DNA of 64,000 bases from Thermococcus radiotolerans. GTDB lineage: Archaea; Methanobacteriota_B; Thermococci; Thermococcales; Thermococcaceae. The stretch spans positions 1,364,001 through 1,428,000 of the forward strand of contig NZ_CP015106.1 in NCBI RefSeq assembly GCF_002214565.1, in the 5' to 3' direction. The position numbers and the translations under genes are program-made. This document shows positions 1-64,000 of this stretch, in pieces. Below the pieces are notes generated by a model. The model saw only the letters and a program-made list of their open reading frames with translations. It was not told where the DNA came from and did not search any database. The number at the start of each line of letters is the position of its first letter. Position 1 is the first letter of the stretch.

Positions 1-612
1 CTCCCGCCGAGGAAGCCGCTCTACACCCTCACCGACTTCGACAACCCGATAGCCGTCGGTGCCCTCGGAGGTCCCAACGACTACTACGAGTTCCGCTACA
101 AGGTGCAGAAGGCCATGGAAGAGGCCGAGAAGGTCATCCACGAGGTCGGTAAGGAGTTCGGCGAGCGCTTTGGAAGGGACTACAGCCAGATGATAGAGCT
201 CTACAGGACGGAGGATGCCGACTTCGTCTTCATGGGCATGGGTTCGCTCATGGGAACCGTCAAGCAGGCCGTCGATGTTCTCCGCGAGGAGGGCTACAAG
301 GTCGGTGCCGCGAAGGTCCGCTGGTTCAGGCCCTTCCCGAAGAAAGAGCTCTACGAGCTGGCAAAGAGCGTTGATGGCATAGCCGTCCTCGACAGGAACT
401 TCTCCTTCGGACAGGAGGGCATACTCTTCAACGAGGCCAAGGGAGCGCTCTACAACACCGACGCGAAGCCGCTCATCAAGAACTACATCGTCGGCCTTGG
501 CGGAAGGGACTTCACGGTCGCCGACGTCAGGAAGATAGCCGAGAACATGAAGGCGATAATCGAAAAGGGAGAGCTTGATGTAGAGGTGGACTGGTACCAC
601 CTTAAGAGGTGA
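1..612 (+). CDS. vorA: 2-ketoisovalerate ferredoxin oxidoreductase alpha subunit, 3' part
   Basis: Reading frame 1 is open from the first base, so the 5' end of the gene lies outside the window. The visible 203 residues are the C-terminal part of a ketoacid:ferredoxin oxidoreductase alpha subunit. They closely resemble the complete porA at 1949-3133, for example in the shared pattern MGSL-GTVK and the GLGGRDFT segment near the C-terminus. The enzyme oxidises branched-chain 2-ketoacids with CoA and ferredoxin in the cytoplasm during peptide fermentation. VOR rather than POR is inferred from the order seen in Pyrococcus and Thermococcus, where vorAB precedes porDAB. The stop codon sits inside the ribosome site of vorB. 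Confidence 0.9.
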   Translation, partial: LPPRKPLYTLTDFDNPIAVGALGGPNDYYEFRYKVQKAMEEAEKVIHEVGKEFGERFGRDYSQMIELYRTEDADFVFMGMGSLMGTVKQAVDVLREEGYKVGAAKVRWFRPFPKKELYELAKSVDGIAVLDRNFSFGQEGILFNEAKGALYNTDAKPLIKNYIVGLGGRDFTVADVRKIAENMKAIIEKGELDVEVDWYHLKR

Positions 613-617
613 GAATG

Positions 618-1553
618 ATGGAGATTCCAGAGAACGTTAAGAAGAGGTTGAGCATCCCCGCTGATGAGCACTTTTACGCCGGTCACACGGCCTGCCAGGG
701 CTGTGGGGCCTCCCTCGGCATCCGCTACGTGCTGAAGGCGTACGGAAGGAAGACCATATTCACAATCCCTGCGTGCTGTTCGACAATCATCGCCGGTCCC
801 TGGCCGTACACCGCCTTCGAGGCCAACCTGTTCCACACCGCCTTCGAGACCACCGGTGCCGTCATGGGCGGTATCGAGGCGGCACTCAAGGCCAAGGGAT
901 ACAAGGTCAAGGGCGAGGACGGAATAATGGTCGTCGGCTGGGCCGGTGACGGTGGTACCGCGGACATCGGTCTCCAGGCACTTTCAGGCTTCCTTGAGAG
1001 GGGCCACGACGCTGTTTACATAATGTACGACAACGAGGCTTACATGAACACCGGAATCCAGAGGTCGGGTTCAACCCCCTACGGAGCCTGGACCACCAAC
1101 ACCCCCGGTGGAAAGAAGCACTTCCTCGAGAGGAGGCACAAGAAGAAGGTCATAGACATTGTCATCGCCCACGAGATACCCTACGCGGCAACCGCCAGCA
1201 TAGCCTTCCCCGAGGACTTCATAAGGAAGCTCAAGAAGGCTAGGAAGACCCCTGGACCGAGCTTCATCCAGCTCTTCGCGCCGTGCCCGACCGGCTGGCG
1301 CTCACCGACCGACAAGAGCATTGAGATAGCCCGCCTGGCGGTTCAGACGGCGTACTTCCCGCTCTTCGAGTACGAGAACGGAAGGTACAAGATCAACATG
1401 CCCTCAACGAAGAAGGAGCCCAAGCCCATAGAGGAGTTCCTCAAGCTCCAGGGCAGGTTCAAGTACATGACCAAGGAGGACATAGAGATCCTCCAGCAGT
1501 GGGTCAACCACGAGTGGGAGAAGCTCAAGAAGCTCGCCGAGGTCTTCGGCTGA
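618..1553 (+). CDS. vorB: 2-ketoisovalerate ferredoxin oxidoreductase beta subunit
   Basis: This is the TPP-binding beta subunit of the branched-chain 2-ketoacid oxidoreductase. Near the N-terminus it has the cysteine pair CQGCG, which with later cysteines holds a [4Fe-4S] cluster. The TPP motif GDGGTADIG is near residue 110. The [15 protein letters not shown] segment is shared with porB at 3144-4139, so the two are paralogues. I chose the ATG at 618 because GAGGTGA at 606-612 then sits five bases upstream; this gives 311 residues, the usual VorB length. An in-frame ATG at 615 and a GTG at 609 are alternatives. It follows vorA directly and is presumably cotranscribed with it. Confidence 0.92.
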   Translation: MEIPENVKKRLSIPADEHFYAGHTACQGCGASLGIRYVLKAYGRKTIFTIPACCSTIIAGPWPYTAFEANLFHTAFETTGAVMGGIEAALKAKGYKVKGEDGIMVVGWAGDGGTADIGLQALSGFLERGHDAVYIMYDNEAYMNTGIQRSGSTPYGAWTTNTPGGKKHFLERRHKKKVIDIVIAHEIPYAATASIAFPEDFIRKLKKARKTPGPSFIQLFAPCPTGWRSPTDKSIEIARLAVQTAYFPLFEYENGRYKINMPSTKKEPKPIEEFLKLQGRFKYMTKEDIEILQQWVNHEWEKLKKLAEVFG

Positions 1554-1619
1554 GCTTTCCATCTTTAATTCCTCGCAAGGTTTAAGTTCCAATAGGATAA
1601 TTCACCTGAGGTGATAAAC

Positions 1620-1937
1620 ATGGCCGAGACTCCGTTTAAGGCCGAGATTGAGAGGGTTCAGAAGGAGTATAGCGAAAAGATGACCCCGGGAGCGATAGCC
1701 ACGATTCCGGGGAGTAGCGTCATAAACAAGACAGGTTCCTGGCGTGTTTTTATGCCCGAGTTCTACAAGGACAAGTGCGTTAGGTGCTACCTGTGCTACA
1801 TATACTGCCCGGAGCCGGCTATCTACCTCGACGAGGAGAACTACCCGGTCTTCGACTACGACTACTGTAAGGGCTGCGGAATCTGTGCGAACGAGTGCCC
1901 GACCGATGCCATCATAATGGTTAGGGAGACCAAGTGA
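1620..1937 (+). CDS. porD: Pyruvate ferredoxin oxidoreductase delta subunit (2[4Fe-4S] ferredoxin)
   Basis: This small ferredoxin-like subunit of 105 residues carries two cysteine motifs for [4Fe-4S] clusters, CVRCYLCYIYCP and CKGCGICANECP. It passes electrons from the TPP site of POR towards external ferredoxin. The ATG at 1620 follows GAGGTGATAAAC; a GTG nine bases upstream is in frame but lies within that ribosome site. The 57-base gap after vorB holds a possible TATA element near 1579 (GGTTTAAG), so porDAB may have its own promoter. The length and position match the Thermococcales gene order. Delta subunits of POR and VOR are similar, and the assignment to POR comes from the order. Confidence 0.9.
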   Translation: MAETPFKAEIERVQKEYSEKMTPGAIATIPGSSVINKTGSWRVFMPEFYKDKCVRCYLCYIYCPEPAIYLDEENYPVFDYDYCKGCGICANECPTDAIIMVRETK

Positions 1938-1948
1938 GGTGGTGAAAG

Positions 1949-3133
1949 ATGCCGATGAGAAAGGTTATGAAGGCCAACGAAGCCGCCGCCTGGGCGGCCA
2001 AGCTCGCCAAGCCGAAGGTCATAGCGGCTTTCCCGATTACACCGTCAACGCTCGTTCCAGAGAAGATCAGTGAGTTCGTCGCCGATGGGGAGCTCGATGC
2101 TGAGTTCATCAAGGTCGAGAGCGAGCACTCGGCGATTTCAGCCTGTGTCGGTGCCTCCGCGGCAGGTGTTAGAGTCTTCACCGCGACCGCTTCCCAGGGT
2201 CTAGCACTCATGCACGAGATACTCTTCATAGCTGCCGGAATGCGCCTTCCAATAGTCATCGCCGTCGGAAACCGCTCCCTGAGCGCTCCGATCAACATCT
2301 GGAACGACTGGCAGGACAGCATAAGCGAGCGCGATACCGGCTGGATGCAGTTCTACGCCGAGAACAACCAGGAGGCGCTTGACCTCATTCTGATAGCCTA
2401 CAAGGTCGCCGAGAACGAGAAGGTTCTCATTCCGGCCATGGTTGGATTCGACGCCTTCATCCTGACCCACACCGTCGAGCCGGTCGAGATACCCGACCAG
2501 GAGCTCGTTGACGAGTTCCTCGGCGAGTACGAGCCGAAGTACGCATACCTCGACCCGGCCAGGCCGATAACCCAGGGTACCCTCGCCTTCCCAGCCCACT
2601 ACATGGAGGCTAGATACACCGTCTGGGAGGCCAACGAGAACGCCAAGAAGGTCATCGATGAGGTTTTCGCCGAGTTCGAGAAGAAGTTCGGAAGGAAGTA
2701 CCAGAAGATAGAGGAGTACAGGACGGATGACGCCGACATAATCTTCGTCACCATGGGTTCACTCGCCGGAACGGTCAAGGAGTACGTTGACCACCTCCGT
2801 GAGAAGGGAATCAAAGCCGGTGCGGCCAAAATGACCGTCTATAGGCCGTTCCCGATCGAGGAGGTTCGTGCCCTCGCCAAGAAGGCGAAGGTTCTCGCGC
2901 TCCTCGAGAAGAACATCACCTTCAGCGTCGGTGGAGCCCTCTTCCAGGACTTCAGCAGGGCGCTCATCAACGAGAGCGAGAAGCCGAAGATAGTTGACTT
3001 CATCCTCGGCCTTGGAGGCAGGGACGTCACCTTCAAGGACCTCGACGAGGCCCTGGCCATAGCCCAGAAGGCCTTGGCTGGAGAGGAGTTTGATGAGGTC
3101 AACTGGATCGGCCTGAGGAAGGAGATTCTGTGA
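1949..3133 (+). CDS. porA: Pyruvate ferredoxin oxidoreductase alpha subunit
   Basis: This 394-residue alpha subunit of the four-subunit POR contains domains I and II of the ketoacid oxidoreductase fold. Visible features are the N-terminal FPITPST-type segment that binds pyrimidine and the [18 protein letters not shown] segment typical of the family. The C-terminal part matches vorA at 1-612. POR converts pyruvate, CoA and oxidised ferredoxin to acetyl-CoA, CO2 and reduced ferredoxin, the last step of the archaeal glycolytic route. The start at 1949 follows GAGGTGGTGAAAG, eleven bases after porD. It lies in the porDAB operon, and the shared gamma subunit is presumably upstream of the window. 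Confidence 0.93.
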
Positions 3134-3143
3134 GGTGATGAAG

Positions 3144-4139
3144 ATGGCCGTTAGAAAACCCCCTATCACAACTCGCGAGTACTGGGCACCCGGTCACGCC
3201 GCCTGTGCCGGCTGTGGCTGTGCCACCGCTCTTAGGCTCGCCACGAAGGCCTTCAGCGAGGCCATGGAGGAGAAGTACGGCGATCCAAACGCCTTCGCCA
3301 TAGCCCAGGCAACCGGATGTATGGAGGTCGTCTCCGCCGTCTTCCCGTACACCGCCTGGAAGGCCCCGTGGGTTCATGTCGCCTTCGAGAACGCAGCTGC
3401 AGCTGCAAGCGGTGTTGAAGCAGCTTGGAAGAAGCTCGGAAGGAAGGGCAAGATACTCGCCATAGGCGGTGACGGTGGTACCGCGGACATCGGTATGCAG
3501 GCCCTCAGCGGTATGCTCGAGCGCTGGCACAACGTCGTTTACCTTATGTACGACAACGAGGCCTATATGAACACTGGAATCCAGAGGTCAAGCTCAACCC
3601 CCTACGGTGCCTGGACCACCACCAGCCCGCCGGGCAAGTACTCCATCGGTGAGGACAAGCCCAAGAAGTGGGTCGCCCTCATCGCCGCCGCCCACCAGGT
3701 TCCGTACGTCGCAACCGCCAGCATAGGCAACCCCTTCGACTTCGTCAAGAAGATGAAGAAGGCCGCCAAGGTGGACGGTCCTGCCTTCGTCCAGGTCCAG
3801 TGTACCTGCCCGACCGGATGGAAGAGCCCGCTCGAGAAGGGCGTTGAGATAGCCCGCCTCGCCATCGAGACCGGCGTCTGGCCGCTCTTCGAGATCGAGA
3901 ACGGCGACCTCTGGAACATCAAGATACAGTCTCCTGGAGGAGGCGCCAAGGTCAAGCGCGAGGGCGGCAGGGTTGTCGCCATAGAGTTCAAGAAACCCAT
4001 CGAGGAGTACCTCAAGCTCCAGGGCAGGTTCAAGCACCTCTTCAAGCAGCCGGAGGCCATAGACGTCATGCGCGAGCAGATCAAGGCCATGTGGAAGGTC
4101 CTCGGTGTCGATGTCACCCTCCCGAAGCCGGAGGAGTGA
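3144..4139 (+). CDS. porB: Pyruvate ferredoxin oxidoreductase beta subunit
   Basis: This TPP- and [4Fe-4S]-binding beta subunit has CAGCGC near the N-terminus, the TPP motif GDGGTADIG, and the [16 protein letters not shown] segment near residue 140. It is a clear paralogue of vorB. The start at 3144 places GAGGTGAT four bases upstream and gives 331 residues, the usual PorB length; upstream in-frame GTG and ATG codons at 3135 and 3138 overlap the ribosome site. It is the last gene of the porDAB group and ends 34 bases before the end of the convergent CODH operon. It supplies reduced ferredoxin in the same pool the CODH genes would feed. Confidence 0.93.
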
Positions 4140-4173
4140 ACTCCCTTTTCTTTCCACTTTGATATTCCGATGC

Positions 4174-4635
4174 TCAGTCCACGGCATCCTTGAAGGCCAG
4201 CGCGAGGGCTCTAACGCAGTTTTTAATTTCCTCGCTCACCCCCATCCAGTCCCCGGGCTGACAGCCGAGGAGCAGGAACCGGGTCTCCGGGAGCAACTCG
4301 GCCAGGTGGTCAAGCGTCACCCTGAGCTGGAAGCGGAACTCCTCGGGAACGTCCCCCATGGCCTCCCAGGGGTCGGCAACGACCACTTTGCCGGGCTCGC
4401 CCCCGAATTCAAGGGGGACCGCAACTATCACAAGCTCCGGACGGAAGCGTATTATAGCCCCCGCCTGGCTCTCGGGAACGTCGTGGCAGTTGATTGGGAG
4501 GAAGTTCGGGTTTTCCACCGCCACGGAGAGGGCCTCTGCCAAATAGGCCCCGAATCCATAATCACCGCGTTTCTCGTTGCCCACGCCGCAGAGAACTATC
4601 CTGCGTGCATCCCCGATTATCTCATCAACCTGCAC
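4174..4635 (-). CDS. HycI/HybD-like hydrogenase maturation protease homologue, nickel ligands apparently lost
   Basis: The protein has 153 residues and the fold signature of [NiFe]-hydrogenase maturation proteases: an N-terminal strand leading into GVGNEKRGDYGFG, then EFGGEPGKV, then LLLGCQPGDW. In active family members three residues, an Asp (or Glu), an Asp and a His, read the nickel of the immature large subunit. Aligned by eye with archaeal HycI, the corresponding positions here are Tyr26 (in GDYG), Val73 and Leu104. The protein therefore looks unable to bind nickel in the usual way. It is the last gene of the CODH operon, 21 bases after a ferredoxin gene, with no hydrogenase nearby. It may be a repurposed scaffold or chaperone; family membership is surer than function. 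Confidence 0.75.
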   Translation of the reverse strand: MQVDEIIGDARRIVLCGVGNEKRGDYGFGAYLAEALSVAVENPNFLPINCHDVPESQAGAIIRFRPELVIVAVPLEFGGEPGKVVVADPWEAMGDVPEEFRFQLRVTLDHLAELLPETRFLLLGCQPGDWMGVSEEIKNCVRALALAFKDAVD

Positions 4636-4656
4636 GGTGGAACCTCCAAAAAGGTA

Positions 4657-5181
4657 TCAGAGGAGAACGTAGCCGGAACTCACGCTCTCCCTGAGCTCCT
4701 CATCGCTGAGCTCCCTCTGGTGTTCGGGGATGTTCTTGGCGCGCCTCTCGTTGACGAGTTCAAGAACCATCTCCAACGGGCCGTACTGGATGGCCTCCGC
4801 CGGGCACATGAGGGCGCAGGCCGGCTCGAGACCCTCCTCGCGTCTGTCGGCACACATGTCGCACTTGGTTATCGCCCTGACCTTGAGGCTGTAGAAGGGA
4901 ACGCCGTAGGGACACACCTGGAGGCAGGCGAGACAGCCGATGCACCTGTTCTCGGCTATCCTCACCGCTCCATCCTCATCACGGTAAATGGCGTTGGTCG
5001 GGCAGACCCTCACGCAGGGCGCGTCGTCGCAGTGCTTGCAGTTTATCGGGAGGTACTGCTTGTTCTCCGTTACGTAAATCCTGATGTGTGGGCTCCCATC
5101 GTGGATGAAGTCGCAGACGGTTTCACAGGTCTCGCAGCCGATGCACGTGAGGTAATCGAGGTAGAGGTATTTCCTCTCCAT
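4657..5181 (-). CDS. HycB/CooF-like ferredoxin with four [4Fe-4S] motifs
   Basis: This 174-residue iron-sulfur protein carries four cysteine groups: CIGCETCETVC, CKHCDDAPCVRVCP, CIGCLACLQVCP and a C-terminal CDMC...CALMCP pair. This is the layout of the CooF/HycB/DmsB electron-transfer subunits. It is a paralogue of the cooF gene at 8713-9318 in the same operon. Its start codon overlaps the stop codon of the FNOR gene, so the two are translationally coupled. It probably links FNOR or CODH to another redox partner. No signal peptide is seen, so it should be cytoplasmic. Confidence 0.85.
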   Translation of the reverse strand: MERKYLYLDYLTCIGCETCETVCDFIHDGSPHIRIYVTENKQYLPINCKHCDDAPCVRVCPTNAIYRDEDGAVRIAENRCIGCLACLQVCPYGVPFYSLKVRAITKCDMCADRREEGLEPACALMCPAEAIQYGPLEMVLELVNERRAKNIPEHQRELSDEELRESVSSGYVLL

Positions 5182-6233
5182 CAGGATTCACCCCTGAGCC
5201 ACCTGTCGATTGAGACTGCCGCATAGAGGCCGTCCTTTATCGCCCTGCCGACCTTCGTCGGGCCGTTGACCACATCCCCGGCGGCAAAGATTCCCTCAAC
5301 GCTCGTCATGTGCCTGGAATCAACGACGATTCTGCCCCTCTTGTCCGTCGCGATGTAGGAGCCGTTAACCGGCGGGGTGGAGACCATGCCTATGGCAAAG
5401 ACCAAGTAGTCCAGCTCAACCTGGAACTCCGAGCCCTCTATGGGTATCGGCCTCCTCCTTCCGGTCTCGTCGGGCTCACCGAGGCGAGTTCTGAGGAGTT
5501 CAATCGCCTTAACGCGGCCGTTCTCACCTATCACGCGCTTTGGAGTCACGAGCTCGAACCATTTGACTCCTCTGTTCCGGAGGATGTTTATCTCGTAGGC
5601 TCCGGCGGGGGCTTCCCTTATCGTCCTGCGGTAGAATATCTCAACCTCCGCACCGAGGCGGTTGCACTCGAAGGCGGCATCAACAGCCGTCAATCCCGCG
5701 CCGATTATACCGACCCTCTTGCCTTTCAAATCGGGAACCTTCTCCTTTGGAACGTAGCCGAGTTCGGCTCCTTTTATCCAGAAGAGGAGCTCCAGCGGTG
5801 AGAGTATGCCCTCCAGGTCGTCCCCGGGGATTCCAATCCTCCTGACGTTCCAGATTCCGGTGGCTATCAGAACCGCGTCGTAGTTCTCCCTGAGTTCACT
5901 GAGTCTAACAGCTCTCTCGTAGAACTCGTCGCCCTCGTCCTCCCTCTCACCCTCCATGACCTTCGTCTTCGGGTAATAGGTTACCTCGAACTCCTCCTCA
6001 AGCTCCTTCGCACCGAGACGAACCCTCTCGACGGGAATCCTGAACTCTGGAATGACGAAGAGCATCAACCCACCGGGCTCGGGCATTTTGTCGTAGATGT
6101 CAACGTCGTGTCCCTTGCAGACGAGGTAGCCGGCCGCCGTAAGTCCCGCCGGTCCAGCGCCGACTATGGCCACCCTCTTTCCAGTCTGCGGGGGCTTCTC
6201 TTTGCAGAGAAAGGAGAACTTGATACCCCTCAT
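5181..6233 (-). CDS. FAD/NAD(P)H oxidoreductase of the GltD type (FNOR) in a CODH operon
   Basis: The 350-residue flavoprotein has two Rossmann motifs, GAGPAGLTAAGYL near residue 25 and GAGLTAVDAAFECN near residue 175. The C-terminal segment TSVEGIFAAGDVVNGP is typical of the glutamate synthase small subunit/NfnB group. The usual N-terminal iron-sulfur domain of GltD is missing; that role may fall to the adjacent ferredoxins. The ATG at 6233 overlaps the stop of the upstream gene as ATGA; the frame is open further upstream but there it overlaps that gene. CODH operons with an FNOR are known in other anaerobes, where CO oxidation is thought to reduce NAD(P)+; that role here is inferred. Confidence 0.87.
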   Translation of the reverse strand: MRGIKFSFLCKEKPPQTGKRVAIVGAGPAGLTAAGYLVCKGHDVDIYDKMPEPGGLMLFVIPEFRIPVERVRLGAKELEEEFEVTYYPKTKVMEGEREDEGDEFYERAVRLSELRENYDAVLIATGIWNVRRIGIPGDDLEGILSPLELLFWIKGAELGYVPKEKVPDLKGKRVGIIGAGLTAVDAAFECNRLGAEVEIFYRRTIREAPAGAYEINILRNRGVKWFELVTPKRVIGENGRVKAIELLRTRLGEPDETGRRRPIPIEGSEFQVELDYLVFAIGMVSTPPVNGSYIATDKRGRIVVDSRHMTSVEGIFAAGDVVNGPTKVGRAIKDGLYAAVSIDRWLRGES

Positions 6234-6712
6234 TTGGTGGTCCCCCCGAAGAACCTGAGGTACTCGCTCGGGAACTCCTTGACGCGGTCGTGCTTGCACC
6301 TGTCGCACATGAAGACGACCTCTGGATGGTCGTAGAACTTCTCCAGCTTGTGATAGAGGAACTCCGCGGTTTTAACGGTGTAGTCCAGCTTCCTGCCGCA
6401 GACCTGACAGTGGGCGTATTCGAACTCGAGGTCGAGTCTGTCGGGGTGGCCCTGGATGGCCTTCGTCGGGCATATGTCGTTGCACTCGTAGTTGCACTCC
6501 TTGCAGAGCTCGGGATGGAACGAGATGACCTTCTTACCATCGTCTATGACGAATATCGCATTGTGCGGGCACACCTGGGCACAGAGGGCACAGCCTATGC
6601 AGGCGTCGGCTTTGAGGCCTTCCTCTTTTTTCGGGGTTTCTGAAATCTCAGCCGGGGGCGAAGCCGGGGCCTTCCCTCCCCTCCCGAATAATCCCCTGAT
6701 GCGCTTGAACAT
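6230..6712 (-). CDS. Two-cluster [4Fe-4S] protein with C-terminal CxxC pairs
   Basis: This 160-residue protein has a short basic, Pro-rich N-terminus. Two [4Fe-4S] motifs follow, CIGCALCAQVCP near residue 38 and CKECNYECNDICP near residue 70. The C-terminal half has CQVC and CDRC pairs about 40 residues apart, which could hold zinc or another iron-sulfur centre. It lies between cooS and the FNOR gene, overlaps the latter by four bases and starts 33 bases after cooS. A role in carrying electrons between CooS/CooF and the flavoprotein is likely from position. I do not recognise a characterised orthologue. Confidence 0.82.
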   Translation of the reverse strand: MFKRIRGLFGRGGKAPASPPAEISETPKKEEGLKADACIGCALCAQVCPHNAIFVIDDGKKVISFHPELCKECNYECNDICPTKAIQGHPDRLDLEFEYAHCQVCGRKLDYTVKTAEFLYHKLEKFYDHPEVVFMCDRCKHDRVKEFPSEYLRFFGGTTK

Positions 6713-6745
6713 TCTCCCACCTCAAAAGGGAATAAAAGAGGGAGC

Positions 6746-8716
6746 TCAGATACCGAGCTCCTTCCTCTTCTTCATGATGTGGTCGTACATCAGCTTCGCT
6801 GCCTTGTACGGGTCGGGCTCCACTATGAAGGCCGCTCCAACGATGTCGTAGAGGTCCTGCGTGAGAATCTTTACCACCTTCGGACCGCCGAGAACCGGCG
6901 GGACTATGCCAAGGTGCGTGGTGATTCCGCTGGCCACGAAGTAGGTTCCTATCGAGACGGCCTTCTCGGTCATGGCCTCGGGGGCAGAGCCCACCACAGG
7001 CAATGCCGAAATAGGAACGTTCAGGTCCCTAGCCACCAGGTCGGCCAGGACGAGTATTCTCGTACAGTCAACGCACGAGCCCATGTTAAGAGCAGGAGGA
7101 ATGCCCCACTCCTTGACGAACTCCCTCAGACCGGGCCCAACGTTCTCGGTGTCCGCGTACTCGGGCAGGAAGATGCCATACTTCATCGCCGCGGTCGCCC
7201 AGCAGCCGGTTCCCACGAGGAGGACGTCCCTCTTCATCAGCTCGTTGGCTATCTTGATGTGGTTGTGATCCTGCTTTATCTTCGGGTTGTTGCAGCCGAC
7301 TAAGCCCGCTACGCCCTTTATCTTGCCCTCGACGATGGCCTCTTCAATGGGCTTGAGGGAGCCTCCGAAGTGCTTGAGTATCGCCTCGACGCTGAAGCCG
7401 ACGTATCCTGCCATCTTCTCCTTCGGTATCTCAACCCTCACCTTCGACCTGTTCGGGAAGTTCTCAACTGCAGTCTTGACTATCTCCTTGGCTATCTCAT
7501 CCGCCCTTCTCTCGTCGAACTTGATGTGTATGGCTCCCGGGAACGTTGCCAGCGGGCTGGTGTCTATTATCTTGGTGTGGAAGCACCTGGCCACGTCAAC
7601 CGTTGCGGGCATTATACACTGCACGTCAACTACCATGGCCTCGACGGCGCCGGTAACTATGGCCATCTCCTGCTGGAGGAAGTTGCCGGCTATGGGTATG
7701 CCGTGCCTCATGAGAACCTCTAAACCTGTACAGCACATTCCGACGACGTTTATGCCCTTGGCACCGAGTTTCTCGGCGAGCTCGAGCAGCTCGGGATCCT
7801 GAGCCGCCTCAACGATTTTCTCCGAGAGAACGGGCTCGTGGCCGTGGACGACTATGTTGACGTAGTCCTCCTTGAGGACTCCGAGGTTGGCCTCGGCCTT
7901 TATGACCTGCGGCGTGCCGAAGAGCACGTCCTGAAGTTCGGTCGCTATGAGCGAACCTCCCCATGCATCGCCGAGGGACGTCTTCAGACCGTGGAGGAGT
8001 ATACTCACCGGGTCGTGGTCGGTTCCTATGTGAGTCCTGTGGAGGCTCTCCACTATCTCTCTGTCTATGCTCCTCGGGAGAATACCGTTCTCGAACCAAG
8101 GCATGCCGGCCTTCTCGGCGGCCTTCTCGAACATCTCGTAGGTCTTGGGGTTGAGGTAGGCCTTGAGGAAGGCCAGAGCCTCCTCATCCTGCTTTCCAAA
8201 GTCATTGAGCGCCACTTCGGCAACTTCCTTGGCGAGCTCCCTGACGGTCTTGCCCTCCGTCTCGATTCCGAGCCTCTCGGCGATGGCCTTGAGCTTCTCG
8301 ACATCCCTCACCTGATACGGCAGGGTGCTCGACGCCATGTTGTCGAGTTCAAGGACGGGCTTTCCTTCCTTCTTGAACTTCTCGGCCATTTCGGCCGCTA
8401 TGAGAAGGGTCAGAGCCACGTGGCGCCCGTGGTCACTGTGAGCGGCAGCACCGGCCGCTATCATCCTGAGAAGGTTCCTGGCGACTATGGTGTCAGCATC
8501 GGCACCGCAGACGCCCCTTCTCGGCTCGCCCCCGAAGGGGTTGATCCTGCACGGTCCCATCATACAGTTCCTGCAGCAGACTCCAAGGAGGCCGTAACCG
8601 CACTGCGGCTGCTGCTTCTCGAGCCTCTCCCAAACGGTCTCAATTCCCATCTCCTGGGCTCTTTCGTACATCTTTTGGGTGGTCGGGTCGATAGAAACTT
8701 CCTTATACTTCTTCAT
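6746..8716 (-). CDS. cooS: Ni-containing carbon monoxide dehydrogenase catalytic subunit
   Basis: The 656-residue protein is an anaerobic CODH that interconverts CO and CO2. All expected metal ligands can be recognised. The N-terminal CGYGLLGVCCRNCMMGPC plus GVCG covers the D- and B-cluster cysteines. For the C-cluster there are His in VHGHEP, and Cys in GMCCTG, VQCIMP, GCNNPK, GTGCWA and MGSCVD. The start overlaps the cooF stop as ATGA, and the length is ordinary for the family. No acetyl-CoA synthase gene and no hydrogenase lies in the window, so this appears to be a stand-alone CODH working with CooF and FNOR. Nickel insertion is presumably helped by the divergent cooC. Confidence 0.96.
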   Translation of the reverse strand: MKKYKEVSIDPTTQKMYERAQEMGIETVWERLEKQQPQCGYGLLGVCCRNCMMGPCRINPFGGEPRRGVCGADADTIVARNLLRMIAAGAAAHSDHGRHVALTLLIAAEMAEKFKKEGKPVLELDNMASSTLPYQVRDVEKLKAIAERLGIETEGKTVRELAKEVAEVALNDFGKQDEEALAFLKAYLNPKTYEMFEKAAEKAGMPWFENGILPRSIDREIVESLHRTHIGTDHDPVSILLHGLKTSLGDAWGGSLIATELQDVLFGTPQVIKAEANLGVLKEDYVNIVVHGHEPVLSEKIVEAAQDPELLELAEKLGAKGINVVGMCCTGLEVLMRHGIPIAGNFLQQEMAIVTGAVEAMVVDVQCIMPATVDVARCFHTKIIDTSPLATFPGAIHIKFDERRADEIAKEIVKTAVENFPNRSKVRVEIPKEKMAGYVGFSVEAILKHFGGSLKPIEEAIVEGKIKGVAGLVGCNNPKIKQDHNHIKIANELMKRDVLLVGTGCWATAAMKYGIFLPEYADTENVGPGLREFVKEWGIPPALNMGSCVDCTRILVLADLVARDLNVPISALPVVGSAPEAMTEKAVSIGTYFVASGITTHLGIVPPVLGGPKVVKILTQDLYDIVGAAFIVEPDPYKAAKLMYDHIMKKRKELGI

Positions 8717-9318
8717 TTCGACTCCCCCTCATTAATACGAATAATTTCGGCGTACATGGACCTGAAAAGGTCCCAACCGTTGTATTCCTCTTCATACGTC
8801 CCTTCTTTCAGCTTGATTATCTTCTCGGCCGTTTCCTTCCTGACGCTGGAGACTATCTCGTCTATGGTGCCGAACTGAAGCGCCCCGGTCTTGCACGCCT
8901 CAACGCACGCGGGAGGCCGGCCCTCGGCTCTCCTGTCGGGACACATATCGCACTTGAACATCACACCGTTGAGGGCTTCGAACTCGGGGATACCGAAGGG
9001 ACAGACGATGGCACACATCTTGCAGCCGATGCACTTCTCGGGGGTTATCATGACCGCGCCGTCTTCGTCGTGATAGAGCGCGCCGGTGGGACATACCTCG
9101 ACACACGGTGCGCCATCGCAGTGCCTGCAGTTCATGGGTACGTTGTAGGCCCCCATGGGGAGAATGTGTATCCTCGGCAGGGGCAGCGGGTCCTCAAAGA
9201 TCGCTGAGAAGAGGTCCTTGCTCTGAGAGTGTTCCACTGCACACGCTATCTCACACTGCCGACAGCCAATGCACTTCGCTGGGTTTATGAAGATAGTAGG
9301 CTTTGAATCGGTGGGCAT
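8713..9318 (-). CDS. cooF: CODH electron-transfer ferredoxin CooF
   Basis: This 201-residue polyferredoxin has four cysteine clusters: CIGCRQCEIAC near residue 17, CRHCDGAPCVEVCP, CIGCKMCAIVCP, and CDMC with CVEACK. It is the first gene of the leftward CODH operon and overlaps cooS by four bases, the usual CooF-CooS arrangement. CooF takes electrons from the B/D clusters of CooS and passes them to a partner complex. It resembles the second ferredoxin at 4657-5181. The ATG at 9318 follows GGTGATTT, and a TATA element lies at 9351-9358. Confidence 0.92.
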   Translation of the reverse strand: MPTDSKPTIFINPAKCIGCRQCEIACAVEHSQSKDLFSAIFEDPLPLPRIHILPMGAYNVPMNCRHCDGAPCVEVCPTGALYHDEDGAVMITPEKCIGCKMCAIVCPFGIPEFEALNGVMFKCDMCPDRRAEGRPPACVEACKTGALQFGTIDEIVSSVRKETAEKIIKLKEGTYEEEYNGWDLFRSMYAEIIRINEGESK

Positions 9319-9350
9319 AGGAAATCACCATTACGCATGTAACGAAACTG

Positions 9351-9358
9351 ATATAAAG
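9351..9358 (-). promoter_or_regulatory. Probable TATA box of the cooF operon
   Basis: On the minus strand the sequence reads CTTTATAT. It lies 33 bases upstream of the cooF ATG, leaving room for a start site about 25 bases downstream and a GGTGAT ribosome site. Confidence 0.55.
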
Positions 9359-9588
9359 TCCTTTCCGTTTTAACTGTGAACCTTCGAAAATATTTCAATC
9401 TAAAACAGATACACTATAAAAATGTAAAACTATGCTCGCAGTATCTATGACTATGTAGTCACAAGAGCTAATTACCCAAAAGTGTGAAACCAAAGGTTAT
9501 ACATTTCTGTCCATTAAAGGTCATTCCTGAAAAGATGTACATCATATCCAAAAAATGGCATTAAATGCGCAAGTATGTGGAATCATGG

Positions 9589-9605
9589 GGTTCGTATATC
9601 GAACC
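9589..9605. promoter_or_regulatory. Inverted repeat upstream of cooC, candidate operator
   Basis: GGTTCG and CGAACC form perfect 6-base arms around TATAT. The site ends six bases before the cooC TATA element (CATTTATAT, 9612-9620), a position where an archaeal activator could help TBP/TFB recruitment. The binding protein is unknown. Confidence 0.45.
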
Positions 9606-9611
9606 TAAAAG

Positions 9612-9620
9612 CATTTATAT
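9612..9620 (+). promoter_or_regulatory. Probable TATA box of cooC
   Basis: CATTTATAT lies about 33 bases before the cooC ATG, which is preceded by a GAGGTG ribosome site at 9640-9645. Spacing is normal for a Thermococcales promoter. Confidence 0.55.
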
Positions 9621-9652
9621 CGCCGTATTTCAATCATTAGAGGTGCTCGAGT

Positions 9653-10558
9653 ATGACAAAACCCCCGAATCCCGCGGATGAGGAGAGGAGAAAAAAACTG
9701 TTTGAAATCGCCGATGAACTCAGGGAGCGGACGAAAAAGCAGACCCCCGAGGAAGGTTTTAGGGTCGTGATAACGGGCAAGGGTGGAGTCGGAAAAACCA
9801 CGATGACGGCTATCCTCGCAAGGCTCCTGGCCAGGGACGGCTACCGCGTTCTGGCCGTTGATGAGGACCCCCAGATGAACCTCGCACACGCCCTCGGCGT
9901 TCCAAAGGAAGTGCGCGATAAGATAGTTCCCCTGAACAGAAACCTAGATTACATAGAGGAAAAAACGGGAGCGAGGCCGGGCACCAACTGGGGTCTGTAC
10001 TTCTCACTCACCCCCGACGTCAGGGACGTCGTTGACCGCTTCGGTGTCGTCGGACCGGATGGCGTCATGCTCCTCGTCATGGGGAGCGTGGTTCAGGCCG
10101 CGGCCGGCTGTCTCTGCCCCGAAAATGCTCTCCTCGATGCCGTCATCAAGTACATCAACCTCAGGAAGGGCGAGATAATTCTGATGGACACGCAGGCCGG
10201 GCTGGAGCACTTTGGAAGGGCCCTCGCCAGGGGCTTCAAGCAGGCGGTTATACTCACGGAGCCAACCTACAACTCCGTTCAGGTGGCGGTTGATGCAGCG
10301 AAACTGGCGAGGCAGCTGGGCATAGAACATGTCCACCTGGTAATCAACAAAGTGAAGAAGGAAGGCCACGTGGAAAAGGTCGAGAGAATCCTGAACGAGC
10401 TCGGCTTCAACGACTTCACGACGAAGACGGTAATCCCCTACGACGAGATGGTCGAGGAGTACGACCCGGAGATAGAGGCAATACTAGCCAATCCCGAGTC
10501 GCCAACCTATATAAAAGCCCTAGAGCTGAAGAATATCCTCCTGAAGTACGCGGAGTAG
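9653..10558 (+). CDS. cooC: CODH nickel-insertion accessory ATPase CooC
   Basis: This 301-residue MinD/ParA-superfamily ATPase has the deviant Walker A motif GKGGVGKTT near residue 41. The switch segment is AVDEDPQMNLAHALG, and a GCLCPE motif near residue 160 supplies the CXC cysteines that bind metal at the dimer interface in CooC. The protein helps nickel enter the C-cluster of CooS at the expense of ATP. About 35 charged residues precede the ATPase domain, longer than in many CooC proteins; the ATG at 9653 has a good GAGGTG site, so the extension is probably real. It is divergent from cooF and monocistronic. Confidence 0.92.
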   Translation: MTKPPNPADEERRKKLFEIADELRERTKKQTPEEGFRVVITGKGGVGKTTMTAILARLLARDGYRVLAVDEDPQMNLAHALGVPKEVRDKIVPLNRNLDYIEEKTGARPGTNWGLYFSLTPDVRDVVDRFGVVGPDGVMLLVMGSVVQAAAGCLCPENALLDAVIKYINLRKGEIILMDTQAGLEHFGRALARGFKQAVILTEPTYNSVQVAVDAAKLARQLGIEHVHLVINKVKKEGHVEKVERILNELGFNDFTTKTVIPYDEMVEEYDPEIEAILANPESPTYIKALELKNILLKYAE

Positions 10559-10690
10559 TCAAAACGCTGCGCTCTCGGTTTCTTTCAACTTTCATCCCAC
10601 GACCTAGATACCCACATATGTGTAACACTGTCAAAGTTTGGGACAAAACTTTTAAGCTCCTTAGGTCAACCCAAACCGGAGGTGAATTAG

Positions 10691-11596
10691 ATGACCATCA
10701 AAGCTCCCACACTCAACATAGGCGGACTGGGCGCTGATCCCCTCACCCAGAGGATAAACGAGAAGCAGGAGAAGTGGACGTACAAGATAGCCGTCCTGAG
10801 CGGTAAGGGCGGCGTTGGAAAGAGCACCGTGGCGGTTAACATCGCCGCCGCACTTGCAAAGAAGGGCTACTTCGTCGGAATACTCGACGCGGACATACAC
10901 GGACCGAACGTCGCCAAGATGCTCGGCGTCGACAGGGCCGAGGTTCTGGCCGAGAAGATGGAAGACGGCAGGTTTGAGATGATACCTCCGATGAACGACT
11001 TCCTTGGCCAGACAACCCCGATCAAGGTCATGAGCATGGGCTTCCTCGTTCCGGACGACCAGCCGATAATCTGGCGCGGGGCCCTGGTCACGAAGGCAAT
11101 CAAGCAGCTCCTCGGCGACGTCAAGTGGGGTTCGCTGGACTTCATGATAGTTGACTTCCCGCCCGGAACCGGCGACGAGATACTGACCGTCACCCAGACC
11201 CTCAAGCTCGATGCGGCGGTCATAGTGACCACCCCACAGGAGGTCGCTTTGCTCGACACGGGCAAGGCCGTCAACATGATGAAGAAGATGGAGGTGCCCT
11301 ACGTCGCGGTCGTCGAGAACATGAGCTACCTCATCTGCCCGCACTGCGGCAACGAGATAGACATCTTCGGTAAGGGTGGCGGAAAGAAGCTCGCCGAGAA
11401 GGAGGGGGTTGACTTCCTCGGGGAGATTCCGATAGACCTCAAGGCCAGAGAGGCCAGCGACGCGGGCATACCGATAGTCCTCTACGAGGACACCGTTGCG
11501 GCCAAGGCCTTCATGAAGATAGTTGACAAGCTCGTGGAGAAGCTTGAAGCGATGAAGGGCGAGAAGGAAGCCCCGGATGAATCCAAGGAGGAGTAA
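10691..11596 (+). CDS. Mrp/NBP35-family iron-sulfur carrier ATPase
   Basis: The 301-residue P-loop protein has GKGGVGKST near residue 38, the ADIHGPNVAKMLG segment, PPGTGDE, and a C-terminal CPHC motif (YLICPHCGNEIDIFG). The CxxC holds a bridging [4Fe-4S] cluster in ApbC/Nbp35 dimers. The family assembles and carries iron-sulfur clusters to target proteins. The start at 10691 follows GGAGGTGAATTAG, and a TATA-like ACTTTTAAG lies near 10648. It follows cooC with its own promoter; the neighbourhood of many iron-sulfur proteins may be coincidence. Confidence 0.9.
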   Translation: MTIKAPTLNIGGLGADPLTQRINEKQEKWTYKIAVLSGKGGVGKSTVAVNIAAALAKKGYFVGILDADIHGPNVAKMLGVDRAEVLAEKMEDGRFEMIPPMNDFLGQTTPIKVMSMGFLVPDDQPIIWRGALVTKAIKQLLGDVKWGSLDFMIVDFPPGTGDEILTVTQTLKLDAAVIVTTPQEVALLDTGKAVNMMKKMEVPYVAVVENMSYLICPHCGNEIDIFGKGGGKKLAEKEGVDFLGEIPIDLKAREASDAGIPIVLYEDTVAAKAFMKIVDKLVEKLEAMKGEKEAPDESKEE

Positions 11597-11682
11597 TCTC
11601 CCAACGAATCCTTTCCTTCTTTATCGACTTCCGCTGCATTAACTTTTTAACCACTTCTGGGTATCTCACTGGGAGGGATACG

Positions 11683-13050
11683 ATGAAACGGGCCCTCGTT
11701 CTGGTAACTCTAATCATCCTAACCGCCCTTCCACTGGTCTCCGCGGAGAGGTTAAGTTACTATCCTAGCCAGGATGCGTTTCAGGCGTTTCTAAACTCAA
11801 GCTCGTCCTACACGGTCGTGGCAGGTAACGATGAGTGGGCCAGGGGATGGGCGTACTACGTGGACGAGAGGCTCTACACGATAAAGCCCCACGGCAACGA
11901 AACGCTCGTTCTGGTGGGAAACGTCTACAACAACCCCGCGATGGCTGACGTCTGGAACCTCACGGGGCTTCCCGCCGACGCTTCCCTTCTCCCCTCCGTC
12001 GTCGTCCTCAACGGCACCGTTCTCATAACCGGCTCCGAGGACAACATCTACATGACCGAGAGGGCCTTCGAAGGGCTTTGGAATCCCCCTCGGAGCTCGA
12101 TGGTGGCTTTTCTAGTACTCCTGTCCGCTCTCATCCTGGCGTTCCTGCTCGCCCTGAGGCGCGACGACAGCCACGCGGGCAGCTTCTACATCCTAACCGC
12201 GTCACTCTTCATCCTCTGGTACCTGACCGCCCAAAGGCCCGTCCTGACGGAGGGATTCCTGCGCTACCTCCTCCAGGCGGTAACATTCGCCGTGGGCGGT
12301 TCTCCCGAGTCACCCCTCAGCATGATAATGGGGTCCGTCTTCAGGTTCGTGCCACCGATCGAGGAGAACATAATCTTCGTCCACTGGATTCTTATCCTGC
12401 TAATAGCATCATTCTCCTTCTACCTGGCACCCAAGAGGGCTCGTGAACTCGGCTTCATGATATTCGGGCTTACGTTCGTTGCCCCCATGTTCAGGGAAAA
12501 CCTGTACCACATCAACGGCAGCGCCCTCGGACTGGCGGGCCTCGCGATAACCCTCGCCATCGTGAGCAACGTGATGTTCTCCCCCGAGAAGTGGAAAGCC
12601 CTGCTCCAGACCCTCGTCCTCTCGGCGTTCACACTGCTCACGATAGCCATAAACCCGTACCTGGTCTTCATACCAATAGCATTTGTCATCACGTTCCCGA
12701 AGAGGCACCTAAGAAACTACGCATACCTGCTGATAACCGGCGCCGGGATTCTCATCATGTACCTCCAGTTCGGGGTTCCCGTTGGCCTTCCAAAGGGAAT
12801 GGACCCGCACGGATGGGGGTACCTGGAGAGGTTCCTGTTCAACAGCGCCCTAGCCCTGGTGGCGATGGCATACGCGATGGCCGCGGGAGAAAGGGGAATA
12901 AAGATGAAGGGTCAGACGGCGTTTCTGCTCCTGATGACGATTCTGTACCTTCCGGCGTCGTTGTTCGTGCCCTCGCTGTTTCCATACTGCTTCGTCCTTA
13001 TCTCGGCCCTGACCGTGAGGCTGGTGCATGGACTCACTCCCGGAACTTGA
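11683..13050 (+). CDS. Polytopic membrane protein with N-terminal secreted domain, function unknown
   Basis: I do not recognise this 455-residue protein. It begins with a signal peptide (residues 1-21, ending LPLVSAE). A soluble part of about 110 residues, presumably outside the cell, follows with several Asn-X-Ser/Thr sites. From about residue 138 to the end there are roughly ten hydrophobic segments. The middle part includes a His-containing helix (FVHWILILLIASF). The start at 11683 follows GGGAGG. The gene ends inside the convergent DUF2110 gene with a 17-base overlap. An outward-facing sensing or polymer-handling role is possible but not supported by any motif. Confidence 0.8.
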   Translation: MKRALVLVTLIILTALPLVSAERLSYYPSQDAFQAFLNSSSSYTVVAGNDEWARGWAYYVDERLYTIKPHGNETLVLVGNVYNNPAMADVWNLTGLPADASLLPSVVVLNGTVLITGSEDNIYMTERAFEGLWNPPRSSMVAFLVLLSALILAFLLALRRDDSHAGSFYILTASLFILWYLTAQRPVLTEGFLRYLLQAVTFAVGGSPESPLSMIMGSVFRFVPPIEENIIFVHWILILLIASFSFYLAPKRARELGFMIFGLTFVAPMFRENLYHINGSALGLAGLAITLAIVSNVMFSPEKWKALLQTLVLSAFTLLTIAINPYLVFIPIAFVITFPKRHLRNYAYLLITGAGILIMYLQFGVPVGLPKGMDPHGWGYLERFLFNSALALVAMAYAMAAGERGIKMKGQTAFLLLMTILYLPASLFVPSLFPYCFVLISALTVRLVHGLTPGT

Positions 13051-13768
13051 CGGCCCCTATGAGGGTCCCCCTGAGGTGCGGACCTATTTCCTTGATGATT
13101 CCAGGTGCCTGGGTCCCCTTCTTGAGTATCAGGAGGGTCTCCATGAGGCCCAGCTCCTCTATGCGCTTCACGTCCCTTCCGTGGCCCGTTTTGATGAGGG
13201 CTTTTTCAACGTTCTCGCTCACGGTGCCGGCTATGAAGAGCTTGTCGTAGCCGTCGCTTATCCAGCCCTCTATGCGCTTCAGCTGGGCATCGCTGAAGGC
13301 CAGCTCCACCTCCCTGGCACCGAACTCCACCTCGGTCACGGTTACCTCGATGGGCAGGTTGTCCACCCAGCCGAAGTCCCTTATCATCTGCCTGACGGGC
13401 ATTTCACCGAAGGTCTCTTTGAGGTAGTACAGGGGAAGCAGCGCGTCCTTGGGCCTCGGCGTGAAGATTCCAATGTCCACGTAGGCCCCGTAGCCGACCT
13501 TACCGAGGTCCACAAAGCGACCGCGGTAGGTCTCTCCCTCTTTAACCGCGCTCAGCTTGTAGGGGACCTCGCCGAACTCCTCACGGACGAGATTCGCGCT
13601 TATCTCCTCATCCTCCCCGTTCAGGGAAACCTTAATCCAGTTCTTCTTGACCGCCGAAAGTTTCCATTCGACTTCTAAATCTCCAAGGAGGGCCTTCAAC
13701 TTCTTGTCGAGCTTAAGAAAACCACTCCTATCCCCGTAAACCTTCTCAAGAATAACTACTTCCTGCAT
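13034..13768 (-). CDS. DUF2110 family protein
   Basis: The 244-residue protein resembles the archaeal DUF2110 family. It has an N-terminal segment rich in charged residues, then a beta-rich middle (residues 85-130, including GRFVDLGKVGYGAYVDIGIF) that looks like an S1/OB-type RNA-binding fold. The C-terminal part contains HGRDVKRIEELG. No function is established to my knowledge; nucleic-acid binding is an inference. I favour the ATG at 13768; the ATG at 13777 is equally in frame and adds three residues. It is followed, 44 bases upstream, by the tfe gene end in the same direction, so it may be cotranscribed with tfe. Confidence 0.7.
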   Translation of the reverse strand: MQEVVILEKVYGDRSGFLKLDKKLKALLGDLEVEWKLSAVKKNWIKVSLNGEDEEISANLVREEFGEVPYKLSAVKEGETYRGRFVDLGKVGYGAYVDIGIFTPRPKDALLPLYYLKETFGEMPVRQMIRDFGWVDNLPIEVTVTEVEFGAREVELAFSDAQLKRIEGWISDGYDKLFIAGTVSENVEKALIKTGHGRDVKRIEELGLMETLLILKKGTQAPGIIKEIGPHLRGTLIGAVKFRE

Positions 13769-13811
13769 ACTCACCATCCCCGAAGTTCATTACCAACCGT
13801 TCAAACACACA

Positions 13812-14348
13812 TCACTTCTTTTTCCTGGGCTTCTTCCTGAGGCCGAGCTCTATCTCGAGCTCTTCGATGCGCCTCTTGAGCTCCTCGACGACGGCGGTGT
13901 TGTCGTACTGCATGAGCATCTGGCCGCATATCGGGCACTGGAACTCGTACTCCATGGCCTCATCGAAGGTCAGCTTTGGATGACCCGGAGTGCCGCAGTG
14001 GTAGTAAATCTCGCTGGTCTCTTCCTCCAGCATCTCCCTGAGCTTCTTGAGTTCCGCCATCTTCTTGGCCCGGATTATCTCCGGGAGGCGCTTGGTCTCA
14101 AGGCGCCAGTAGTAGTAATACCAGCCGGTTTCTTTATCCCTTATGCGCTTGAACTCAGCCAGTCCCTGGTCGTAGAGCATGTAGAGGACCTTTCTGACGG
14201 TGTTGACTCTAATGCCCGTTATCTCGGCGAGCTCCTCGTCGGTGGATTCCTTCTTCTTTTCGAGAGCCTTGATTACCTCAACGGCCTCCTCACCGCCCAT
14301 GTCCAGTGCAAGCTCAAGGAGCTCCTTGTTTTTTCTCCTCGCCACCAT
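13812..14348 (-). CDS. tfe: Transcription factor E (TFE alpha)
   Basis: This 178-residue archaeal homologue of TFIIE-alpha has an N-terminal winged-helix domain (about residues 5-90, with [23 protein letters not shown]). A charged linker and a C-terminal zinc-ribbon region (about 118-150) follow. TFE assists promoter opening and stays near RNA polymerase. The second metal pair is a standard CPIC, but the first pair reads YYHCGTPGH, with one cysteine and nearby histidines instead of CxxC. The ATG at 14348 follows GGAGGTTGTT; the frame is open 33 codons further upstream but without a ribosome site. Confidence 0.92.
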
Positions 14349-14486
14349 AACAACCTCCAGAGAATATTTAAACACGCTGAATTTTAGCGCATAAATACTG
14401 TCCAATAACAAACTATGTGAGCTGGAGTATATATAGGTTTTTGTCATATTTCCAACGCCAGTGAACAGAAAAGAACGTTGGATGGG

Positions 14487-14780
14487 CTAATCGGTGAAGT
14501 ACTCGTTAAGCAATTCCTTCGCGGAGGGCTTGTAGAGCTCCATAACCTCTATGTCCTCAATAACGTTACCCTCCCTGAGCTTGAGCTTGACCTTGCCCCC
14601 GTAAACCTGAAGGTCGTCCAACATGCCGTAGATGGCATCCTCCGCCTCGAGGGGAGTTTTAAACTTCATTATATACTCCCCGTCCTGAGTGATGAGCTTG
14701 ACCCAGTACTCGTTCTTCCTCTTGAAGGGACGGGTGATCTTCGGCTTGAAGTTGTCGATTATGATTTCCAAGTGCTCCAC
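14487..14780 (-). CDS. Conserved hypothetical protein next to tfe
   Basis: I cannot assign this 97-residue acidic protein. It begins MEHLEIIIDNFKPKI and alternates charged and hydrophobic residues in a pattern suggesting a small alpha/beta domain, with several short strands in the first 60 residues and a helical C-terminus. No cysteines, signal peptide or membrane segment are present. The start follows GGAGGTGGAGC. It is read in the same direction as tfe, 138 bases upstream of it; that gap contains TATA-like sequences, so tfe probably has its own promoter. It is divergent from the ABC exporter genes. Confidence 0.72.
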   Translation of the reverse strand: MEHLEIIIDNFKPKITRPFKRKNEYWVKLITQDGEYIMKFKTPLEAEDAIYGMLDDLQVYGGKVKLKLREGNVIEDIEVMELYKPSAKELLNEYFTD

Positions 14781-14937
14781 CTCCAGCCCAAAGACTTTTT
14801 GGTCTCTCTAAGGCTTTTAGGGTGCGGATTTTTAAGGGTTTCCTAGGGACCCTTTGAATAAAATGATATCGACCATTATTTAAACGTTATGAGACAAGAT
14901 TTTTATTGAAGCTCACAAACTCGATAGGGGCTGTGGT

Positions 14938-15912
14938 ATGTGGACGATAGAAGCCGAGGAGCTTAGAAAAAGTTATCCAAAGAAGATTCCCCTTCCTTTC
15001 AGAAAGGTAGAATGGGTGGAGGCCGTAAAGGGCGTCAGCTTCAAAGTTAAGAAGGGAGAGCTCTTCGGACTCCTCGGGCCCAACGGTGCAGGAAAAACCA
15101 CCACGATAAAGATGTTGACGACCCTTCTAGAGCCCAGCGGGGGGACTGCAAGAGTTCTGGGGCTGGACATACGGAGAGACGCCAGGGAGATCAGGAGAAG
15201 GATAAACCTTGTGGCGGAAGGCGAGAGAACTCTCTACTGGCGTCTTTCCGCCTATGAAAACCTCAAGTACTTCGCCAGAATATACTACGTCCCCAAAAGA
15301 GAGGAAAAGGAAAGAATAGAAACTCTCCTCAAGCTCGTAGGTCTCTGGGAGAGAAGGAATGACCTGGTGATGAACTTTTCCCGCGGTATGAAGCAGCGCC
15401 TGGCCATAGCCAAGGCACTCATAAACGACCCAGAGGTTCTCTTTCTGGACGAGCCCACCCTGGGCCTCGACGTACAGAGCGCGATATTCGTAAGGGAGTT
15501 CGTGAAGAGGCTCGTGAAGGAGGAAGGCAAGACGGTTCTTCTAACGACCCACTACATGGCCGAGGCAGAGGAGCTGTGCGACAGGATAGCGATCATCGAC
15601 CACGGGAGGATAATAGCCATGGACACACCTGAGGGCCTGAAGAGGCTCGTTAAGGACGAAGAGACCGTCGAAATCAGGGTAAGGGAGTTAAAATCCCAGA
15701 GCCTCGGGGAGAGTCCCTTCAGTATGGCGGTGATCGAGGACGATACCTCGACCGGGACCGTGAGGCTCAGGGCCCAGGTTGACGAGGAAGATCTCCCCAG
15801 GCTCGTGGAATGGCTTGTAAAACGGGGTGCTAAGGTGCTGTCGGTCGAGAAAATGGAGCCGACCCTTGAGGACGTCTTCATCAAGCTCACCGGAAGGGGG
15901 CTGAGGGATTGA
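14938..15912 (+). CDS. ABC transporter ATP-binding protein (ABC-2 exporter)
   Basis: The 324-residue ATPase has Walker A GPNGAGKTTT near residue 46, the signature NFSRGMKQRL near residue 143, Walker B VLFLDEPTLGLD near residue 160, and the H-loop TTHYMAEAEELCDR. About 80 C-terminal residues form the accessory domain found in DrrA/NatA-type exporters. With the two permeases that follow it should form an ABC-2 export complex at the membrane. The substrate cannot be read from sequence; drugs, lipids or polysaccharide precursors are all possible. A TATA-like TTTTTATT lies near 14901. The next gene overlaps it by four bases. Confidence 0.9.
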   Translation: MWTIEAEELRKSYPKKIPLPFRKVEWVEAVKGVSFKVKKGELFGLLGPNGAGKTTTIKMLTTLLEPSGGTARVLGLDIRRDAREIRRRINLVAEGERTLYWRLSAYENLKYFARIYYVPKREEKERIETLLKLVGLWERRNDLVMNFSRGMKQRLAIAKALINDPEVLFLDEPTLGLDVQSAIFVREFVKRLVKEEGKTVLLTTHYMAEAEELCDRIAIIDHGRIIAMDTPEGLKRLVKDEETVEIRVRELKSQSLGESPFSMAVIEDDTSTGTVRLRAQVDEEDLPRLVEWLVKRGAKVLSVEKMEPTLEDVFIKLTGRGLRD

Positions 15913-16709
15913 TACTAGCCGTTGTAGAGAAGGAATTCCGGATGTTCTTCCGCTACCCTCTGAGGGTCATAAGCTCGATCTTCGTGGGGATAGTCTTCCT
16001 ACTCCAGTTCGTCTACTTCGGACAGGCCGTTCTGGGAGGCAGATACTCGACCCTCCTTGAGGCCTCCACGGGAATGGGAGACTATCCCACCTACGCCCTC
16101 ATAGGTTACGTCCTCTGGTGGGTCTCGGTTTCGCCGATGGAGGCGTATGTTTGGGGTGTCAGGAGAGAACTCCAGAGGGGAACCTTTGAAACCAATGTCC
16201 TATCCCCAGCGAGGCTCATCGGCCTGCTCTTCGGGCTCTCGCTGAGCTGGCTCCTCATGGATTCCACCCTTATGGTGGTCGTCTTTGTCATGGGCGTGAT
16301 AATCTTCAAAATCCCTATAACCGCGATCATCGTTCTGAAGTCTCTGCCAGCCATAGCAGCGTCGCTTCTGGCGTTTTTGGGCTTCGGCTTTGTTTTTGCC
16401 GGCCTCGTTATGCTTCTGAAGAACATCGGGCCATTTGCCCAGATATTCGAGTTCGCAATGCTGTTCCTGTCCGGCGTCTTCTTCCCCCTCACCGTCATGC
16501 CAGCGCCCATTCAGGCGCTCTCCAATCTTCTCCCGCTAACCCATTCAGCACGGATCGTCAGGGCACTATTTACAGGCGAAGGATACTCCGCCGTCGGAGA
16601 TTCCATGGCATGGCTGCTACTTCTGATACCGGCCTACTGGGCCATCGGCTATCTGCTCTTCCGGTGGGCAGAGAGAACGACGAGGGTGATTGGATATGGT
16701 GGCTACTGA
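15909..16709 (+). CDS. ABC-2 type permease, first subunit
   Basis: This 266-residue membrane protein has about six hydrophobic segments and the ABC-2 family layout: a cytoplasmic N-terminus, a first helix near residue 20, and a C-terminal block with LSGVFFPLTVMPAPIQALSN. That block is the conserved signature of the family. It starts with TTG overlapping the stop of the ATPase gene (TTGA). It is paired with a second, different permease, so the exporter is probably a heterodimer. The 3' end overlaps the next gene by 14 bases. Confidence 0.87.
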   Translation: MILAVVEKEFRMFFRYPLRVISSIFVGIVFLLQFVYFGQAVLGGRYSTLLEASTGMGDYPTYALIGYVLWWVSVSPMEAYVWGVRRELQRGTFETNVLSPARLIGLLFGLSLSWLLMDSTLMVVVFVMGVIIFKIPITAIIVLKSLPAIAASLLAFLGFGFVFAGLVMLLKNIGPFAQIFEFAMLFLSGVFFPLTVMPAPIQALSNLLPLTHSARIVRALFTGEGYSAVGDSMAWLLLLIPAYWAIGYLLFRWAERTTRVIGYGGY

Positions 16710-17514
16710 GCTCAGAGCCCTCTGGGGAGTGGCCGTTAAAAGCTGGCGCATCTTCTTAAGCTACAAGCTCTGGTTCATCAGCGATATAGCCCTCGGCTTC
16801 TTTTTCGTTGGGCAGGCACTGCTCATAGGGATAGGCCTCACCGGGGAGCGGAACTCCGAAGCCCTTCGTGAGCTGACCGGCTACTCCGACTACGTAACCT
16901 TTGCCGTCCTCGGCTTCATGGTTCTGGGGTTCGGCATGACGTTTCTCAGCGGTTTCGTCTGGAGTGTTGTCGACGAGCTCTACGCCGGAACCCTTGAGTA
17001 TTCGTTCGCCGCCCCGATGAGAAGGATAACCTTCTTCCTCGGCAACGTCCTCACGAGACTCCTCCTCTCATTCGCGTATATGGCAGTCTACATTCCCCTG
17101 TTCGTACTCCTGTTCGGACTGAACTTCAACATCGTAGCATTCTCACGGGCCATCCCAGTGCTCCTGGTAGGGGCCGTTGGGATGGTGGGGATGGGAATGA
17201 CAGCTGCGGGAATAGTGCTCTATCTGAGGGACCCAGGCCCATTCATAAGCGTACTGGAGATGCTGATGTTCGCATTGAGCGGTGCGATGTACCCCATCTC
17301 GATACTTCCCGCTGGCCTGCAGTTCCTGGCCAGAATGCTCCCCTACGCACCCACAACTGAGGCCGTGAGAAGCGTCGTTGCCTACGGTTACGAGGCGGCG
17401 GCAGGGGAGATAGCGTATCTTTCGGTTCTCTCGATAGCATATGGCCTCCTCGGCTACCTGACGTATAAATGGAGTGAAAAACAGGCAAGAACTGTCGGTC
17501 TCAAGGCCTACTGA
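16696..17514 (+). CDS. ABC-2 type permease, second subunit
   Basis: The protein has 272 residues and about six membrane helices, with the ABC-2 signature [23 protein letters not shown] near residue 195. It shares architecture with the preceding permease but is only distantly alike in sequence. I chose the ATG at 16696, six bases after GGTGAT; an in-frame TTG at 16690 is an alternative. It ends 14 bases inside the convergent PfkB kinase gene. The three genes form a compact operon with overlaps at both junctions. Confidence 0.86.
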
Positions 17515-18391
17515 AAGGCAGGTGAAGACCGAGTTCCTTTGCAATCCTCTTGACCTCCCCCAGGGAAATCACTGCGCTCCTCGCCCCGACCTTCTGAACG
17601 GTGAGATACGCCAGCAGCATGCCGAGCCTGGCGGCTTCCTCAAGCGTCCAGCCATTGAGAACGCCGTATATAACCCCTGCGTCGAAAGCATCCCCAGCTC
17701 CGGTCGAGTCAACGACCTCTGCACTCAGCCCACGAACCTCGCGGACGTTTCCGTTCTCATCCCTCACAAGGGCACCGCCGCCGTTGAGGGTGACCACGAG
17801 GTTCCTGGCGCTTGAGAGCGAGAGGTCCAGCGAACCGAACTTCCTCCGGTATTCATCCTCGTTCATCATGAGATAATCCACCCTCGCCTCCACATCCCTC
17901 GGGAGCTCGGCCTCGCCTATGTCCAAGGAAACCGTTATCCCCCTTTCGCTGGCGAAGTTCACGACCTCAACTATCGTCTCCGGCGGATTTGAGGAGAGGT
18001 GCACGTGCCTCGCCCCCGAGAGGTAATCGAAGTCTATCTCCTTCATGCGGTTGGCACCGGGGTACTTCACTATCCTCTTGTCCTCCCCGTGTATTATGGC
18101 AACGGCAACCCCTGAGGGCGCGTCCACCGTTCTGATGCCCCCCGTATCAACGCCCAGCCTTCTAAAGTACGAGATGTGAGCCTCCCCAATCTCGTCCCTT
18201 CCAACGGCCCCTATATAGCCGGTTCTCAGCCCAAACGTGGCCAGCCAGCTTATGGTGTTGGCGGCGGCACCACCCAGACCGAAGAACGCGTTTTCGGCGT
18301 TAACCTTCTCGTGGAAATCGGGAAAACGCTCTACGAGCAGTATGATATCGTAGTTGAGGTTGCCCACACCCACAACGTCGAACCTTGCCAT
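17501..18391 (-). CDS. PfkB/ribokinase-family sugar or nucleoside kinase
   Basis: The 296-residue kinase has the PfkB N-terminal motif [17 protein letters not shown] near residue 38. The C-terminal signature [13 protein letters not shown] near residue 230 contains the catalytic Asp. The family phosphorylates sugars, nucleosides or their derivatives; Thermococcales have several members with different substrates (for example nucleoside and ribose-1-phosphate kinases), and I cannot tell which this is. The ATG at 18391 follows GAGGTGAGGGTT; the frame stays open upstream without a ribosome site. It is divergent from the ACT-domain regulator. Confidence 0.87.
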
Positions 18392-18507
18392 AACCCTCAC
18401 CTCTGAATGGAGAGATGGGCCGGGCATTGTTAATAAACTTGCGGGGGAATCCGGGGAAAGATTTAAATATCCATTCCTACCCATATATGAGTAAGAGGTG
18501 GACAAAA

Positions 18508-19101
18508 ATGATGCTCATACTGGAGGTGTACTTCAAGAACTATCCCGCCAGGAGGAAGGTGGCAGAGTTCCTCTTTGAGAACGGTCTCAGCGTGAAGAAC
18601 GGGAAGATATACCTCAGAAACGTGGAAGTTCCGATAAGCGAGCTCGCGAGGGTAATCGGGGTCAATAGGAAGATAGTGTACCACACGATAGAATACATCG
18701 AGAAGACGTATCCCCTCAAGCTCATCTTCGAGAGGCTCAACCCCCTTCCGAGCCTCATAGACGTCGCACCCCTGATGGGATGGGAGGTTCTGGAGATAGA
18801 ACTGGAGAAAGAAGGTTACCTCCGCGGTTTCTCAGAGGTCCTCGGTCTGCTCTCGGAGAACGGCGTTCCGGTCATGGAGGTCTTCAGCAGAAACCTCCGC
18901 GAGGAGCCCACGAAGCTATACATAGTCATAGACGGCACTCTTCCAGTTGAAGTCTTCATGAGGGTCAAGGAGATGGAGGGGTTCAGAAAGCTAATCCTCC
19001 ACACCCCGGAAAAGGACAAGGAAAAGTACGTCTGCAACTACTGCGAGGTCAAATACTGCCCGAAAAGGATCCTAATCGAGAGGCTAGAGGCTACCCCGTG
19101 A
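18508..19101 (+). CDS. ACT-domain regulator of amino acid metabolism (COG2150-like)
   Basis: This 197-residue protein has an N-terminal winged-helix-like region (about residues 35-75, with [24 protein letters not shown]) and an ACT-like alpha/beta region in the second half. The C-terminal [12 protein letters not shown] may hold a metal. It resembles archaeal proteins annotated as regulators of amino acid metabolism with an ACT domain. The ATG at 18508 is preceded by GAGGTG at 18495-18500, and a TATA-like TTTAAATA near 18463 rules out the longer frame. The last 11 bases overlap the convergent acylphosphatase gene. Confidence 0.78.
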
Positions 19102-19366
19102 CCCTGAACCCTTCAAGCCCCTCCGGTTCTTCCCATTTTACGTCAACCCTCGTGACCCTCGCTAGGAGCGGGCCCTGGTGAGCCCAGCCGATCAGTGCCT
19201 CAACCCTCTCCGGGTCACCCTCTATGACGGCCTCGACGGTTCCGTCGGGCAAATTCCTCACCCAGCCGCTAACGCCGAGCTTTCTCGCTTCCCTCTGCAT
19301 GCTCCACCTGAATCCAACCCCCTGAACGCGCCCGTAGATTTTAAGGTGAGCCCTTACCCTCCTCAT
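19091..19366 (-). CDS. acyP: Acylphosphatase
   Basis: The 91-residue protein carries the acylphosphatase signature [17 protein letters not shown], with the phosphate-binding loop and catalytic Arg. It also has the conserved [17 protein letters not shown] with the catalytic Asn. It hydrolyses carboxyl-phosphate bonds in compounds such as acetyl phosphate and carbamoyl phosphate. The length is typical. The ATG at 19366 is preceded by GAGGGGATGGTGT. It is convergent with and slightly overlaps the ACT-domain gene. Confidence 0.93.
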
Positions 19367-19436
19367 ACACCATCCCCTCGATGATACTCCCACAACCGAT
19401 TTAAGCTTATCCGTCGAGCCTAATCCGGTGGGGAAG

Positions 19437-19748
19437 ATGGAGATGATACTGGTCTACACGACCTTCCCCGACTGGGATAGCGCGGAGAGAATAGTGAAGA
19501 CCCTCCTAGAGAGGAAGCTCATCGCCTGTGCCAACCTCAGGGAGCACAAAGCGCTCTACTGGTGGGAGGGGAAGATCGAGGAAGAGGCGGAAGTCGGCGC
19601 CATACTCAAGACGGAGGTCGAGAAGTGGAAGGAACTGCGGGAGGCCATCAAGGAGATGCACCCGTACGAGGCCCCCATGATTGCCAGGATAGAGGTGGAC
19701 AAGGTCAACGGGGAGTACCTGGAGTGGCTTGAGAAGGTGCTGTCATGA
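19437..19748 (+). CDS. cutA: CutA1-type periplasmic-divalent-cation-tolerance homologue
   Basis: The 103-residue protein matches CutA1: the start [32 protein letters not shown], the [19 protein letters not shown] core, and the [24 protein letters not shown] end. CutA1 is a very stable trimer with a ferredoxin-like fold. Its role in archaea is unclear, with metal binding reported for the family. I chose the ATG at 19437 because GGTGGGG lies just upstream. It overlaps the next gene by four bases, so the two are likely cotranscribed. Confidence 0.92.
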
Positions 19749-20332
19749 TAAGGAAGGTCAAGCCGCAGATCCGCGTCGTTGGATTCGACGACGGAACCTT
19801 CTCTTTCTCCTCCAAACTCGAACAGGAGAAGACGATTCTGATAGGCGTGGTCATGAAGGGCTCCCAGGAGGTTGTTGGCGTTCTCTCGCGCTGGATAACC
19901 GTCGACGGAAACGACGCCACCGATGCGATGATAGACGCCGTCAACTCCTCCAGATTCAAAGACCTGCGCGTGATAATGCTGAAGGGAATAACCTACGCCG
20001 GCTTCAACGTCGTTGACCTCGAAAGGCTCCACTCCGAGACGGGCCTGCCCGTCGTTGTCGTGGTGAGGAAGAGGCCAGACCTGGGGGCAATGGAGGCCGC
20101 GCTGAGAAAGCACTTCACCGATGCCGAGGGGAGGATAGGCCTTCTGAGGAAAGCCCCATCCCTGGTGGAGCTCGTCCCGGAGAGGCTCTACGTCCAAGCG
20201 GTGGGCCTCGAAGCCGATACAGCCGCGGAGATAGTCCGGGTGACGACCAAAACGGGCCTGATTCCGGAGCCCCTGAGGCTGGCACACATGATAGCCAGCG
20301 CCGTGATGAGGGGAGAGAGCACGCGGGAGTAG
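19745..20332 (+). CDS. DUF99 (UPF0215) family protein
   Basis: This 195-residue archaeal protein belongs to the DUF99/UPF0215 family. It shows the N-terminal [14 protein letters not shown] motif with conserved acidic residues. The family has been linked structurally to the endonuclease V fold; catalytic activity is not established to my knowledge. Other visible features are a Val-rich central strand region ([22 protein letters not shown]) and a C-terminal [11 protein letters not shown] helix. The start overlaps cutA as ATGA. Confidence 0.82.
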
Positions 20333-20424
20333 GTTTATAAGAGGCTCCAGGAAAGAAAGAAACGGCCGATGATGGCAACAGGGTAGCTACCGAATCTTGA
20401 TGTGGAAGCCGTTCCAGTCTGAGG

Positions 20425-21261
20425 CTAATCACACGGTACCAGCAGCACCGGGACTTTTGAGTCCCTCATGACCCTCTCCGCGGTGCTACCGAGGAGCAGG
20501 TCCTTCAGGAAGTTTCTGCCCTTCTTACCGATGACTATGAGCGTGGCGTTCTTTGCCAGTGCGGTTCCTATTATCGCCTGACTGGCGGAACCCACGAGGA
20601 CCTCAAACTCAAACTCCGCCCTCACGCCCTTGGCGGATTTCCGCAGGTTGAGCTTCGCCACCTCTATGTTGTGCTCAAGCTCGTCCATCTTGCCGTAGTC
20701 CACGGAGTGGACGAGGATTCCCTTCTCTATGAGCTCCTCGAACTCCCTCACGGTCTTGATTATCTTTATCGAGCACTTCGAGAAGTCCAGCGTGACCAGA
20801 GGGCGCTTGAATATCGTCGAGCAGTCCACCGAGGGCTCGAAACCGTCATCCTTCTTCTGGTACTTCAGAAGGAGAACCGGCCGCCTAGTGGCCCTGGCGA
20901 GGTTGGAGGCGGTGCTGCCCATGAACATAGTCCTCCAGATGTTCTCGCCGACGCTTGGGATGACGACGAGGTCTATGTCCATCTCCTCCGCCACCTCGGC
21001 TATCTCAATCGAGGGGATGCCTATCCTGACTATCGCGTTCACGGTTACACCGTCAGTTTTGAGCTCCTCGGCGAGCTTCTCAAGCTTCTCGCGGTAGATA
21101 TCCTCGAGCTCGAAAGCCTCGAACTCGGCGATGGTTATGTCAACGACGTGAATGAGGTGGAGCTCCCTAACCCCCATGGAGACGAGTTCGGGAATGCATG
21201 TGCGAAGGGCGTGCAGGGAAACGTCCGAAAAGTCGGTCGGATACAAAACTTTCTCAAACAT
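20425..21261 (-). CDS. Tandem universal stress protein
   Basis: The 278-residue protein is two Usp domains in a row (about residues 1-145 and 150-278). The second has an intact ATP-binding signature, GKKGRNFLKDLLLGSTAERV (G-x2-G-x9-GS/T). The first has a weaker version in which the first glycine is replaced (SVGENIWRTMFMGSTA). Usp proteins bind ATP or act in stress responses; no specific partner is known here. The ATG at 21261 follows GAGGTGTCCAAG. It is 49 bases after the Lrp-type gene and may be the tail of the long leftward gene train or separately transcribed. Confidence 0.88.
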   Translation of the reverse strand: MFEKVLYPTDFSDVSLHALRTCIPELVSMGVRELHLIHVVDITIAEFEAFELEDIYREKLEKLAEELKTDGVTVNAIVRIGIPSIEIAEVAEEMDIDLVVIPSVGENIWRTMFMGSTASNLARATRRPVLLLKYQKKDDGFEPSVDCSTIFKRPLVTLDFSKCSIKIIKTVREFEELIEKGILVHSVDYGKMDELEHNIEVAKLNLRKSAKGVRAEFEFEVLVGSASQAIIGTALAKNATLIVIGKKGRNFLKDLLLGSTAERVMRDSKVPVLLVPCD

Positions 21262-21310
21262 CTTGGACACCTCGGTATTAATTTGGATGTTGATGCTTAT
21301 TATCGTTGCT

Positions 21311-21850
21311 CTAGACGTGCTTGTATTTCATGCGGGTCGTGAACAGCTTCGGACTGGAGACAGCCGGAAGTATCAGGGTTTTCTGGATTATATCCCTCCC
21401 CTGGAGAAACTCGTCTATCGTCTTTTTGAGCTCCTTGAAGTCCTTGTCGAAGAACTTGATTACCACATTGTACTCTCCTATGTACTCGTCTATTTCAAAG
21501 ACCTTCCTGTGAGATATCGCCTCCTCCATGAAGCTTGCGACTTTTTCCTTTGGTGCGTCTTCCTTGAATTTGACAATCACATCGGCCGACGCCAGACCGA
21601 ACTCCTCAAAGATAAACAATGCCATTATCCGTATGTAGCCCCTTTCCTGAAGGCTTATCCTGTGCCTTCTGGCGGTCGGGACTGAAACGCCCGTTATTCT
21701 CGCGAGTTCAGTGTCGGGAAGTCTGCCGTTCTCCCTCAACGCCAGGAAAATCTTAACGTCAAGGTCGCTCAGCTCGCCCTTGCTCATCTCCCTCCAGAAC
21801 TTGATGTCCTCGGGGTCCCATGAATAGGATTTTTTCTTTTTGTTCACCAT
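21311..21850 (-). CDS. Lrp/AsnC-family transcriptional regulator
   Basis: The 179-residue protein has a Lys-rich N-terminal extension, then a winged helix-turn-helix (residues 28-75, with PDTELARITGVSVPTARRHRISLQERGYI). A C-terminal RAM/ACT-like domain with IGEYNVVIKFFDKDFKEL follows. Such regulators respond to amino acids or related small molecules. It sits 38 bases downstream of DUF6092 at the end of the transport/catabolism gene train, which makes it a candidate local regulator of those genes, though linkage is the only evidence. Confidence 0.85.
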   Translation of the reverse strand: MVNKKKKSYSWDPEDIKFWREMSKGELSDLDVKIFLALRENGRLPDTELARITGVSVPTARRHRISLQERGYIRIMALFIFEEFGLASADVIVKFKEDAPKEKVASFMEEAISHRKVFEIDEYIGEYNVVIKFFDKDFKELKKTIDEFLQGRDIIQKTLILPAVSSPKLFTTRMKYKHV

Positions 21851-21888
21851 AACGTGTCACCTAAATAAAGAATTTGGGAAAAATAGAC

Positions 21889-22191
21889 TTAAGTTTTTTG
21901 ATCCCTGATAATTCTTGCAAGCTCCCGCGACAGTTCATCCGTCAGCCTCACGAATTCCTCCTGGTCGTACATCAGGACGTCGATGGCCTCCTCAACGAGC
22001 CCTCTGAGCCTGAGCACCTCCCCGCTGGCCTTGCCCTCATCCTCCATAATCTCTATCAGCCTCGAAGCTGCGTCGAGCAACCTCAACGGCCCGTAGAGCT
22101 TTGGCTCGTCTACGCATCCCCTCGCGCTCGTTATCAAAAACGCCAGGAGCTGAAAGTGCTTGTCACTCAAAAGGCCGTCCGTACTCCTCAA
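21889..22191 (-). CDS. DUF6092-like small helical protein
   Basis: The protein has up to 100 residues, mostly helical. A segment LLAFLITSARGCVDEPKLYGPLRLLDAASRLIEIM resembles DUF6092 proteins of unknown function (my recollection, unverified). It overlaps the end of the nitroreductase gene. The start is uncertain: a TTG at 22191 gives the length stated, and a TTG at 22170 would give 93 residues. The overlap implies translational coupling with the upstream gene. The single cysteine near residue 26 is the only notable polar core residue. Confidence 0.65.
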   Translation of the reverse strand: MRSTDGLLSDKHFQLLAFLITSARGCVDEPKLYGPLRLLDAASRLIEIMEDEGKASGEVLRLRGLVEEAIDVLMYDQEEFVRLTDELSRELARIIRDQKT

Positions 22192-22687
22192 CGTGCACTA
22201 CCTCCCTCAATGGTTTTCTCCTCGGCGGCTTCGGCCAGACCTTCGGATAGCCGAAGATAAGGATAAGGACCGGCTCCACGTGCTCGGGTATGTTCAGGAG
22301 TTCCCTGAGGGCGGCTTTGTTGAAGGAAAGCACCGGACAGGAGCCTATGCCCAGTGAGTATGCCATCAGCATCATGTTCTGGGCCGCCATAGAGACGTCC
22401 ATGAGGGCGCTTTCCGCCCCGAGCTTCCCGCCCCTTTCGGCCAGTTTGCGGTTTACGCAGAGCACCACAAGGGCCGCAGGATTTCCAAACAGGCCGGGAG
22501 AGAGTAGTTTCACCTTCTCAACGTTGTCCCTCTCCATGACAACGACGAACTCCCACGGCTGAACGTTGCTCCCGCTCGGAGCCCATATCCCGGCCTCAAG
22601 GATTTTTCTCATGTCCTCCAAGGGGATATCCCTCTCCTGGAATCTCCTGACGGCCCTTCTGCCCTTTATCGCTTCCATTACCTCCAA
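22163..22687 (-). CDS. Nitroreductase-family FMN oxidoreductase
   Basis: The 174-residue protein begins MEVMEAIKGRRAVRRFQERDIP, the typical nitroreductase start with FMN-phosphate-binding Arg residues. It continues with APSGSNVQPWEFVVV and a C-terminal FGYPKVWPKPPRRKPL. The family uses FMN and NAD(P)H to reduce diverse substrates. The start is a TTG at 22687, five bases after GGTGAG; this keeps the conserved MEV-EAI start, whereas the ATG nine bases downstream has its ribosome site too close. It lies 12 bases after the M29/NicX-like gene and is probably a redox step of that pathway. Confidence 0.87.
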   Translation of the reverse strand: MEVMEAIKGRRAVRRFQERDIPLEDMRKILEAGIWAPSGSNVQPWEFVVVMERDNVEKVKLLSPGLFGNPAALVVLCVNRKLAERGGKLGAESALMDVSMAAQNMMLMAYSLGIGSCPVLSFNKAALRELLNIPEHVEPVLILIFGYPKVWPKPPRRKPLREVVHVEEYGRPFE

Positions 22688-22699
22688 TTTGGCTCACCC

Positions 22700-23740
22700 T
22701 CACTCCTTGAGGAGACGCTTCTCCAGCCTCTTCAGCTCGGGATGAACGTACTCCCCGTCCTTTATGATGTACCTCCCATCGCCTCTGACGGTCGGGGCCA
22801 GGCATATGCCGTCGGTGTGGCTCTTCGCGGGACCGAACTTGCCCTTAAAGCTCTCGGCCTGATTGCCGAGGCCCCACTCCACAGCCCCCCAGACGCGCTC
22901 GTCCTCCAGGATGTTTCCGGTGAGCTTTGCACCGGGGTTGCAGCCGTAGGAGATGTGGGCTATGTTGAACATGTTTGGGTCGTTGAAGCCCCGGAGCCAT
23001 CTCTCGAAGAACCTGGCCTCCCAGCCACCGTCTATCCCCACGACCTTTCCTTCCTCGACCTCAAGGACTATCGGCTCCTTCAGTATTCCGAGCTCCTGCG
23101 GGGGCCACACGGAGCCATCGAAGACTATGGTTCCGTTTATGGTCTCCTCCACCGGTGCCCAGTCCACCTGCCCAAAGAGCATGTAGTCGCCGGGCCCGTT
23201 AACGTCCCCCTCCATGAACACGGGCCTCTCCGGGTCATTTTCGAATTCAACGTCCATACCCGCGGGGCTGGTTATCTCCATCTTCCTGCTCTCTCTGGTC
23301 AGCTTTGCCAGAACCCTTTGGAATTCAAGGAGAACCGGGACGTTTATCCTTCCGATGTTCCGCACCATCATATCGCCCGTCATTCCAACGAGACAGATGT
23401 AGCGCACACTCCCCTCGGCCATAACCCTGTCCCAGGGGGTCGAGTAGAGGAGCCAGCTTTTGTTGAACTCTATCCAGACGTCCGCGTTCTTCAGAGCGGC
23501 CTCAAGGGGACCCATCGGCAGGTACGGATCGGCGGCCTTTCCGACGTGGGGCGGCATTGGATACCACAGGACGAGGGGCTTCGCCCCTACGAGCTTCGCC
23601 GCCTTGGCGGTTGCCTCCACAACGTTCCAATCGCTCCCGGTGTCGGCGGTTATAACAACGGTCTCTCCGGGCTGAACCTTCATAATGTCCCTAACCAGCG
23701 TGTAGGCCCCTTCCTGCACCTCTATCGAAAGCTCATTCAC
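22700..23740 (-). CDS. M29 aminopeptidase/NicX-like metalloenzyme
   Basis: The roughly 346-residue protein belongs to the group of M29 leucyl aminopeptidases (aminopeptidase T) that also contains 2,5-dihydroxypyridine dioxygenase NicX. In the C-terminal half it has a His in NIAHISYGCNPGAKLTG and the motif KSHTDG about 46 residues later. This His...His-x-Asp arrangement matches the iron ligands I recall for NicX at similar positions, so a non-peptidase oxygenase or hydrolase fold use is possible. An oxygenase is unlikely in a strict anaerobe. The start is uncertain: GTG at 23740 overlaps the upstream racemase gene, and TTG at 23755 is the alternative. Confidence 0.75.
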   Translation of the reverse strand: MNELSIEVQEGAYTLVRDIMKVQPGETVVITADTGSDWNVVEATAKAAKLVGAKPLVLWYPMPPHVGKAADPYLPMGPLEAALKNADVWIEFNKSWLLYSTPWDRVMAEGSVRYICLVGMTGDMMVRNIGRINVPVLLEFQRVLAKLTRESRKMEITSPAGMDVEFENDPERPVFMEGDVNGPGDYMLFGQVDWAPVEETINGTIVFDGSVWPPQELGILKEPIVLEVEEGKVVGIDGGWEARFFERWLRGFNDPNMFNIAHISYGCNPGAKLTGNILEDERVWGAVEWGLGNQAESFKGKFGPAKSHTDGICLAPTVRGDGRYIIKDGEYVHPELKRLEKRLLKE

Positions 23741-24395
23741 CCTCCATCCCCCCAAGCTCCACTATATCCTCAACAATCTTAACAGCAGAGGCGACTGGGT
23801 CAAGGATGGGGACGTCGAAGAACGGCTGAACCTTCTCCGCGAATCCGGCCAGCCCGGTGCAACCAAGGAGAACAACATCGGCGCCGTCCGATATGGCCAG
23901 GGATATTTCCTCCCTGAGCAGGCGCACAGTTCGGTCCTCGTCGGCTGTTATTTCCGGAACCGAGATGTCTATTCCCCTTATGCTCGTTACCCGCTTCTCC
24001 ATCCTGTACTTCAGTACCAGCTCCTCGAAGAGGGGCACCGCGGTCTTTGAAACCGTCACTATTCCAGTTTTCCTTCCAAGGACCGAGGCCAGGGCAAGGG
24101 AAGCCTGGCAGGGACCGACTGTCGGGGTGGGAATCAGGGAGCGGATAACATCGACCGCCGGGTCGAGGCAGCAGTTGACGATTATCCCGTCGTACCCCCC
24201 ATGAAGCTCTAGGGCCTTCCGAACTATGAGCGGGAGAACCTCGGTTTCGGCGGCCCTGTTCTCTATTGACCTGGGTCCGTTTTCCAGGCTCACAACGTCT
24301 ATGTGCGTGTCCTTCGATGCGAACGTTTCGTAGATTCTCCTGTCGGATTCGTTCCATTCATCCGTTCCAACGGGATTTATGACGAGTATTCTCAT
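23733..24395 (-). CDS. Asp/Glu/hydantoin racemase-family protein (first copy)
   Basis: The 220-residue protein starts MRILVINPVGTDEW and has the two catalytic cysteines of the Asp/Glu/hydantoin racemase family, in VNCCLDP near residue 75 and LLGCTGLAG near residue 180. Such enzymes are cofactor-independent racemases acting on carbon next to a carboxyl or hydantoin carbonyl; some family members are maleate isomerases or decarboxylases. A distant second copy lies at 25515-26201 in the same operon, on the other side of DUF917. It overlaps the M29/NicX-like gene slightly. The specific substrate is unknown. Confidence 0.85.
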   Translation of the reverse strand: MRILVINPVGTDEWNESDRRIYETFASKDTHIDVVSLENGPRSIENRAAETEVLPLIVRKALELHGGYDGIIVNCCLDPAVDVIRSLIPTPTVGPCQASLALASVLGRKTGIVTVSKTAVPLFEELVLKYRMEKRVTSIRGIDISVPEITADEDRTVRLLREEISLAISDGADVVLLGCTGLAGFAEKVQPFFDVPILDPVASAVKIVEDIVELGGMEGE

Positions 24396-24417
24396 GGAGA
24401 CACCTCAAAAAATGAAT

Positions 24418-25500
24418 TCAGCGAAGACGCTCCTCTATCGGAACGTACTCCCTCTCAAGCCCCAGATACTTCGGCCCGAATATCTCCAGACCCTTTGGTG
24501 TTCTCCACAGCTCGGGAGCGGGGAAGCCAACGACGACGTACTCCTTCCCCTCCTCCACGTGGGGGTTCGTCACGGGGTGGCCGTCCGGGGTAAGCACTGA
24601 TATGAGGTCGGGTATCGTGACGTCAACCTCCCCGTTCCTCCAGGAGATTAGGTTCTCGTTCTTGTACCAGACCCTGTAAATCTCCCCCTCGAACTCACCC
24701 GTTCCCTCAAGTTCGAATTCCCCGACGGTGAATCCCGATTCCTCCTGCCATTCTGCATTCGTGGCGACGCCCTCGAACAGCAGGAAGCCGTTCCCCGCTT
24801 TGAGCAATGCCCTTATCGGGTCCCCCCCGTTTTCCCTGGCGGTTCTCAGCGCCCTGCCCATGTTCAGAGCGTGGCTTATGGCGTCCTTCACAACCGCGTT
24901 CCTGAGTTCCCTCCCCCTGACCGGGTGCGACGTGACACCAACGTTGGTTTTTATCGAAGACGCTATGGCCCTGACGAGCTTTTCGGCCTGGAAGTCATCC
25001 TTGACGCGGCCCACCACTATCTCGTCACCGTAGGGTGTAACAACGGCAAACGGGGCCATCTCAACACCGACGATGTAATACGTGGTATGCTGTAGCTCCG
25101 GAACCGACCTTCCTGCAGGGTCACCGTCGACTATCGGCCTCCCCAGTCTGGCCGCCGTCGCCAGTGCCGCCGCCGTGTTAGCCCCACCGAGTTCGGTCGA
25201 GATGACGGCGGCGAATTCCTCCCCCATGAAATCCTCCAAAACCCGATAGGAACGAACGGCCTCGCCCTCCTCGTAGAAGGATTCGACCTTTTCGCCGGCA
25301 AGGGAGCCGACGAAATACGGCATCGGCACCACGCCATCGTCGGGAATCTCCTCCAAACTTGCCAAGCGGAACTCCCGCCCGGCGTCAAGCTCCTTCTTTA
25401 CCATCTCCCAGCCTTCTGCGAGGTCGCCGCCCCCACCGGTACCAAGGACGGTGCAACCCTCCAAGAGGTCCCTTAAATCCTGCTCGTGCAACACCCTCAT
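24418..25500 (-). CDS. DUF917 family protein
   Basis: The 360-residue protein has the DUF917 hallmark near its N-terminus, CTVLGTGGGGDLAEG, and the family's GGANTAAALATAARLGRPIVDGD segment near residue 100. DUF917 genes are often next to hydantoinase and hydantoin racemase genes. As I recall, the family has been tied to thiohydantoin desulfuration and renamed accordingly; I could not check this. The ATG at 25500 follows GGAGGTGGAAGT, 14 bases after the upstream racemase gene. Flanking by two racemase-family genes and an Opp transporter supports a catabolic role on a cyclic amide substrate. Confidence 0.83.
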   Translation of the reverse strand: MRVLHEQDLRDLLEGCTVLGTGGGGDLAEGWEMVKKELDAGREFRLASLEEIPDDGVVPMPYFVGSLAGEKVESFYEEGEAVRSYRVLEDFMGEEFAAVISTELGGANTAAALATAARLGRPIVDGDPAGRSVPELQHTTYYIVGVEMAPFAVVTPYGDEIVVGRVKDDFQAEKLVRAIASSIKTNVGVTSHPVRGRELRNAVVKDAISHALNMGRALRTARENGGDPIRALLKAGNGFLLFEGVATNAEWQEESGFTVGEFELEGTGEFEGEIYRVWYKNENLISWRNGEVDVTIPDLISVLTPDGHPVTNPHVEEGKEYVVVGFPAPELWRTPKGLEIFGPKYLGLEREYVPIEERLR

Positions 25501-25514
25501 ACTTCCACCTCCAG

Positions 25515-26201
25515 TCATTTTCCTGAGAACAATCCCCGTTTCCCGTGACGTATGAACGGATACAGAGAGCGCGCGGTTCCGTAAGTCGTCAGCAGGGGTT
25601 CAAGAACCGGCACTCCGAACCTTTCCCAAACCTCCTTCCTCAATCTATCGGCGATGCTGACAAACCCAGTACAGCCGAGAACCACCACGTCGGCTCCATC
25701 CTCAACCGCCTTTTCGCAGGCACTCAGAGCCTCCCTGTAGAGACCCTTCTCGTTTTTCAGTATGCCCTCTAGGGGAAGCGCCACCCCTCTGACCGAGACG
25801 AGCTTATCGAGCAAACCGTACTCCCTGGCCTGAATCCGCGTCCAAGATGCCACGTTCTGGCCGGGCCCAACCACAGAGAACTCACCCAGCATGGCGGCGA
25901 TGTGAAGGGTCGTTTCTCCGGCCCCGAAAACCGGAACGTTGAGGTTCTCCCTCAGCTCAAAGAGGCACGGATCGGCGAAGCAGTCCACAACGACCGCCGA
26001 CGCATCCCTAAACTCGTCCAAGTGCCTCAAGATCGAAGCACACGCCAGCGTCTTCTGGGTGAAGTTCCCTATCTCCTCCGGCCCGTCTTCCAGTGCTACT
26101 ATCCTGAAGCGATCCCCCGGGTAATGACTGGAAAGATACGTCTCCGTCTCCCGGCGGAAACCGCCCCCCTCATCCCGTATCGGCTCAAGAATCACTATCA
26201 T
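25515..26201 (-). CDS. Asp/Glu/hydantoin racemase-family protein (second copy)
   Basis: The roughly 228-residue protein has the paired cysteines of the racemase family, in VVDCFADPCLF near residue 75 and VLGCTGFVS near residue 177. It is only distantly similar to the copy at 23733-24395, so the two probably have different substrates or stereochemical roles. The start codon pair ATGATG overlaps the oppF stop; the second ATG (26201) has the better distance from GGTGAT, and the first (26204) is the alternative. It is the first enzyme gene after the transporter genes. Confidence 0.84.
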   Translation of the reverse strand: MIVILEPIRDEGGGFRRETETYLSSHYPGDRFRIVALEDGPEEIGNFTQKTLACASILRHLDEFRDASAVVVDCFADPCLFELRENLNVPVFGAGETTLHIAAMLGEFSVVGPGQNVASWTRIQAREYGLLDKLVSVRGVALPLEGILKNEKGLYREALSACEKAVEDGADVVVLGCTGFVSIADRLRKEVWERFGVPVLEPLLTTYGTARSLYPFIRHGKRGLFSGK

Positions 26202-27157
26202 CATAGATCACCCGCAAAATGGCATCTTACGAAGTGGCCGTTTTCCACCTCAACCATCTCCGGCTCCTCCCGTTTGCAGACATCCTTTGTGTAGGGACAC
26301 CTCGTGTGGAACCTGCACCCGCTTGGGGGGTTTATGGGGCTGGGAATTTCCCCGATTACCGTCTCCTTCTCGATGTTCCGGGCCTTTGGATCCGGCACAG
26401 GTATGGAACTCAGCAGCATTCTCGTGTAGGGGTGCATCGGATTGTCGAAAACCTGCTCGATGGTACCGACCTCAACGAGCTTTCCGAGGTACATGACGCC
26501 GACGCGGCTGGCGAGGTACCTCACCACGCCGAGGTCGTGGGAGATAAAGAGATACGTGAGTCCCCTTTCCTTCTGGAGTCTTTCCAAGAGGTTGAGAACC
26601 TGGGCCTGGACTGAGACATCCAGCGCGGAGGTAGGCTCATCCAGAACTATGAACTCGGGGTTCAGGGCGAGGGCCCTCGCTATGGCAACGCGCTGGCACT
26701 GACCGCCGCTTATCTCATCCGGGTACTTCCTCGCATGCTCTTCACTGAGTCCGACGGACTCAAGGAGGCCGATTACCGTGTCTTCAATGTCCTCATGCCC
26801 GTATTCCCTCAGGGGTTCCGCGATGATGTCAAATATGGTTAACCTTGGATTGAGGGAGGAGTACGGGTCCTGGTATATTATCTGCATCTTGGGCCGCAGC
26901 TCCCGGAGCTCCTCCCGCGAGAGGGCCGTTACCTCAACGTCGTTGAAGTACACCTTCCCATCGGTGGGTTCGTAGAGCCGCAGGATGGTTCTTCCAGTGG
27001 TGGACTTCCCACTCCCGCTCTCACCCACCAGTCCAAACGTCTCACCGTCGTGTATTTCAAAGGAAACTCCATCGACGGCCTTCAGCCACGTTGTTTTCTT
27101 TCTGATGAAGCCCTGGGTTATCGGGAAGTACTTCTTGAGGTTCTCAACCCTCAACAT
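26201..27157 (-). CDS. oppF: Oligopeptide-type ABC transporter ATP-binding protein OppF
   Basis: The 318-residue ATPase has Walker A GESGSGKSTTGR, signature EISGGQCQRVAIARAL, Walker B EFIVLDEPTSALD, and the C-terminal Opp/Dpp-type extension CRFHTRCPYTKDVC. That extension binds an iron-sulfur cluster in some Dpp/Opp ATPases. It energises import together with OppD. The ATG at 27157 follows GGAGGTGAAGCGG and overlaps the end of oppD by 14 bases; the open frame upstream has no ribosome site. Confidence 0.92.
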   Translation of the reverse strand: MLRVENLKKYFPITQGFIRKKTTWLKAVDGVSFEIHDGETFGLVGESGSGKSTTGRTILRLYEPTDGKVYFNDVEVTALSREELRELRPKMQIIYQDPYSSLNPRLTIFDIIAEPLREYGHEDIEDTVIGLLESVGLSEEHARKYPDEISGGQCQRVAIARALALNPEFIVLDEPTSALDVSVQAQVLNLLERLQKERGLTYLFISHDLGVVRYLASRVGVMYLGKLVEVGTIEQVFDNPMHPYTRMLLSSIPVPDPKARNIEKETVIGEIPSPINPPSGCRFHTRCPYTKDVCKREEPEMVEVENGHFVRCHFAGDL

Positions 27158-28121
27158 CCGCTTCACCTCCGTAGAGATGGCAGGCCACGAAGTGTCCGGG
27201 AGAGCGCTCAATGAGCTCAGGCTTTACCCTGCTGCAGACGTCCTTCGCGTAATCACACCTCGGATGGAATCTGCATCCGCTAGGCGGGTTCAAAAGGCTA
27301 GGAACACTGCCCCTGAGAGGTTTGAGGGGCTTCTTTGTCCTCGGATCCGGAACGACGGATAGCAGTCCCTGGGTGTACGGATGGAGGGGATTCTCAAAGA
27401 GCTCCTCCGTTGGAGCTATCTCCACTATGTTGCCCGCGTACATCACCCCAACACGGTCGCAGACTTCGGCAACGACGCCCAGGTCGTGGGTGATGAGGAG
27501 AACCGAGAAACTGTACCTGTCCCTGAGGTCGAGTATCAGCTTGAGTATCTGCTTCTGAATCGTGACGTCCAGGGCTGTTGTGGGTTCATCCGCTATCAGA
27601 AGGGACGGGTTCGAGGAGAGGGCCATGGCTATCATTATCCTCTGCCTCATGCCGCCGCTGAGCTCGTGCGGGTACGAGTTGAGTATCCTCTCCGGGTCGG
27701 AGAGTCCAACGGACTTTATGAGGTTCCTGGCGTGTTCCAGAGCCTCCTCCTTGCTCAAACCCTCGTGGAGTGTTATTATGTCAACCATCTGGTCTCCAAT
27801 CTTGAAAAGGGGGTTCAGGGAGGTCATGGGGTCCTGGAATATTATTGAAATCTCCTTGCCCCGGAGCTTTCTCATCTCCTCCTCCGACTTCTCCAGCAGG
27901 TTCTCTCCCTTGAAGATGATTTGCCCGGAAATCTGGGCGTTCGATGGGAGCAGACGGAGCACGCTTAGGGCGGTTACACTCTTCCCGCAGCCGGTTTCAC
28001 CGACTAGGCCGAATATCTCGCCATCATTTATCTCGAAGCTGACGCCGTTGAGAACCTTTGCAACGCCCCACATGGTTCTGAAGTTGATGTAGAGGTCGCG
28101 TATTTCGAGTACCTTGCTCAT
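27144..28121 (-). CDS. oppD: Oligopeptide-type ABC transporter ATP-binding protein OppD
   Basis: The 325-residue ATPase has Walker A GETGCGKSVTALS, signature ELSGGMRQRIMIAMAL, Walker B LLIADEPTTALD, and the C-terminal extension CRFHPRCDYAKDVC, matching OppF. The two ATPases form the cytoplasmic heterodimer of the importer. The gene overlaps oppC upstream by four bases and oppF downstream by 14. Confidence 0.92.
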   Translation of the reverse strand: MSKVLEIRDLYINFRTMWGVAKVLNGVSFEINDGEIFGLVGETGCGKSVTALSVLRLLPSNAQISGQIIFKGENLLEKSEEEMRKLRGKEISIIFQDPMTSLNPLFKIGDQMVDIITLHEGLSKEEALEHARNLIKSVGLSDPERILNSYPHELSGGMRQRIMIAMALSSNPSLLIADEPTTALDVTIQKQILKLILDLRDRYSFSVLLITHDLGVVAEVCDRVGVMYAGNIVEIAPTEELFENPLHPYTQGLLSVVPDPRTKKPLKPLRGSVPSLLNPPSGCRFHPRCDYAKDVCSRVKPELIERSPGHFVACHLYGGEADVEG

Positions 28122-28972
28122 AGCAACCTCCTCCTCAGCCTGGGGTCAATTACCTCCCTCACGGCGTCCCCGAGCAGGTTGAACGCCATGACGGTGATGA
28201 ATATCGCCAGTCCCGGGAAGACGGGATACCACCAGTAGTTCAGGAAGTAATCCTTCCCCTCGCTGACCATCAGACCCCAATCCGGCGTGGGCGGCTGGAC
28301 GCCGAGTCCAAGAAAGCTCAGGGCCGCGGCCTCAAGGATGGCGGAACCCATATCCATGGTGGCCTGCACTATTATCGGGGACAGCGAGTTCGGAAGAACG
28401 TGGCGCAGCATAATCTTCCAGTCAGAAATTCCCATCGCCTTCGAGGCCTCAACATAGGGCCGCTCCTTCACGGAGATCGCCATCCCCCTGGCGAGTCTCG
28501 TGTACCACGGCCACCAGCTTATGGCGAGGGCAACGATGGCATTCGTCATTCCCCTACCGAGGCTCGTTGCTATGAGCAGGGCCAGAAGCAGGGGCGGGAA
28601 GGCAAGGAAGATGTCGGTTACCCTCATGATCACGAGGTCGGTCTTGCCGCTGAAGTAGCCTGCCATCAGGCCCAAGGGCACGCCTATGAGAAGTGCCAGC
28701 GCAACCACAGAGAAGCCCATCAGCAGGGACGTTCTCGCACCGTATATCACCCTGCTGAGGATGTCCCTTCCCATGTGGTCAGTTCCAAAGAGGTGCGTTC
28801 TGCTCGGCGGCTGCAGCCTCTCCTGCAGGTTGGGCTCCCCGAGGGCCTGGTCGGGGTACGGCGCGAGTACGGGGGCAAGGATCGCCATGAGTATCAAGCC
28901 GGCTATTATCGCCAGACCTATCAGGGAAAGTTTGTTCCTCAGAAGGATTTTAACTGTCTCTTCTTTCCTCAT
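28118..28972 (-). CDS. oppC: Oligopeptide-type ABC transporter permease OppC
   Basis: The 284-residue inner-membrane permease has a first helix near residues 15-35 and the periplasmic-facing LFGTDHMGRDILSRVIYGAR segment typical of OppC/DppC. About five further helices carry the EAA-like loop EASKAMGISDWKIMLRHVLPNS. With OppB it forms the translocation channel. The gene is nine bases after oppB and overlaps oppD by four. Confidence 0.91.
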   Translation of the reverse strand: MRKEETVKILLRNKLSLIGLAIIAGLILMAILAPVLAPYPDQALGEPNLQERLQPPSRTHLFGTDHMGRDILSRVIYGARTSLLMGFSVVALALLIGVPLGLMAGYFSGKTDLVIMRVTDIFLAFPPLLLALLIATSLGRGMTNAIVALAISWWPWYTRLARGMAISVKERPYVEASKAMGISDWKIMLRHVLPNSLSPIIVQATMDMGSAILEAAALSFLGLGVQPPTPDWGLMVSEGKDYFLNYWWYPVFPGLAIFITVMAFNLLGDAVREVIDPRLRRRLL

Positions 28973-28981
28973 TTTCCTCCC

Positions 28982-30001
28982 TCACAGCCTTATCCTAGGG
29001 TCAAGTTTGACCTGAATGAGGTCAACTATCAGGTTGATGAACACGTAGGCCGTGGCGGTGATTATCGTGACACCGAGAACCGCTGGGTAGTCCATGCTCA
29101 GGATTGCATAGGCCGCGTACCTACCGAGACCCGGCCAGTTGAATATCAGCTCGACCAGGAAGGCCCCAACGAGGGTGTAGGCAAACGAGAGGCCCACTGT
29201 TATCAGCGCCGGGGCTATGGCGTTCTTCAGGGCGTACTTGAAGTATATCTTCTTGGGGGGAAGGCCATAGGCCCACGCGGTGCGGATGTAGTTCTCGTTC
29301 AGGACTTCTATCATCATGGAGCGTACCTGCCTCGTTATCAGGCCTATAGGATACATGGCCAGGGTCAAGGCGGGCAGTATCAGGTGCTTGAGTGCATCGA
29401 CGAAGACTGGAATGTTTCCGGTCAGCAGGGAGTCGAGGAGGTAGAACCCGGTTATCACGTGAAGTGGGTGCTCCAGCATGACAACGGTGTCGACCCTGCC
29501 AGCCAGCGGGAGTATTCCCAGATGCTTGAAGAATATAAGCTGGAGTACAATTCCAAACCAGAAAGCGGGCAGTGAAACGCCGCTTATTGCGAGGACCCTA
29601 CCGAAATTGTCAACCCATGAATCCTTTTTGACTGCGGAATAAACGCCCAGAGGAATGGCGATAACTATCGCTATGAACTCCGCAGCCAGTATAAGCTCAA
29701 AGGTGGCAGTAAATGCGGATTTTAAATCCGCTGCAACCGGGTTGTGGGTTCTTATTGAGATCCCAAGGTCGCCGTGAAGAAGGGACCACAGGTAGTACGC
29801 AAACTGCTTGACCACGGGGTCGTTGAGATGAAGCTGCTCCCTCGCCTTTTCAATGGCCTCAGGGGTTGGATGGGCACCGACCCACAGGGCCGCGGGATCT
29901 GAAGGGATTACCCTCGATACAAAAAACACAACGGTTACGACACCAATAATGACAAACACTGCCAGCACAAGTCTGTATACAATGTACTCTCTGAACTTCA
30001 T
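28982..30001 (-). CDS. oppB: Oligopeptide-type ABC transporter permease OppB
   Basis: The 339-residue permease has an N-terminal helix, then the extracellular PSDPAALWVGAHPTPEAIEKAREQL segment characteristic of OppB/DppB. The EAA-type loop is NYIRTAWAYGLPPKKIYFKYALKNA near residue 225. About six membrane segments are visible. I favour the ATG at 30001 (MKFREYIVYRL), the usual start; the ATG at 30016 adds five residues. It begins 42 bases after oppA. Confidence 0.9.
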   Translation of the reverse strand: MKFREYIVYRLVLAVFVIIGVVTVVFFVSRVIPSDPAALWVGAHPTPEAIEKAREQLHLNDPVVKQFAYYLWSLLHGDLGISIRTHNPVAADLKSAFTATFELILAAEFIAIVIAIPLGVYSAVKKDSWVDNFGRVLAISGVSLPAFWFGIVLQLIFFKHLGILPLAGRVDTVVMLEHPLHVITGFYLLDSLLTGNIPVFVDALKHLILPALTLAMYPIGLITRQVRSMMIEVLNENYIRTAWAYGLPPKKIYFKYALKNAIAPALITVGLSFAYTLVGAFLVELIFNWPGLGRYAAYAILSMDYPAVLGVTIITATAYVFINLIVDLIQVKLDPRIRL

Positions 30002-30043
30002 GGCCCATCCCCTCATCCATCGAATGGATAAAAGAAAAAGAAA

Positions 30044-31660
30044 TCACGCCTTGTGCAGGTCATAGAAGAAAACCACCTGCGGGTAACCTGGGTTGTCTTT
30101 GAAGCCGGTGATACTCTTGTGGTAGACGTAAACGTCGTCCGGGTTGTAGAAGAATATCGCCGGAGCGTCTTCCATCAGGATTTCTTCAGCCTTCCTGTAG
30201 AGCTGAGCTGCTTTGTCCGGATCGATTCCCTCCAGTGTGACCGCCTCGTCAATGGCCTTGTCGAACTCGTCGTTGCAGTAGTAGCAGAGGTTAAAGTTGA
30301 TTTCCGGCTCGCAGTGGAACATGTTGAAGAGGAAGTCGTATGGCGTGGGGTATGTTGGCCACCAGTACATCATGAGAATATCCTGGGCATTGGAGGGGTC
30401 GCTCTTCGCGAGGGCCCACTGCTGCTCCCAGTTCATGGGCCTTATCTCAACGTCAACCCCGAGCTTCTTCCATTCGGCCTTTATTATCTCGGCGACCTTG
30501 GCCTCGGCCTCGTCGCCCTGGGTGTACGTCAGCAGGAGCTTAAAACCACCATTCGGGTACCCAGCCTGGGCCAGCAACTGCTTCGCCTTATCGGGGTCGT
30601 AAGTGTATGTAGACAAGTCCTCAAAGTAACCCAGCATCCCCTTTGGAATCGGGCCTTTGGCGACCTCACCGTAGCCGTGAAGGACGTAGTCAACTATGTC
30701 CTTATAGGGAACGGCATAGCTGAGAGCCTGCCTTACAAGTTTGTTGTTCAAAGGCTCCTTCTTGGTGTTGAAGAAGGCGTAGAGTTCCTGATACGATGCA
30801 GTCTGGTCAACTTTAACGTTTGGGTTCTCCTGGAGCTTCGGAAGGTCATCGAGCGGCAGATCCCTCGTTATCTGGATTTCCCCACTCGTAACCATCTGCT
30901 CCCTCAGGGAGGCATCCGGAACTATTTTTATCACCGCGATATCGAACTGGTCACCGCTCCAGCCGCCCCAGTAGTCGTCGAACTTCTTGAGAACTATCTC
31001 GGTCTTTGGATCGTACTTGTCCTTCACTATAATGTACGGGCCGGTTCCAGCGTCCTGGCCCTGGTTGAGCCAGTCGGCTATTGCGTTATCGTCCCCGATT
31101 GTCGAGAGGTACTTACTGTCCATTATGTAGGCACCGTAGGCCGAGGATGCTATCAGAGGAAGGTTGGCCGGATACTTCAGGTAGAATTTTATGGTGTAGT
31201 CATCCACAACTTCCATCTTGTCAATGGGGTCCCATATGAACGCCGGCCCCAGACCCATTCTGAGGGTTCTCTCAATGGACCATTTAACGTCCTCCGCGGT
31301 CATCGTGTTGCCTGTGTGAAATTTAACCCCCTTCCTCAGGTGGAAGGTCCAGACGGTTCCGTTTTCATTGCTCTCCCATGAAGTCGCAAGCCACGGCTCC
31401 AGCCCGTTGGGGGTGTACTTAACGAGACATTCGTAAACGTTCGCAAGAACCACTATGGAATTGGAAAATTCTGTGCTCGGGTCGAGGGTTATCATCTCGC
31501 TCCCGTATCCATAGATTACGACGTTTGTTGTTTTCTCCGGCGTGGAGGTCTCACCGGAAGCTGTGCTTGTAGAAGTACTCTCCTGCCCACTCAGGCATCC
31601 GCTGGCCACCACTCCCATAACGGTGATGACCAACATAAACAGGGCAAGTTCCTTTTTCAC
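30044..31660 (-). CDS. oppA: Family 5 extracellular solute-binding lipoprotein OppA
   Basis: The 538-residue protein starts with a lipoprotein signal (MKKELALFMLVITVMG then ASGC, lipidated Cys near residue 22) and a Ser/Thr-rich linker. It then shows the SBP_bac_5 fold: PSTEFSNSIVVLANVYECL, LRKGVKFHTGNTMTAEDVKWSIER near residue 115, and a long C-terminal domain. It captures substrate outside the membrane for OppBCDF. Family 5 proteins bind peptides but also nickel, sugars and other small molecules, so substrate is open. The start is GTG, preceded by GGGGTGGTATT. It is the first gene of the leftward train. Confidence 0.92.
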   Translation of the reverse strand: MKKELALFMLVITVMGVVASGCLSGQESTSTSTASGETSTPEKTTNVVIYGYGSEMITLDPSTEFSNSIVVLANVYECLVKYTPNGLEPWLATSWESNENGTVWTFHLRKGVKFHTGNTMTAEDVKWSIERTLRMGLGPAFIWDPIDKMEVVDDYTIKFYLKYPANLPLIASSAYGAYIMDSKYLSTIGDDNAIADWLNQGQDAGTGPYIIVKDKYDPKTEIVLKKFDDYWGGWSGDQFDIAVIKIVPDASLREQMVTSGEIQITRDLPLDDLPKLQENPNVKVDQTASYQELYAFFNTKKEPLNNKLVRQALSYAVPYKDIVDYVLHGYGEVAKGPIPKGMLGYFEDLSTYTYDPDKAKQLLAQAGYPNGGFKLLLTYTQGDEAEAKVAEIIKAEWKKLGVDVEIRPMNWEQQWALAKSDPSNAQDILMMYWWPTYPTPYDFLFNMFHCEPEINFNLCYYCNDEFDKAIDEAVTLEGIDPDKAAQLYRKAEEILMEDAPAIFFYNPDDVYVYHKSITGFKDNPGYPQVVFFYDLHKA

Positions 31661-31710
31661 AATACCACCCCTAGATTATGTTAATGATTTTATCACATCA
31701 GTTTTAGTGG

Positions 31711-31720
31711 TTTTATATTA
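31711..31720 (-). promoter_or_regulatory. Probable TATA box of the opp/racemase operon
   Basis: On the minus strand the sequence reads TAATATAAAA. It lies about 50 bases upstream of the oppA GTG, giving a leader of roughly 25-30 bases with a ribosome site. It is the only strong TATA element I see for the eleven genes that follow. Confidence 0.5.
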
Positions 31721-31778
31721 TTTAACTGTGCCTGTTCAAAATCTTCACATTCTTGCGACCAATTTTGTCAAACATGTG

Positions 31779-31793
31779 GTTAACAATATTAAC
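31779..31793. promoter_or_regulatory. Inverted repeat in the oppA-gcvT divergent region
   Basis: GTTAA and TTAAC arms surround CAATA. The repeat lies about 60 bases upstream of the oppA TATA box and about 75 bases upstream of that of gcvT. Two copies of TTTTGTCA (31763-31770 and 31811-31818) flank it. A regulator site is possible; no protein is identified. Confidence 0.3.
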
Positions 31794-31907
31794 GGACATT
31801 GATGTTACGATTTTGTCACTGACGTTTTTGGATGTTCTTCAGCATCCCACTCAGTTTACACAAAAGGATTATATGCTAAAGAGGGGATTTCGTGAGTGGT
31901 GATTGCT

Positions 31908-33104
31908 ATGGTCAAGAGGGTTCACATATTCGACTGGCACAAGGAAAACGCGAAGAAGGTTGAGGAGTTCGCCGGCTGGGAGATGCCCATCTGGTACTCA
32001 AGCATAAAGGAGGAGCACCTGGCGGTTAGAAACGGCGTTGGAATCTTCGACGTCTCCCACATGGGAGAGTTCATCTTCCGCGGTAAGGACGCCCTCGAGT
32101 TCCTCCAGTACGTCACGACCAACGACATCTCAAAGCCCCCCGCAATAAGCGGAACCTACACCCTCGTCCTCAACGAGCGCGGAGCTGTTAAGGACGAGAC
32201 CCTCGTATTCAACATGGGAAACGATACCTACATGATGGTCTGCGACAGCGATGCATTCGAGAAGCTCGAGGCCTGGTTCAACGCGATAAAGCGCGGAATC
32301 GAGAAGTTCGGTAACCTCGACCTCGAGATAGAAAACAAGACCTACGACATGGTCATGTTCTCAATCCAGGGCCCGAAGGCAAGGGACCTCGCAAGGGACC
32401 TCTTCGGCATCGACATCAACGATCTCTGGTGGTTCCAGGCGAAGGAGGTCGAGCTCGACGGAATCAAGATGCTCCTCTCGAGGAGCGGCTACACCGGCGA
32501 GAACGGCTGGGAGGTGTACTTCGAGGACGCCAACCCGTACCACCCGGACGAGAGCAAGCGCGGAGAGCCGGAGAAGGCCCTCCACGTCTGGGAGAGAATC
32601 CTCGAGGCCGGTGAGAAGTACGGCATAAAGCCGGCTGGATTGGGAGCCCGGGACACCCTCAGGCTTGAGGCCGGCTACACCCTCTACGGCAACGAGACCA
32701 AGGAGCTCCAGCTCCTCAGCACGGACATCGACGAGGTTACTCCCCTCCAGGCCAACCTCGACTTCGCGCTCTTCTGGGACAAGGAGTTCATAGGCAAGGA
32801 GGCACTCCTCAAGCAGAGGGAGCGCGGCCTCGGCAGGAAGATGGTGCACTTCAAGATGATCGACAGGGGCATCCCGAGGGAGGGCTACAAGGTTTACGCG
32901 AACAGTGAGCTCATCGGCGAGGTCACCAGCGGGACCCTCTCACCTCTGCTTGGAATCGGCATAGGAATAGCCTTCGTTAAAACGGAGTACGCCAAGCCAG
33001 GCGTTGAGTTGGAGATAGAGATAAGGGGTAAGCCCAAGAAGGCCGTGACCGTTGCTCCGCCCTTCTACGACCCCAAGAAATACGGGGCCTTCAGGGAGGA
33101 GTGA
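31908..33104 (+). CDS. gcvT: Aminomethyltransferase (glycine cleavage T protein)
   Basis: The 398-residue protein matches GcvT throughout: the N-terminal [37 protein letters not shown] region, [15 protein letters not shown] near residue 190, and [20 protein letters not shown] near residue 245. It transfers the aminomethyl carbon of glycine from lipoyl H protein to the pterin carrier, releasing ammonia. The ATG at 31908 follows GGTGATTGCT, and a TATA-like GATTATATGC lies at 31867-31876. Other glycine cleavage genes are not in the window. Confidence 0.95.
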
Positions 33105-33135
33105 GGTTTTTATTCCCTTTTCCCCATCTTTCCTC

Positions 33136-33963
33136 ATGTCCCGCAAGCACGCGATCGGAGCCGTTCTCCTGTGGGCAACAGTTGCGAGCGCCTTCAAGCT
33201 CTCACTGCGCTACATGAGCCCGCTCCAGCTCCTGTTCTACGCGTCTCTAACCTCGCTCATACTCTTCGGCCTCCTCTACGCGAGGGAATTCTCCCCCCGG
33301 AGGGAAAACCTCCGCTCGGCATATCTCGGCCTGATAAATCCGCTCCTCTACTACACCGTGCTCTTCTCGGCCTATGATCGCCTGCCCGCCCAGGAGGCGC
33401 AGGCGCTCAACTACACATGGCCCCTGGCCCTGGTTCTCCTCTCGATTCCCCTCCTGGGAAGGAGGCCCGGGGCGAGGACGGTGTTCGGCCTGTTCCTCGG
33501 CTTTTTCGGGGCCATCGTTGTCGCGACGAAAGGAGACGTTACGGGACTGAGCTTCACCGATCCACTCGGCGTTGCCCTCGGCCTGGGGAGTGCGCTCATC
33601 TGGGCGAGCTACTGGCTTCTCAATCTGCGCGACGAGAGGCCCCTCGTCGAAAAGATGTTCTGGAACTTCCTCTTCGGCTTCGCCTACGTCTCCATCGTTG
33701 TGGTCGCGATGGATAGGTCCGCCATCCCCCCCGTGGAAGGCCTGGCCGGCGCGGTCTACGTCGGCCTGTTCGAGATGGGGATCACGTTCCTCCTCTGGTA
33801 CCGGGCCGTTGAGGATGACATGGCATTCGCATCCAATCTGGCCTACCTGGTGCCGTTCCTCAGCCTGTTCTTCATCTCGGTCGTCGTCGGGGAGAGCATA
33901 GCCCCGGCAACGGTGATCGGGCTGGCGATGATAATGGGCGGCATCATCATCGGGAAGAGATAG
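33136..33963 (+). CDS. EamA/DMT-superfamily transporter
   Basis: The 275-residue membrane protein has ten hydrophobic segments in two five-helix EamA repeats, each about 140 residues. Motifs include the LLWATVASAFKLSLRY start, QALNYTWPLALVLLSIPLL near the end of the first repeat, and the ALIWASYWLLNLR start of the second. The family exports metabolites or amino acids across the cell membrane. I chose the ATG at 33136 since upstream codons overlap gcvT; a T-rich TATA-like stretch at 33108-33115 would make it nearly leaderless. Its substrate is unknown. Confidence 0.87.
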   Translation: MSRKHAIGAVLLWATVASAFKLSLRYMSPLQLLFYASLTSLILFGLLYAREFSPRRENLRSAYLGLINPLLYYTVLFSAYDRLPAQEAQALNYTWPLALVLLSIPLLGRRPGARTVFGLFLGFFGAIVVATKGDVTGLSFTDPLGVALGLGSALIWASYWLLNLRDERPLVEKMFWNFLFGFAYVSIVVVAMDRSAIPPVEGLAGAVYVGLFEMGITFLLWYRAVEDDMAFASNLAYLVPFLSLFFISVVVGESIAPATVIGLAMIMGGIIIGKR

Positions 33964-34002
33964 CAAAACTTATAAACTCGGCTTGGGTAGGTTAAGCCGG
34001 AT

Positions 34003-34142
34003 GGGGGCGTGGTGTAGCCTGGTCCATCATCGCGGGCTCCAGAGGTATGAAGACTTGCGGGTTTGCTGATTGGGGATGAGCCTTTGGAGCTCTGACCCGG
34101 AGAAACCCGCGGACCGGGGTTCAAATCCCCGCGCCCCCACCA
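34003..34142 (+). tRNA. tRNA-Trp (anticodon CCA) with intron
   Basis: The acceptor arm is GGGGGCG (34003-34009) paired with CGCCCCC (34132-34138), followed by discriminator A and an encoded CCA (34140-34142). The anticodon CCA is at 34039-34041 in the loop closed by GCGGG and CCCGC. A 62-base intron (34043-34104) interrupts the gene after position 37. Splice sites fit a bulge-helix-bulge: CTCC (34037-34040) pairs with GGAG (34099-34102), with three-base bulges AGA and AAA on each side. A TATA-like ACTTATAAAC is at 33968-33977. Confidence 0.95.
34043..34104 (+). ncRNA. Box C/D guide RNA within the tRNA-Trp intron
   Basis: The intron contains C box ATGAAGA (34047-34053), D' box CTGA (34066-34069), C' box GGGATGA (34073-34079) and D box CTGA (34092-34095). 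The D' guide GCGGGTTT (34057-34064) pairs perfectly with AAACCCGC (34103-34110); the base five before D' faces C34106, tRNA position 39. The D guide (34081-34090) pairs with GCTCCAGAGG (34036-34045) with one G-T wobble; its fifth base faces C34039, position 34. This matches the known Pyrococcus system that guides 2'-O-methylation of positions 34 and 39. Confidence 0.9.
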
Positions 34143-34720
34143 TTGAAACTTTGCTAAGCAAAGTTTCATCAAAGGTTGTAGCTCCTTCTAAAGTGTGAGT
34201 TTTGAGGATTTTCTGGTTGGAATCAGCTATCTTAAGTGAGAACCTCTTTGAGAGCCTATTGTGAGGGGTTTAATCTTAAAAAGACGCCCGAAGGGCGTCA
34301 AAAGGGAAGTAAACCCTTTTTGAAAGATTATTGTTGAGTGTTCTCTCTTGACGGAAATGCTCGGAATTCGAAACCTGCTCATTTTACTCCTTTGGTGATG
34401 AGCTACAAACTTTTGGTGAAGCTTTTTCTAAAAGCTTCCTTCGAAAGCGCTGACGGAAAATTAGTGCATTTTTTAGGTCGTTGACGTCTTGAGAGGGTTT
34501 TTATTCTTGCTTCTTTGTGGGGTTTCACTCTCCGAACGGCGTCCTTCGGACGCCAAAAACAAAGTAGAACTGCTTGAAATGCCGTATTTGTGAGATGAAC
34601 CCCTTTAATCCTGATACTTTGTTAGTGCACGACTGATTCTTGCCCTCTTGGCAAGAAAGGTACTTCTTTCGCCAGCCTTTCTTAAAGGCTGTGGACAAAG
34701 CTTCAGCGCCGGCGGAAGTT
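34143..34720. repeat. Hairpin-rich non-coding region after tRNA-Trp
   Basis: This stretch has no convincing gene and is visibly richer in A and T than its neighbours. It contains a series of perfect short inverted repeats, mostly with 3-base loops. They are 34145-34167 (10-bp stem), 34283-34299 (7 bp, loop GAA), 34300-34320 (7 bp, loop of 7), 34418-34438 (9 bp, loop TCT), 34538-34554 (7 bp, loop TTC), 34637-34657 (8 bp, loop of 5) and 34673-34691 (8 bp, loop CTT). TAATCTT at 34271-34277 can also pair with AAGATTA at 34324-34330 around two hairpins. Short direct repeats TGACGGAAA (34349, 34451) and TTAGTGCA (34461, 34622) recur. Confidence 0.6.
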
Positions 34721-34760
34721 TTATTAACTTTGACTTATAAAAAGTTTACGAGGTGATACC

Positions 34761-34997
34761 ATGGAGGAGCCCGTAGTTATTGGAAAAGACAAATTCAAGA
34801 TAAGCGAGGATGAGACTGCCAAGAGGGAGCTCCGCATAGTTAAGGTCAGCGACGACGTGATTCAGGTTCAGGAGGAGGTTCACGGCATCATCGCCCTAGT
34901 CGGTGCAAGCTCAAGCGTCAACATCAAGAAGGAGGAACTCAAGAACCTCATAAAGGTCGCCAAGGAGGAGTTCGGCTGGACCGACATCTGCGAATGA
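34761..34997 (+). CDS. Small conserved-looking hypothetical protein
   Basis: I do not recognise this acidic 78-residue protein. It has a beta-strand-rich first half (KDKFKIS, LRIVKVSDDVIQVQEEV), a small-residue stretch GIIALVGASSSVNIKK, and a C-terminal helix ending FGWTDICE with one cysteine. No signal peptide or membrane span is seen. The start is well supported: GAGGTGATACC precedes the ATG, and a TATA-like CTTATAAAAA lies near 34735. It is a single gene between the hairpin-rich region and fbp, in the same direction as fbp but with a separate promoter. Confidence 0.75.
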   Translation: MEEPVVIGKDKFKISEDETAKRELRIVKVSDDVIQVQEEVHGIIALVGASSSVNIKKEELKNLIKVAKEEFGWTDICE

Positions 34998-35038
34998 ATC
35001 CCCTTTCCATTTCTGTGGAGAATTTGCCGCCCGTCTGG

Positions 35039-35055
35039 TATCATCGGCGGTGATA
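35039..35055. promoter_or_regulatory. Thermococcales glycolytic motif-like site upstream of fbp
   Basis: The site reads TATCAT-CGGCG-GTGATA and matches the TATCAC-N5-GTGATA motif bound by the Tgr/TrmBL1 regulator at 11 of 12 defined positions. It lies just upstream of the TATA element TTTTATAAG (about 35062-35070). In that position the regulator is known to activate gluconeogenic genes, which fits the product of fbp. Confidence 0.8.
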
Positions 35056-35105
35056 TTAACGTTTTATAAGCATAAAAGTGCTTAAAAGCCATCGAGGTGA
35101 TTGCC

Positions 35106-36233
35106 ATGGCAGTTGGAGAGAAGATAACGATCAGTGTTATAAAGGCAGACATCGGCGGCTGGCCGGGCCATTCAAGGGTTCACCCCCAGCTCGTCGAGAC
35201 CGCCGAGGAGGTTCTTGCCAAGGCCCAGGAGGAGGGCACCATAATAGACTTCTACGTCGCCACCTGCGGCGATGACCTGCAGCTCATCATGACTCACAAG
35301 AAGGGCGTCGACAGCTCCGAGATACACGGCCTCGCATGGAGGACCTTTGAGGAGGCCACCAAGGTCGCCAAGGAGCTCGGCCTCTACGGAGCCGGTCAGG
35401 ACCTCCTCAAGGACGCCTTCAGCGGCAACGTTCGCGGAATGGGGCCGGGAGTTGCGGAGATGGAGATCACCCTGAGGAAGAGTGAACCGATAGTCACCTT
35501 CCACATGGACAAGACCGAGCCTGGAGCCTTCAACCTGCCGATATTCAGGATGTTCGCCGACCCGTTCAACACGGCCGGCCTTGTCATTGACCCGAACATG
35601 CACATGGGCTTCCGCTTTGAGGTCTGGGACATAAAGGAGCACAAGCGCGTGATCCTCAACACCCCGGAGGAAATCTACGACCTCCTCGCCCTCATCGGAG
35701 CCAAGAGCCGTTACGTCATCAAGCGCGTCTTCCCGAAGGAGGGCCACAAGATAGCCAAGGACGAGCCGGTCGCCGTCATCAGCACGGAGAAGCTCTACGA
35801 GATAGCCGGAGAGTACGTTGGAAAGGACGACCCGGTGGCTATCGTCAGAGCCCAGAGCGGACTACCGGCGCTCGGTGAGGTTCTCGAGCCCTTCGCCTTC
35901 CCGCACCTGGTCAGCGGCTGGATGAGGGGTTCCCACAACGGCCCGATCATGCCGGTTCCGATGCACCAGGCTAACCCGACCAGGTTCGACGGTCCTCCAA
36001 GGGTCGTTGCCCTCGGCTGGCAGATAAGCCCAGAAGGAAAGCTCGTTGGCCCGGTTGACCTCTTCGACGACCCGGCCTTCGACGGCGCCAGGCAGAAGGC
36101 CGTCGAGATCGCCGAGTACATGCGCAGACACGGTCCGTTCGAGCCCCACAGGCTCCCGATGGAGGACATGGAGTACACCACCCTTCCGGGGGTTCTGGAG
36201 AAGCTCAAGGACAGGTTCGAGCCCGTCGAGTGA
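35106..36233 (+). CDS. fbp: Fructose-1,6-bisphosphate aldolase/phosphatase
   Basis: The 375-residue protein matches the archaeal bifunctional FBP aldolase/phosphatase (class V FBPase) along its whole length: KADIGGWPGHSRVHP at the N-terminus, TCGDDLQLIMTH with metal-binding acidic residues near residue 55, and HNGPIMPVPM and FDGPPRVVALGWQ in the C-terminal part. It condenses triose phosphates and dephosphorylates the product to fructose 6-phosphate, committing carbon to gluconeogenesis. The ATG at 35106 follows GAGGTGATTGCC. It is controlled by the motif at 35039-35055. It stands just before the glycerol genes, whose product dihydroxyacetone phosphate is its substrate. Confidence 0.97.
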   Translation: MAVGEKITISVIKADIGGWPGHSRVHPQLVETAEEVLAKAQEEGTIIDFYVATCGDDLQLIMTHKKGVDSSEIHGLAWRTFEEATKVAKELGLYGAGQDLLKDAFSGNVRGMGPGVAEMEITLRKSEPIVTFHMDKTEPGAFNLPIFRMFADPFNTAGLVIDPNMHMGFRFEVWDIKEHKRVILNTPEEIYDLLALIGAKSRYVIKRVFPKEGHKIAKDEPVAVISTEKLYEIAGEYVGKDDPVAIVRAQSGLPALGEVLEPFAFPHLVSGWMRGSHNGPIMPVPMHQANPTRFDGPPRVVALGWQISPEGKLVGPVDLFDDPAFDGARQKAVEIAEYMRRHGPFEPHRLPMEDMEYTTLPGVLEKLKDRFEPVE

Positions 36234-36355
36234 TCCCCCTTTTCCTTTCCTTGCCTCCACTCTTCTCCCCGTAAAATCTTATAACCCGTGAGCACCATAG
36301 CCGTCAATATACACCCTCCAGCCAGGGAGGATAGCAATGTACATCGGTGGTTGAA

Positions 36356-37846
36356 ATGGGCGAGGATAAGTTCATTCTCTCCCTCGACGAGGGAACCACG
36401 AGCGCCAGGGCGATAGTCTTCGACAGGGAAAGCAACGTCCGGGGCATCGGTCAGTACGAGTTCCCGCAGCACTACCCCAGGCCCGGCTGGGTCGAGCACA
36501 GGCCGGATGAGATATGGGAGGCCCAGATGAGGGCGATCCGAACGGCCCTTGAGAGGGCAGGAATCGGGCCGGAACAGATAGCGGCAATAGGCATCACCAA
36601 CCAGAGGGAAACGACTATAGTGTGGGACAGGGAAACCGGAAGGCCGGTCTATAACGCCATCGTATGGCAGTGCAGGAGAACCGCCGAGATGGTGGAGGAG
36701 ATAAAGAGGGAATACGGGGACGTGATCAAGGAGAAAACCGGCCTGGTTCCGGACGCCTACTTCTCGGCTAGCAAGCTCAAGTGGCTCCTCGACAACGTTC
36801 CGGGGCTCAGGGAAAAGGCCGAGAGGGGAGAGGTTCTCTTCGGGACCGTGGATACCTTCCTCATCTACCGCCTCACAGGGGAGCACGTGACCGACTACTC
36901 CAACGCTTCCAGGACGATGCTCTTCAACATCAAGAGGCTCGACTGGGACGACGAGCTGCTGGAAATCTTCGAGATTCCAGAAGGGATTCTCCCCGAGGTC
37001 CGAGAGTCGAGCGAGGTATACGGCTACACAAAGAGGGAACTCCTAGGGTCAGAGATACCCGTGAGCGGAGACGCCGGCGACCAGCAGGCGGCCCTGTTCG
37101 GGCAGGCCGCTTTCGAAGCGGGAATGGTGAAGGCCACCTACGGAACCGGGAACTTCATCCTGGCAAACACCGGCAAAACCGTCCGCTATTCCGATAACCT
37201 CCTCACCACGATAGCATGGGGCCTCAACGGAAAGGTCACCTACGCCCTTGAGGGGAGCGTCTTCATAACCGGGGCGGCCGTGCAGTGGCTCCGCGATGGA
37301 ATAAGAATAATAAAGAGCGCCGGGGAGACCGAGGAACTCGCAAGGAAGCTCGAAAGCAACGAGGGTGTTTACTTCGTCCCGGCCTTTGTAGGCCTCGGGG
37401 CGCCCTACTGGGACCAGTTCGCCAGGGGTTTGATAATCGGCATAACGCGCGGAACCGGAAGGGAACACCTGGCGAGGGCGACTCTGGAGGCGATAGCCTA
37501 CCTGACCCGGGACGTGATCGAGGAGATGGAGAGGCTCGTTGGCGTAAAAGAACTGCGCGTTGACGGGGGAGCGACGGCGAACGACTTTCTGATGGAGTTC
37601 CAAGCAAACATACTCGGAAAGCCCGTCATAAGGCCCGTCGTTAAGGAAACAACCGCCCTCGGAGCCGCTTACCTGGCGGGACTGGCCGTGGACTACTGGG
37701 GCGGCATGGAGGAGATTAGGGACCTCTGGAAGGCCGAGAGGATCTTCGAACCGAAGATGGACGCGGAGACCAGGGAGAGGCTCTACCGCGGCTGGAGGGA
37801 GGCCGTGAAGAGGGCGCTGGGATGGGCAAAGGTTACCGGAACCTGA
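36356..37846 (+). CDS. glpK: Glycerol kinase
   Basis: The 496-residue FGGY-family kinase shows the GlpK motifs: [16 protein letters not shown] at the N-terminus, [15 protein letters not shown] near residue 80, [27 protein letters not shown] near residue 240, [12 protein letters not shown] and [18 protein letters not shown] with the catalytic region near residue 400. It makes glycerol 3-phosphate from glycerol and ATP. I chose the ATG at 36356, five bases after GGTGG; a GTG at 36347 is in frame. The oxidation genes follow after 238 bases with their own promoter. No glycerol channel gene lies nearby. Confidence 0.96.
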
Positions 37847-38084
37847 TGGGACAACCGCCCGTCCCTTAACTTTTACCGTTTCACATGAAGTGGGAAGGTA
37901 AACAGTTTTAGCGAGCCGCCGAAAACAGGGGAAGGACACTTCAGTCCATTCTCCCAATGTTCACCAATGTGCTACCTCCTTATGCTCAGATATGTTCTCT
38001 ACGCGCCGCTGGCAGGAACTTGAGGTTTAAGAAAGCTTTAAAACGAGAAAGACCCTTTCTTAAGTCAGTTGGGAGGGAGAAAGA

Positions 38085-39584
38085 ATGAAGACACGGATCG
38101 CAATAATCGGTGCCGGCGTCGTTGGAGCGTCGATAGCGCGCGTTCTCAGCCAGTACGAGGGACTTGAGGTTCATCTAATCGAGAGGAACGTCGACGCGGG
38201 GATGGGCGTCAGCAAGGCTAACACGGGCATAATCCATCCAGGACACGAGGACGACCCCGGAAAGCACCCGCTGAGGGCTAAGCTCTGCGTCGAGGGGAAC
38301 AGGCTCTGGTACCAGTGGACAAGGGAGCTGAGAATTCCCGCGAAATGGCCGGGCGAGCTCATGGTCGCCCTCGAAGAGGAGGACATGAAGGTGGCCGAGT
38401 ACTACCTGGAGCTTGCACAGAAAAATGGCGTTCCGGGTGTCAGGCTCGTTGACCGGGAGGAGCTTCTAAGGATTGAGCCCAACGTCAACCCAAATGCCGC
38501 CGGAGCGCTGTGGGCACCGACCGCTGGAGTCATGTCATCCCCAATGGCAGCGGTGGCACTCACCGAGAACGCCGTTGACAACGGGGTCAGGTTTCACCCG
38601 GAGACCGAAGTGCGTGGAATAAAGGTGGAGAACGGTGAGGTAAAGGGCGTTGAAACGAACCAGGGATTCATCGAAGCGGACATCGTGATAAACGCCGCGG
38701 GCCTCTACGCGGACAGAATCTCAGCCATGGCTGGCATAGACTACTTCACCATACGCCCCAGGAAGGGCGAGTACTACATCTTCGACGACGATGCCGGGCC
38801 GAAGGTCAGGAGGATAGTCCACCAGACGCCCACTCCCACGACGAAGGGCGTCTACGTCATCACCGAGATGAACGATGGGGTGATGATAGGGCCCACCGCC
38901 GAGGACCTGCCGGAGGATGCAAAGGACGACACCTCGACGACCAGGGAGGGACTGGAGTTCGTCTGGGAGATGGCGAAGAAGCTGGTTAAGGGACTGCCTC
39001 CCAAGAGCAAGGTCATAAGAACCTTCGCGGGCCTGAGACCAGAACCACCCGACGGAAGGTGGATAATAGAGGCCTACGACGACCCATGGGGCTTCATGAA
39101 CGTTGCCGGGATAAGATCGCCCGGACTCACCGCTGCGCCCGCAATAGCGCACTACGTGGTCAAGGAGCTGATTGGGGGCAAACTGGACGTAAAACTGAGC
39201 AAAAAGTCCCACTGGAACCCATACAGAAACGCATTCTGGTTCAAGGCCCTGCCGAGAGAGAAACAGGCGGAGCTGATAAAGAGGAACCCCGCCTACGGAA
39301 GGGTCATCTGCATGTGCCGCACGATAACCGAGGGTGACATAGTGGACATAATACATCGCATGAAGAGGATGGGCGTTAAGACCATCACCCTCGATGGCAT
39401 CAAGCTGAGGAGCGGCGTCATGTCAGGGACCTGCCAGGGCTCGTACTGCAGGGTGAGGATAGCCAGCATCATCGCCAGGGAAACCGGAATTCCGCTCTGG
39501 AAGGTTACCCTGAAGGGAGAGGGGACGGAGTACGGCATTGGCGACATAAAGGTTCTCCTGAGGGGGGAGAAGGATGAGGAGTGA
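38085..39584 (+). CDS. glpA: FAD-dependent glycerol-3-phosphate dehydrogenase with C-terminal BFD-like [2Fe-2S] domain
   Basis: The 499-residue flavoprotein has an N-terminal FAD motif GAGVVGASIARVLSQYE and a DAO-type domain of about 380 residues (substrate region including NTGIIHPGHEDDPGKHPLRAKLC). The C-terminal domain has ICMCRTITEGD and GTCQGSYCR, whose four cysteines fit a BFD-like [2Fe-2S] centre. This is the GlpA-type layout for oxidation of glycerol 3-phosphate to dihydroxyacetone phosphate. The start follows GGGAGGGAGAAAGA, and a TATA-like CTTTAAAA lies near 38036. It overlaps the next gene by 11 bases. Electrons probably pass through the two following gene products rather than a quinone. 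Confidence 0.9.
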   Translation: MKTRIAIIGAGVVGASIARVLSQYEGLEVHLIERNVDAGMGVSKANTGIIHPGHEDDPGKHPLRAKLCVEGNRLWYQWTRELRIPAKWPGELMVALEEEDMKVAEYYLELAQKNGVPGVRLVDREELLRIEPNVNPNAAGALWAPTAGVMSSPMAAVALTENAVDNGVRFHPETEVRGIKVENGEVKGVETNQGFIEADIVINAAGLYADRISAMAGIDYFTIRPRKGEYYIFDDDAGPKVRRIVHQTPTPTTKGVYVITEMNDGVMIGPTAEDLPEDAKDDTSTTREGLEFVWEMAKKLVKGLPPKSKVIRTFAGLRPEPPDGRWIIEAYDDPWGFMNVAGIRSPGLTAAPAIAHYVVKELIGGKLDVKLSKKSHWNPYRNAFWFKALPREKQAELIKRNPAYGRVICMCRTITEGDIVDIIHRMKRMGVKTITLDGIKLRSGVMSGTCQGSYCRVRIASIIARETGIPLWKVTLKGEGTEYGIGDIKVLLRGEKDEE

Positions 39585-40824
39585 GTACGATGTCGTTGTC
39601 ATCGGTGGCGGGCCGGCCGGTCTGGCCGCCGCAATAAAGGCGAAAGAACTGGGAATGAGCGTCCTCCTCATCGAGAACAGGGAATTCCTCGGTGGCATTC
39701 CGATGCAGTGCGTGCACCCGGGCTTCGGGCTCCACTACTTCAAGGAAGACCTGACCGGAACGGAGTTCATACACCGCATACTCGAAAGGTTCCGCGAGAT
39801 GAATGTGGAGTACTACACGAACGCCCACGTCCTTGAGATAGTGCCGTACTCCTACAGGCACAAGATCCTCAGGGTGGTGACGGAGGAGGGACTCTTCGAG
39901 GTCAGGGCAAAGACCGTCATCTACGCTGCCGGCGCCAGGGAGAGGCACATGTTTGAGATAGGCATAACCGGCCACAGGGTTGCCGGGATATACACCGCCG
40001 GGGAAGCCCAGACCATGATGGACATCTACGGGGTAATGCCCGGGAGGGAGATAGTCATAGTCGGTTCAGGAGACGTTGGCCTCATAATGGCGAGAAGGTT
40101 CACCCTCGAGGGTGCCCACGTCAAGGCGGTTATAGAACTCATGCCCTACCCCGGTGGACTGACCAGAAACGTCGTCCAATGCTTAGAGGACTTCGGAATC
40201 CCCCTCTACCTGAGCCACGCCGTAACGAGGGTTGAAGGAAAGAAGAGGGTCGAGAGGGTCATCGTGACGAAGGTTGACGAGAACCTCCGGCCCATTCCCG
40301 GAACTGAGGAGAGCATAGAGTGCGACACCGTCGTTCTGGCAGCTGGCCTTGTCCCGTATCTCAAGGTCATAGAGAAGGCCGGAGTGGAGATAGACCCCGC
40401 CACCAATGGGCCGGTCGTCAACAGCTACCTCGAAACCAGCGTTCCGGGAATCTTCGTCGCAGGGAACGCCCTCGTCATCAACGACCTCGTTGACTACGTC
40501 GTCGAGCAGGGAGAAGAGGCCGCCGAAGGGGCGTACGAGTTCGTCAAAAACGGCGGCCTGCCGGCGCTCAAATGGAGGAAGCTCGTCAAGGGAAGGAACA
40601 TCAGACTCGCCGTGCCGCACTATCTGGCGGATACCAAGGACGTCACAATCTACGCGAGGGTTGCAGAGCCGGAGGAGAACGTCAAGCTTCGCTTCCCGGA
40701 GATTGGAAAGGAGATACGGCTGCCCCTCGTGAGACCCTCCGAGATGATAAGGGTGAAGCTGAAGGGGGAGGAGATAGCCCGGGCGAAGGGAAGAATCACG
40801 ATGGAGGTCGTTCGGGATGAGTGA
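39574..40824 (+). CDS. NAD(P)/FAD-dependent oxidoreductase partner of GlpA
   Basis: The 416-residue flavoprotein has FAD motif GGGPAGLAAAIKAKELG at the N-terminus, a second Rossmann motif GSGDVGLIMARRF near residue 166, and a C-terminal SVPGIFVAGNALVINDLVDYVVEQG. A conserved cysteine segment GIPMQCVHPGFG near residue 45 may be redox active. It belongs to the oxidoreductases encoded beside GlpA and DUF1667 in Thermococcales and Clostridia. It probably accepts electrons from glycerol-3-phosphate oxidation and passes them to NAD(P)+ or another acceptor. It overlaps genes on both sides, so the three are coupled. Confidence 0.87.
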   Translation: MRSEYDVVVIGGGPAGLAAAIKAKELGMSVLLIENREFLGGIPMQCVHPGFGLHYFKEDLTGTEFIHRILERFREMNVEYYTNAHVLEIVPYSYRHKILRVVTEEGLFEVRAKTVIYAAGARERHMFEIGITGHRVAGIYTAGEAQTMMDIYGVMPGREIVIVGSGDVGLIMARRFTLEGAHVKAVIELMPYPGGLTRNVVQCLEDFGIPLYLSHAVTRVEGKKRVERVIVTKVDENLRPIPGTEESIECDTVVLAAGLVPYLKVIEKAGVEIDPATNGPVVNSYLETSVPGIFVAGNALVINDLVDYVVEQGEEAAEGAYEFVKNGGLPALKWRKLVKGRNIRLAVPHYLADTKDVTIYARVAEPEENVKLRFPEIGKEIRLPLVRPSEMIRVKLKGEEIARAKGRITMEVVRDE

Positions 40825-41182
40825 GGTCAGGAAGTTCAGGCTGACCTGCATCGTCTGTCCCCTGGGCTGTACAGTGGAAGTTACCATGGAGGGGGACAGG
40901 ATAACCGGCGTCAAAGGCTTCACCTGCCCGAGGGGCGAGGAGTACGCGATTCAGGAGATAAGGGAGCCGAAGCGCGTGGTCATGAGCGTCGTGAAGGTGA
41001 AGGGTGGAACCTTCCCAACGGTGGCCGTTAAGAGCGACAGGCCGGTTCCTAAGGAGCTTATACCGAAGATCATGAGGGAGCTCGCGGAGGTTGAGGTCGA
41101 GGCACCGGTTCGCGTTGGACAGGTCATCGTGGAGAACGTCCTCGGAACCGGGGCGAACATAGTGGCCACAAGGGCGGCTTAG
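40817..41182 (+). CDS. DUF1667 small cysteine-containing redox protein
   Basis: The 121-residue protein of the DUF1667 family has an N-terminal CIVCPLGC motif near residue 13 and a CPRGEEYA motif near residue 37. This resembles the iron-sulfur start of molybdopterin oxidoreductases, but no cofactor domain follows. The C-terminal half carries VRVGQVIVENVLGTGANIVATR. It overlaps the preceding oxidoreductase gene by eight bases. The family regularly sits beside GlpA-like genes, and it likely serves as the third, electron-transferring part of the complex. Confidence 0.85.
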   Translation: MSEVRKFRLTCIVCPLGCTVEVTMEGDRITGVKGFTCPRGEEYAIQEIREPKRVVMSVVKVKGGTFPTVAVKSDRPVPKELIPKIMRELAEVEVEAPVRVGQVIVENVLGTGANIVATRAA

Positions 41183-41271
41183 CAGGGAAAGCCCCCAAGA
41201 AACCACCACTTTATTTGTTAAGGGCAAAACGCAGCGCAACTCTCAAAACTCTTAAATACATTAATTGTAAA

Positions 41272-41288
41272 TAACACTGGGAGTGATA
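41272..41288. promoter_or_regulatory. Thermococcales glycolytic motif-like site at the gor promoter
   Basis: The site reads TAACAC-TGGGA-GTGATA and matches TATCAC-N5-GTGATA at 11 of 12 defined positions. It lies downstream of the TATA element CTTAAATAC (41251-41259), where the Tgr/TrmBL1 regulator is known to repress glycolytic genes in the absence of sugar. This is the opposite placement to the fbp site. Confidence 0.75.
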
Positions 41289-41301
41289 CGGGGTGAGGGA
41301 T

Positions 41302-43260
41302 ATGAGGTTCACGGTTCTCAGGATCAACCTGGACGAAGGAAAAGTTGAAAGCGAGGAGATGGAAAAAGGTGGAATCTATGGGGTATTGGACTACGGCATA
41401 GAGGTTCATGAGAGTCTCGAGACATACGACCTCGAACCCTACGACCCGAAGAACGTCGTGGTCATGGGGATGGGGCCCTTCTCAGGTTCAACCCTGCCCG
41501 GGGCCCACAGGCTCATGTTCTTCTTCCGCTCACCGCTCTACGGAACGCTGTTTCCCTCCGCGATGGGTGGAGCGGCCTACGCCTTCAAGAACGTCGGCGT
41601 TGACTTCGTGACCTTCGAGGGCAAGGCAGAGAAGCCCGTCGTCGTTCTGCTCTACAACGATGGAGAGAGCGTGAGGGTAGAACTCCACGCGATAGACCTC
41701 GAGAAGGTCGTTGAGATATGGAGGGGCTACAAGGGCGAGGAGGGGGTCTATGCCCTCACCCAGTACCTGCTGGACACATTCGGAAAGAACTTCGATTTCG
41801 AGTACCGCATAGCCGTTGTAGGGCCCGCCGCTCTGAACACCAACTACGGCGCGATATTCTCCCAGGCTCTGCGGAAGGGAGAGAGACTTGTAGGCAGCGA
41901 GGACTGGGCCGCCCGCGGAGGCTCCGGAAGCGTTCTCCTGAGGGCGCACAACGTCGTCGGAATAATCTTCGGTGGGAAGCCAAGGAAGAGGCCCTTCCCC
42001 GGTGAGGACATCGGCAACTTCGGGACTTCCAAGGCGATTGTTGAGGGCGTTCACAAGAAGCCCTACAACGAGATAATAGCCGAGAAGACGACCAAATACC
42101 GCTTCAACCCCAAGCTCAACACAGGTGGAACCTTCGGCGGCAACTACCCGGCCGAGGGCGACTTCGTTCCGATACTAAACTGGCAGATGCCCTACATTCC
42201 AAAGGAGGAGCGCATAAAAATCCACGAAAACATCATGAAGCACTACTGGGAGCCCTTCAACGAAGAGGCCATAAAGCCAAAGAACTGGACGACCTGTGGC
42301 GAGCCGTGCCCGGTTGTGTGTAAGAAATACCGCCGCGGCCACCACGTCGAGTACGAGCCCTACGAGGCCAACGGCCCGCTGAGCGGAAGCATAAGCCTCC
42401 GCGCCAGCGACATAAGCGTTCACGCCGCTGATGCAATGGGCTTCGACGCGATAGAGTTCGGTGGAACCGCCGCCTGGGTCCTTGAGCTCGTCCACCGCGG
42501 CCTGCTCAAGCCGGAGGAAGTTGGCATAAGCGGAAAGCCTGAGTTCACGAAGGAGGCACTCCTCGAGCGCCCGGTCGAGGCGAGTGAGGTCAACGCCAAG
42601 CTTGTGGCTGAACTGGCACACCGCGTTGCCTTCGCCGAGAACGAGATAGCCAGGATAATCGGCCTCGGCAAGAGGAAGGCGAGCGTGATCTTCGACGAGC
42701 GCTTCAAGGACAGGCTGAAGTACGGCGAGAGCTTCAAGGACTACGGCGTCTTCGTCCCGCTCGGTGAGAACGGCGAGATGACGCCGACGATGTACTGGGC
42801 GATAGGCAACTACATACCTCTCCCGATTCAGGGAAGATACTGGACGTTCTATCAGTTCGGCGTCTTCCTCGAGCCGGAGGAGCTGGCGAGTAAGATCATA
42901 GCCAGCGCCCTCTGGGAGTTCTGGTACGACAACGTCGGCTGGTGCCGCTTCCACAGGGGGTGGATGAAGCCCGTCCTCAAGGCGCTCTTCATGGACGCCT
43001 ACGGGGAGAACGTTGACATGGAAGAGCACGCCAGGAAGCAGCTCAAGAGGCTCATAGAGTACGCGAGGAAGGCCGGCTACACACCATCCTTCTGGGACTC
43101 GATGCGCGTTATAGACCTCGTTTCAGCGGGAAGCGAGGAGTTCGGAAACGAGCGCTGGGCCGAGAGGTTCAGGGTTGACAAGGTAGGCACCGCCAAGGAG
43201 TACCTTGAGAGGGTTCTCGACGCCTACAGCGAGGCCCTCGGTGTGGACTGGAGGCTCTGA
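41302..43260 (+). CDS. gor: Tungsten glyceraldehyde-3-phosphate ferredoxin oxidoreductase (GAPOR)
   Basis: The 652-residue protein belongs to the aldehyde ferredoxin oxidoreductase family of tungstopterin enzymes. Its length and N-terminus (MRFTVLRINLDEGKVE, GVLDYGIEVHE, GPFSGSTLPGAHRLMFFFRSPL) match GAPOR rather than AOR, FOR or WOR. The cluster-binding region TTCGEPCPVVCKKY is near residue 330. It oxidises glyceraldehyde 3-phosphate to 3-phosphoglycerate with ferredoxin, replacing GAPDH in archaeal glycolysis. I chose the ATG at 41302; the GTG at 41293 is in frame, but the apparent ribosome site before it is the regulator site. It is probably transcribed alone. Confidence 0.94.
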   Translation: MRFTVLRINLDEGKVESEEMEKGGIYGVLDYGIEVHESLETYDLEPYDPKNVVVMGMGPFSGSTLPGAHRLMFFFRSPLYGTLFPSAMGGAAYAFKNVGVDFVTFEGKAEKPVVVLLYNDGESVRVELHAIDLEKVVEIWRGYKGEEGVYALTQYLLDTFGKNFDFEYRIAVVGPAALNTNYGAIFSQALRKGERLVGSEDWAARGGSGSVLLRAHNVVGIIFGGKPRKRPFPGEDIGNFGTSKAIVEGVHKKPYNEIIAEKTTKYRFNPKLNTGGTFGGNYPAEGDFVPILNWQMPYIPKEERIKIHENIMKHYWEPFNEEAIKPKNWTTCGEPCPVVCKKYRRGHHVEYEPYEANGPLSGSISLRASDISVHAADAMGFDAIEFGGTAAWVLELVHRGLLKPEEVGISGKPEFTKEALLERPVEASEVNAKLVAELAHRVAFAENEIARIIGLGKRKASVIFDERFKDRLKYGESFKDYGVFVPLGENGEMTPTMYWAIGNYIPLPIQGRYWTFYQFGVFLEPEELASKIIASALWEFWYDNVGWCRFHRGWMKPVLKALFMDAYGENVDMEEHARKQLKRLIEYARKAGYTPSFWDSMRVIDLVSAGSEEFGNERWAERFRVDKVGTAKEYLERVLDAYSEALGVDWRL

Positions 43261-43325
43261 GTTTTTTCTTCCTTTGGGAACAATCCTTATATTCCCCTCT
43301 TCCCCCAGGTTTTCAGGTGAGAAAA

Positions 43326-44588
43326 ATGAGGGCAGTTGTAATAGGCTCCGGAATCGGCGGCCTTCTGACGGCCTCGTTCCTGGCCAAAAACGGTTACGAT
43401 GTCACCGTCATCGAAAAATCGCCCTACATCGGGGGTCGCTTCACGAATCTGGAATACAGGGGCTTCGGCCTATCGACGGGGGCATTTCACATGCTCCCGC
43501 ACGGCGAGGACGGACCTTTGGCTCACCTCCTCAAGCTCCTCAACGCGGACGTTCAAATCGTGAACTCAAATCCGAAGGGCATGATCCTCTACGGCGGGAA
43601 GACCTTCCACTACCGCGATGGCTGGAAGTACCTGAGCTTCACCGAGAAGGCCAGGGCCATGAAGCTGCTCGCGGATATAAAGAGGAACAAACTGCCGACC
43701 GGTGAAGAGGCCGAGATGAGCGGCCGCGAGTGGATAAGGGAGAGGGTCGGCGACAACGAGTTCGTTGACCTCTTCATCAAAAGCTTCCTAGGCTGGGCCG
43801 ACAGCGTCTTGGACGTTCCTGCCGGAGAGCTGGCGAGGGAGATAAAGGCGGCCCTGAGGTGGGGCGGGCCTGGTCTGGTGAAAGGTGGTTGCAGGTCGAT
43901 TCCCGAGGCGCTGAGTTCGATAATCCTCGGCAACGGCGGAAGGATAATCACAAGGAAGAGGGCCGTTGAAATCGACGCCGATGCCAAGAAGGTCGTAACC
44001 TCTGACGGCGACGAGCTTCAATACGACGTGCTGGTTTCCAACGTCGGGATAAAGGAGACCGTCGAGCTGATCGGTAGGGAGAACTTCGACCGCGATTACC
44101 TAAAGCGGGTCGATTCACTGAAGCCGAGCGAGGGGATAAAGTACAACGTGGCACTGAAGGGTGGGCCGAGGATGGGCAACACCGTCGTCTTCACCCTCGA
44201 CACCGAGAGGATAAACGGCTACAACGAGCCCTCCTCGCTGAGCCCGGAGCTCGCCAAGGAAGGCTACACCCTGATAATGCTCCACCACGCCCTCCAGAGC
44301 AGGAACGTCAAGGCCGAGCAGAGAAAGGGGATAGAGGACATCTACCGCATCTTCCCGAACCTCGATGAGGAAGGGGAAATCCTGCTGATACAGACATACC
44401 TCGATGGAAATCCCGTGAATAGAGTGGCAAGCGGCCAGACCGTTGAGGACTTCCCGATAGGCGATGTTTACATCGTCGGCGACGCCTACAAGCCGCCCGG
44501 AGGAATGGAGGTTGAAGGCATAGCCCTGGGGGTCATGAGGACTCTTGAGAGGCTCGGCCTGGGGAACTTTTCAGAGTGGTACCTCTGA
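43326..44588 (+). CDS. CrtI/phytoene-desaturase-like FAD oxidoreductase
   Basis: The 420-residue flavoprotein starts with FAD motif VVIGSGIGGLLTASFLAKNGYDVTV, then EKSPYIGGRFTN. It ends with the C-terminal FAD contact region GDVYIVGDAYKPPGGMEVEGIALGVM. This is the layout of the amine oxidase/CrtI superfamily, which includes phytoene desaturases and isoprenoid-chain oxidoreductases. In archaea such enzymes may reduce or saturate isoprenoids, but the substrate is not readable here. The ATG at 43326 follows GGTGAG. It lies 65 bases after gor with an apparent separate promoter. Confidence 0.85.
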   Translation: MRAVVIGSGIGGLLTASFLAKNGYDVTVIEKSPYIGGRFTNLEYRGFGLSTGAFHMLPHGEDGPLAHLLKLLNADVQIVNSNPKGMILYGGKTFHYRDGWKYLSFTEKARAMKLLADIKRNKLPTGEEAEMSGREWIRERVGDNEFVDLFIKSFLGWADSVLDVPAGELAREIKAALRWGGPGLVKGGCRSIPEALSSIILGNGGRIITRKRAVEIDADAKKVVTSDGDELQYDVLVSNVGIKETVELIGRENFDRDYLKRVDSLKPSEGIKYNVALKGGPRMGNTVVFTLDTERINGYNEPSSLSPELAKEGYTLIMLHHALQSRNVKAEQRKGIEDIYRIFPNLDEEGEILLIQTYLDGNPVNRVASGQTVEDFPIGDVYIVGDAYKPPGGMEVEGIALGVMRTLERLGLGNFSEWYL

Positions 44589-44651
44589 ATTTCCACATCC
44601 CCACCGAAACTCTTTTTTATCATTAGTTCGTACCATGAAACGTGGTGAGAC

Positions 44652-46814
44652 ATGAAGAGGGCGGCCGCTGTTACACTCGTTATGCTTCTCCTTCTGACGG
44701 CCCTTCCAATGGTGCGTGCGGACCGGAGCGATCCCTTCAAGCTCCTCGGCCTCGAGTACTACCGGGACTGGGACTCCGTTGGGGAGATTTCGAACCTCAC
44801 GATGCACGGCCTCATAGAGTTCGCCAGGAACAACGTGAGCGAGGAGTCCCAGTACCGGGACGTGATGAGGCTCATAGCGGCCCTCCACACCTACGAGAGC
44901 ACAAGGATAGCGCTCATCGATGCGGGAAGGTTTTACATAGCCAGCAGTCGTGTGGAAAGCCCCCTCTACGATCCTTACAGGGGCCTCGACGTCAGATGGA
45001 CTCCGATGACGGCCAAAACACCTGACGGGCTTTTAAGGGCTGCGTTCATGGTCTACACCTGCGGCGTCCACCGGCCCTTCAACCCGGTGGCGGGTCTCGA
45101 CCATTATCCGGCGCAGTTCCTCAGCAGGGCGTTCGACAGGGGTGCCTACCTTTCCAACGGCACGTACGTCCCGTACAGATGCACCTGGGAGATAAGCGAA
45201 AAATCCGGAACCGTTCCATCGGGGGCGGTTCTCTACAACCAGACTTTGGGATGGGTGAGCGTCCATGGGGGCGAGGACTACAGCGTCTCGATAACCTACC
45301 GCTGCGGCCTCGGCCAGTGGCAGAACGGGGCGTGGATGAGCGGGGAGGACATCAAGAACTACATAGCGTTCCTCTACACCTGGGCCTACGAGGACTTCCA
45401 GGGCGACCCCTACTACGAACCGAAGCTGGAACTCGCGGAGAACCTGTCAAACATCGTGGGATTCTCCTTCAACGGGAGCTCGTACACGGTCTATCTGAGG
45501 GTGAGGGAGCCACTGGTGGACGATCTCCTCGCCAGTAAATACCTGTTCTACCCCCAGCTTCCGTGGGAGCTCTACTGGGCCATGGGCGAGCTTGTGGCAA
45601 ACGAGGGACGCTATGAGATATACGGCACCAACTACGTTTTCATCCCGGAGGAGCTCTCGAGCTGGGGCTATCCAGAGAACGATTACCCGGTAGACCTCTT
45701 CGACAACAAGTCTCTTGAAGACCTAGATAGGGTCATTGTTAAGCTGATGACTGGAAAAGGGCCAGATATTCCCGGGATAGACTGGAGAAAGGCCTTCGTC
45801 AGGTTCATCCTCGACAGGACCTTCCACAGCATCTACGGTCACTTCCTCGTCGGGAACGGCCCTTACGTCTTTGCCGAGGCAGTGCCGGAGAGCATTTTCT
45901 ACAGGATGGAGCGCTTCAAGGGCTGGCGGGACGTTGTTGGGGGCACCCTGCCCGCGGAGGGGAGCGCCGAGACGATATACTGCGTGGGAGCACTTTACGC
46001 AGAGGGGCTCATCGAGAAAGTTGCCGCCGATGAATACGACGTCTTCTTGGAGGGTTACTCGACCGACCACTACCAGAAACTGCAGGAGTATGCCAAGGAG
46101 GGAAAGATCAAACTCTACCGTGCCTCCGATGGCGTGTACGGGGCAGTTTTGAACCCTGCTGAGGAGAACGGTCTCCCTGTGGTAACGGACGAGTATGGAA
46201 AGCTGCACTTTAACCCGTTCGCCATCAGGGAGGTGAGGCTCGCCCTCAACTACATCATCAACAGGAGCGAGCTCGCTTCGGAGATTCCCGGGGCGGTTCC
46301 TGCATTCGACAGGCTCGGCCCGTTTCATCCGGGAGAAGGCATCGTGGGGAATGTCTACGGGGCCTTCAATCTAACTCCAGGGGGAGACCCCGACTGCGGC
46401 ATGGCCCTTTTCGAGAGGGGGATGGAGAAGGCGAGACTTATGCTCAATGGCACGAACCACACCCTTGAGAAAATCAACGGAACCTGGTACTTCGACGGAA
46501 GGAAGGTCGAGATAATCCTCGCCGTGGAGGAGAGGAATCCCCGCTACCGGGAGCCCCACACGCTGGAGGTTGGAAACTACCTCATGAGGGTCTTCCAGAG
46601 GCTGGGCTTTGAAGTCCGTCTGGAGTACTGGGACATTTACCACATGTACGGATGGATATCCAAGAACGAAGGTGCCTGGCACGTCTACGTCATGCGCTCC
46701 TGGCCGCCGTCTTCACACTGGACGGCGAGGCCTCACTTCGTTCCGTGGAGTTTCATTGACGTGCCCTCGGAGGTGACCGTGGGAGAGCTGCTCCGCCACC
46801 TCTCGGAGGGATGA
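44652..46814 (+). CDS. Orphan extracellular solute-binding protein, family 5
   Basis: The 720-residue protein has a cleavable signal peptide (residues 1-24, ending PMVRA) without a lipobox. The rest is a long family 5 peptide/nickel-type binding fold, with WMSGEDIKNYIAFLYTWAYED near residue 230 and FNPFAIREVRLALNYIINRSELA near residue 520. It carries many Asn-X-Ser/Thr sites. Its length exceeds usual OppA proteins because of a long N-terminal segment. I see no C-terminal membrane anchor and no adjacent permease or ATPase genes, so its transporter must be elsewhere or it works alone. The ligand is unknown. The start follows GTGGTGAGAC. Confidence 0.82.
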   Translation: MKRAAAVTLVMLLLLTALPMVRADRSDPFKLLGLEYYRDWDSVGEISNLTMHGLIEFARNNVSEESQYRDVMRLIAALHTYESTRIALIDAGRFYIASSRVESPLYDPYRGLDVRWTPMTAKTPDGLLRAAFMVYTCGVHRPFNPVAGLDHYPAQFLSRAFDRGAYLSNGTYVPYRCTWEISEKSGTVPSGAVLYNQTLGWVSVHGGEDYSVSITYRCGLGQWQNGAWMSGEDIKNYIAFLYTWAYEDFQGDPYYEPKLELAENLSNIVGFSFNGSSYTVYLRVREPLVDDLLASKYLFYPQLPWELYWAMGELVANEGRYEIYGTNYVFIPEELSSWGYPENDYPVDLFDNKSLEDLDRVIVKLMTGKGPDIPGIDWRKAFVRFILDRTFHSIYGHFLVGNGPYVFAEAVPESIFYRMERFKGWRDVVGGTLPAEGSAETIYCVGALYAEGLIEKVAADEYDVFLEGYSTDHYQKLQEYAKEGKIKLYRASDGVYGAVLNPAEENGLPVVTDEYGKLHFNPFAIREVRLALNYIINRSELASEIPGAVPAFDRLGPFHPGEGIVGNVYGAFNLTPGGDPDCGMALFERGMEKARLMLNGTNHTLEKINGTWYFDGRKVEIILAVEERNPRYREPHTLEVGNYLMRVFQRLGFEVRLEYWDIYHMYGWISKNEGAWHVYVMRSWPPSSHWTARPHFVPWSFIDVPSEVTVGELLRHLSEG

Positions 46815-46943
46815 GGGCCCGTTAGCTTTACCTTTGCCAACTTATTTTCCCTCCCCCCGAACCTTTTTCCAGTGAACAGCCCTGGCTCCTAACGAACGTT
46901 TTTATCCTCCCCCGCGTATCTATACATCCCGGAGGTGATGCTC

Positions 46944-47891
46944 ATGAAGAGGGTTGTCATAGCCTTGGGCGGTAACGCTATTCTCCAGCGAGGCCAGAAG
47001 GGAACCTACGAGGAGCAGATGGCCAACGTCATGAAGACGGCGAAGCAGATAGTGGATATAATCCTCGACGGGGATTACGAGGTTGTAATCACCCATGGAA
47101 ACGGCCCCCAGGTCGGGGCGCTCCTCCTTCACATGGACGCCGGTCAAGCTACTCACGGCATTCCGGCCCAGCCAATGGACGTTGCCGGCGCGATGACCCA
47201 GGGGCAGATAGGTTACATGATACAGCAGGCGATAAGGAACGAGCTGAAGAGGCGCGGAATAGACAGGCCGGTGGCGACGATAGTCACCCAGACCATCGTT
47301 GACAAGAACGATCCAGCATTCCAGCACCCGAGCAAGCCGGTTGGGCCCTTCTACGACGAGGAGACCGCCAAAAAGCTCGCGAAGGAGAAGGGCTGGGTCG
47401 TCATAGAGGACTCCGGTAGGGGCTGGAGGCGCGTCGTGCCGAGCCCCGATCCAAAGGGCCACGTTGAAGCGCCCGTCATAGTTGATCTCGTTGAGAAGGG
47501 ATTCATAGTCATAGCCAGCGGAGGCGGTGGAGTTCCCGTCATCGAGGAGGACGGCCAGCTCAGGGGCGTCGAGGCAGTCATAGACAAGGACTTGGCCGGA
47601 GAGAGGCTCGCCGAGGAGGTCAACGCTGACATATTCATGATTCTGACCGACGTGAACGGAGCCGCTATAAACTTCGGCAAACCGGATGAGAAGTGGCTCG
47701 AGAAGGTCACGGTCGAGGAGCTCAGGAAATACTACGAGGAGGGGCACTTCAAGAAGGGCAGCATGGGGCCAAAGGTTCTGGCTGCCATGCGCTTCGTCGA
47801 GTGGGGCGGCGAGAGGGCCGTTATAGCGGCGCTCGACAGAGCCGTTGAGGCCCTTGAAGGAAAGACCGGAACGCAGGTCATAAAGGGCTGA
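46944..47891 (+). CDS. Carbamate kinase
   Basis: The 315-residue protein matches carbamate kinase-like carbamoylphosphate synthetase of Pyrococcus: [24 protein letters not shown] at the N-terminus, [18 protein letters not shown] near residue 50, [13 protein letters not shown] near residue 195, and [13 protein letters not shown]. The enzyme makes or uses carbamoyl phosphate with ATP, linking ammonia and CO2 to arginine and pyrimidine routes. I chose the ATG at 46944, as GGAGGTGAT lies five bases upstream; an ATG at 46938 is in frame. Length agrees with the characterised archaeal enzymes. Confidence 0.95.
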
Positions 47892-47938
47892 ACCAAAGCC
47901 TATAAATATCTCCCCTTCCTTCTTTATTCGGTGATAAC

Positions 47939-48781
47939 ATGAGCGAGGCCGCCACCGGATTCTTCGGTTCGCTGCTGTGGTGGTTGTTCTTCATGTACAT
48001 CCTGCTGTGGCCTCAAATGCAGTACAGAAGTTTGCAGTTAGCCAGGGCAAAGCTCCTCAAAAGACTCTCGGAAAAGCGAAAATCAACGGTAATAACAATG
48101 ATTCACAGACAGGAGAGCATAGGACTCTTCGGGATACCCTTCTACAAGTTCATAAGCGTCGAGGACAGCGAGGAAGTCCTGAGAGCCATCCGTTCCGCCC
48201 CCAAGGACAAGCCGATTGATTTGATAATCCACACGCCTGGAGGGCTTGTTTTAGCAGCCACGCAGATAGCGAAGGCCCTCCACGATCACCCGGCTGAGAC
48301 CCACGTTATAGTCCCCCACTACGCCATGAGCGGCGGAACACTCATCGCACTCGCGGCCGACAAGATAATAATGGATCCGCACGCGGTTCTCGGCCCGGTT
48401 GACCCGCAGCTCGGCCAGTATCCGGGTCCGAGCATAGTGAGGGCCGTTGAGAAGAAGGGCGTTGACAAGGTTGACGATCAAACGCTAATTCTCGCCGATG
48501 TCGCCGAGAAGGCCATCAAGCAGGTGAGGAATTTCGTTTACAACCTCCTGAAGGACAGGTATGGAGAGGAGAAGGCCAAGGAGCTGGCACAGATACTCAC
48601 CGAGGGCAGGTGGACGCACGATTATCCGATTACCTACGAGCACGCGAAGGAGCTTGGACTTCACGTTGAAACGGACGTTCCTGAGGAGGTTTATGCCCTC
48701 ATGGAGCTTTACAAGCAGCCGATGAAGCAGAGGGGCACCGTAGAATTCATGCCGTACACACAGAGGGGCGAAAGCTCCTGA
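47939..48781 (+). CDS. SDH-family ClpP-fold serine protease, membrane anchored
   Basis: The 280-residue protein has one N-terminal membrane segment (about residues 8-28), then a ClpP/SppA-like domain with LIIHTPGGLVLAATQIA near residue 97 and HYAMSGGTLIALAADKI near residue 127. The Ser of MSGGT is the expected nucleophile and PGG the oxyanion loop. It belongs to the serine dehydrogenase proteinase-like (SDH) group often described as archaeal membrane proteases. The active site faces the cytoplasm if the N-terminus is out. It has its own short promoter region after carbamate kinase. Confidence 0.87.
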   Translation: MSEAATGFFGSLLWWLFFMYILLWPQMQYRSLQLARAKLLKRLSEKRKSTVITMIHRQESIGLFGIPFYKFISVEDSEEVLRAIRSAPKDKPIDLIIHTPGGLVLAATQIAKALHDHPAETHVIVPHYAMSGGTLIALAADKIIMDPHAVLGPVDPQLGQYPGPSIVRAVEKKGVDKVDDQTLILADVAEKAIKQVRNFVYNLLKDRYGEEKAKELAQILTEGRWTHDYPITYEHAKELGLHVETDVPEEVYALMELYKQPMKQRGTVEFMPYTQRGESS

Positions 48782-48926
48782 GGATTCGAGATTTCCCCTA
48801 CTTCCACCATTTTTGAAGGACTCACAAAATTTCAGCCAAAAAGTTTTTATTTACTCTCACCGTTTTCAGTCCAGATGTTTGGAGTAAGCTCACGGGCTGT
48901 TCTAAAAAGAGGGAAGGGGAAGAGAG

Positions 48927-49829
48927 ATGCAAGCGAAAGTGGACCCAGAGGAAATTAAGAGGATCAAGAGGGAGATTGAGGCCCTTGAAAAGGAGAGAAA
49001 TGAGATAAGGGCCAAACTGGAGGAGCTTGATAAGGAGCTTCAAATCTGGATTCAGAAGAGGGACGAGAAGAACAACGAGGTCAAGGAGCTCCGCCAGAAG
49101 GGGCGCGAGTATAAAGCCAAGAGGGATGAAATCAACGCCCAGATACAGGAGCTCAAGAAGAACCGCGAGGAGATAAACGCGAAGCTCGACCTCCTCTACC
49201 AGGAGATACTCGAGTACAGGACGAAGAGGGACGAGTACAACCAGCTCAGGCGCCTTAAGATGCCGCCCGAGAAGATACAGGAGCGCATAGAGAAGCTGGA
49301 GTGGGAGCTCCAGACCAACCCGAACATAACGCCGGAGAGGGAGAAGCAGATAGTCGACCAGATTCAGGTCCTTGCCACCGAACTCGAGATACTCCAGCAG
49401 GCCCAGAGGTTCCATACCAAGCTCCAGGAGACCAGGAAGAAGGTGGACCAGCTCAAGAAGGCCAGGAGGGCCATAAGCATGGAGATACAGAAGCTCGCCA
49501 ACCAGAGCCAGCAGTTCCACGAGCAGATGATAAAGGCCTTCAACCAGGCGGACGAGGTCAAGAAGGAGGCCGACGAATACCACGCCAAGGTCGTTGAGCT
49601 CAGGGAGAAGATCAAGGAAGTCAGAAAGGAGCTCCGTGAGATCGAGAAGAAGATAAGGGAGTACGACGAGAGGCACAAGGAGCTCATCGCCTACAGGCTC
49701 GTTGCCAGGATGCGCTCCAAGAAGGATGCCAGCTTCGAGAAGGCCGTCGAGGCCCTCGAGAAGTTCAAGAAGGGCGAGAAGCTCACCCTCGACGAACTGC
49801 TCCTCCTACAGAGGTACAACCTCGTCTGA
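48927..49829 (+). CDS. Long coiled-coil protein (COG1340-like)
   Basis: The 300-residue protein is almost entirely predicted coiled coil, very rich in Glu, Lys and Arg with heptad-like spacing of Leu and Ile from residue 5 to about 245. A short C-terminal part (KDASFEKAVEALEKFKKGEKLTLDELLLLQRYNLV) looks like a small folded domain. It resembles archaeal coiled-coil proteins grouped as COG1340, whose function is not settled. The ATG at 48927 follows GGGAAGAGAG. Archaeosine synthase starts nine bases after it, so the two genes are probably cotranscribed. Confidence 0.85.
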   Translation: MQAKVDPEEIKRIKREIEALEKERNEIRAKLEELDKELQIWIQKRDEKNNEVKELRQKGREYKAKRDEINAQIQELKKNREEINAKLDLLYQEILEYRTKRDEYNQLRRLKMPPEKIQERIEKLEWELQTNPNITPEREKQIVDQIQVLATELEILQQAQRFHTKLQETRKKVDQLKKARRAISMEIQKLANQSQQFHEQMIKAFNQADEVKKEADEYHAKVVELREKIKEVRKELREIEKKIREYDERHKELIAYRLVARMRSKKDASFEKAVEALEKFKKGEKLTLDELLLLQRYNLV

Positions 49830-49838
49830 GGCCTGGCT

Positions 49839-51545
49839 ATGGAGGTCATCAGGCACGAGGGGCCTGGAAGGCTGGGCCTCGTAAGACTCGGGGAGTACTC
49901 GTTCAAAACCCCCGCACTGGCAGGGGTAGAGTTTACACTCTCCCCGTTCAACTCCTTCTTCCATCCCGCTGAGCCCGGGGAGTACGACTTCAACCTCGCC
50001 CCCGCAATCCCGCTCGGCTTCTACACGCCGGACGAGGTTATAGAGAAGGCCCTCGGAAGGCTCTGGAGCGTAAACTACGGGGGCTTCAACGCATTCTACC
50101 TGCCGGCCCTGAGGAGAACGGAATATCTGAGCGAGTTCTTCAAGATAATCGAGCGCTACAACTTCGACGCCGTCTACCTCGGCAACTCGAAGATTCTAAT
50201 AAGGGAATACCGCTACTTCGTGAGGATTCTGAGGGAGCTCCGCGAGAGGTTCCCCAACGTCATGATAATAGCCGATCTGGAACCCTTCTTCTACCCCCTG
50301 GCCGTTTACCTCGGCGTTGATGCCTTCGACACGCGCTCGCTCAAGCTGTACGACTTCGACGGCAAGGGGTTCACCGGGTACAGCCCGTTCCTCTGGAAGG
50401 AAGAGCCGAACTCCCTCGACTTCGCCCGTGAGACCATACTCCTTGTGAGAAAGGCCCTCCAGGAGGGCAAGCTCCGCTATCTAGTTGAGAACTTCTTCAA
50501 CACCCAGTACCACGCGGGGATACTGAGGATAGCCGACATGGAGCACGGAGATTACCTCGAGAAGTACACCCCGATCCAGAAGGAGACCGTCTACTTCATA
50601 AGCGACGCCTCGATAAGAAGGCCGGAAGTTAGGAGGTGGCACGAACGCGTTGCCGAGCGCTTCGTCCCGCCGAGGAACACCGAGCTGGTTCTACTCTTCC
50701 CGTGCTCCGCCAAGAAGCCTTACTCCTTCTCACGCTCACACACGCTCTACAGGAGGGCGGTCAAAGAGGCCCTCGGCTCTGGAATAAGCAAAGTTCACGA
50801 GCTCATACTCACCTCACCCTTCGGCGTCGTGCCGAGGGAATGGGAGTGGCTGGCAAAGTACGACATAGTCGTTACCGGCCACTGGAGCGAGGAGGAGATA
50901 AGGCCAGCGGCAGAACTCCTCGCGAAAACCCTCGAGAAGTACCCGAAGGAGATTCCGATTATAGCGCACCTCGACGAGGCCTACGTTGAGATTGCAAAGC
51001 TCGCTTCCGAGCTGAGCGGGAGGGAGATAACCTTCACCCGCGTCGAGAACGGCACCACGAGCAGGGAGAGCCTCAAAGCCCTCACCGAAACCTTAAGGGA
51101 GTTCGAGCTCGAGGGAACGAAGGAGGACAGAACCTACCGCTACTTCGAGGGCATAAGGAAGGTCTTCGACTTCTACTTCGGCCCCGGAGCCGGAGAGGCG
51201 GTCCTTCCAGAGAACGGCAGGGTCAGGGGTTCCAAGATGCTCCGCCTCTTCGTTGAAAATCAGCAGACGGGAACCTTCAAGGACGGAGTGATAAGCGTCA
51301 CCCCATTCGGAATGCAGAGGATATACGACTCCCTCAAATCATACTGGGTGAAGATTGACTTCGAGCTCCGCGGTGATGTCTTCGCGATCGGCGTTGACGA
51401 GGCGGACCCGGCTATACGGCCGGACGACATAGTCGGCATAGTCCGGGACGGCAAGGTTGTCGGCGTCGGAAAGGCCGTTCTGGCCGGAGAGGAGATGGTC
51501 AGAGCAAGGAAGGGCGTCGCCGTCAAGGTCAGGAAGAGGGCCTGA
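49839..51545 (+). CDS. arcS: Archaeosine synthase (ArcS/TgtA2)
   Basis: The 568-residue protein is a TGT-like domain (about residues 1-250) that lacks normal transglycosylase activity in this family, then the ArcS-specific domain with LFPCSAKKPYSFSRSHTLYRRA near residue 288, and a C-terminal PUA domain (about residues 495-568). It converts 7-cyano-7-deazaguanine at tRNA position 15 to archaeosine or its amino-acid-linked precursor, stabilising the tRNA core. The PC-x3-KPY-x-S-x-S/H motif is the diagnostic feature. The gene follows the coiled-coil gene after nine bases and precedes the secreted-protein gene by two. Confidence 0.94.
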   Translation: MEVIRHEGPGRLGLVRLGEYSFKTPALAGVEFTLSPFNSFFHPAEPGEYDFNLAPAIPLGFYTPDEVIEKALGRLWSVNYGGFNAFYLPALRRTEYLSEFFKIIERYNFDAVYLGNSKILIREYRYFVRILRELRERFPNVMIIADLEPFFYPLAVYLGVDAFDTRSLKLYDFDGKGFTGYSPFLWKEEPNSLDFARETILLVRKALQEGKLRYLVENFFNTQYHAGILRIADMEHGDYLEKYTPIQKETVYFISDASIRRPEVRRWHERVAERFVPPRNTELVLLFPCSAKKPYSFSRSHTLYRRAVKEALGSGISKVHELILTSPFGVVPREWEWLAKYDIVVTGHWSEEEIRPAAELLAKTLEKYPKEIPIIAHLDEAYVEIAKLASELSGREITFTRVENGTTSRESLKALTETLREFELEGTKEDRTYRYFEGIRKVFDFYFGPGAGEAVLPENGRVRGSKMLRLFVENQQTGTFKDGVISVTPFGMQRIYDSLKSYWVKIDFELRGDVFAIGVDEADPAIRPDDIVGIVRDGKVVGVGKAVLAGEEMVRARKGVAVKVRKRA

Positions 51546-51547
51546 GT

Positions 51548-52591
51548 ATGAGGAGGTTTTTCAGCCATCTCCTGGTTATCTCGGTTCTCATTTCCTTCCT
51601 GCCGGGGGCCTCAGCCGACTACCTCGGGGCGGAGAGCCTAGACCTCCACGTCGTTGCTGCCTACGGTGACTCCGCCCTGCTCTCGCTCGTGTACGTTCCG
51701 TACTCAACCTCGATGAGCGGTACGCTCGTGCCCACCGGTTACTCCTACTACAACTTCTACGTCAACTCGAGCGGGGCGTACCTCATAGGGAACTCCCTGG
51801 AAGAGCCCGTGGTCTACTGGTACAGGGGCTTCTACTACGCATTCATACCCAATGAAGGCTCGGTAGAGGTTTACAGAATGGGGGAGGGCTGCTTTGAGAG
51901 GATACTCACCGTCAAATCCCGGAACAACGACTCGGCCCCAGCATTCGCCGTTGCGGTTCCGTACCTCGTCGTGCAGGTCTCGGAGAACGAAGTCCTGGCC
52001 GCCAATATCGCCAGGAACGTAACCGTCGGAACCCTGGACCTGAGGGAGGCCGAGAGCGGAACCTACTTCAGGGGTGTGACCATCGTCAAGGAGGGAAATA
52101 ACATCAGACTGGTCGGGGACTCGCCCGAGAAACCACCCACTGCCATGGCCGTCCACGTCTCCGGCGACGCCCTCCGCATTCCCGAAGGGAACATCGAACT
52201 TCCGCTGAATTCCGTGGGGAAATATCTGTGGGCGCGGGAGGAGGCGGGGCACCTCAGGGTGTACAGGCTTGAGAACGCCCTCCTGCTGGTACCCCCGAGC
52301 GTTACCCACTACTTCGCCCCCAACGCCAACTCCACCGGAGAACTGCTGGAGTTCGGCAACGAGAGCGTTGCCGTCAGCGACACCGCGGACGTTTACGTCC
52401 TGTACTACAACGGGAAGCTGAGGCCCTTTCCCCTCGGAGAGCCGACAGGAAGCAGGTTCCTGGTAAAGGCCGATGGCGTGAGGTTTATCGGGTGCGAGGT
52501 GCCGAGAACTTATGCCCTCGAGTTCTGGGCGGCGGTGGTCCTGCTGGCGCTGATAGGCTTCGCCTGGTTCCTCATGGTGAGGAGACAATAG
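51548..52591 (+). CDS. Membrane-anchored surface protein, function unknown (first of a tandem pair)
   Basis: I do not recognise this 347-residue protein. It has a signal peptide (residues 1-22, ending GASA), an extracellular beta-rich region of about 290 residues with several Asn-X-Ser/Thr sites, and a single C-terminal membrane segment (about 322-343) ending RRQ. It aligns by eye with the next gene: YVNSSGAYLIG against YANGSGIYYVG, LLLVPPSVTHY against LLILPPTISYH, and VLYYNGKLRPFPL against GFIYNGELKAIPL. The two are diverged tandem paralogues. It starts two bases after arcS, suggesting readthrough from that operon. Confidence 0.8.
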   Translation: MRRFFSHLLVISVLISFLPGASADYLGAESLDLHVVAAYGDSALLSLVYVPYSTSMSGTLVPTGYSYYNFYVNSSGAYLIGNSLEEPVVYWYRGFYYAFIPNEGSVEVYRMGEGCFERILTVKSRNNDSAPAFAVAVPYLVVQVSENEVLAANIARNVTVGTLDLREAESGTYFRGVTIVKEGNNIRLVGDSPEKPPTAMAVHVSGDALRIPEGNIELPLNSVGKYLWAREEAGHLRVYRLENALLLVPPSVTHYFAPNANSTGELLEFGNESVAVSDTADVYVLYYNGKLRPFPLGEPTGSRFLVKADGVRFIGCEVPRTYALEFWAAVVLLALIGFAWFLMVRRQ

Positions 52592-52633
52592 CAAAGTTTT
52601 TATCTTCGTGGAGTAAAACACACCCGATGGGCG

Positions 52634-53755
52634 ATGAAACTTAAGTTCGGCGTGCTGCTCCTCCTGCTCCTTACTTCGCAGTATGCTTTAGCCACAGGAT
52701 TCGTTCTCGTGCACTCTAAAATAGCGGGGAACGGGGACGATGCCCTGATTCTGATGGAATGGATTCCACTGAGCCCGGGGGGACACTGCGGAGTGGAATG
52801 CTGCGGGGACGTCCAAGATGACTGCTGCCACTACATAGCCCTCTACGCAAACGGGAGCGGAATCTACTACGTAGGATACCTATACGAGCTCTGGGTAACG
52901 TCGAACAGGAACGGCGTCTACCTCCCCCATTACTTCAACGAGGACAAAGGCGTCAGCGTCTGGAGGGGTTATCGCGGGTGCTTCCAGCAACTCGGGGGCG
53001 TGAGTTCGCCGTACCGCCTGAGAGTTCTCCTTCCATACGCGGCGGCGATGAAGAACGGTCACCTTGACGTGTACCACATTGCGTGTTCAATAGAGAAGAT
53101 AGGGGCCATAAACGCATCGCCGGACTGCAACTTCAACCTAGGCCCGGATTTACTCACCCTCCACTGCAAGAACGGCATCAGAAGGTTCCGGCTCTCGCCT
53201 GAGGGGATAAAGGAGGTCGAGGAAATCGAGTGGAAGCCATGGCCCAAGGTTCAACGACCGAGTATGGTTAACGGGGTTCTGAAAAACGACGAGCTTGTGT
53301 TCTCAAACGGCTCAAAGACCTACAGGATTCCGCTGAAGGACGTGTTGCCTTACCTCCAGGACCCCTCAGAGGCCGAGTTTCTTCTCGGGGTGTTTATGGA
53401 AAACTATCTACTCATCCTTCCCCCAACCATCAGCTACCACAGGGAGAGCTGCAACGGTACAACCAAGAGCACCCTGACCTTCGTTGCCAAGAACCCCTAC
53501 AAGACCCACACAATTGAGAACGTCAGCCCAAAAGACCTGAAGCCGGTCTACGGGTTCATCTACAACGGGGAGCTGAAGGCAATCCCCCTCCTCTCCACGG
53601 ACGGGTACTCATTCAAACCGCTGGCCCAAAAGGTGGTGGCCAGGGATGAATGCCCGTGCAGCGGTGAGAGCAGGCTCTCAGCTCCGGTCAGTGCCCTAAT
53701 CGCTGCGGTTCTGATCTCCACAGTGATTCTGGTGATCCTCCTGAGAAAACGCTAA
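52634..53755 (+). CDS. Cysteine-rich membrane-anchored surface protein (second of a tandem pair)
   Basis: This 373-residue protein shares the plan of the preceding gene: signal peptide (residues 1-20), extracellular beta-rich region, and C-terminal membrane helix (about 348-370) ending LLRKR. It differs in having many cysteines, notably HCGVECCGDVQDDCCHY near residue 52, and further Cys along the domain including DECPCSG just before the membrane. Disulfides or a metal site are likely. It has a T-rich TATA-like element near 52598, so it seems to have its own promoter with a very short leader. Function is unknown. Confidence 0.8.
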   Translation: MKLKFGVLLLLLLTSQYALATGFVLVHSKIAGNGDDALILMEWIPLSPGGHCGVECCGDVQDDCCHYIALYANGSGIYYVGYLYELWVTSNRNGVYLPHYFNEDKGVSVWRGYRGCFQQLGGVSSPYRLRVLLPYAAAMKNGHLDVYHIACSIEKIGAINASPDCNFNLGPDLLTLHCKNGIRRFRLSPEGIKEVEEIEWKPWPKVQRPSMVNGVLKNDELVFSNGSKTYRIPLKDVLPYLQDPSEAEFLLGVFMENYLLILPPTISYHRESCNGTTKSTLTFVAKNPYKTHTIENVSPKDLKPVYGFIYNGELKAIPLLSTDGYSFKPLAQKVVARDECPCSGESRLSAPVSALIAAVLISTVILVILLRKR

Positions 53756-53780
53756 AAACCCGGCGGGCGTTCTAAGGAAC

Positions 53781-54080
53781 ATGCCCAAGCATTTCAAGAA
53801 AGGCGTCAAGAGAGAGCACCACTTCCTTAAGGGCCTTGAGAAGCCGCTGGAGATGATAGCCGCCATACCCGGCGTCAAGAAGGTAATCCCGGGAAGGATT
53901 TACGCGAGCGATTCAAGGGGCTTTGAGATAAAGGTCTCACGGGAAACCCGGACCGGCCTGAAGCTCGTCGCCAAGAGCAATGGGAGCGTTCAGGACGTTT
54001 TTCTTGTGGTTGATAAAGCCGACAGGGAGAGGGTCTGGAGGGAAATAGAAAAAACAGTAAAGGAGTGGGAAAGGCGTTAA
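53781..54080 (+). CDS. DUF2103-like small basic protein
   Basis: The 99-residue basic protein begins MPKHFKKGVKREHHFLKGLEKPLEMIAAIPGVKKVIPGRIY. This resembles the archaeal DUF2103 family, described as predicted metal-binding proteins, though I cannot confirm the match. The KREHHFLKGLE stretch has adjacent histidines. The C-terminal half is alpha/beta with VFLVVDKADRERVWREI. Nucleic-acid binding is possible from the basic character. It is 25 bases after the cysteine-rich surface protein gene and overlaps the end of the convergent PEGA gene by four bases. Confidence 0.72.
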   Translation: MPKHFKKGVKREHHFLKGLEKPLEMIAAIPGVKKVIPGRIYASDSRGFEIKVSRETRTGLKLVAKSNGSVQDVFLVVDKADRERVWREIEKTVKEWERR

Positions 54081-55180
54081 AGCACGAATTCGATTTTGTG
54101 AGACAGTCTTACAAGAGCTGCTATGGGGACATCTTCCGTCATGGACTCTAGTGAGACAGTACAGTCGCCATTTAACTCGATTGACTTCTCTGCTGGAGCC
54201 TTCTTCACTAAGTGTTTCATCGCTATAGGGAACTCTTCCACGGATGTCCTCTCCACCCTGAGGGCAAGTTTGACCTTGTCCATGTCCACGTTGACTGAGT
54301 AGTTTCCGCTGGGGGAGACCTTAACGATGCTCTCAACGAGATAGTTTCCATCCGCCACCCCGACGCGGTGGTTCTCAAGCCTGTGGATTACCGGAATCTG
54401 AATAACCCTGTGGAAACCGCGAGCAGTGGCGTTGTAAACGTCGTGAGGAATTGCAGGCACGTAGAGGCCTATCGGTGTGTAAAGAATGTACCTGCTGTAA
54501 CCGCCGTTGATGTAAACGGTTAGGCCTTCCGGCTTCGAGCTTACCTCCAGCCGCGCCCACGGGACGAGATACGTGGCGTTCTCGACCGTTTCCAAGTGCT
54601 CTCCTCTTCCGGGATAGACCACAACGTAGGAAACGCAGGCCTTTCCCTCGTCGTCCCCGAGGTGCATGAAGGTCCCGTTGAGGATCAGGTAGATTTCTTC
54701 CCTTCCCCTGACGAGAAGGCTCATGGGGTAGGGCTTGGATATGTTGATGTAGGGAAAGCCCCCGCCGCAACCTCCCGGGAAGAAGAACGGGTTGAAGGGC
54801 GGGTTGAGCTTCTCCCTGCTGTAGTTGGCGCTCTCGTTGAGTACCGCCTTGACGGAGACTACTCCGTCGCCTGAAACCGCGGTTTTGATGATCCCGGGGT
54901 CGATGTGGAGCACGGTGACATTGTTCTGGGTTACGAATACCTCCGCAACGATTTCAACGCCTTTTCTAATCTCCACGGTGTATCTGCCAGGGGATAGTTC
55001 CAGGGCAACTGGACCTTCGTATGAGCCGACTCCGGCGACGGTTATCCCGGTCCCCTCAGGCACGTTAATGAAAAGGAAACCCATCCCTTCACTGTTTACT
55101 GCTGAAGCGGTAAATGGGGACGACATCAAACTGACAAAAATCAAGCCAAGGAGTACCCCACTAACGGCGCCCCTTCCCAT
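54077..55180 (-). CDS. Secreted PEGA-domain protein
   Basis: The 367-residue protein has an N-terminal signal peptide (residues 1-27, ending FTASA) and at least one PEGA-type repeat (about residues 215-265, with LEVSSKPEGLTVYINGGY and YTPIGLYVPAIPHDVYNATARGFH). Another such repeat is plausible at residues 30-90 (INVPEGTGITVAGVGSYEGPVALELSPGRYTVEIRKG). PEGA domains are short beta-sandwich repeats found in surface-layer-associated proteins. No C-terminal anchor is evident. The ATG at 55180 follows GGAGGTCGCCACC. The function is unknown. Confidence 0.8.
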   Translation of the reverse strand: MGRGAVSGVLLGLIFVSLMSSPFTASAVNSEGMGFLFINVPEGTGITVAGVGSYEGPVALELSPGRYTVEIRKGVEIVAEVFVTQNNVTVLHIDPGIIKTAVSGDGVVSVKAVLNESANYSREKLNPPFNPFFFPGGCGGGFPYINISKPYPMSLLVRGREEIYLILNGTFMHLGDDEGKACVSYVVVYPGRGEHLETVENATYLVPWARLEVSSKPEGLTVYINGGYSRYILYTPIGLYVPAIPHDVYNATARGFHRVIQIPVIHRLENHRVGVADGNYLVESIVKVSPSGNYSVNVDMDKVKLALRVERTSVEEFPIAMKHLVKKAPAEKSIELNGDCTVSLESMTEDVPIAALVRLSHKIEFVL

Positions 55181-55311
55181 GGTGGCGACCTCCGGTTGCT
55201 TCTCTACAGGAGGATTATCATTTTTAACTAGCATCAATAGTTAATAAACTTTACTCAAAGAAGACCCACATAGACACGAATACCAGTTTGATAAAAGAGA
55301 CTAATAAAGGA

Positions 55312-55947
55312 CTAAATCTCCCCCCTCCCCTCGAAAAACGCCTCAAGTTCCTCGTCACTTATCTTTTCATCCGCTTCGGTGTACCCCAGCTCCCTCTTCT
55401 GGAGTTCTATGAGGCCCGGCGTGAGGAGAAGCTTTCCGTCCAGCTTCGGCACGGCGTAGTGGAGCGTTATCTCGCTGAACTCGTCCAGCCTTATCGTCGG
55501 GTTCAGCTCGTACTCAATCTCGTCGAGCCTCTTTCCCTCCGAGATGAGCTTCGCGACTATCGCCGAGCCGTCTATGGAGAACTGCACGCTTCCGATGTGC
55601 CTCGCCTTTGCCCCTTCAATCTTCTCGGTTATGAACTTCTTGGTCTTCCCCGTGAACTCGAAGTCGCCGAGGATTCCGCCGACGACGATTATGCTGTCCT
55701 CCTCTATATCCTCAGGTTTCAGCTCCTCCTCAGCGAAAGGGTCGAGGATTATGAGCTTCGAGCGGTCGAAGGGGAACTCCGTGACGCTCTGGGCCAAAAC
55801 GCTCCCCAGCTTCGCGAGTTCTTCCCTTTCGTGGGGCTCCACGTTCGTGAATATCAGTCTCTCTCCCCACCACTCATTCGCGTGCCTGTACTCGAGCAGG
55901 ACCCAGTCGCGCAGTTCCTCTAGGTGCTCTATGAGCAGGTACGGCAT
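55312..55947 (-). CDS. Sfm1-like SPOUT methyltransferase (DUF431-type)
   Basis: The 211-residue protein strongly resembles yeast Sfm1, the SPOUT-fold arginine methyltransferase of ribosomal protein S3. Shared features are the start YLLIEHLEELRDWVLLEYRHAN, the ILDPFAEEELKPED segment, the SAM-knot motif IVVGGILGDFEFTGKTKKF near residue 95, and a C-terminal RLDEFSEITLHYAVPKLDGK. The archaeal substrate is not known to me; a ribosomal protein or rRNA is likely. The ATG at 55947 has GGTGAT four bases upstream and a TATA-like TTTTAAGG near 55980. It is divergent from the next methyltransferase, 99 bases away. Confidence 0.85.
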   Translation of the reverse strand: MPYLLIEHLEELRDWVLLEYRHANEWWGERLIFTNVEPHEREELAKLGSVLAQSVTEFPFDRSKLIILDPFAEEELKPEDIEEDSIIVVGGILGDFEFTGKTKKFITEKIEGAKARHIGSVQFSIDGSAIVAKLISEGKRLDEIEYELNPTIRLDEFSEITLHYAVPKLDGKLLLTPGLIELQKRELGYTEADEKISDEELEAFFEGRGEI

Positions 55948-56046
55948 GAGCATCACCGGGTCGGCTTTGGACTGAGACCTTAAAAGCCTGCCGACTCCAC
56001 GAAACTGTCCAGTTAGAGTTTTAACGGGGAGGATCAACCCTCAGAC

Positions 56047-56682
56047 ATGAGCTTCAGGGAGAAGTACGCGAGGCTCGGGGAGCGCTACGAGGTCCTGGAA
56101 AAACCTCTGGACAGGTTCTTCTGCCCACTCCGGAAGAAGGCGGCAGCCTTTGTCCGTGGTAGGGCTCTTGAAGTTGGAGTAGGCGTTGGGAAGATGCTCC
56201 ATTACTATCCCCAGGGGATTGAGCTCCACGCCGTTGATGCCGTCCCCGAGATGGTTGAAATAGCGAAGAGGAAGGCCAAAGAACTGGGCCTCAACGCCCG
56301 GTTTTACGTAATGGATGCCGAGAGGCTCGAGTTTCCTGACGAGAGCTTCGATACGGTCATTTCATCCTTCGTCTTCTGCACGGTACCAGATCCCGAGAGA
56401 GCCATGGAGGAAATTCACCGCGTTCTCAAGCCCGGCGGGAGGGCGATCTTCTTGGAGCACACGAAGAGCGACTGCAGGCTTTTGAACTGGCTCTTTCTGA
56501 AGCCCCTCGACCTTCTCCTCGGCTGGCTCTTGGGAGACAACACGCTGAGGGAAACCCACGAACTCGTGAGAAGATACTTCGAGGTTGAACACGAGGAAAG
56601 CCATTACCGGGGCGTCGTGAGGCTCATCGTCGCCAGGAAGTCGGAGGACGTAGGTAAAACTTTTAAAGGCACGGATGGTTAA
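56047..56682 (+). CDS. Class I SAM-dependent methyltransferase
   Basis: The 211-residue protein has the class I methyltransferase motifs: ALEVGVGVGKMLHYYP (motif I) near residue 40, the acidic ligand in ELHAVDAVPEMVEIA near residue 63, SFDTVISSFVFCTV (motif IV) and IHRVLKPGGRAIFLEH (motif VI region). The UbiE/Coq5-like small-molecule methyltransferase group fits best. No target can be named. There is no ribosome site before the ATG, so the mRNA is probably leaderless. The 3' end contains the TATA-like element for the tRNA-Gly gene that follows. Confidence 0.86.
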   Translation: MSFREKYARLGERYEVLEKPLDRFFCPLRKKAAAFVRGRALEVGVGVGKMLHYYPQGIELHAVDAVPEMVEIAKRKAKELGLNARFYVMDAERLEFPDESFDTVISSFVFCTVPDPERAMEEIHRVLKPGGRAIFLEHTKSDCRLLNWLFLKPLDLLLGWLLGDNTLRETHELVRRYFEVEHEESHYRGVVRLIVARKSEDVGKTFKGTDG

Positions 56683-56701
56683 TAATACCGGGCTGGACGG
56701 A

Positions 56702-56779
56702 GCGGTGGTAGTCTAGCCTGGTCCAGGACACCGGCCTCCCAAGCCGGTAACCCGGGTTCGAATCCCGGCCACCGCACCA
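56702..56779 (+). tRNA. tRNA-Gly (anticodon CCC)
   Basis: The acceptor arm is GCGGTGG (56702-56708) paired with CCACCGC (56769-56775), followed by discriminator A and encoded CCA (56777-56779). The anticodon stem CCGGC/GCCGG closes loop CTCCCAA with anticodon CCC at 56738-56740. The T arm carries GGTTCGAATCC. No intron is present. A TATA-like CTTTTAAAG lies near 56657-56665, within the end of the upstream gene. Confidence 0.96.
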
Positions 56780-56992
56780 TAATTCCCGCGCCCTTAACTT
56801 CTAGGGTTATCTTCTCCAGAGTCTCTACCGGATAGGACGTTTTTTACATACTTTCGGGATGACGCGATGCGTATAAGCTCATTATTAACAAACTTCAAGG
56901 CGTTCATTTATACAATCCCAAAGGGACGTTTTTAAGTAGCAATTGTTAAATACAATTTTGTCCAAATTGTTTTGATGTATTGGGGTGATAAC

Positions 56993-59059
56993 ATGAAAAA
57001 AGCCCTTAGCCTTCTAACTGTGGTTCTTCTTCTCGTGGCGGTCGTCCCAAGTTTTGTAAACTTGGCCTCCGCCGCCCCGAGCTACCCCGAGGTATGGGTT
57101 GATGACGACGCCCCAGCGGACTGGTACGACGCCAACCATGTGGACAGCATCGCGACCGCGGTTAGTATCGTGAGCCCCGGAGGGGTCATCCACGTCCTTC
57201 CGGGAACCTACGAGCCTCAGTTCTACATTTGGATCACAAAACCCCTCACTATACTCGGTGAGGGAATGCCCGTCGTGAAAACTGCAATCAACATCTTGAA
57301 CACCCAGGATGTGGTGATTTCAGGCCTCAACATGACCCACAGCAGCATACCCGACTTCTTCGTCGTGAGGAACGTCACCAACGTGACGATAGAGAACAGC
57401 ATCCTCGGACCCCTTGGCTCGGGCGTCGGCGTCTACGTGTACGATTCCAAGGACGTGACGTTTAGGAGCGACACCTTCCAGGAGCTCAACAGGCAGGCGA
57501 TTGTCATCGATGGAACCGTGGATAGCATCCTCGTCGAGAACAGCAGGTTCATAAAAACCGCACAGGGCGTTTCCTACACCGCCGCAATTCACTTCCCCGG
57601 TACCGCAAGAGTTACCAACGCCGTCATCCGCGGCAACGTATTCACCGACAACTATCAGTACGACATCTTGGCCAGCTACAACAGCATGGTCTCCCTCATG
57701 GTGGAGAACAACACCTTTACAAGAGATGTTCAGAACATGTCCGCGGTGAAGAGCTACACCCGCGAAAAGGTCGTTGTCAAAGGAAACTTTGTCTCCAACT
57801 ACCAGTCCGGCATCTATGTTGACCACTCCGACGGTACCGTTATAGAGGACAACGTGGTCATGGACTGCACCTTCGGTATTTTTGTGTATGAGCTCGAGAA
57901 CGGCACAGTTAGAAACAACAAAGTCTCGAGGAGCAACTACGGCATTCACCTGAGAGACCTCGTCTCAAGCATTGCCGAGGGGAACGAGCTCTCCGGAAAC
58001 TCCATCGGGATAAACCTCCACTCAACCACCAACACGACCGTTGTTCATAACGTCTTCATCAACAACACCCAGGGAATAAACACCCACGGGTCCCAGAACG
58101 TTGGGATACACTACAACATCATAATAAGTGGAATACAGTCGGGAATCACACTTTACAAGACGGAGGGTGTAAACATCACTCACACCTACATCAGCGGATA
58201 CTCAAGTGGTGTCTTCGTGTGGGACAGTAGCGGGATTGAGGTGCACTACAACAGCATACTCGGGAACGGCATCGGAGTTAGGACGTCCTTCCATGACATC
58301 AGCCCGGCATGGGTCAACGCAACCCTCAACTGGTGGGGTGCCGAGGACGGGCCGAGTGCGATTCCCGACATGGCCTATCACGGAGAAATCCCCGCAGGAA
58401 GTGGCGACTCCATCTATGATTACGTTCACTTCGACCCCTGGATCGGGGAAACCCCCGAGGCCACATACTCAGACCTTCAGGTGAGTAAAACCGTGGTATC
58501 ACCGGGGGACACGATAACCGTATCCGCCACCGTCGAGAACACCAACGAGATTCCAATTGGATACACCGCCGAGCTTAAGGTCAACGGAAACGTCAACGAA
58601 ACCGAAAAGGGAGCGCTCCTGCCCGGAGAATCGGCAACCGTGACGTTCGACCTCACCCTCAACGCTCCGGGGACGTACAGCGTTACGATAGACGGCCTGC
58701 CACCCGTTGATGTTCACGTTGTGGGAGCAGCCCAGGGCTCCCCGCTGGCCGTTTACAACACGTACTACAGGATGGCGATAATCTGGACCAACCTGTTCTT
58801 CTCTGAGAGCGACGACTTCAACGAACTCTACGAGGAAGCCTCCAACGCGGGAGTTGACAACGAGACTCTCACCTCGGCGATGCAGGCTTACAACGAGGCC
58901 GTTGACATGCTCCTCCACGCCTGGAACGAAGAAAGCCTGGAGCACCTGCGCCTGACCCTCTGGACTATGAGGGGCGTCATCCCAAGAATCTATGAGGTAA
59001 GGGAGGCCTACGTAAAGATCAAAGAAGCTGTAGCGATTCTAGAATCGGCGATGGAGTGA
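56993..59059 (+). CDS. Secreted NosD-like parallel beta-helix protein
   Basis: The 688-residue protein has a signal peptide (residues 1-28, ending LASAA). A NosD-type right-handed beta-helix follows (about residues 40-460) with repeated short turns such as NVTIENS, IVIDGTVDSILVENSRF, VVMDCTFGIFVYELENGTVRNNKV and SGNSIGINLHSTTNTTVVHNVF. A CARDB-like beta-sandwich (about 480-575, VSKTVVSPGDTITVSATVENT) comes next, then a C-terminal helical region of about 110 residues. It is heavily supplied with Asn-X-Ser/Thr sites. Such proteins bind or cut polysaccharides, but no catalytic residues are apparent. The start follows GGTGATAAC, in an AT-rich promoter region. Confidence 0.87.
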   Translation: MKKALSLLTVVLLLVAVVPSFVNLASAAPSYPEVWVDDDAPADWYDANHVDSIATAVSIVSPGGVIHVLPGTYEPQFYIWITKPLTILGEGMPVVKTAINILNTQDVVISGLNMTHSSIPDFFVVRNVTNVTIENSILGPLGSGVGVYVYDSKDVTFRSDTFQELNRQAIVIDGTVDSILVENSRFIKTAQGVSYTAAIHFPGTARVTNAVIRGNVFTDNYQYDILASYNSMVSLMVENNTFTRDVQNMSAVKSYTREKVVVKGNFVSNYQSGIYVDHSDGTVIEDNVVMDCTFGIFVYELENGTVRNNKVSRSNYGIHLRDLVSSIAEGNELSGNSIGINLHSTTNTTVVHNVFINNTQGINTHGSQNVGIHYNIIISGIQSGITLYKTEGVNITHTYISGYSSGVFVWDSSGIEVHYNSILGNGIGVRTSFHDISPAWVNATLNWWGAEDGPSAIPDMAYHGEIPAGSGDSIYDYVHFDPWIGETPEATYSDLQVSKTVVSPGDTITVSATVENTNEIPIGYTAELKVNGNVNETEKGALLPGESATVTFDLTLNAPGTYSVTIDGLPPVDVHVVGAAQGSPLAVYNTYYRMAIIWTNLFFSESDDFNELYEEASNAGVDNETLTSAMQAYNEAVDMLLHAWNEESLEHLRLTLWTMRGVIPRIYEVREAYVKIKEAVAILESAME

Positions 59060-59107
59060 AACCCACCTTCTCTTTTCTTATTGTCAGAATTAAAAAGAAA
59101 GAGGGGC

Positions 59108-59533
59108 TCACTTCAGTTTTTCAAGGATTATCGCCGGGCAGACCTTGGTAACGCCGTCTATCTTGCCTATCTTGTTGGAGATTATGTCGGAGAGGTCCTC
59201 CCCGTCCTTGGCCCAGACCTCGGTCATTATCATGTGGTCGCCGCTGGTGAGGTAGACGCTCCTGACGAACTCAAACTCCTTCAGCTTGCTTGCAACGTCG
59301 AATATCCTTTCAGGAAGCGTGTCAACACCCGTCAGGCTGACGAGGTTGTAGCCAAGCTTCGACGGGTCCACCACGACGGTGTACTGCCTTATGACACCCG
59401 CCTCCTCGAGGGCCTTGACCCTCTTCCTGACCGCCGTCTCGCTTATGCCAAGAACCTTGGCTATCTCCGTGAACGGAGTGCGGGCATCCTTGGTGAGCAT
59501 TTCGATTATAATCCTGTCTCTTTCATCAAGCAT
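59108..59533 (-). CDS. Lrp/AsnC-family transcriptional regulator
   Basis: The 141-residue protein is a standard-length Lrp/AsnC regulator: an N-terminal helix-turn-helix (about residues 1-50, with [32 protein letters not shown]) and a C-terminal RAM domain starting near residue 65 ([20 protein letters not shown]) with the loop [21 protein letters not shown] that binds effectors. It probably responds to an amino acid. It is convergent with the beta-helix protein gene and transcribed alone; no clear operator was identified. Confidence 0.92.
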
Positions 59534-59602
59534 TTTTCATCACCTCTGTTTAGAGCTATGCAGACTAGGTATATTAAGTTTTTGAACCTATTGGTTCTAA
59601 AG

Positions 59603-60856
59603 TTAAACCTTGAGTTTAAGTTTGACAACCGTCTCCACGTGGGGCGTGTGCGGGAACATGTCAATTCCCACTGCGGTTTCTAGAGAGTAAATTCCTACCA
59701 GTTCATCGAGGTTGGCCTTGAGGGTCTTTGGATTGCAGGAGACGTAAACGATGCTTTGCGGTTTGTCTTTTAAGATTTTCTTTATCAGTTTGGGATGCAA
59801 CCCCGCCCTTGGCGGATCAACTATTATCGTCTCGTATTCCGAAAGATTTTCGACGTCCTTGTCCTCGCCGACCCTGAAGGTCGCATCAACGCCGTTCAGC
59901 TCGACGTTCTTCCTAGCCATCTCCACCGCGAAGGGGTTGACCTCGATTCCCTCCACGTCGAAGCCCCTCTTGGCGAGGTAGATGCCGAAGGTCCCAACGC
60001 CGGAGTACAGGTCGAGGACTTTCCCGCCATCGACCAGTTCGGCCACCTTCCTAACCAGCGTTACGGCCTGGTGGCTGTTCGTCTGGAAGAAGCTGTTGGG
60101 ATGTATCAGGTAGGTCACGTCATCGAGCCTCTCCCTTATGAACTCGCTTCCCCAGAAGCGCTCTATCTCGCCGTAGGAGACGTCGCTGGGGGTTCTGTTG
60201 ACGCTCCAGTAGACGGAGGTCGCGTAGTCGAAGTATTCCGGGAACTCCTGGGGGAGCTCGCCCTCCGAGGTAACTAGGTTAACCATCAGCTCGCCCGTGA
60301 ACTTGCCCTCACGGATGACGATGTACCTGAGGAAGCCTTCGTTCCCCCGTATCTCATAGAGGCTCGGTCTGAAGTCCTCGATGAACTCCCTAAGGGAGCG
60401 GAGGACCCTTCCGCTGGACTCGCCGAAGACGGGGCACCACTCGATGTCAACCGCGTCCCACCAGGTTCCGCGCCTTCTGAAGCCTATTCCTCTCGTCGAA
60501 ATGACAACATCAATGCGATTTCTATGACCGTATATCCATGGGGATGGGATAACCTCGACATCAAAGCCCAAAATCTTGGATAGCTTGTCGGATTTAAACC
60601 TAACCTGCTCCGTGTAGGGAATGTGCTGGAGGAGGCAACCACCGCACGTTCCGAAGTATGGGCACTTGGGCTCGGTTCTGTTTGGGGAGGGCTCCACGAC
60701 GTCAAAATCCGTGGCTATGAGCGTTCTCTTCCTCCTCCGCCATCTCCTAACTTCCACGACGTCACCCGGTGCGGTGAACGGAACGTGAATCTCCCTTTTC
60801 CCCAGCCTCACAACGCCCAGACCTTCCAGGTCAAGCCTTTCGACGACTCCCCGCAT
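59603..60856 (-). CDS. TrmA/RumA-family RNA (uracil-C5) methyltransferase
   Basis: The 417-residue protein has an N-terminal TRAM-like domain (about residues 1-50). A [4Fe-4S]-type cysteine set CPYFGTCGGC...WCPVF follows near residues 64-145. The SAM-binding motif is VLDLYSGVGTFGIYLAKRG near residue 283; DPPRAGLHP and VSCNPKTLKANL with the catalytic Cys are near 340-370. In Pyrococcus, relatives methylate U54 of tRNA or a 23S rRNA uridine, and I cannot tell which applies here. The ATG at 60856 is close to a TATA-like stretch (minus strand TTTATAAGG near 60885). The gene is monocistronic. Confidence 0.9.
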   Translation of the reverse strand: MRGVVERLDLEGLGVVRLGKREIHVPFTAPGDVVEVRRWRRRKRTLIATDFDVVEPSPNRTEPKCPYFGTCGGCLLQHIPYTEQVRFKSDKLSKILGFDVEVIPSPWIYGHRNRIDVVISTRGIGFRRRGTWWDAVDIEWCPVFGESSGRVLRSLREFIEDFRPSLYEIRGNEGFLRYIVIREGKFTGELMVNLVTSEGELPQEFPEYFDYATSVYWSVNRTPSDVSYGEIERFWGSEFIRERLDDVTYLIHPNSFFQTNSHQAVTLVRKVAELVDGGKVLDLYSGVGTFGIYLAKRGFDVEGIEVNPFAVEMARKNVELNGVDATFRVGEDKDVENLSEYETIIVDPPRAGLHPKLIKKILKDKPQSIVYVSCNPKTLKANLDELVGIYSLETAVGIDMFPHTPHVETVVKLKLKV

Positions 60857-60965
60857 GGTTTTTCATCCAGCGGGCGCCTTATAAACCTGCCCTTCGTACA
60901 TGTGCCAAACCCGCCCCCAGAAGGTTTATTTAGTAGGAGGAAGTAATTAGATATCGGTGCCCTTG

Positions 60966-61181
60966 ATGTTCGGCAGGCGTAAGGATGTTGTTTACAAAAC
61001 CCTTGCTACCAAGAAGAGGGCCGTGGCGCTTCAGACGTTGAGCGCCGAGCTTGAGACTCCAATGCCTGCGGTTCTCAAAACCGTTAAGCAGCTTGAATCC
61101 GACGGCCTAGTGGAGGTCTTCTACGGCCAGAAGAAGGCTTCAATAATGGTCAAGGCCAAGACCATAGAGGATTACCTCTGA
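60966..61181 (+). CDS. Small winged helix-turn-helix protein
   Basis: The 71-residue protein is a single winged helix-turn-helix domain, with the recognition region PMPAVLKTVKQLESDGLVEVFYGQKKASIMVK and a Lys-rich N-terminus (MFGRRKDVVYKTLATKKRAV). It has no ligand domain, so it is either a DNA-binding module or a chromatin-like protein. The ATG at 60966 has GGTG six bases upstream; an in-frame GTG at 60957 would add three residues. It lies 53 bases before the MinD-like gene in the same direction, so the pair may be cotranscribed. Confidence 0.75.
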   Translation: MFGRRKDVVYKTLATKKRAVALQTLSAELETPMPAVLKTVKQLESDGLVEVFYGQKKASIMVKAKTIEDYL

Positions 61182-61234
61182 TTCCTTTCAATAATTTTTG
61201 CCTGAGAATAACAAGGACGGACGGAGGGCTAGAG

Positions 61235-62068
61235 GTGGTATCAGTCGTTATAACTGGAAGGGGCGGTGCAGGGAAGACCACCATGACCGCCAATCTAAGC
61301 ACCTACTTCTCCAAGAACGGTTACAAAACGCTTGTCATAGACGGTGACCTGTACCTGCCAAAGCTCGCCTTTCATTTCGGCATATACAACCCCGTCTACA
61401 ACCTCCATACCCTTCTAAAGAACCCGGACATGCGGGTTCTCAACGCGGTGTATCATGATGTGAACACCGGCGTTGACGTTCTTCCCGGAAGTTCAAGGCT
61501 GTACGACGTTCTTGACCTCGACAACAAGCGCCTCAGGAACATAGTGAGGGAAATCTCGGCCAGATACAAGCTGACGATAATAGACTCCCCCGTCGGCATA
61601 CCCTTCGACACCATATCGACGTTCAGGCTCGCCCAGTACCAGCTCATCATACTCGAGATAGAGCGCTGCCCGATACACTCGGTACACAAGATGGTGGAGA
61701 ACGAGGTCATCAAGCTGAAGGCCCTGGGAGAGGCCTACGGCCTGAAGGTGGGCGTCATCCTCAACAAGGTCAGGGAATCCTCGGCCAACATCGACGACGT
61801 GGTGGACTTCCTCGAGTACAGCGTCGACGTTCCCGTCGTCGGCATAATACCCTACGACTACAAGGTTCCGGAGGCAACGAACATGGGGCGGCCGGTTCTG
61901 GACTACGCGCCGCACGCACCCGCTTCAAAGGCCATAAGCGAGGCAGGCTCGGTTCTCGACGAGTGGATATTCGGAAGGAAGAAAAGAGACGGCCTCCTCT
62001 ACAGGCTCTACGAGGCTATAATCTCATTCCTCCACTCCGGCAGAGCCCCTGCGGGCAAAAAGCTCTGA
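61235..62068 (+). CDS. MinD/ParA-like P-loop ATPase with variant Walker A
   Basis: The 277-residue protein has the MinD/ParA fold. Walker A is [16 protein letters not shown] near residue 7, then [24 protein letters not shown] near residue 115, and VGVILNKV near residue 169. The family motif is KGGxGKT, but the first Lys, which contacts the partner's nucleotide in dimers, is Arg here. No C-terminal MinD-type amphipathic helix is clear, although the end [17 protein letters not shown] could be membrane-associating. The start is a GTG with GGAGGG upstream. It overlaps the convergent pyrE gene by 45 bases. Its cellular role is unknown. Confidence 0.84.
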
Positions 62069-62584
62069 AACCGTGACCAGGGGTATGAACCGGTACCTCT
62101 CCCCGATTCTCCCGCCGGCTCCTTCCTCCCTGTCGACCACCACGCTTATTGCCACTATCTCCGCTCCAGCCTTCTCTAGAACCTCGGCCGCGCGCAGTAC
62201 ACTTCCACCGGTGGTCGTCACGTCCTCGACCAGGAAAATCTTCTCGCCGGGCTTTACCTCTCCCTCGATCTGGCTCCCGGTGCCGTGTCCCTTGGGCTTC
62301 TTGCGGACTATGACGAGGGGCTTTTCGGTTTCCAGCGATAGGGCCGTCGCTATCGGCACAGCTCCAAGCTCTGGGCCGGCGACGCGGTCGAACTCGATGC
62401 CAAGGGCCTTGGCCCTCTCCGCCATCAGCCTCGCGATTATCCTCAGCGCCATGGGATTCGTGGAGAGCTTCTTGACGTTGATGTAGTAGTCGCTCTCCCT
62501 GCCGGAGGTGAGAACGAAGCGACCGAAGAGGATGGCCTCCTCGGTGAAGAACATGTCGATGAGCCGGGCCTTCGCGTCCTTCAT
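62024..62584 (-). CDS. pyrE: Orotate phosphoribosyltransferase
   Basis: The 186-residue protein has the OPRT layout: [24 protein letters not shown] with substrate contacts near residue 25, [33 protein letters not shown] near residue 90, and the PRPP-binding motif [15 protein letters not shown] near residue 115. It makes orotidine 5'-phosphate in pyrimidine synthesis. The ATG at 62584 follows AGGTGTTCAAA; an ATG nine bases upstream is the alternative. The 3' end overlaps the MinD-like gene on the other strand. Other pyr genes are not in the window. Confidence 0.93.
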
Positions 62585-62691
62585 TTTGAACACCTTCGTG
62601 TAAAGTTCTTGGCAGTTTCAGAGGTAAATCCACATCGAATTTAAAAAAGTTGGGGCCAACGTTAATAAGGTGGAAGAGTGAAGAAAGTACC

Positions 62692-63435
62692 ATGCTCACA
62701 CCGGAGAAGGTCATCGAGTACTACTTCGGAATCATAACCGTAGTCGGGGGCCTGTCCGTTCTGCTGGCGATCAAGTACACCCTCCAGAGGTGGCGCTCCT
62801 TCCCGGAGAGCGGCTGGAAGGTTCCGGGATTCGCCCTCGGCATCCTTGGCCTCGTCATAGCCTCTGTCCTTGAGGCACCATTACTGTTCCTCAAAACGTG
62901 GATTGCCCTGGCCTTCGCGGCGGGGATAATCGAGGAGTCGGTGAAGCTCCTGCCCATGAAGTTCTTCGAGCGTTCGCCGGAATGGGAAAAGTGGAAGCTC
63001 GTCATAGGCGCGGGTCTCTTCCTGGGCGTTGTGGAGGGGATATTCTACACCGCGGGAATCTTCGCCCTCAACCAGCCGGCGTACCTCGTTGGGGTCAGAA
63101 TCGTCCTCATGGGACTTCACGCCATCTGGGCGGCCATCACGATAGGCTTCCTGCTCGGCGAGAGGGGATGGAAGCGCTTTGCCGGACTGGCGTTCTCGAT
63201 GATCGCACACACCCTCTACGACCTTCCCTCCCTGGCGATGGTGGACGGGTATTCCGGAAACGTGGTCGCGTACCTCGCTGGACTCTCAACGGGCCTCCTG
63301 CTGGCCACCCCGCTAATGGCTAAGAAGGCCGCGGAGCTTGCCGGAAGACTGGTTCCGAAGGAGGGTGAAAAGTCGGACGAAGTGCGGGAAAACTTTGAAG
63401 AAACGAAAGAAAACGAGGTCACCTCTTCGCCTTGA
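62692..63435 (+). CDS. PrsW-like intramembrane protease-family protein
   Basis: The 247-residue protein has seven or eight membrane segments. It contains the PrsW/CAAX-protease-like motifs [11 protein letters not shown] near residue 80, [12 protein letters not shown] near residue 106, [11 protein letters not shown] near residue 143 and [10 protein letters not shown] near residue 171, together giving EE-x3-K, E, and H-x3-D. These would coordinate metal within the membrane. PrsW cleaves anti-sigma factors in bacteria; an archaeal target is unknown. The ATG at 62692 is the first with a plausible promoter distance and lacks a ribosome site, so it may be leaderless. It overlaps the ligase gene end by 17 bases. 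Confidence 0.82.
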
Positions 63436-64000
63436 ACCTCTCCTGGAACTCGTAGAGCTGGGCTATGCGCTCGATCGTGTCCGCCTCCTCGGGACTCTTG
63501 TCCTCCCTCAAAGCGACGTAGCGCGGGAAGCGAAGGGCAAAGCCGCTCTCGTACTTCGGGCTCTTCTGTATCTCCTGGTAGGTGACCTGGATAACGACCT
63601 TCGGCTCTATCTCGACGTACTTGCCCTCCTCGCGGACTATGAGGGGCTTGAGCATCTTGGTGAACTCGGCCAGGTCTTCATCGGTGAAGCCGCTCCCGAC
63701 CTTTCCAACCGGGACGAACTGGCCGCTGTGCGGGTCGAAGGCCGCAACCAGGAAGGAGCCTAGGAGGTGTGCGCGCCTTCCCTCTCCCCATTCGGCGCCG
63801 ATTATGACGAGGTCGAGGTCCTCCATCGTGGGCTTTATCTTGAGCCACTTCTTGCCCCTGTTTCCGGGCTCGTAAACCGAATCCAGGCGCTTCGCCATCA
63901 GGCCCTCGTGGCCGAGCTCAAGGGCGCGCTGATAGAACTCCTCAGCCTCGTCGGCGCTGGTGGTTACCAGCTGTTCAGCCAGCCTTATCCTCTCGTTCTG
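63419..64000 (-). CDS. lig: ATP-dependent DNA ligase, C-terminal part
   Basis: The open frame continues to the window end, so the N-terminal part of the gene, including the catalytic Lys, is outside. The visible 193 residues contain ligase motif IV region [12 protein letters not shown], motif V WLKIKP near the middle, and the C-terminal OB-fold domain with [23 protein letters not shown] (motif VI). This is the archaeal replicative DNA ligase that joins Okazaki fragments. The end overlaps the convergent PrsW-like gene by 17 bases. Confidence 0.94.

Follow-up and report, generated by a model that had tools for sequence, protein, structure and literature searches.

A HycI-fold protein lacking the three nickel ligands closes a CODH-FNOR operon in Thermococcaceae

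The closest described relatives of the protein considered here are the hydrogenase maturation proteases of the HycI type, for which two aspartates and one histidine have been proposed as the nickel ligands (PMC12134894). The maturation of CODH has received less study than hydrogenase or urease maturation (PMC6006190). The operon of TcCODH-I has its CooC on the opposite strand, and the main text of the paper that treats it names no HycI-like gene (PMC13056359). In the main text of PMC6344411, FNOR is linked with several CODH groups, the maturation protease COG0680 is associated with the hydrogenase-linked F groups, and FNOR of the CODH-FNOR type is stated to have been, as of 2019, without any reported biochemical study. 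The main text of the T. gammatolerans genome paper records CooC and CooS proteins in cells from rich medium; the one HycI that it names lies near the Mhy1 locus, and a HycI-like gene of the CODH operon is absent from that text. A description of the protein presented below is likewise absent from the main texts of PMC13056359, PMC6344411, PMC2718504 and PMC3407056.

The window, meaning the whole stretch of DNA that was analysed (64,000 nucleotides; G000:C1:1364001-1428000), belongs to a Thermococcaceae genome and carries an operon with the order cooF-cooS-Fd-FNOR-cooF2-HycIv (Table 1; all coordinates are those of the window). HycIv is our label for the protein encoded by the gene that closes it, 21 nt beyond the cooF2 stop; the preliminary description had made this gene the last of a cooF-cooS-ferredoxin-FNOR-ferredoxin operon, and the gene order bears that out. 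The NCBIfam name of the FNOR is putative glutamate synthase beta subunit. A chance or mis-called reading frame is ruled out by the ribosome-binding site, by presence in 17 genomes and by the dN/dS ratios given below. The earlier statement that no hydrogenase gene is nearby also stands: the window contains no [NiFe]-hydrogenase large-subunit gene, and the closest one in a genome-wide search lies ~105 kb away. The same genome has a separate canonical HycI copy elsewhere, which, with the lack of a large subunit in the window, rules out that HycIv is the canonical HycI of an adjacent hydrogenase. Farther along the window are a C/D-box guide RNA, sR22 (20365-20424; RF01275, 73 bits), and a single tRNA gene (56702-56776; RF00005).

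Table 1. The operon closed by HycIv, with its divergent neighbour, in window coordinates
Feature	Description	Position	Strand	Basis
HycIv	153 aa from a GTG start; HycI-like, with Tyr26, Val73 and Phe100 in place of the three nickel ligands	4174..4635	-	sequence, fold, alignment
Shine-Dalgarno-like motif	GGAGGTT, 5 nt upstream of the HycIv GTG	4641..4647	-	direct sequence reading
CooF2	second CooF-like protein, ferredoxin-like 4Fe-4S (Fer4_11), 174 aa	4657..5181	-	family scan
FNOR	NAD(P)/FAD oxidoreductase, glutamate-synthase-beta-like (NF009409, 505 bits, cut-off 343)	5181..6233	-	family scan
Fd	4Fe-4S ferredoxin-like protein, 160 aa	6230..6712	-	family scan
CooS	Ni-CODH catalytic subunit (TIGR01702, 693 bits, cut-off 478)	6746..8716	-	family scan
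CooF	ferredoxin-like subunit, opens the operon	8713..9318	-	family scan
CooC-like	MinD-type ATPase transcribed away from the operon; by homology, an ATPase for nickel insertion	9653..10558	+	family scan, gene order

HycIv is a HycI-fold protein, a relative of a known family. A phmmer search of the PDB with HycIv matched HycI of T. kodakarensis (5zby) at 2.4e-28 and E. coli HycI at 3.3e-8; a profile built from 15 relatives matched 5zby at 1.3e-31, and comparison of a HycIv profile with a profile of nine canonical HycI gave a probability of 100% (E=4e-43). An AlphaFold2 model made from six sequences is of modest confidence (mean pLDDT 63.7, pTM 0.62). With this model as the query, a fold search put 5zby at the top (E=3.4e-8, TM 0.67) as the sole PDB match below 0.001; second came HybD (1cfz), at probability 0.92 and TM 0.44 for a query that is a low-confidence model. 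Taken together, the model, modest as its confidence is, and the profile comparison place HycIv in the HycI/HybD fold. Identity to Thermococcaceae HycI is about 33-46%, and HycIv falls below the curated cut-offs of TIGR00142 (47.7 vs 119.1) and TIGR00072 (43.2 vs 47.45), the latter being matched at 107.6 by the canonical HycI of the same genome. A Pfam scan of HycIv gave no match; PF01750 is absent in the three HycIv proteins tested, and the canonical HycI copies tested match it at 54-67 bits. The scaffold itself is kept, as the preliminary description had it, with GVGNEKRG, EFGGEPG and LLLGCQP all present, and 30 scaffold positions are common to HycIv and canonical HycI.

The ligand positions were compared in an alignment of 15 intact HycIv with 22 canonical Thermococcus HycI (37 proteins). 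Site 1, which is Asp in all 22 canonical proteins, is Tyr in 13 HycIv (Tyr26 in the window), Leu in one and Glu in one; site 2, again Asp in all 22, is Val in 12 (Val73 in the window) and Ile, Thr and Ser in one each; site 3, His in all 22, is Phe in 13 (Phe100 in the window) and Leu in two. Not one of the 15 keeps the ligand of site 2 or of site 3, and the single Glu at site 1 is the only acid at any of the three. The lost ligands had been given earlier as Tyr26, Val73 and Leu104: the first two stand, and the third does not, Leu104 being ruled out as a ligand column because it is Leu in all 37 aligned proteins and the His column falls on Phe100 in three alignments. Moving the third ligand to Phe100 leaves the claim that the His is missing unchanged, and the profile alignment finds no intact set of Asp/Glu, Asp and His at the nickel site of HycIv. 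Eighteen positions are fixed differently in HycIv and in canonical HycI, ligand sites 1 and 3 and their neighbours among them (26, 27, 98, 100, 103), and many of the newly conserved positions fall in a block around the former His site, residues 90-119 (W90, E91, D95, P97, R101, Q103, L104, V106-T107-L108, H110, E113, L115-P116, T118-R119).

HycIv is present in 17 of 94 Thermococcaceae genomes. The same 17 have a CooS at least 94% identical to that of the window, and a complete CooF2 at 87% identity or more occurs, among the 94 genomes examined, only in them; CooS with CooF, FNOR and an opposite-strand CooC, the TcCODH-I type of arrangement, was found in 17 genomes. HycIv is the last gene of the operon at every one of the 17 loci (G054 has its operon on separate contigs), so that it travels with all 17 operons of this type; its loci are CODH operons, not the neighbourhoods of hydrogenases. 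The operons lie in at least three chromosomal neighbourhoods: beside VOR/POR genes; with NikR, HypA, a HypB-like gene and canonical HycI; and, in a third group, elsewhere. Because the 17 genomes are related, the linkage is partly the inheritance of one block, and not 17 independent events.

The distribution of absences is informative as well. Among 32 CooS-bearing genomes, 15 are without HycIv. It is absent where a CooS of ~60% identity adjoins hydrogenase subunit genes, and absent also from other clusters that carry FNOR-CooF2 pairs at 57-65% identity (G043, G012). As it is missing both beside other CooS types and beside other FNOR-CooF2 pairs, HycIv tracks the full combination rather than CooS or the pair alone; the pair has the look of an electron-transfer module that can be used in more than one setting. 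Across 115 genomes of the phylum, the matches outside Thermococcaceae were only weak ones (about 1e-11 to 1e-12), judged by score alone; a single-protein query of a wide genome collection, of a kind that finds close relatives, returned three Thermococcus loci.

Several of the loci deserve description for themselves. At six of them (L036, L039, L041, L042, L049 and L051), hypA, a MinD/ParA-type ATPase gene (HypB-like) and canonical hycI lie 3' of HycIv, with hycI not seen in L036, and in some of the six a NikR gene is on the opposite strand. At the chromosomal position that the window operon occupies, G043 (L085 9135-11619) has a 71%-identical CooS with cooF and a divergent cooC; Fd, FNOR, CooF2 and HycIv are missing from that locus. 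The FNOR-CooF2 pairs at L125 10810-12320 and L126 8694-10264 (57-65%) have, by inspection, formate-dehydrogenase-like and antiporter-like neighbours. In G060 (L120, G060:C77 6787-7541) the C-terminal half of cooC leads straight into the final third of FNOR, which is followed by the beginning of cooF2 at a contig end; cooF, cooS and Fd are missing from this remnant. In G063 (L051, G063:C147) the DNA of cooF-cooS is 90-93% identical to the window clade, and that of cooC, FNOR and cooF2 74-78%; from these identities the operon appears to have recombined internally.

In a midpoint-rooted tree the HycIv proteins form one clade with 100/100 support, apart from the canonical hycI of the same genomes. 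In the deepest branch, G046 and G063, site 1 is still Glu, whereas site 2 is Ser or Ala and site 3 is Leu; this suggests that the nickel ligands were lost stepwise, because the pair keeps an acid at site 1 and neither of the other two ligands. The intact copies are under purifying selection: dN/dS of HycIv in three clades is 0.095, 0.159 and 0.050, against 0.032, 0.020 and 0.029 for CooS in the same clades. No gene of the operon evolves faster than HycIv and Fd. Of the 17 copies two are broken, that of G062 by a TGA in place of a Trp codon and that of G063 by a frameshift; both are draft genomes, and the interruptions may be errors or real losses. The copy in G019 (T. gammatolerans) is intact. 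The picture drawn earlier, of a protease fold that lost its metal-sensing site and stayed in the operon of a nickel enzyme, therefore fits one clade, all 17 operons and selection on the intact copies.

One way to understand these observations is to suppose that HycIv is a pseudoprotease, without proteolytic activity, that serves the assembly or the stability of the CODH-ferredoxin-FNOR complex; this is the reading we favour, although we hold it short of probable. A single duplication of an archaeal hycI would have given rise to HycIv; the first acid would have been lost last, after the second Asp and the His, with Tyr, Val and Phe in their places; and the gene would have become fixed as the last of an operon of CooS (TcCODH-I type), FNOR and CooF2. 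Nickel sensing and the cutting of a C-terminal tail would both be gone. HycIv is predicted not to cut because the residues proposed to read nickel in the substrate are gone and because CooS, which ends where its relatives end, shows in comparison with them no C-terminal tail that could be a substrate. What would remain is a small binding protein, the rebuilt surface by the old cleft (block 90-119) holding a partner of the complex during assembly; alternatively, within the same reading, HycIv may stabilise the finished CODH-ferredoxin-FNOR complex. That it binds such a partner we infer from the rebuilding of the conserved block and from the way it follows the complete operon, and its client is more likely to be the CooS-FNOR-CooF2 complex than CooS by itself. 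The role proposed in the preliminary description, that of a CODH assembly or stability factor or a regulator, is in this sense plausible as a putative one.

A perspective closer to the ancestral role supposes a maturation factor or checkpoint for the nickel site of CooS, which would act with CooC and recognise apo- or Ni-loaded CooS much as HycI does Ni-loaded hydrogenase. The divergent CooC that adjoins the operon is compatible with this, as are the nickel genes (NikR, HypA, HypB-like, canonical HycI) that follow it in six genomes; yet HycIv has lost every nickel ligand, CooS has no tail to be checked, nearly half of the CooS-bearing genomes do without HycIv, and CooC is already present as a gene of its own, and we judge the proposal unlikely. 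The window CooS we infer to be an ortholog of CooS1 of Thermococcus sp. AM4, an enzyme that has reportedly been made active in Desulfovibrio, a bacterium, with CooC as the only maturase; this activity, together with the two interrupted copies, makes it unlikely that HycIv is strictly required for nickel insertion into CooS. Direct nickel insertion is thus a less likely role than helping the complex to assemble or keeping it stable. The stop in one interrupted copy, the frameshift in the other and a dN that is high among the genes of the operon would also suit a relic, or a passenger under weak selection, left from an old hycI duplication and now of no importance. This we hold to be quite unlikely, given that dN/dS is 0.05-0.16 in three clades, that 15 of the 17 copies are intact, that positions are invariant within the lineage, and that the gene stays with its operon at several chromosomal sites.

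The scaffold motifs that HycIv retains (GxGN, PES, GCQP) admit another thought: as a decoy, it might still bind canonical HycI or the large subunits of hydrogenases and so restrain their maturation while the CODH operon is expressed. Canonical HycI does occur in 16 of the 17 HycIv genomes, the exception being a draft that is 81% complete; but HycIv is not linked to hydrogenase genes, and the block 90-119 has been rebuilt rather than kept, so that this stands as improbable. Most improbable of all is a peptidase that stays active with a different metal site, or none, and cuts one of the operon's products. In its favour, HycIv has an invariant Asp25 and an invariant Cys50, and His110 is found in 14 of 15; Asp25 and Cys50, however, are equally invariant in canonical HycI, where they are not among the proposed ligands, and CooS, again, has no extra tail.

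HycIv, then, belongs to a known fold family, lacks the ligands and has a new setting, a CODH-FNOR operon; its function would be that of a partner rather than a protease. HycI (T. kodakarensis 5zby; E. coli 2e85/2i8l; PF01750, TIGR00142, TIGR00072) has the fold in common with HycIv, and the motifs GxGN, GD, NC, PES and GCQP; it differs in possessing the Asp/Asp/His ligands, and HycIv lies in a CODH-FNOR operon, not with hydrogenase genes. E. coli HybD (1cfz), similar in fold, is likewise an active protease with its metal ligands, unlike HycIv. The opposite-strand CooC of the TcCODH-I operon, as the main text of PMC13056359 has it, recurs in the window. A parallel of another kind is offered by the iRhoms, pseudoproteases that retain a protease fold under selection without the active-site residues (PMC6451368), although in fold and biology they are unrelated to HycIv. 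In HycIv a metal-sensing site seems to have been lost in steps while the scaffold stays under selection. It is possible, and we put it forward tentatively, that a hydrogenase-protease fold was recruited in this stepwise manner as a pseudoprotease subunit, or a chaperone of assembly, dedicated to an archaeal CODH-FNOR complex. Its occurrence in every operon of one CODH type, that of the cultured species T. gammatolerans included, makes HycIv a direct target for genetics. Small helper proteins encoded with CooS are described in PMC6006190, namely CooC, CooT and CooJ. HycIv resembles them in this respect, is unrelated to them in sequence in Pfam and NCBIfam scans, and is set apart by its lack of nickel ligands and by the separate CooC that already stands beside its operon; if the proposal is true, it would be a new class of CODH accessory protein beside these three.
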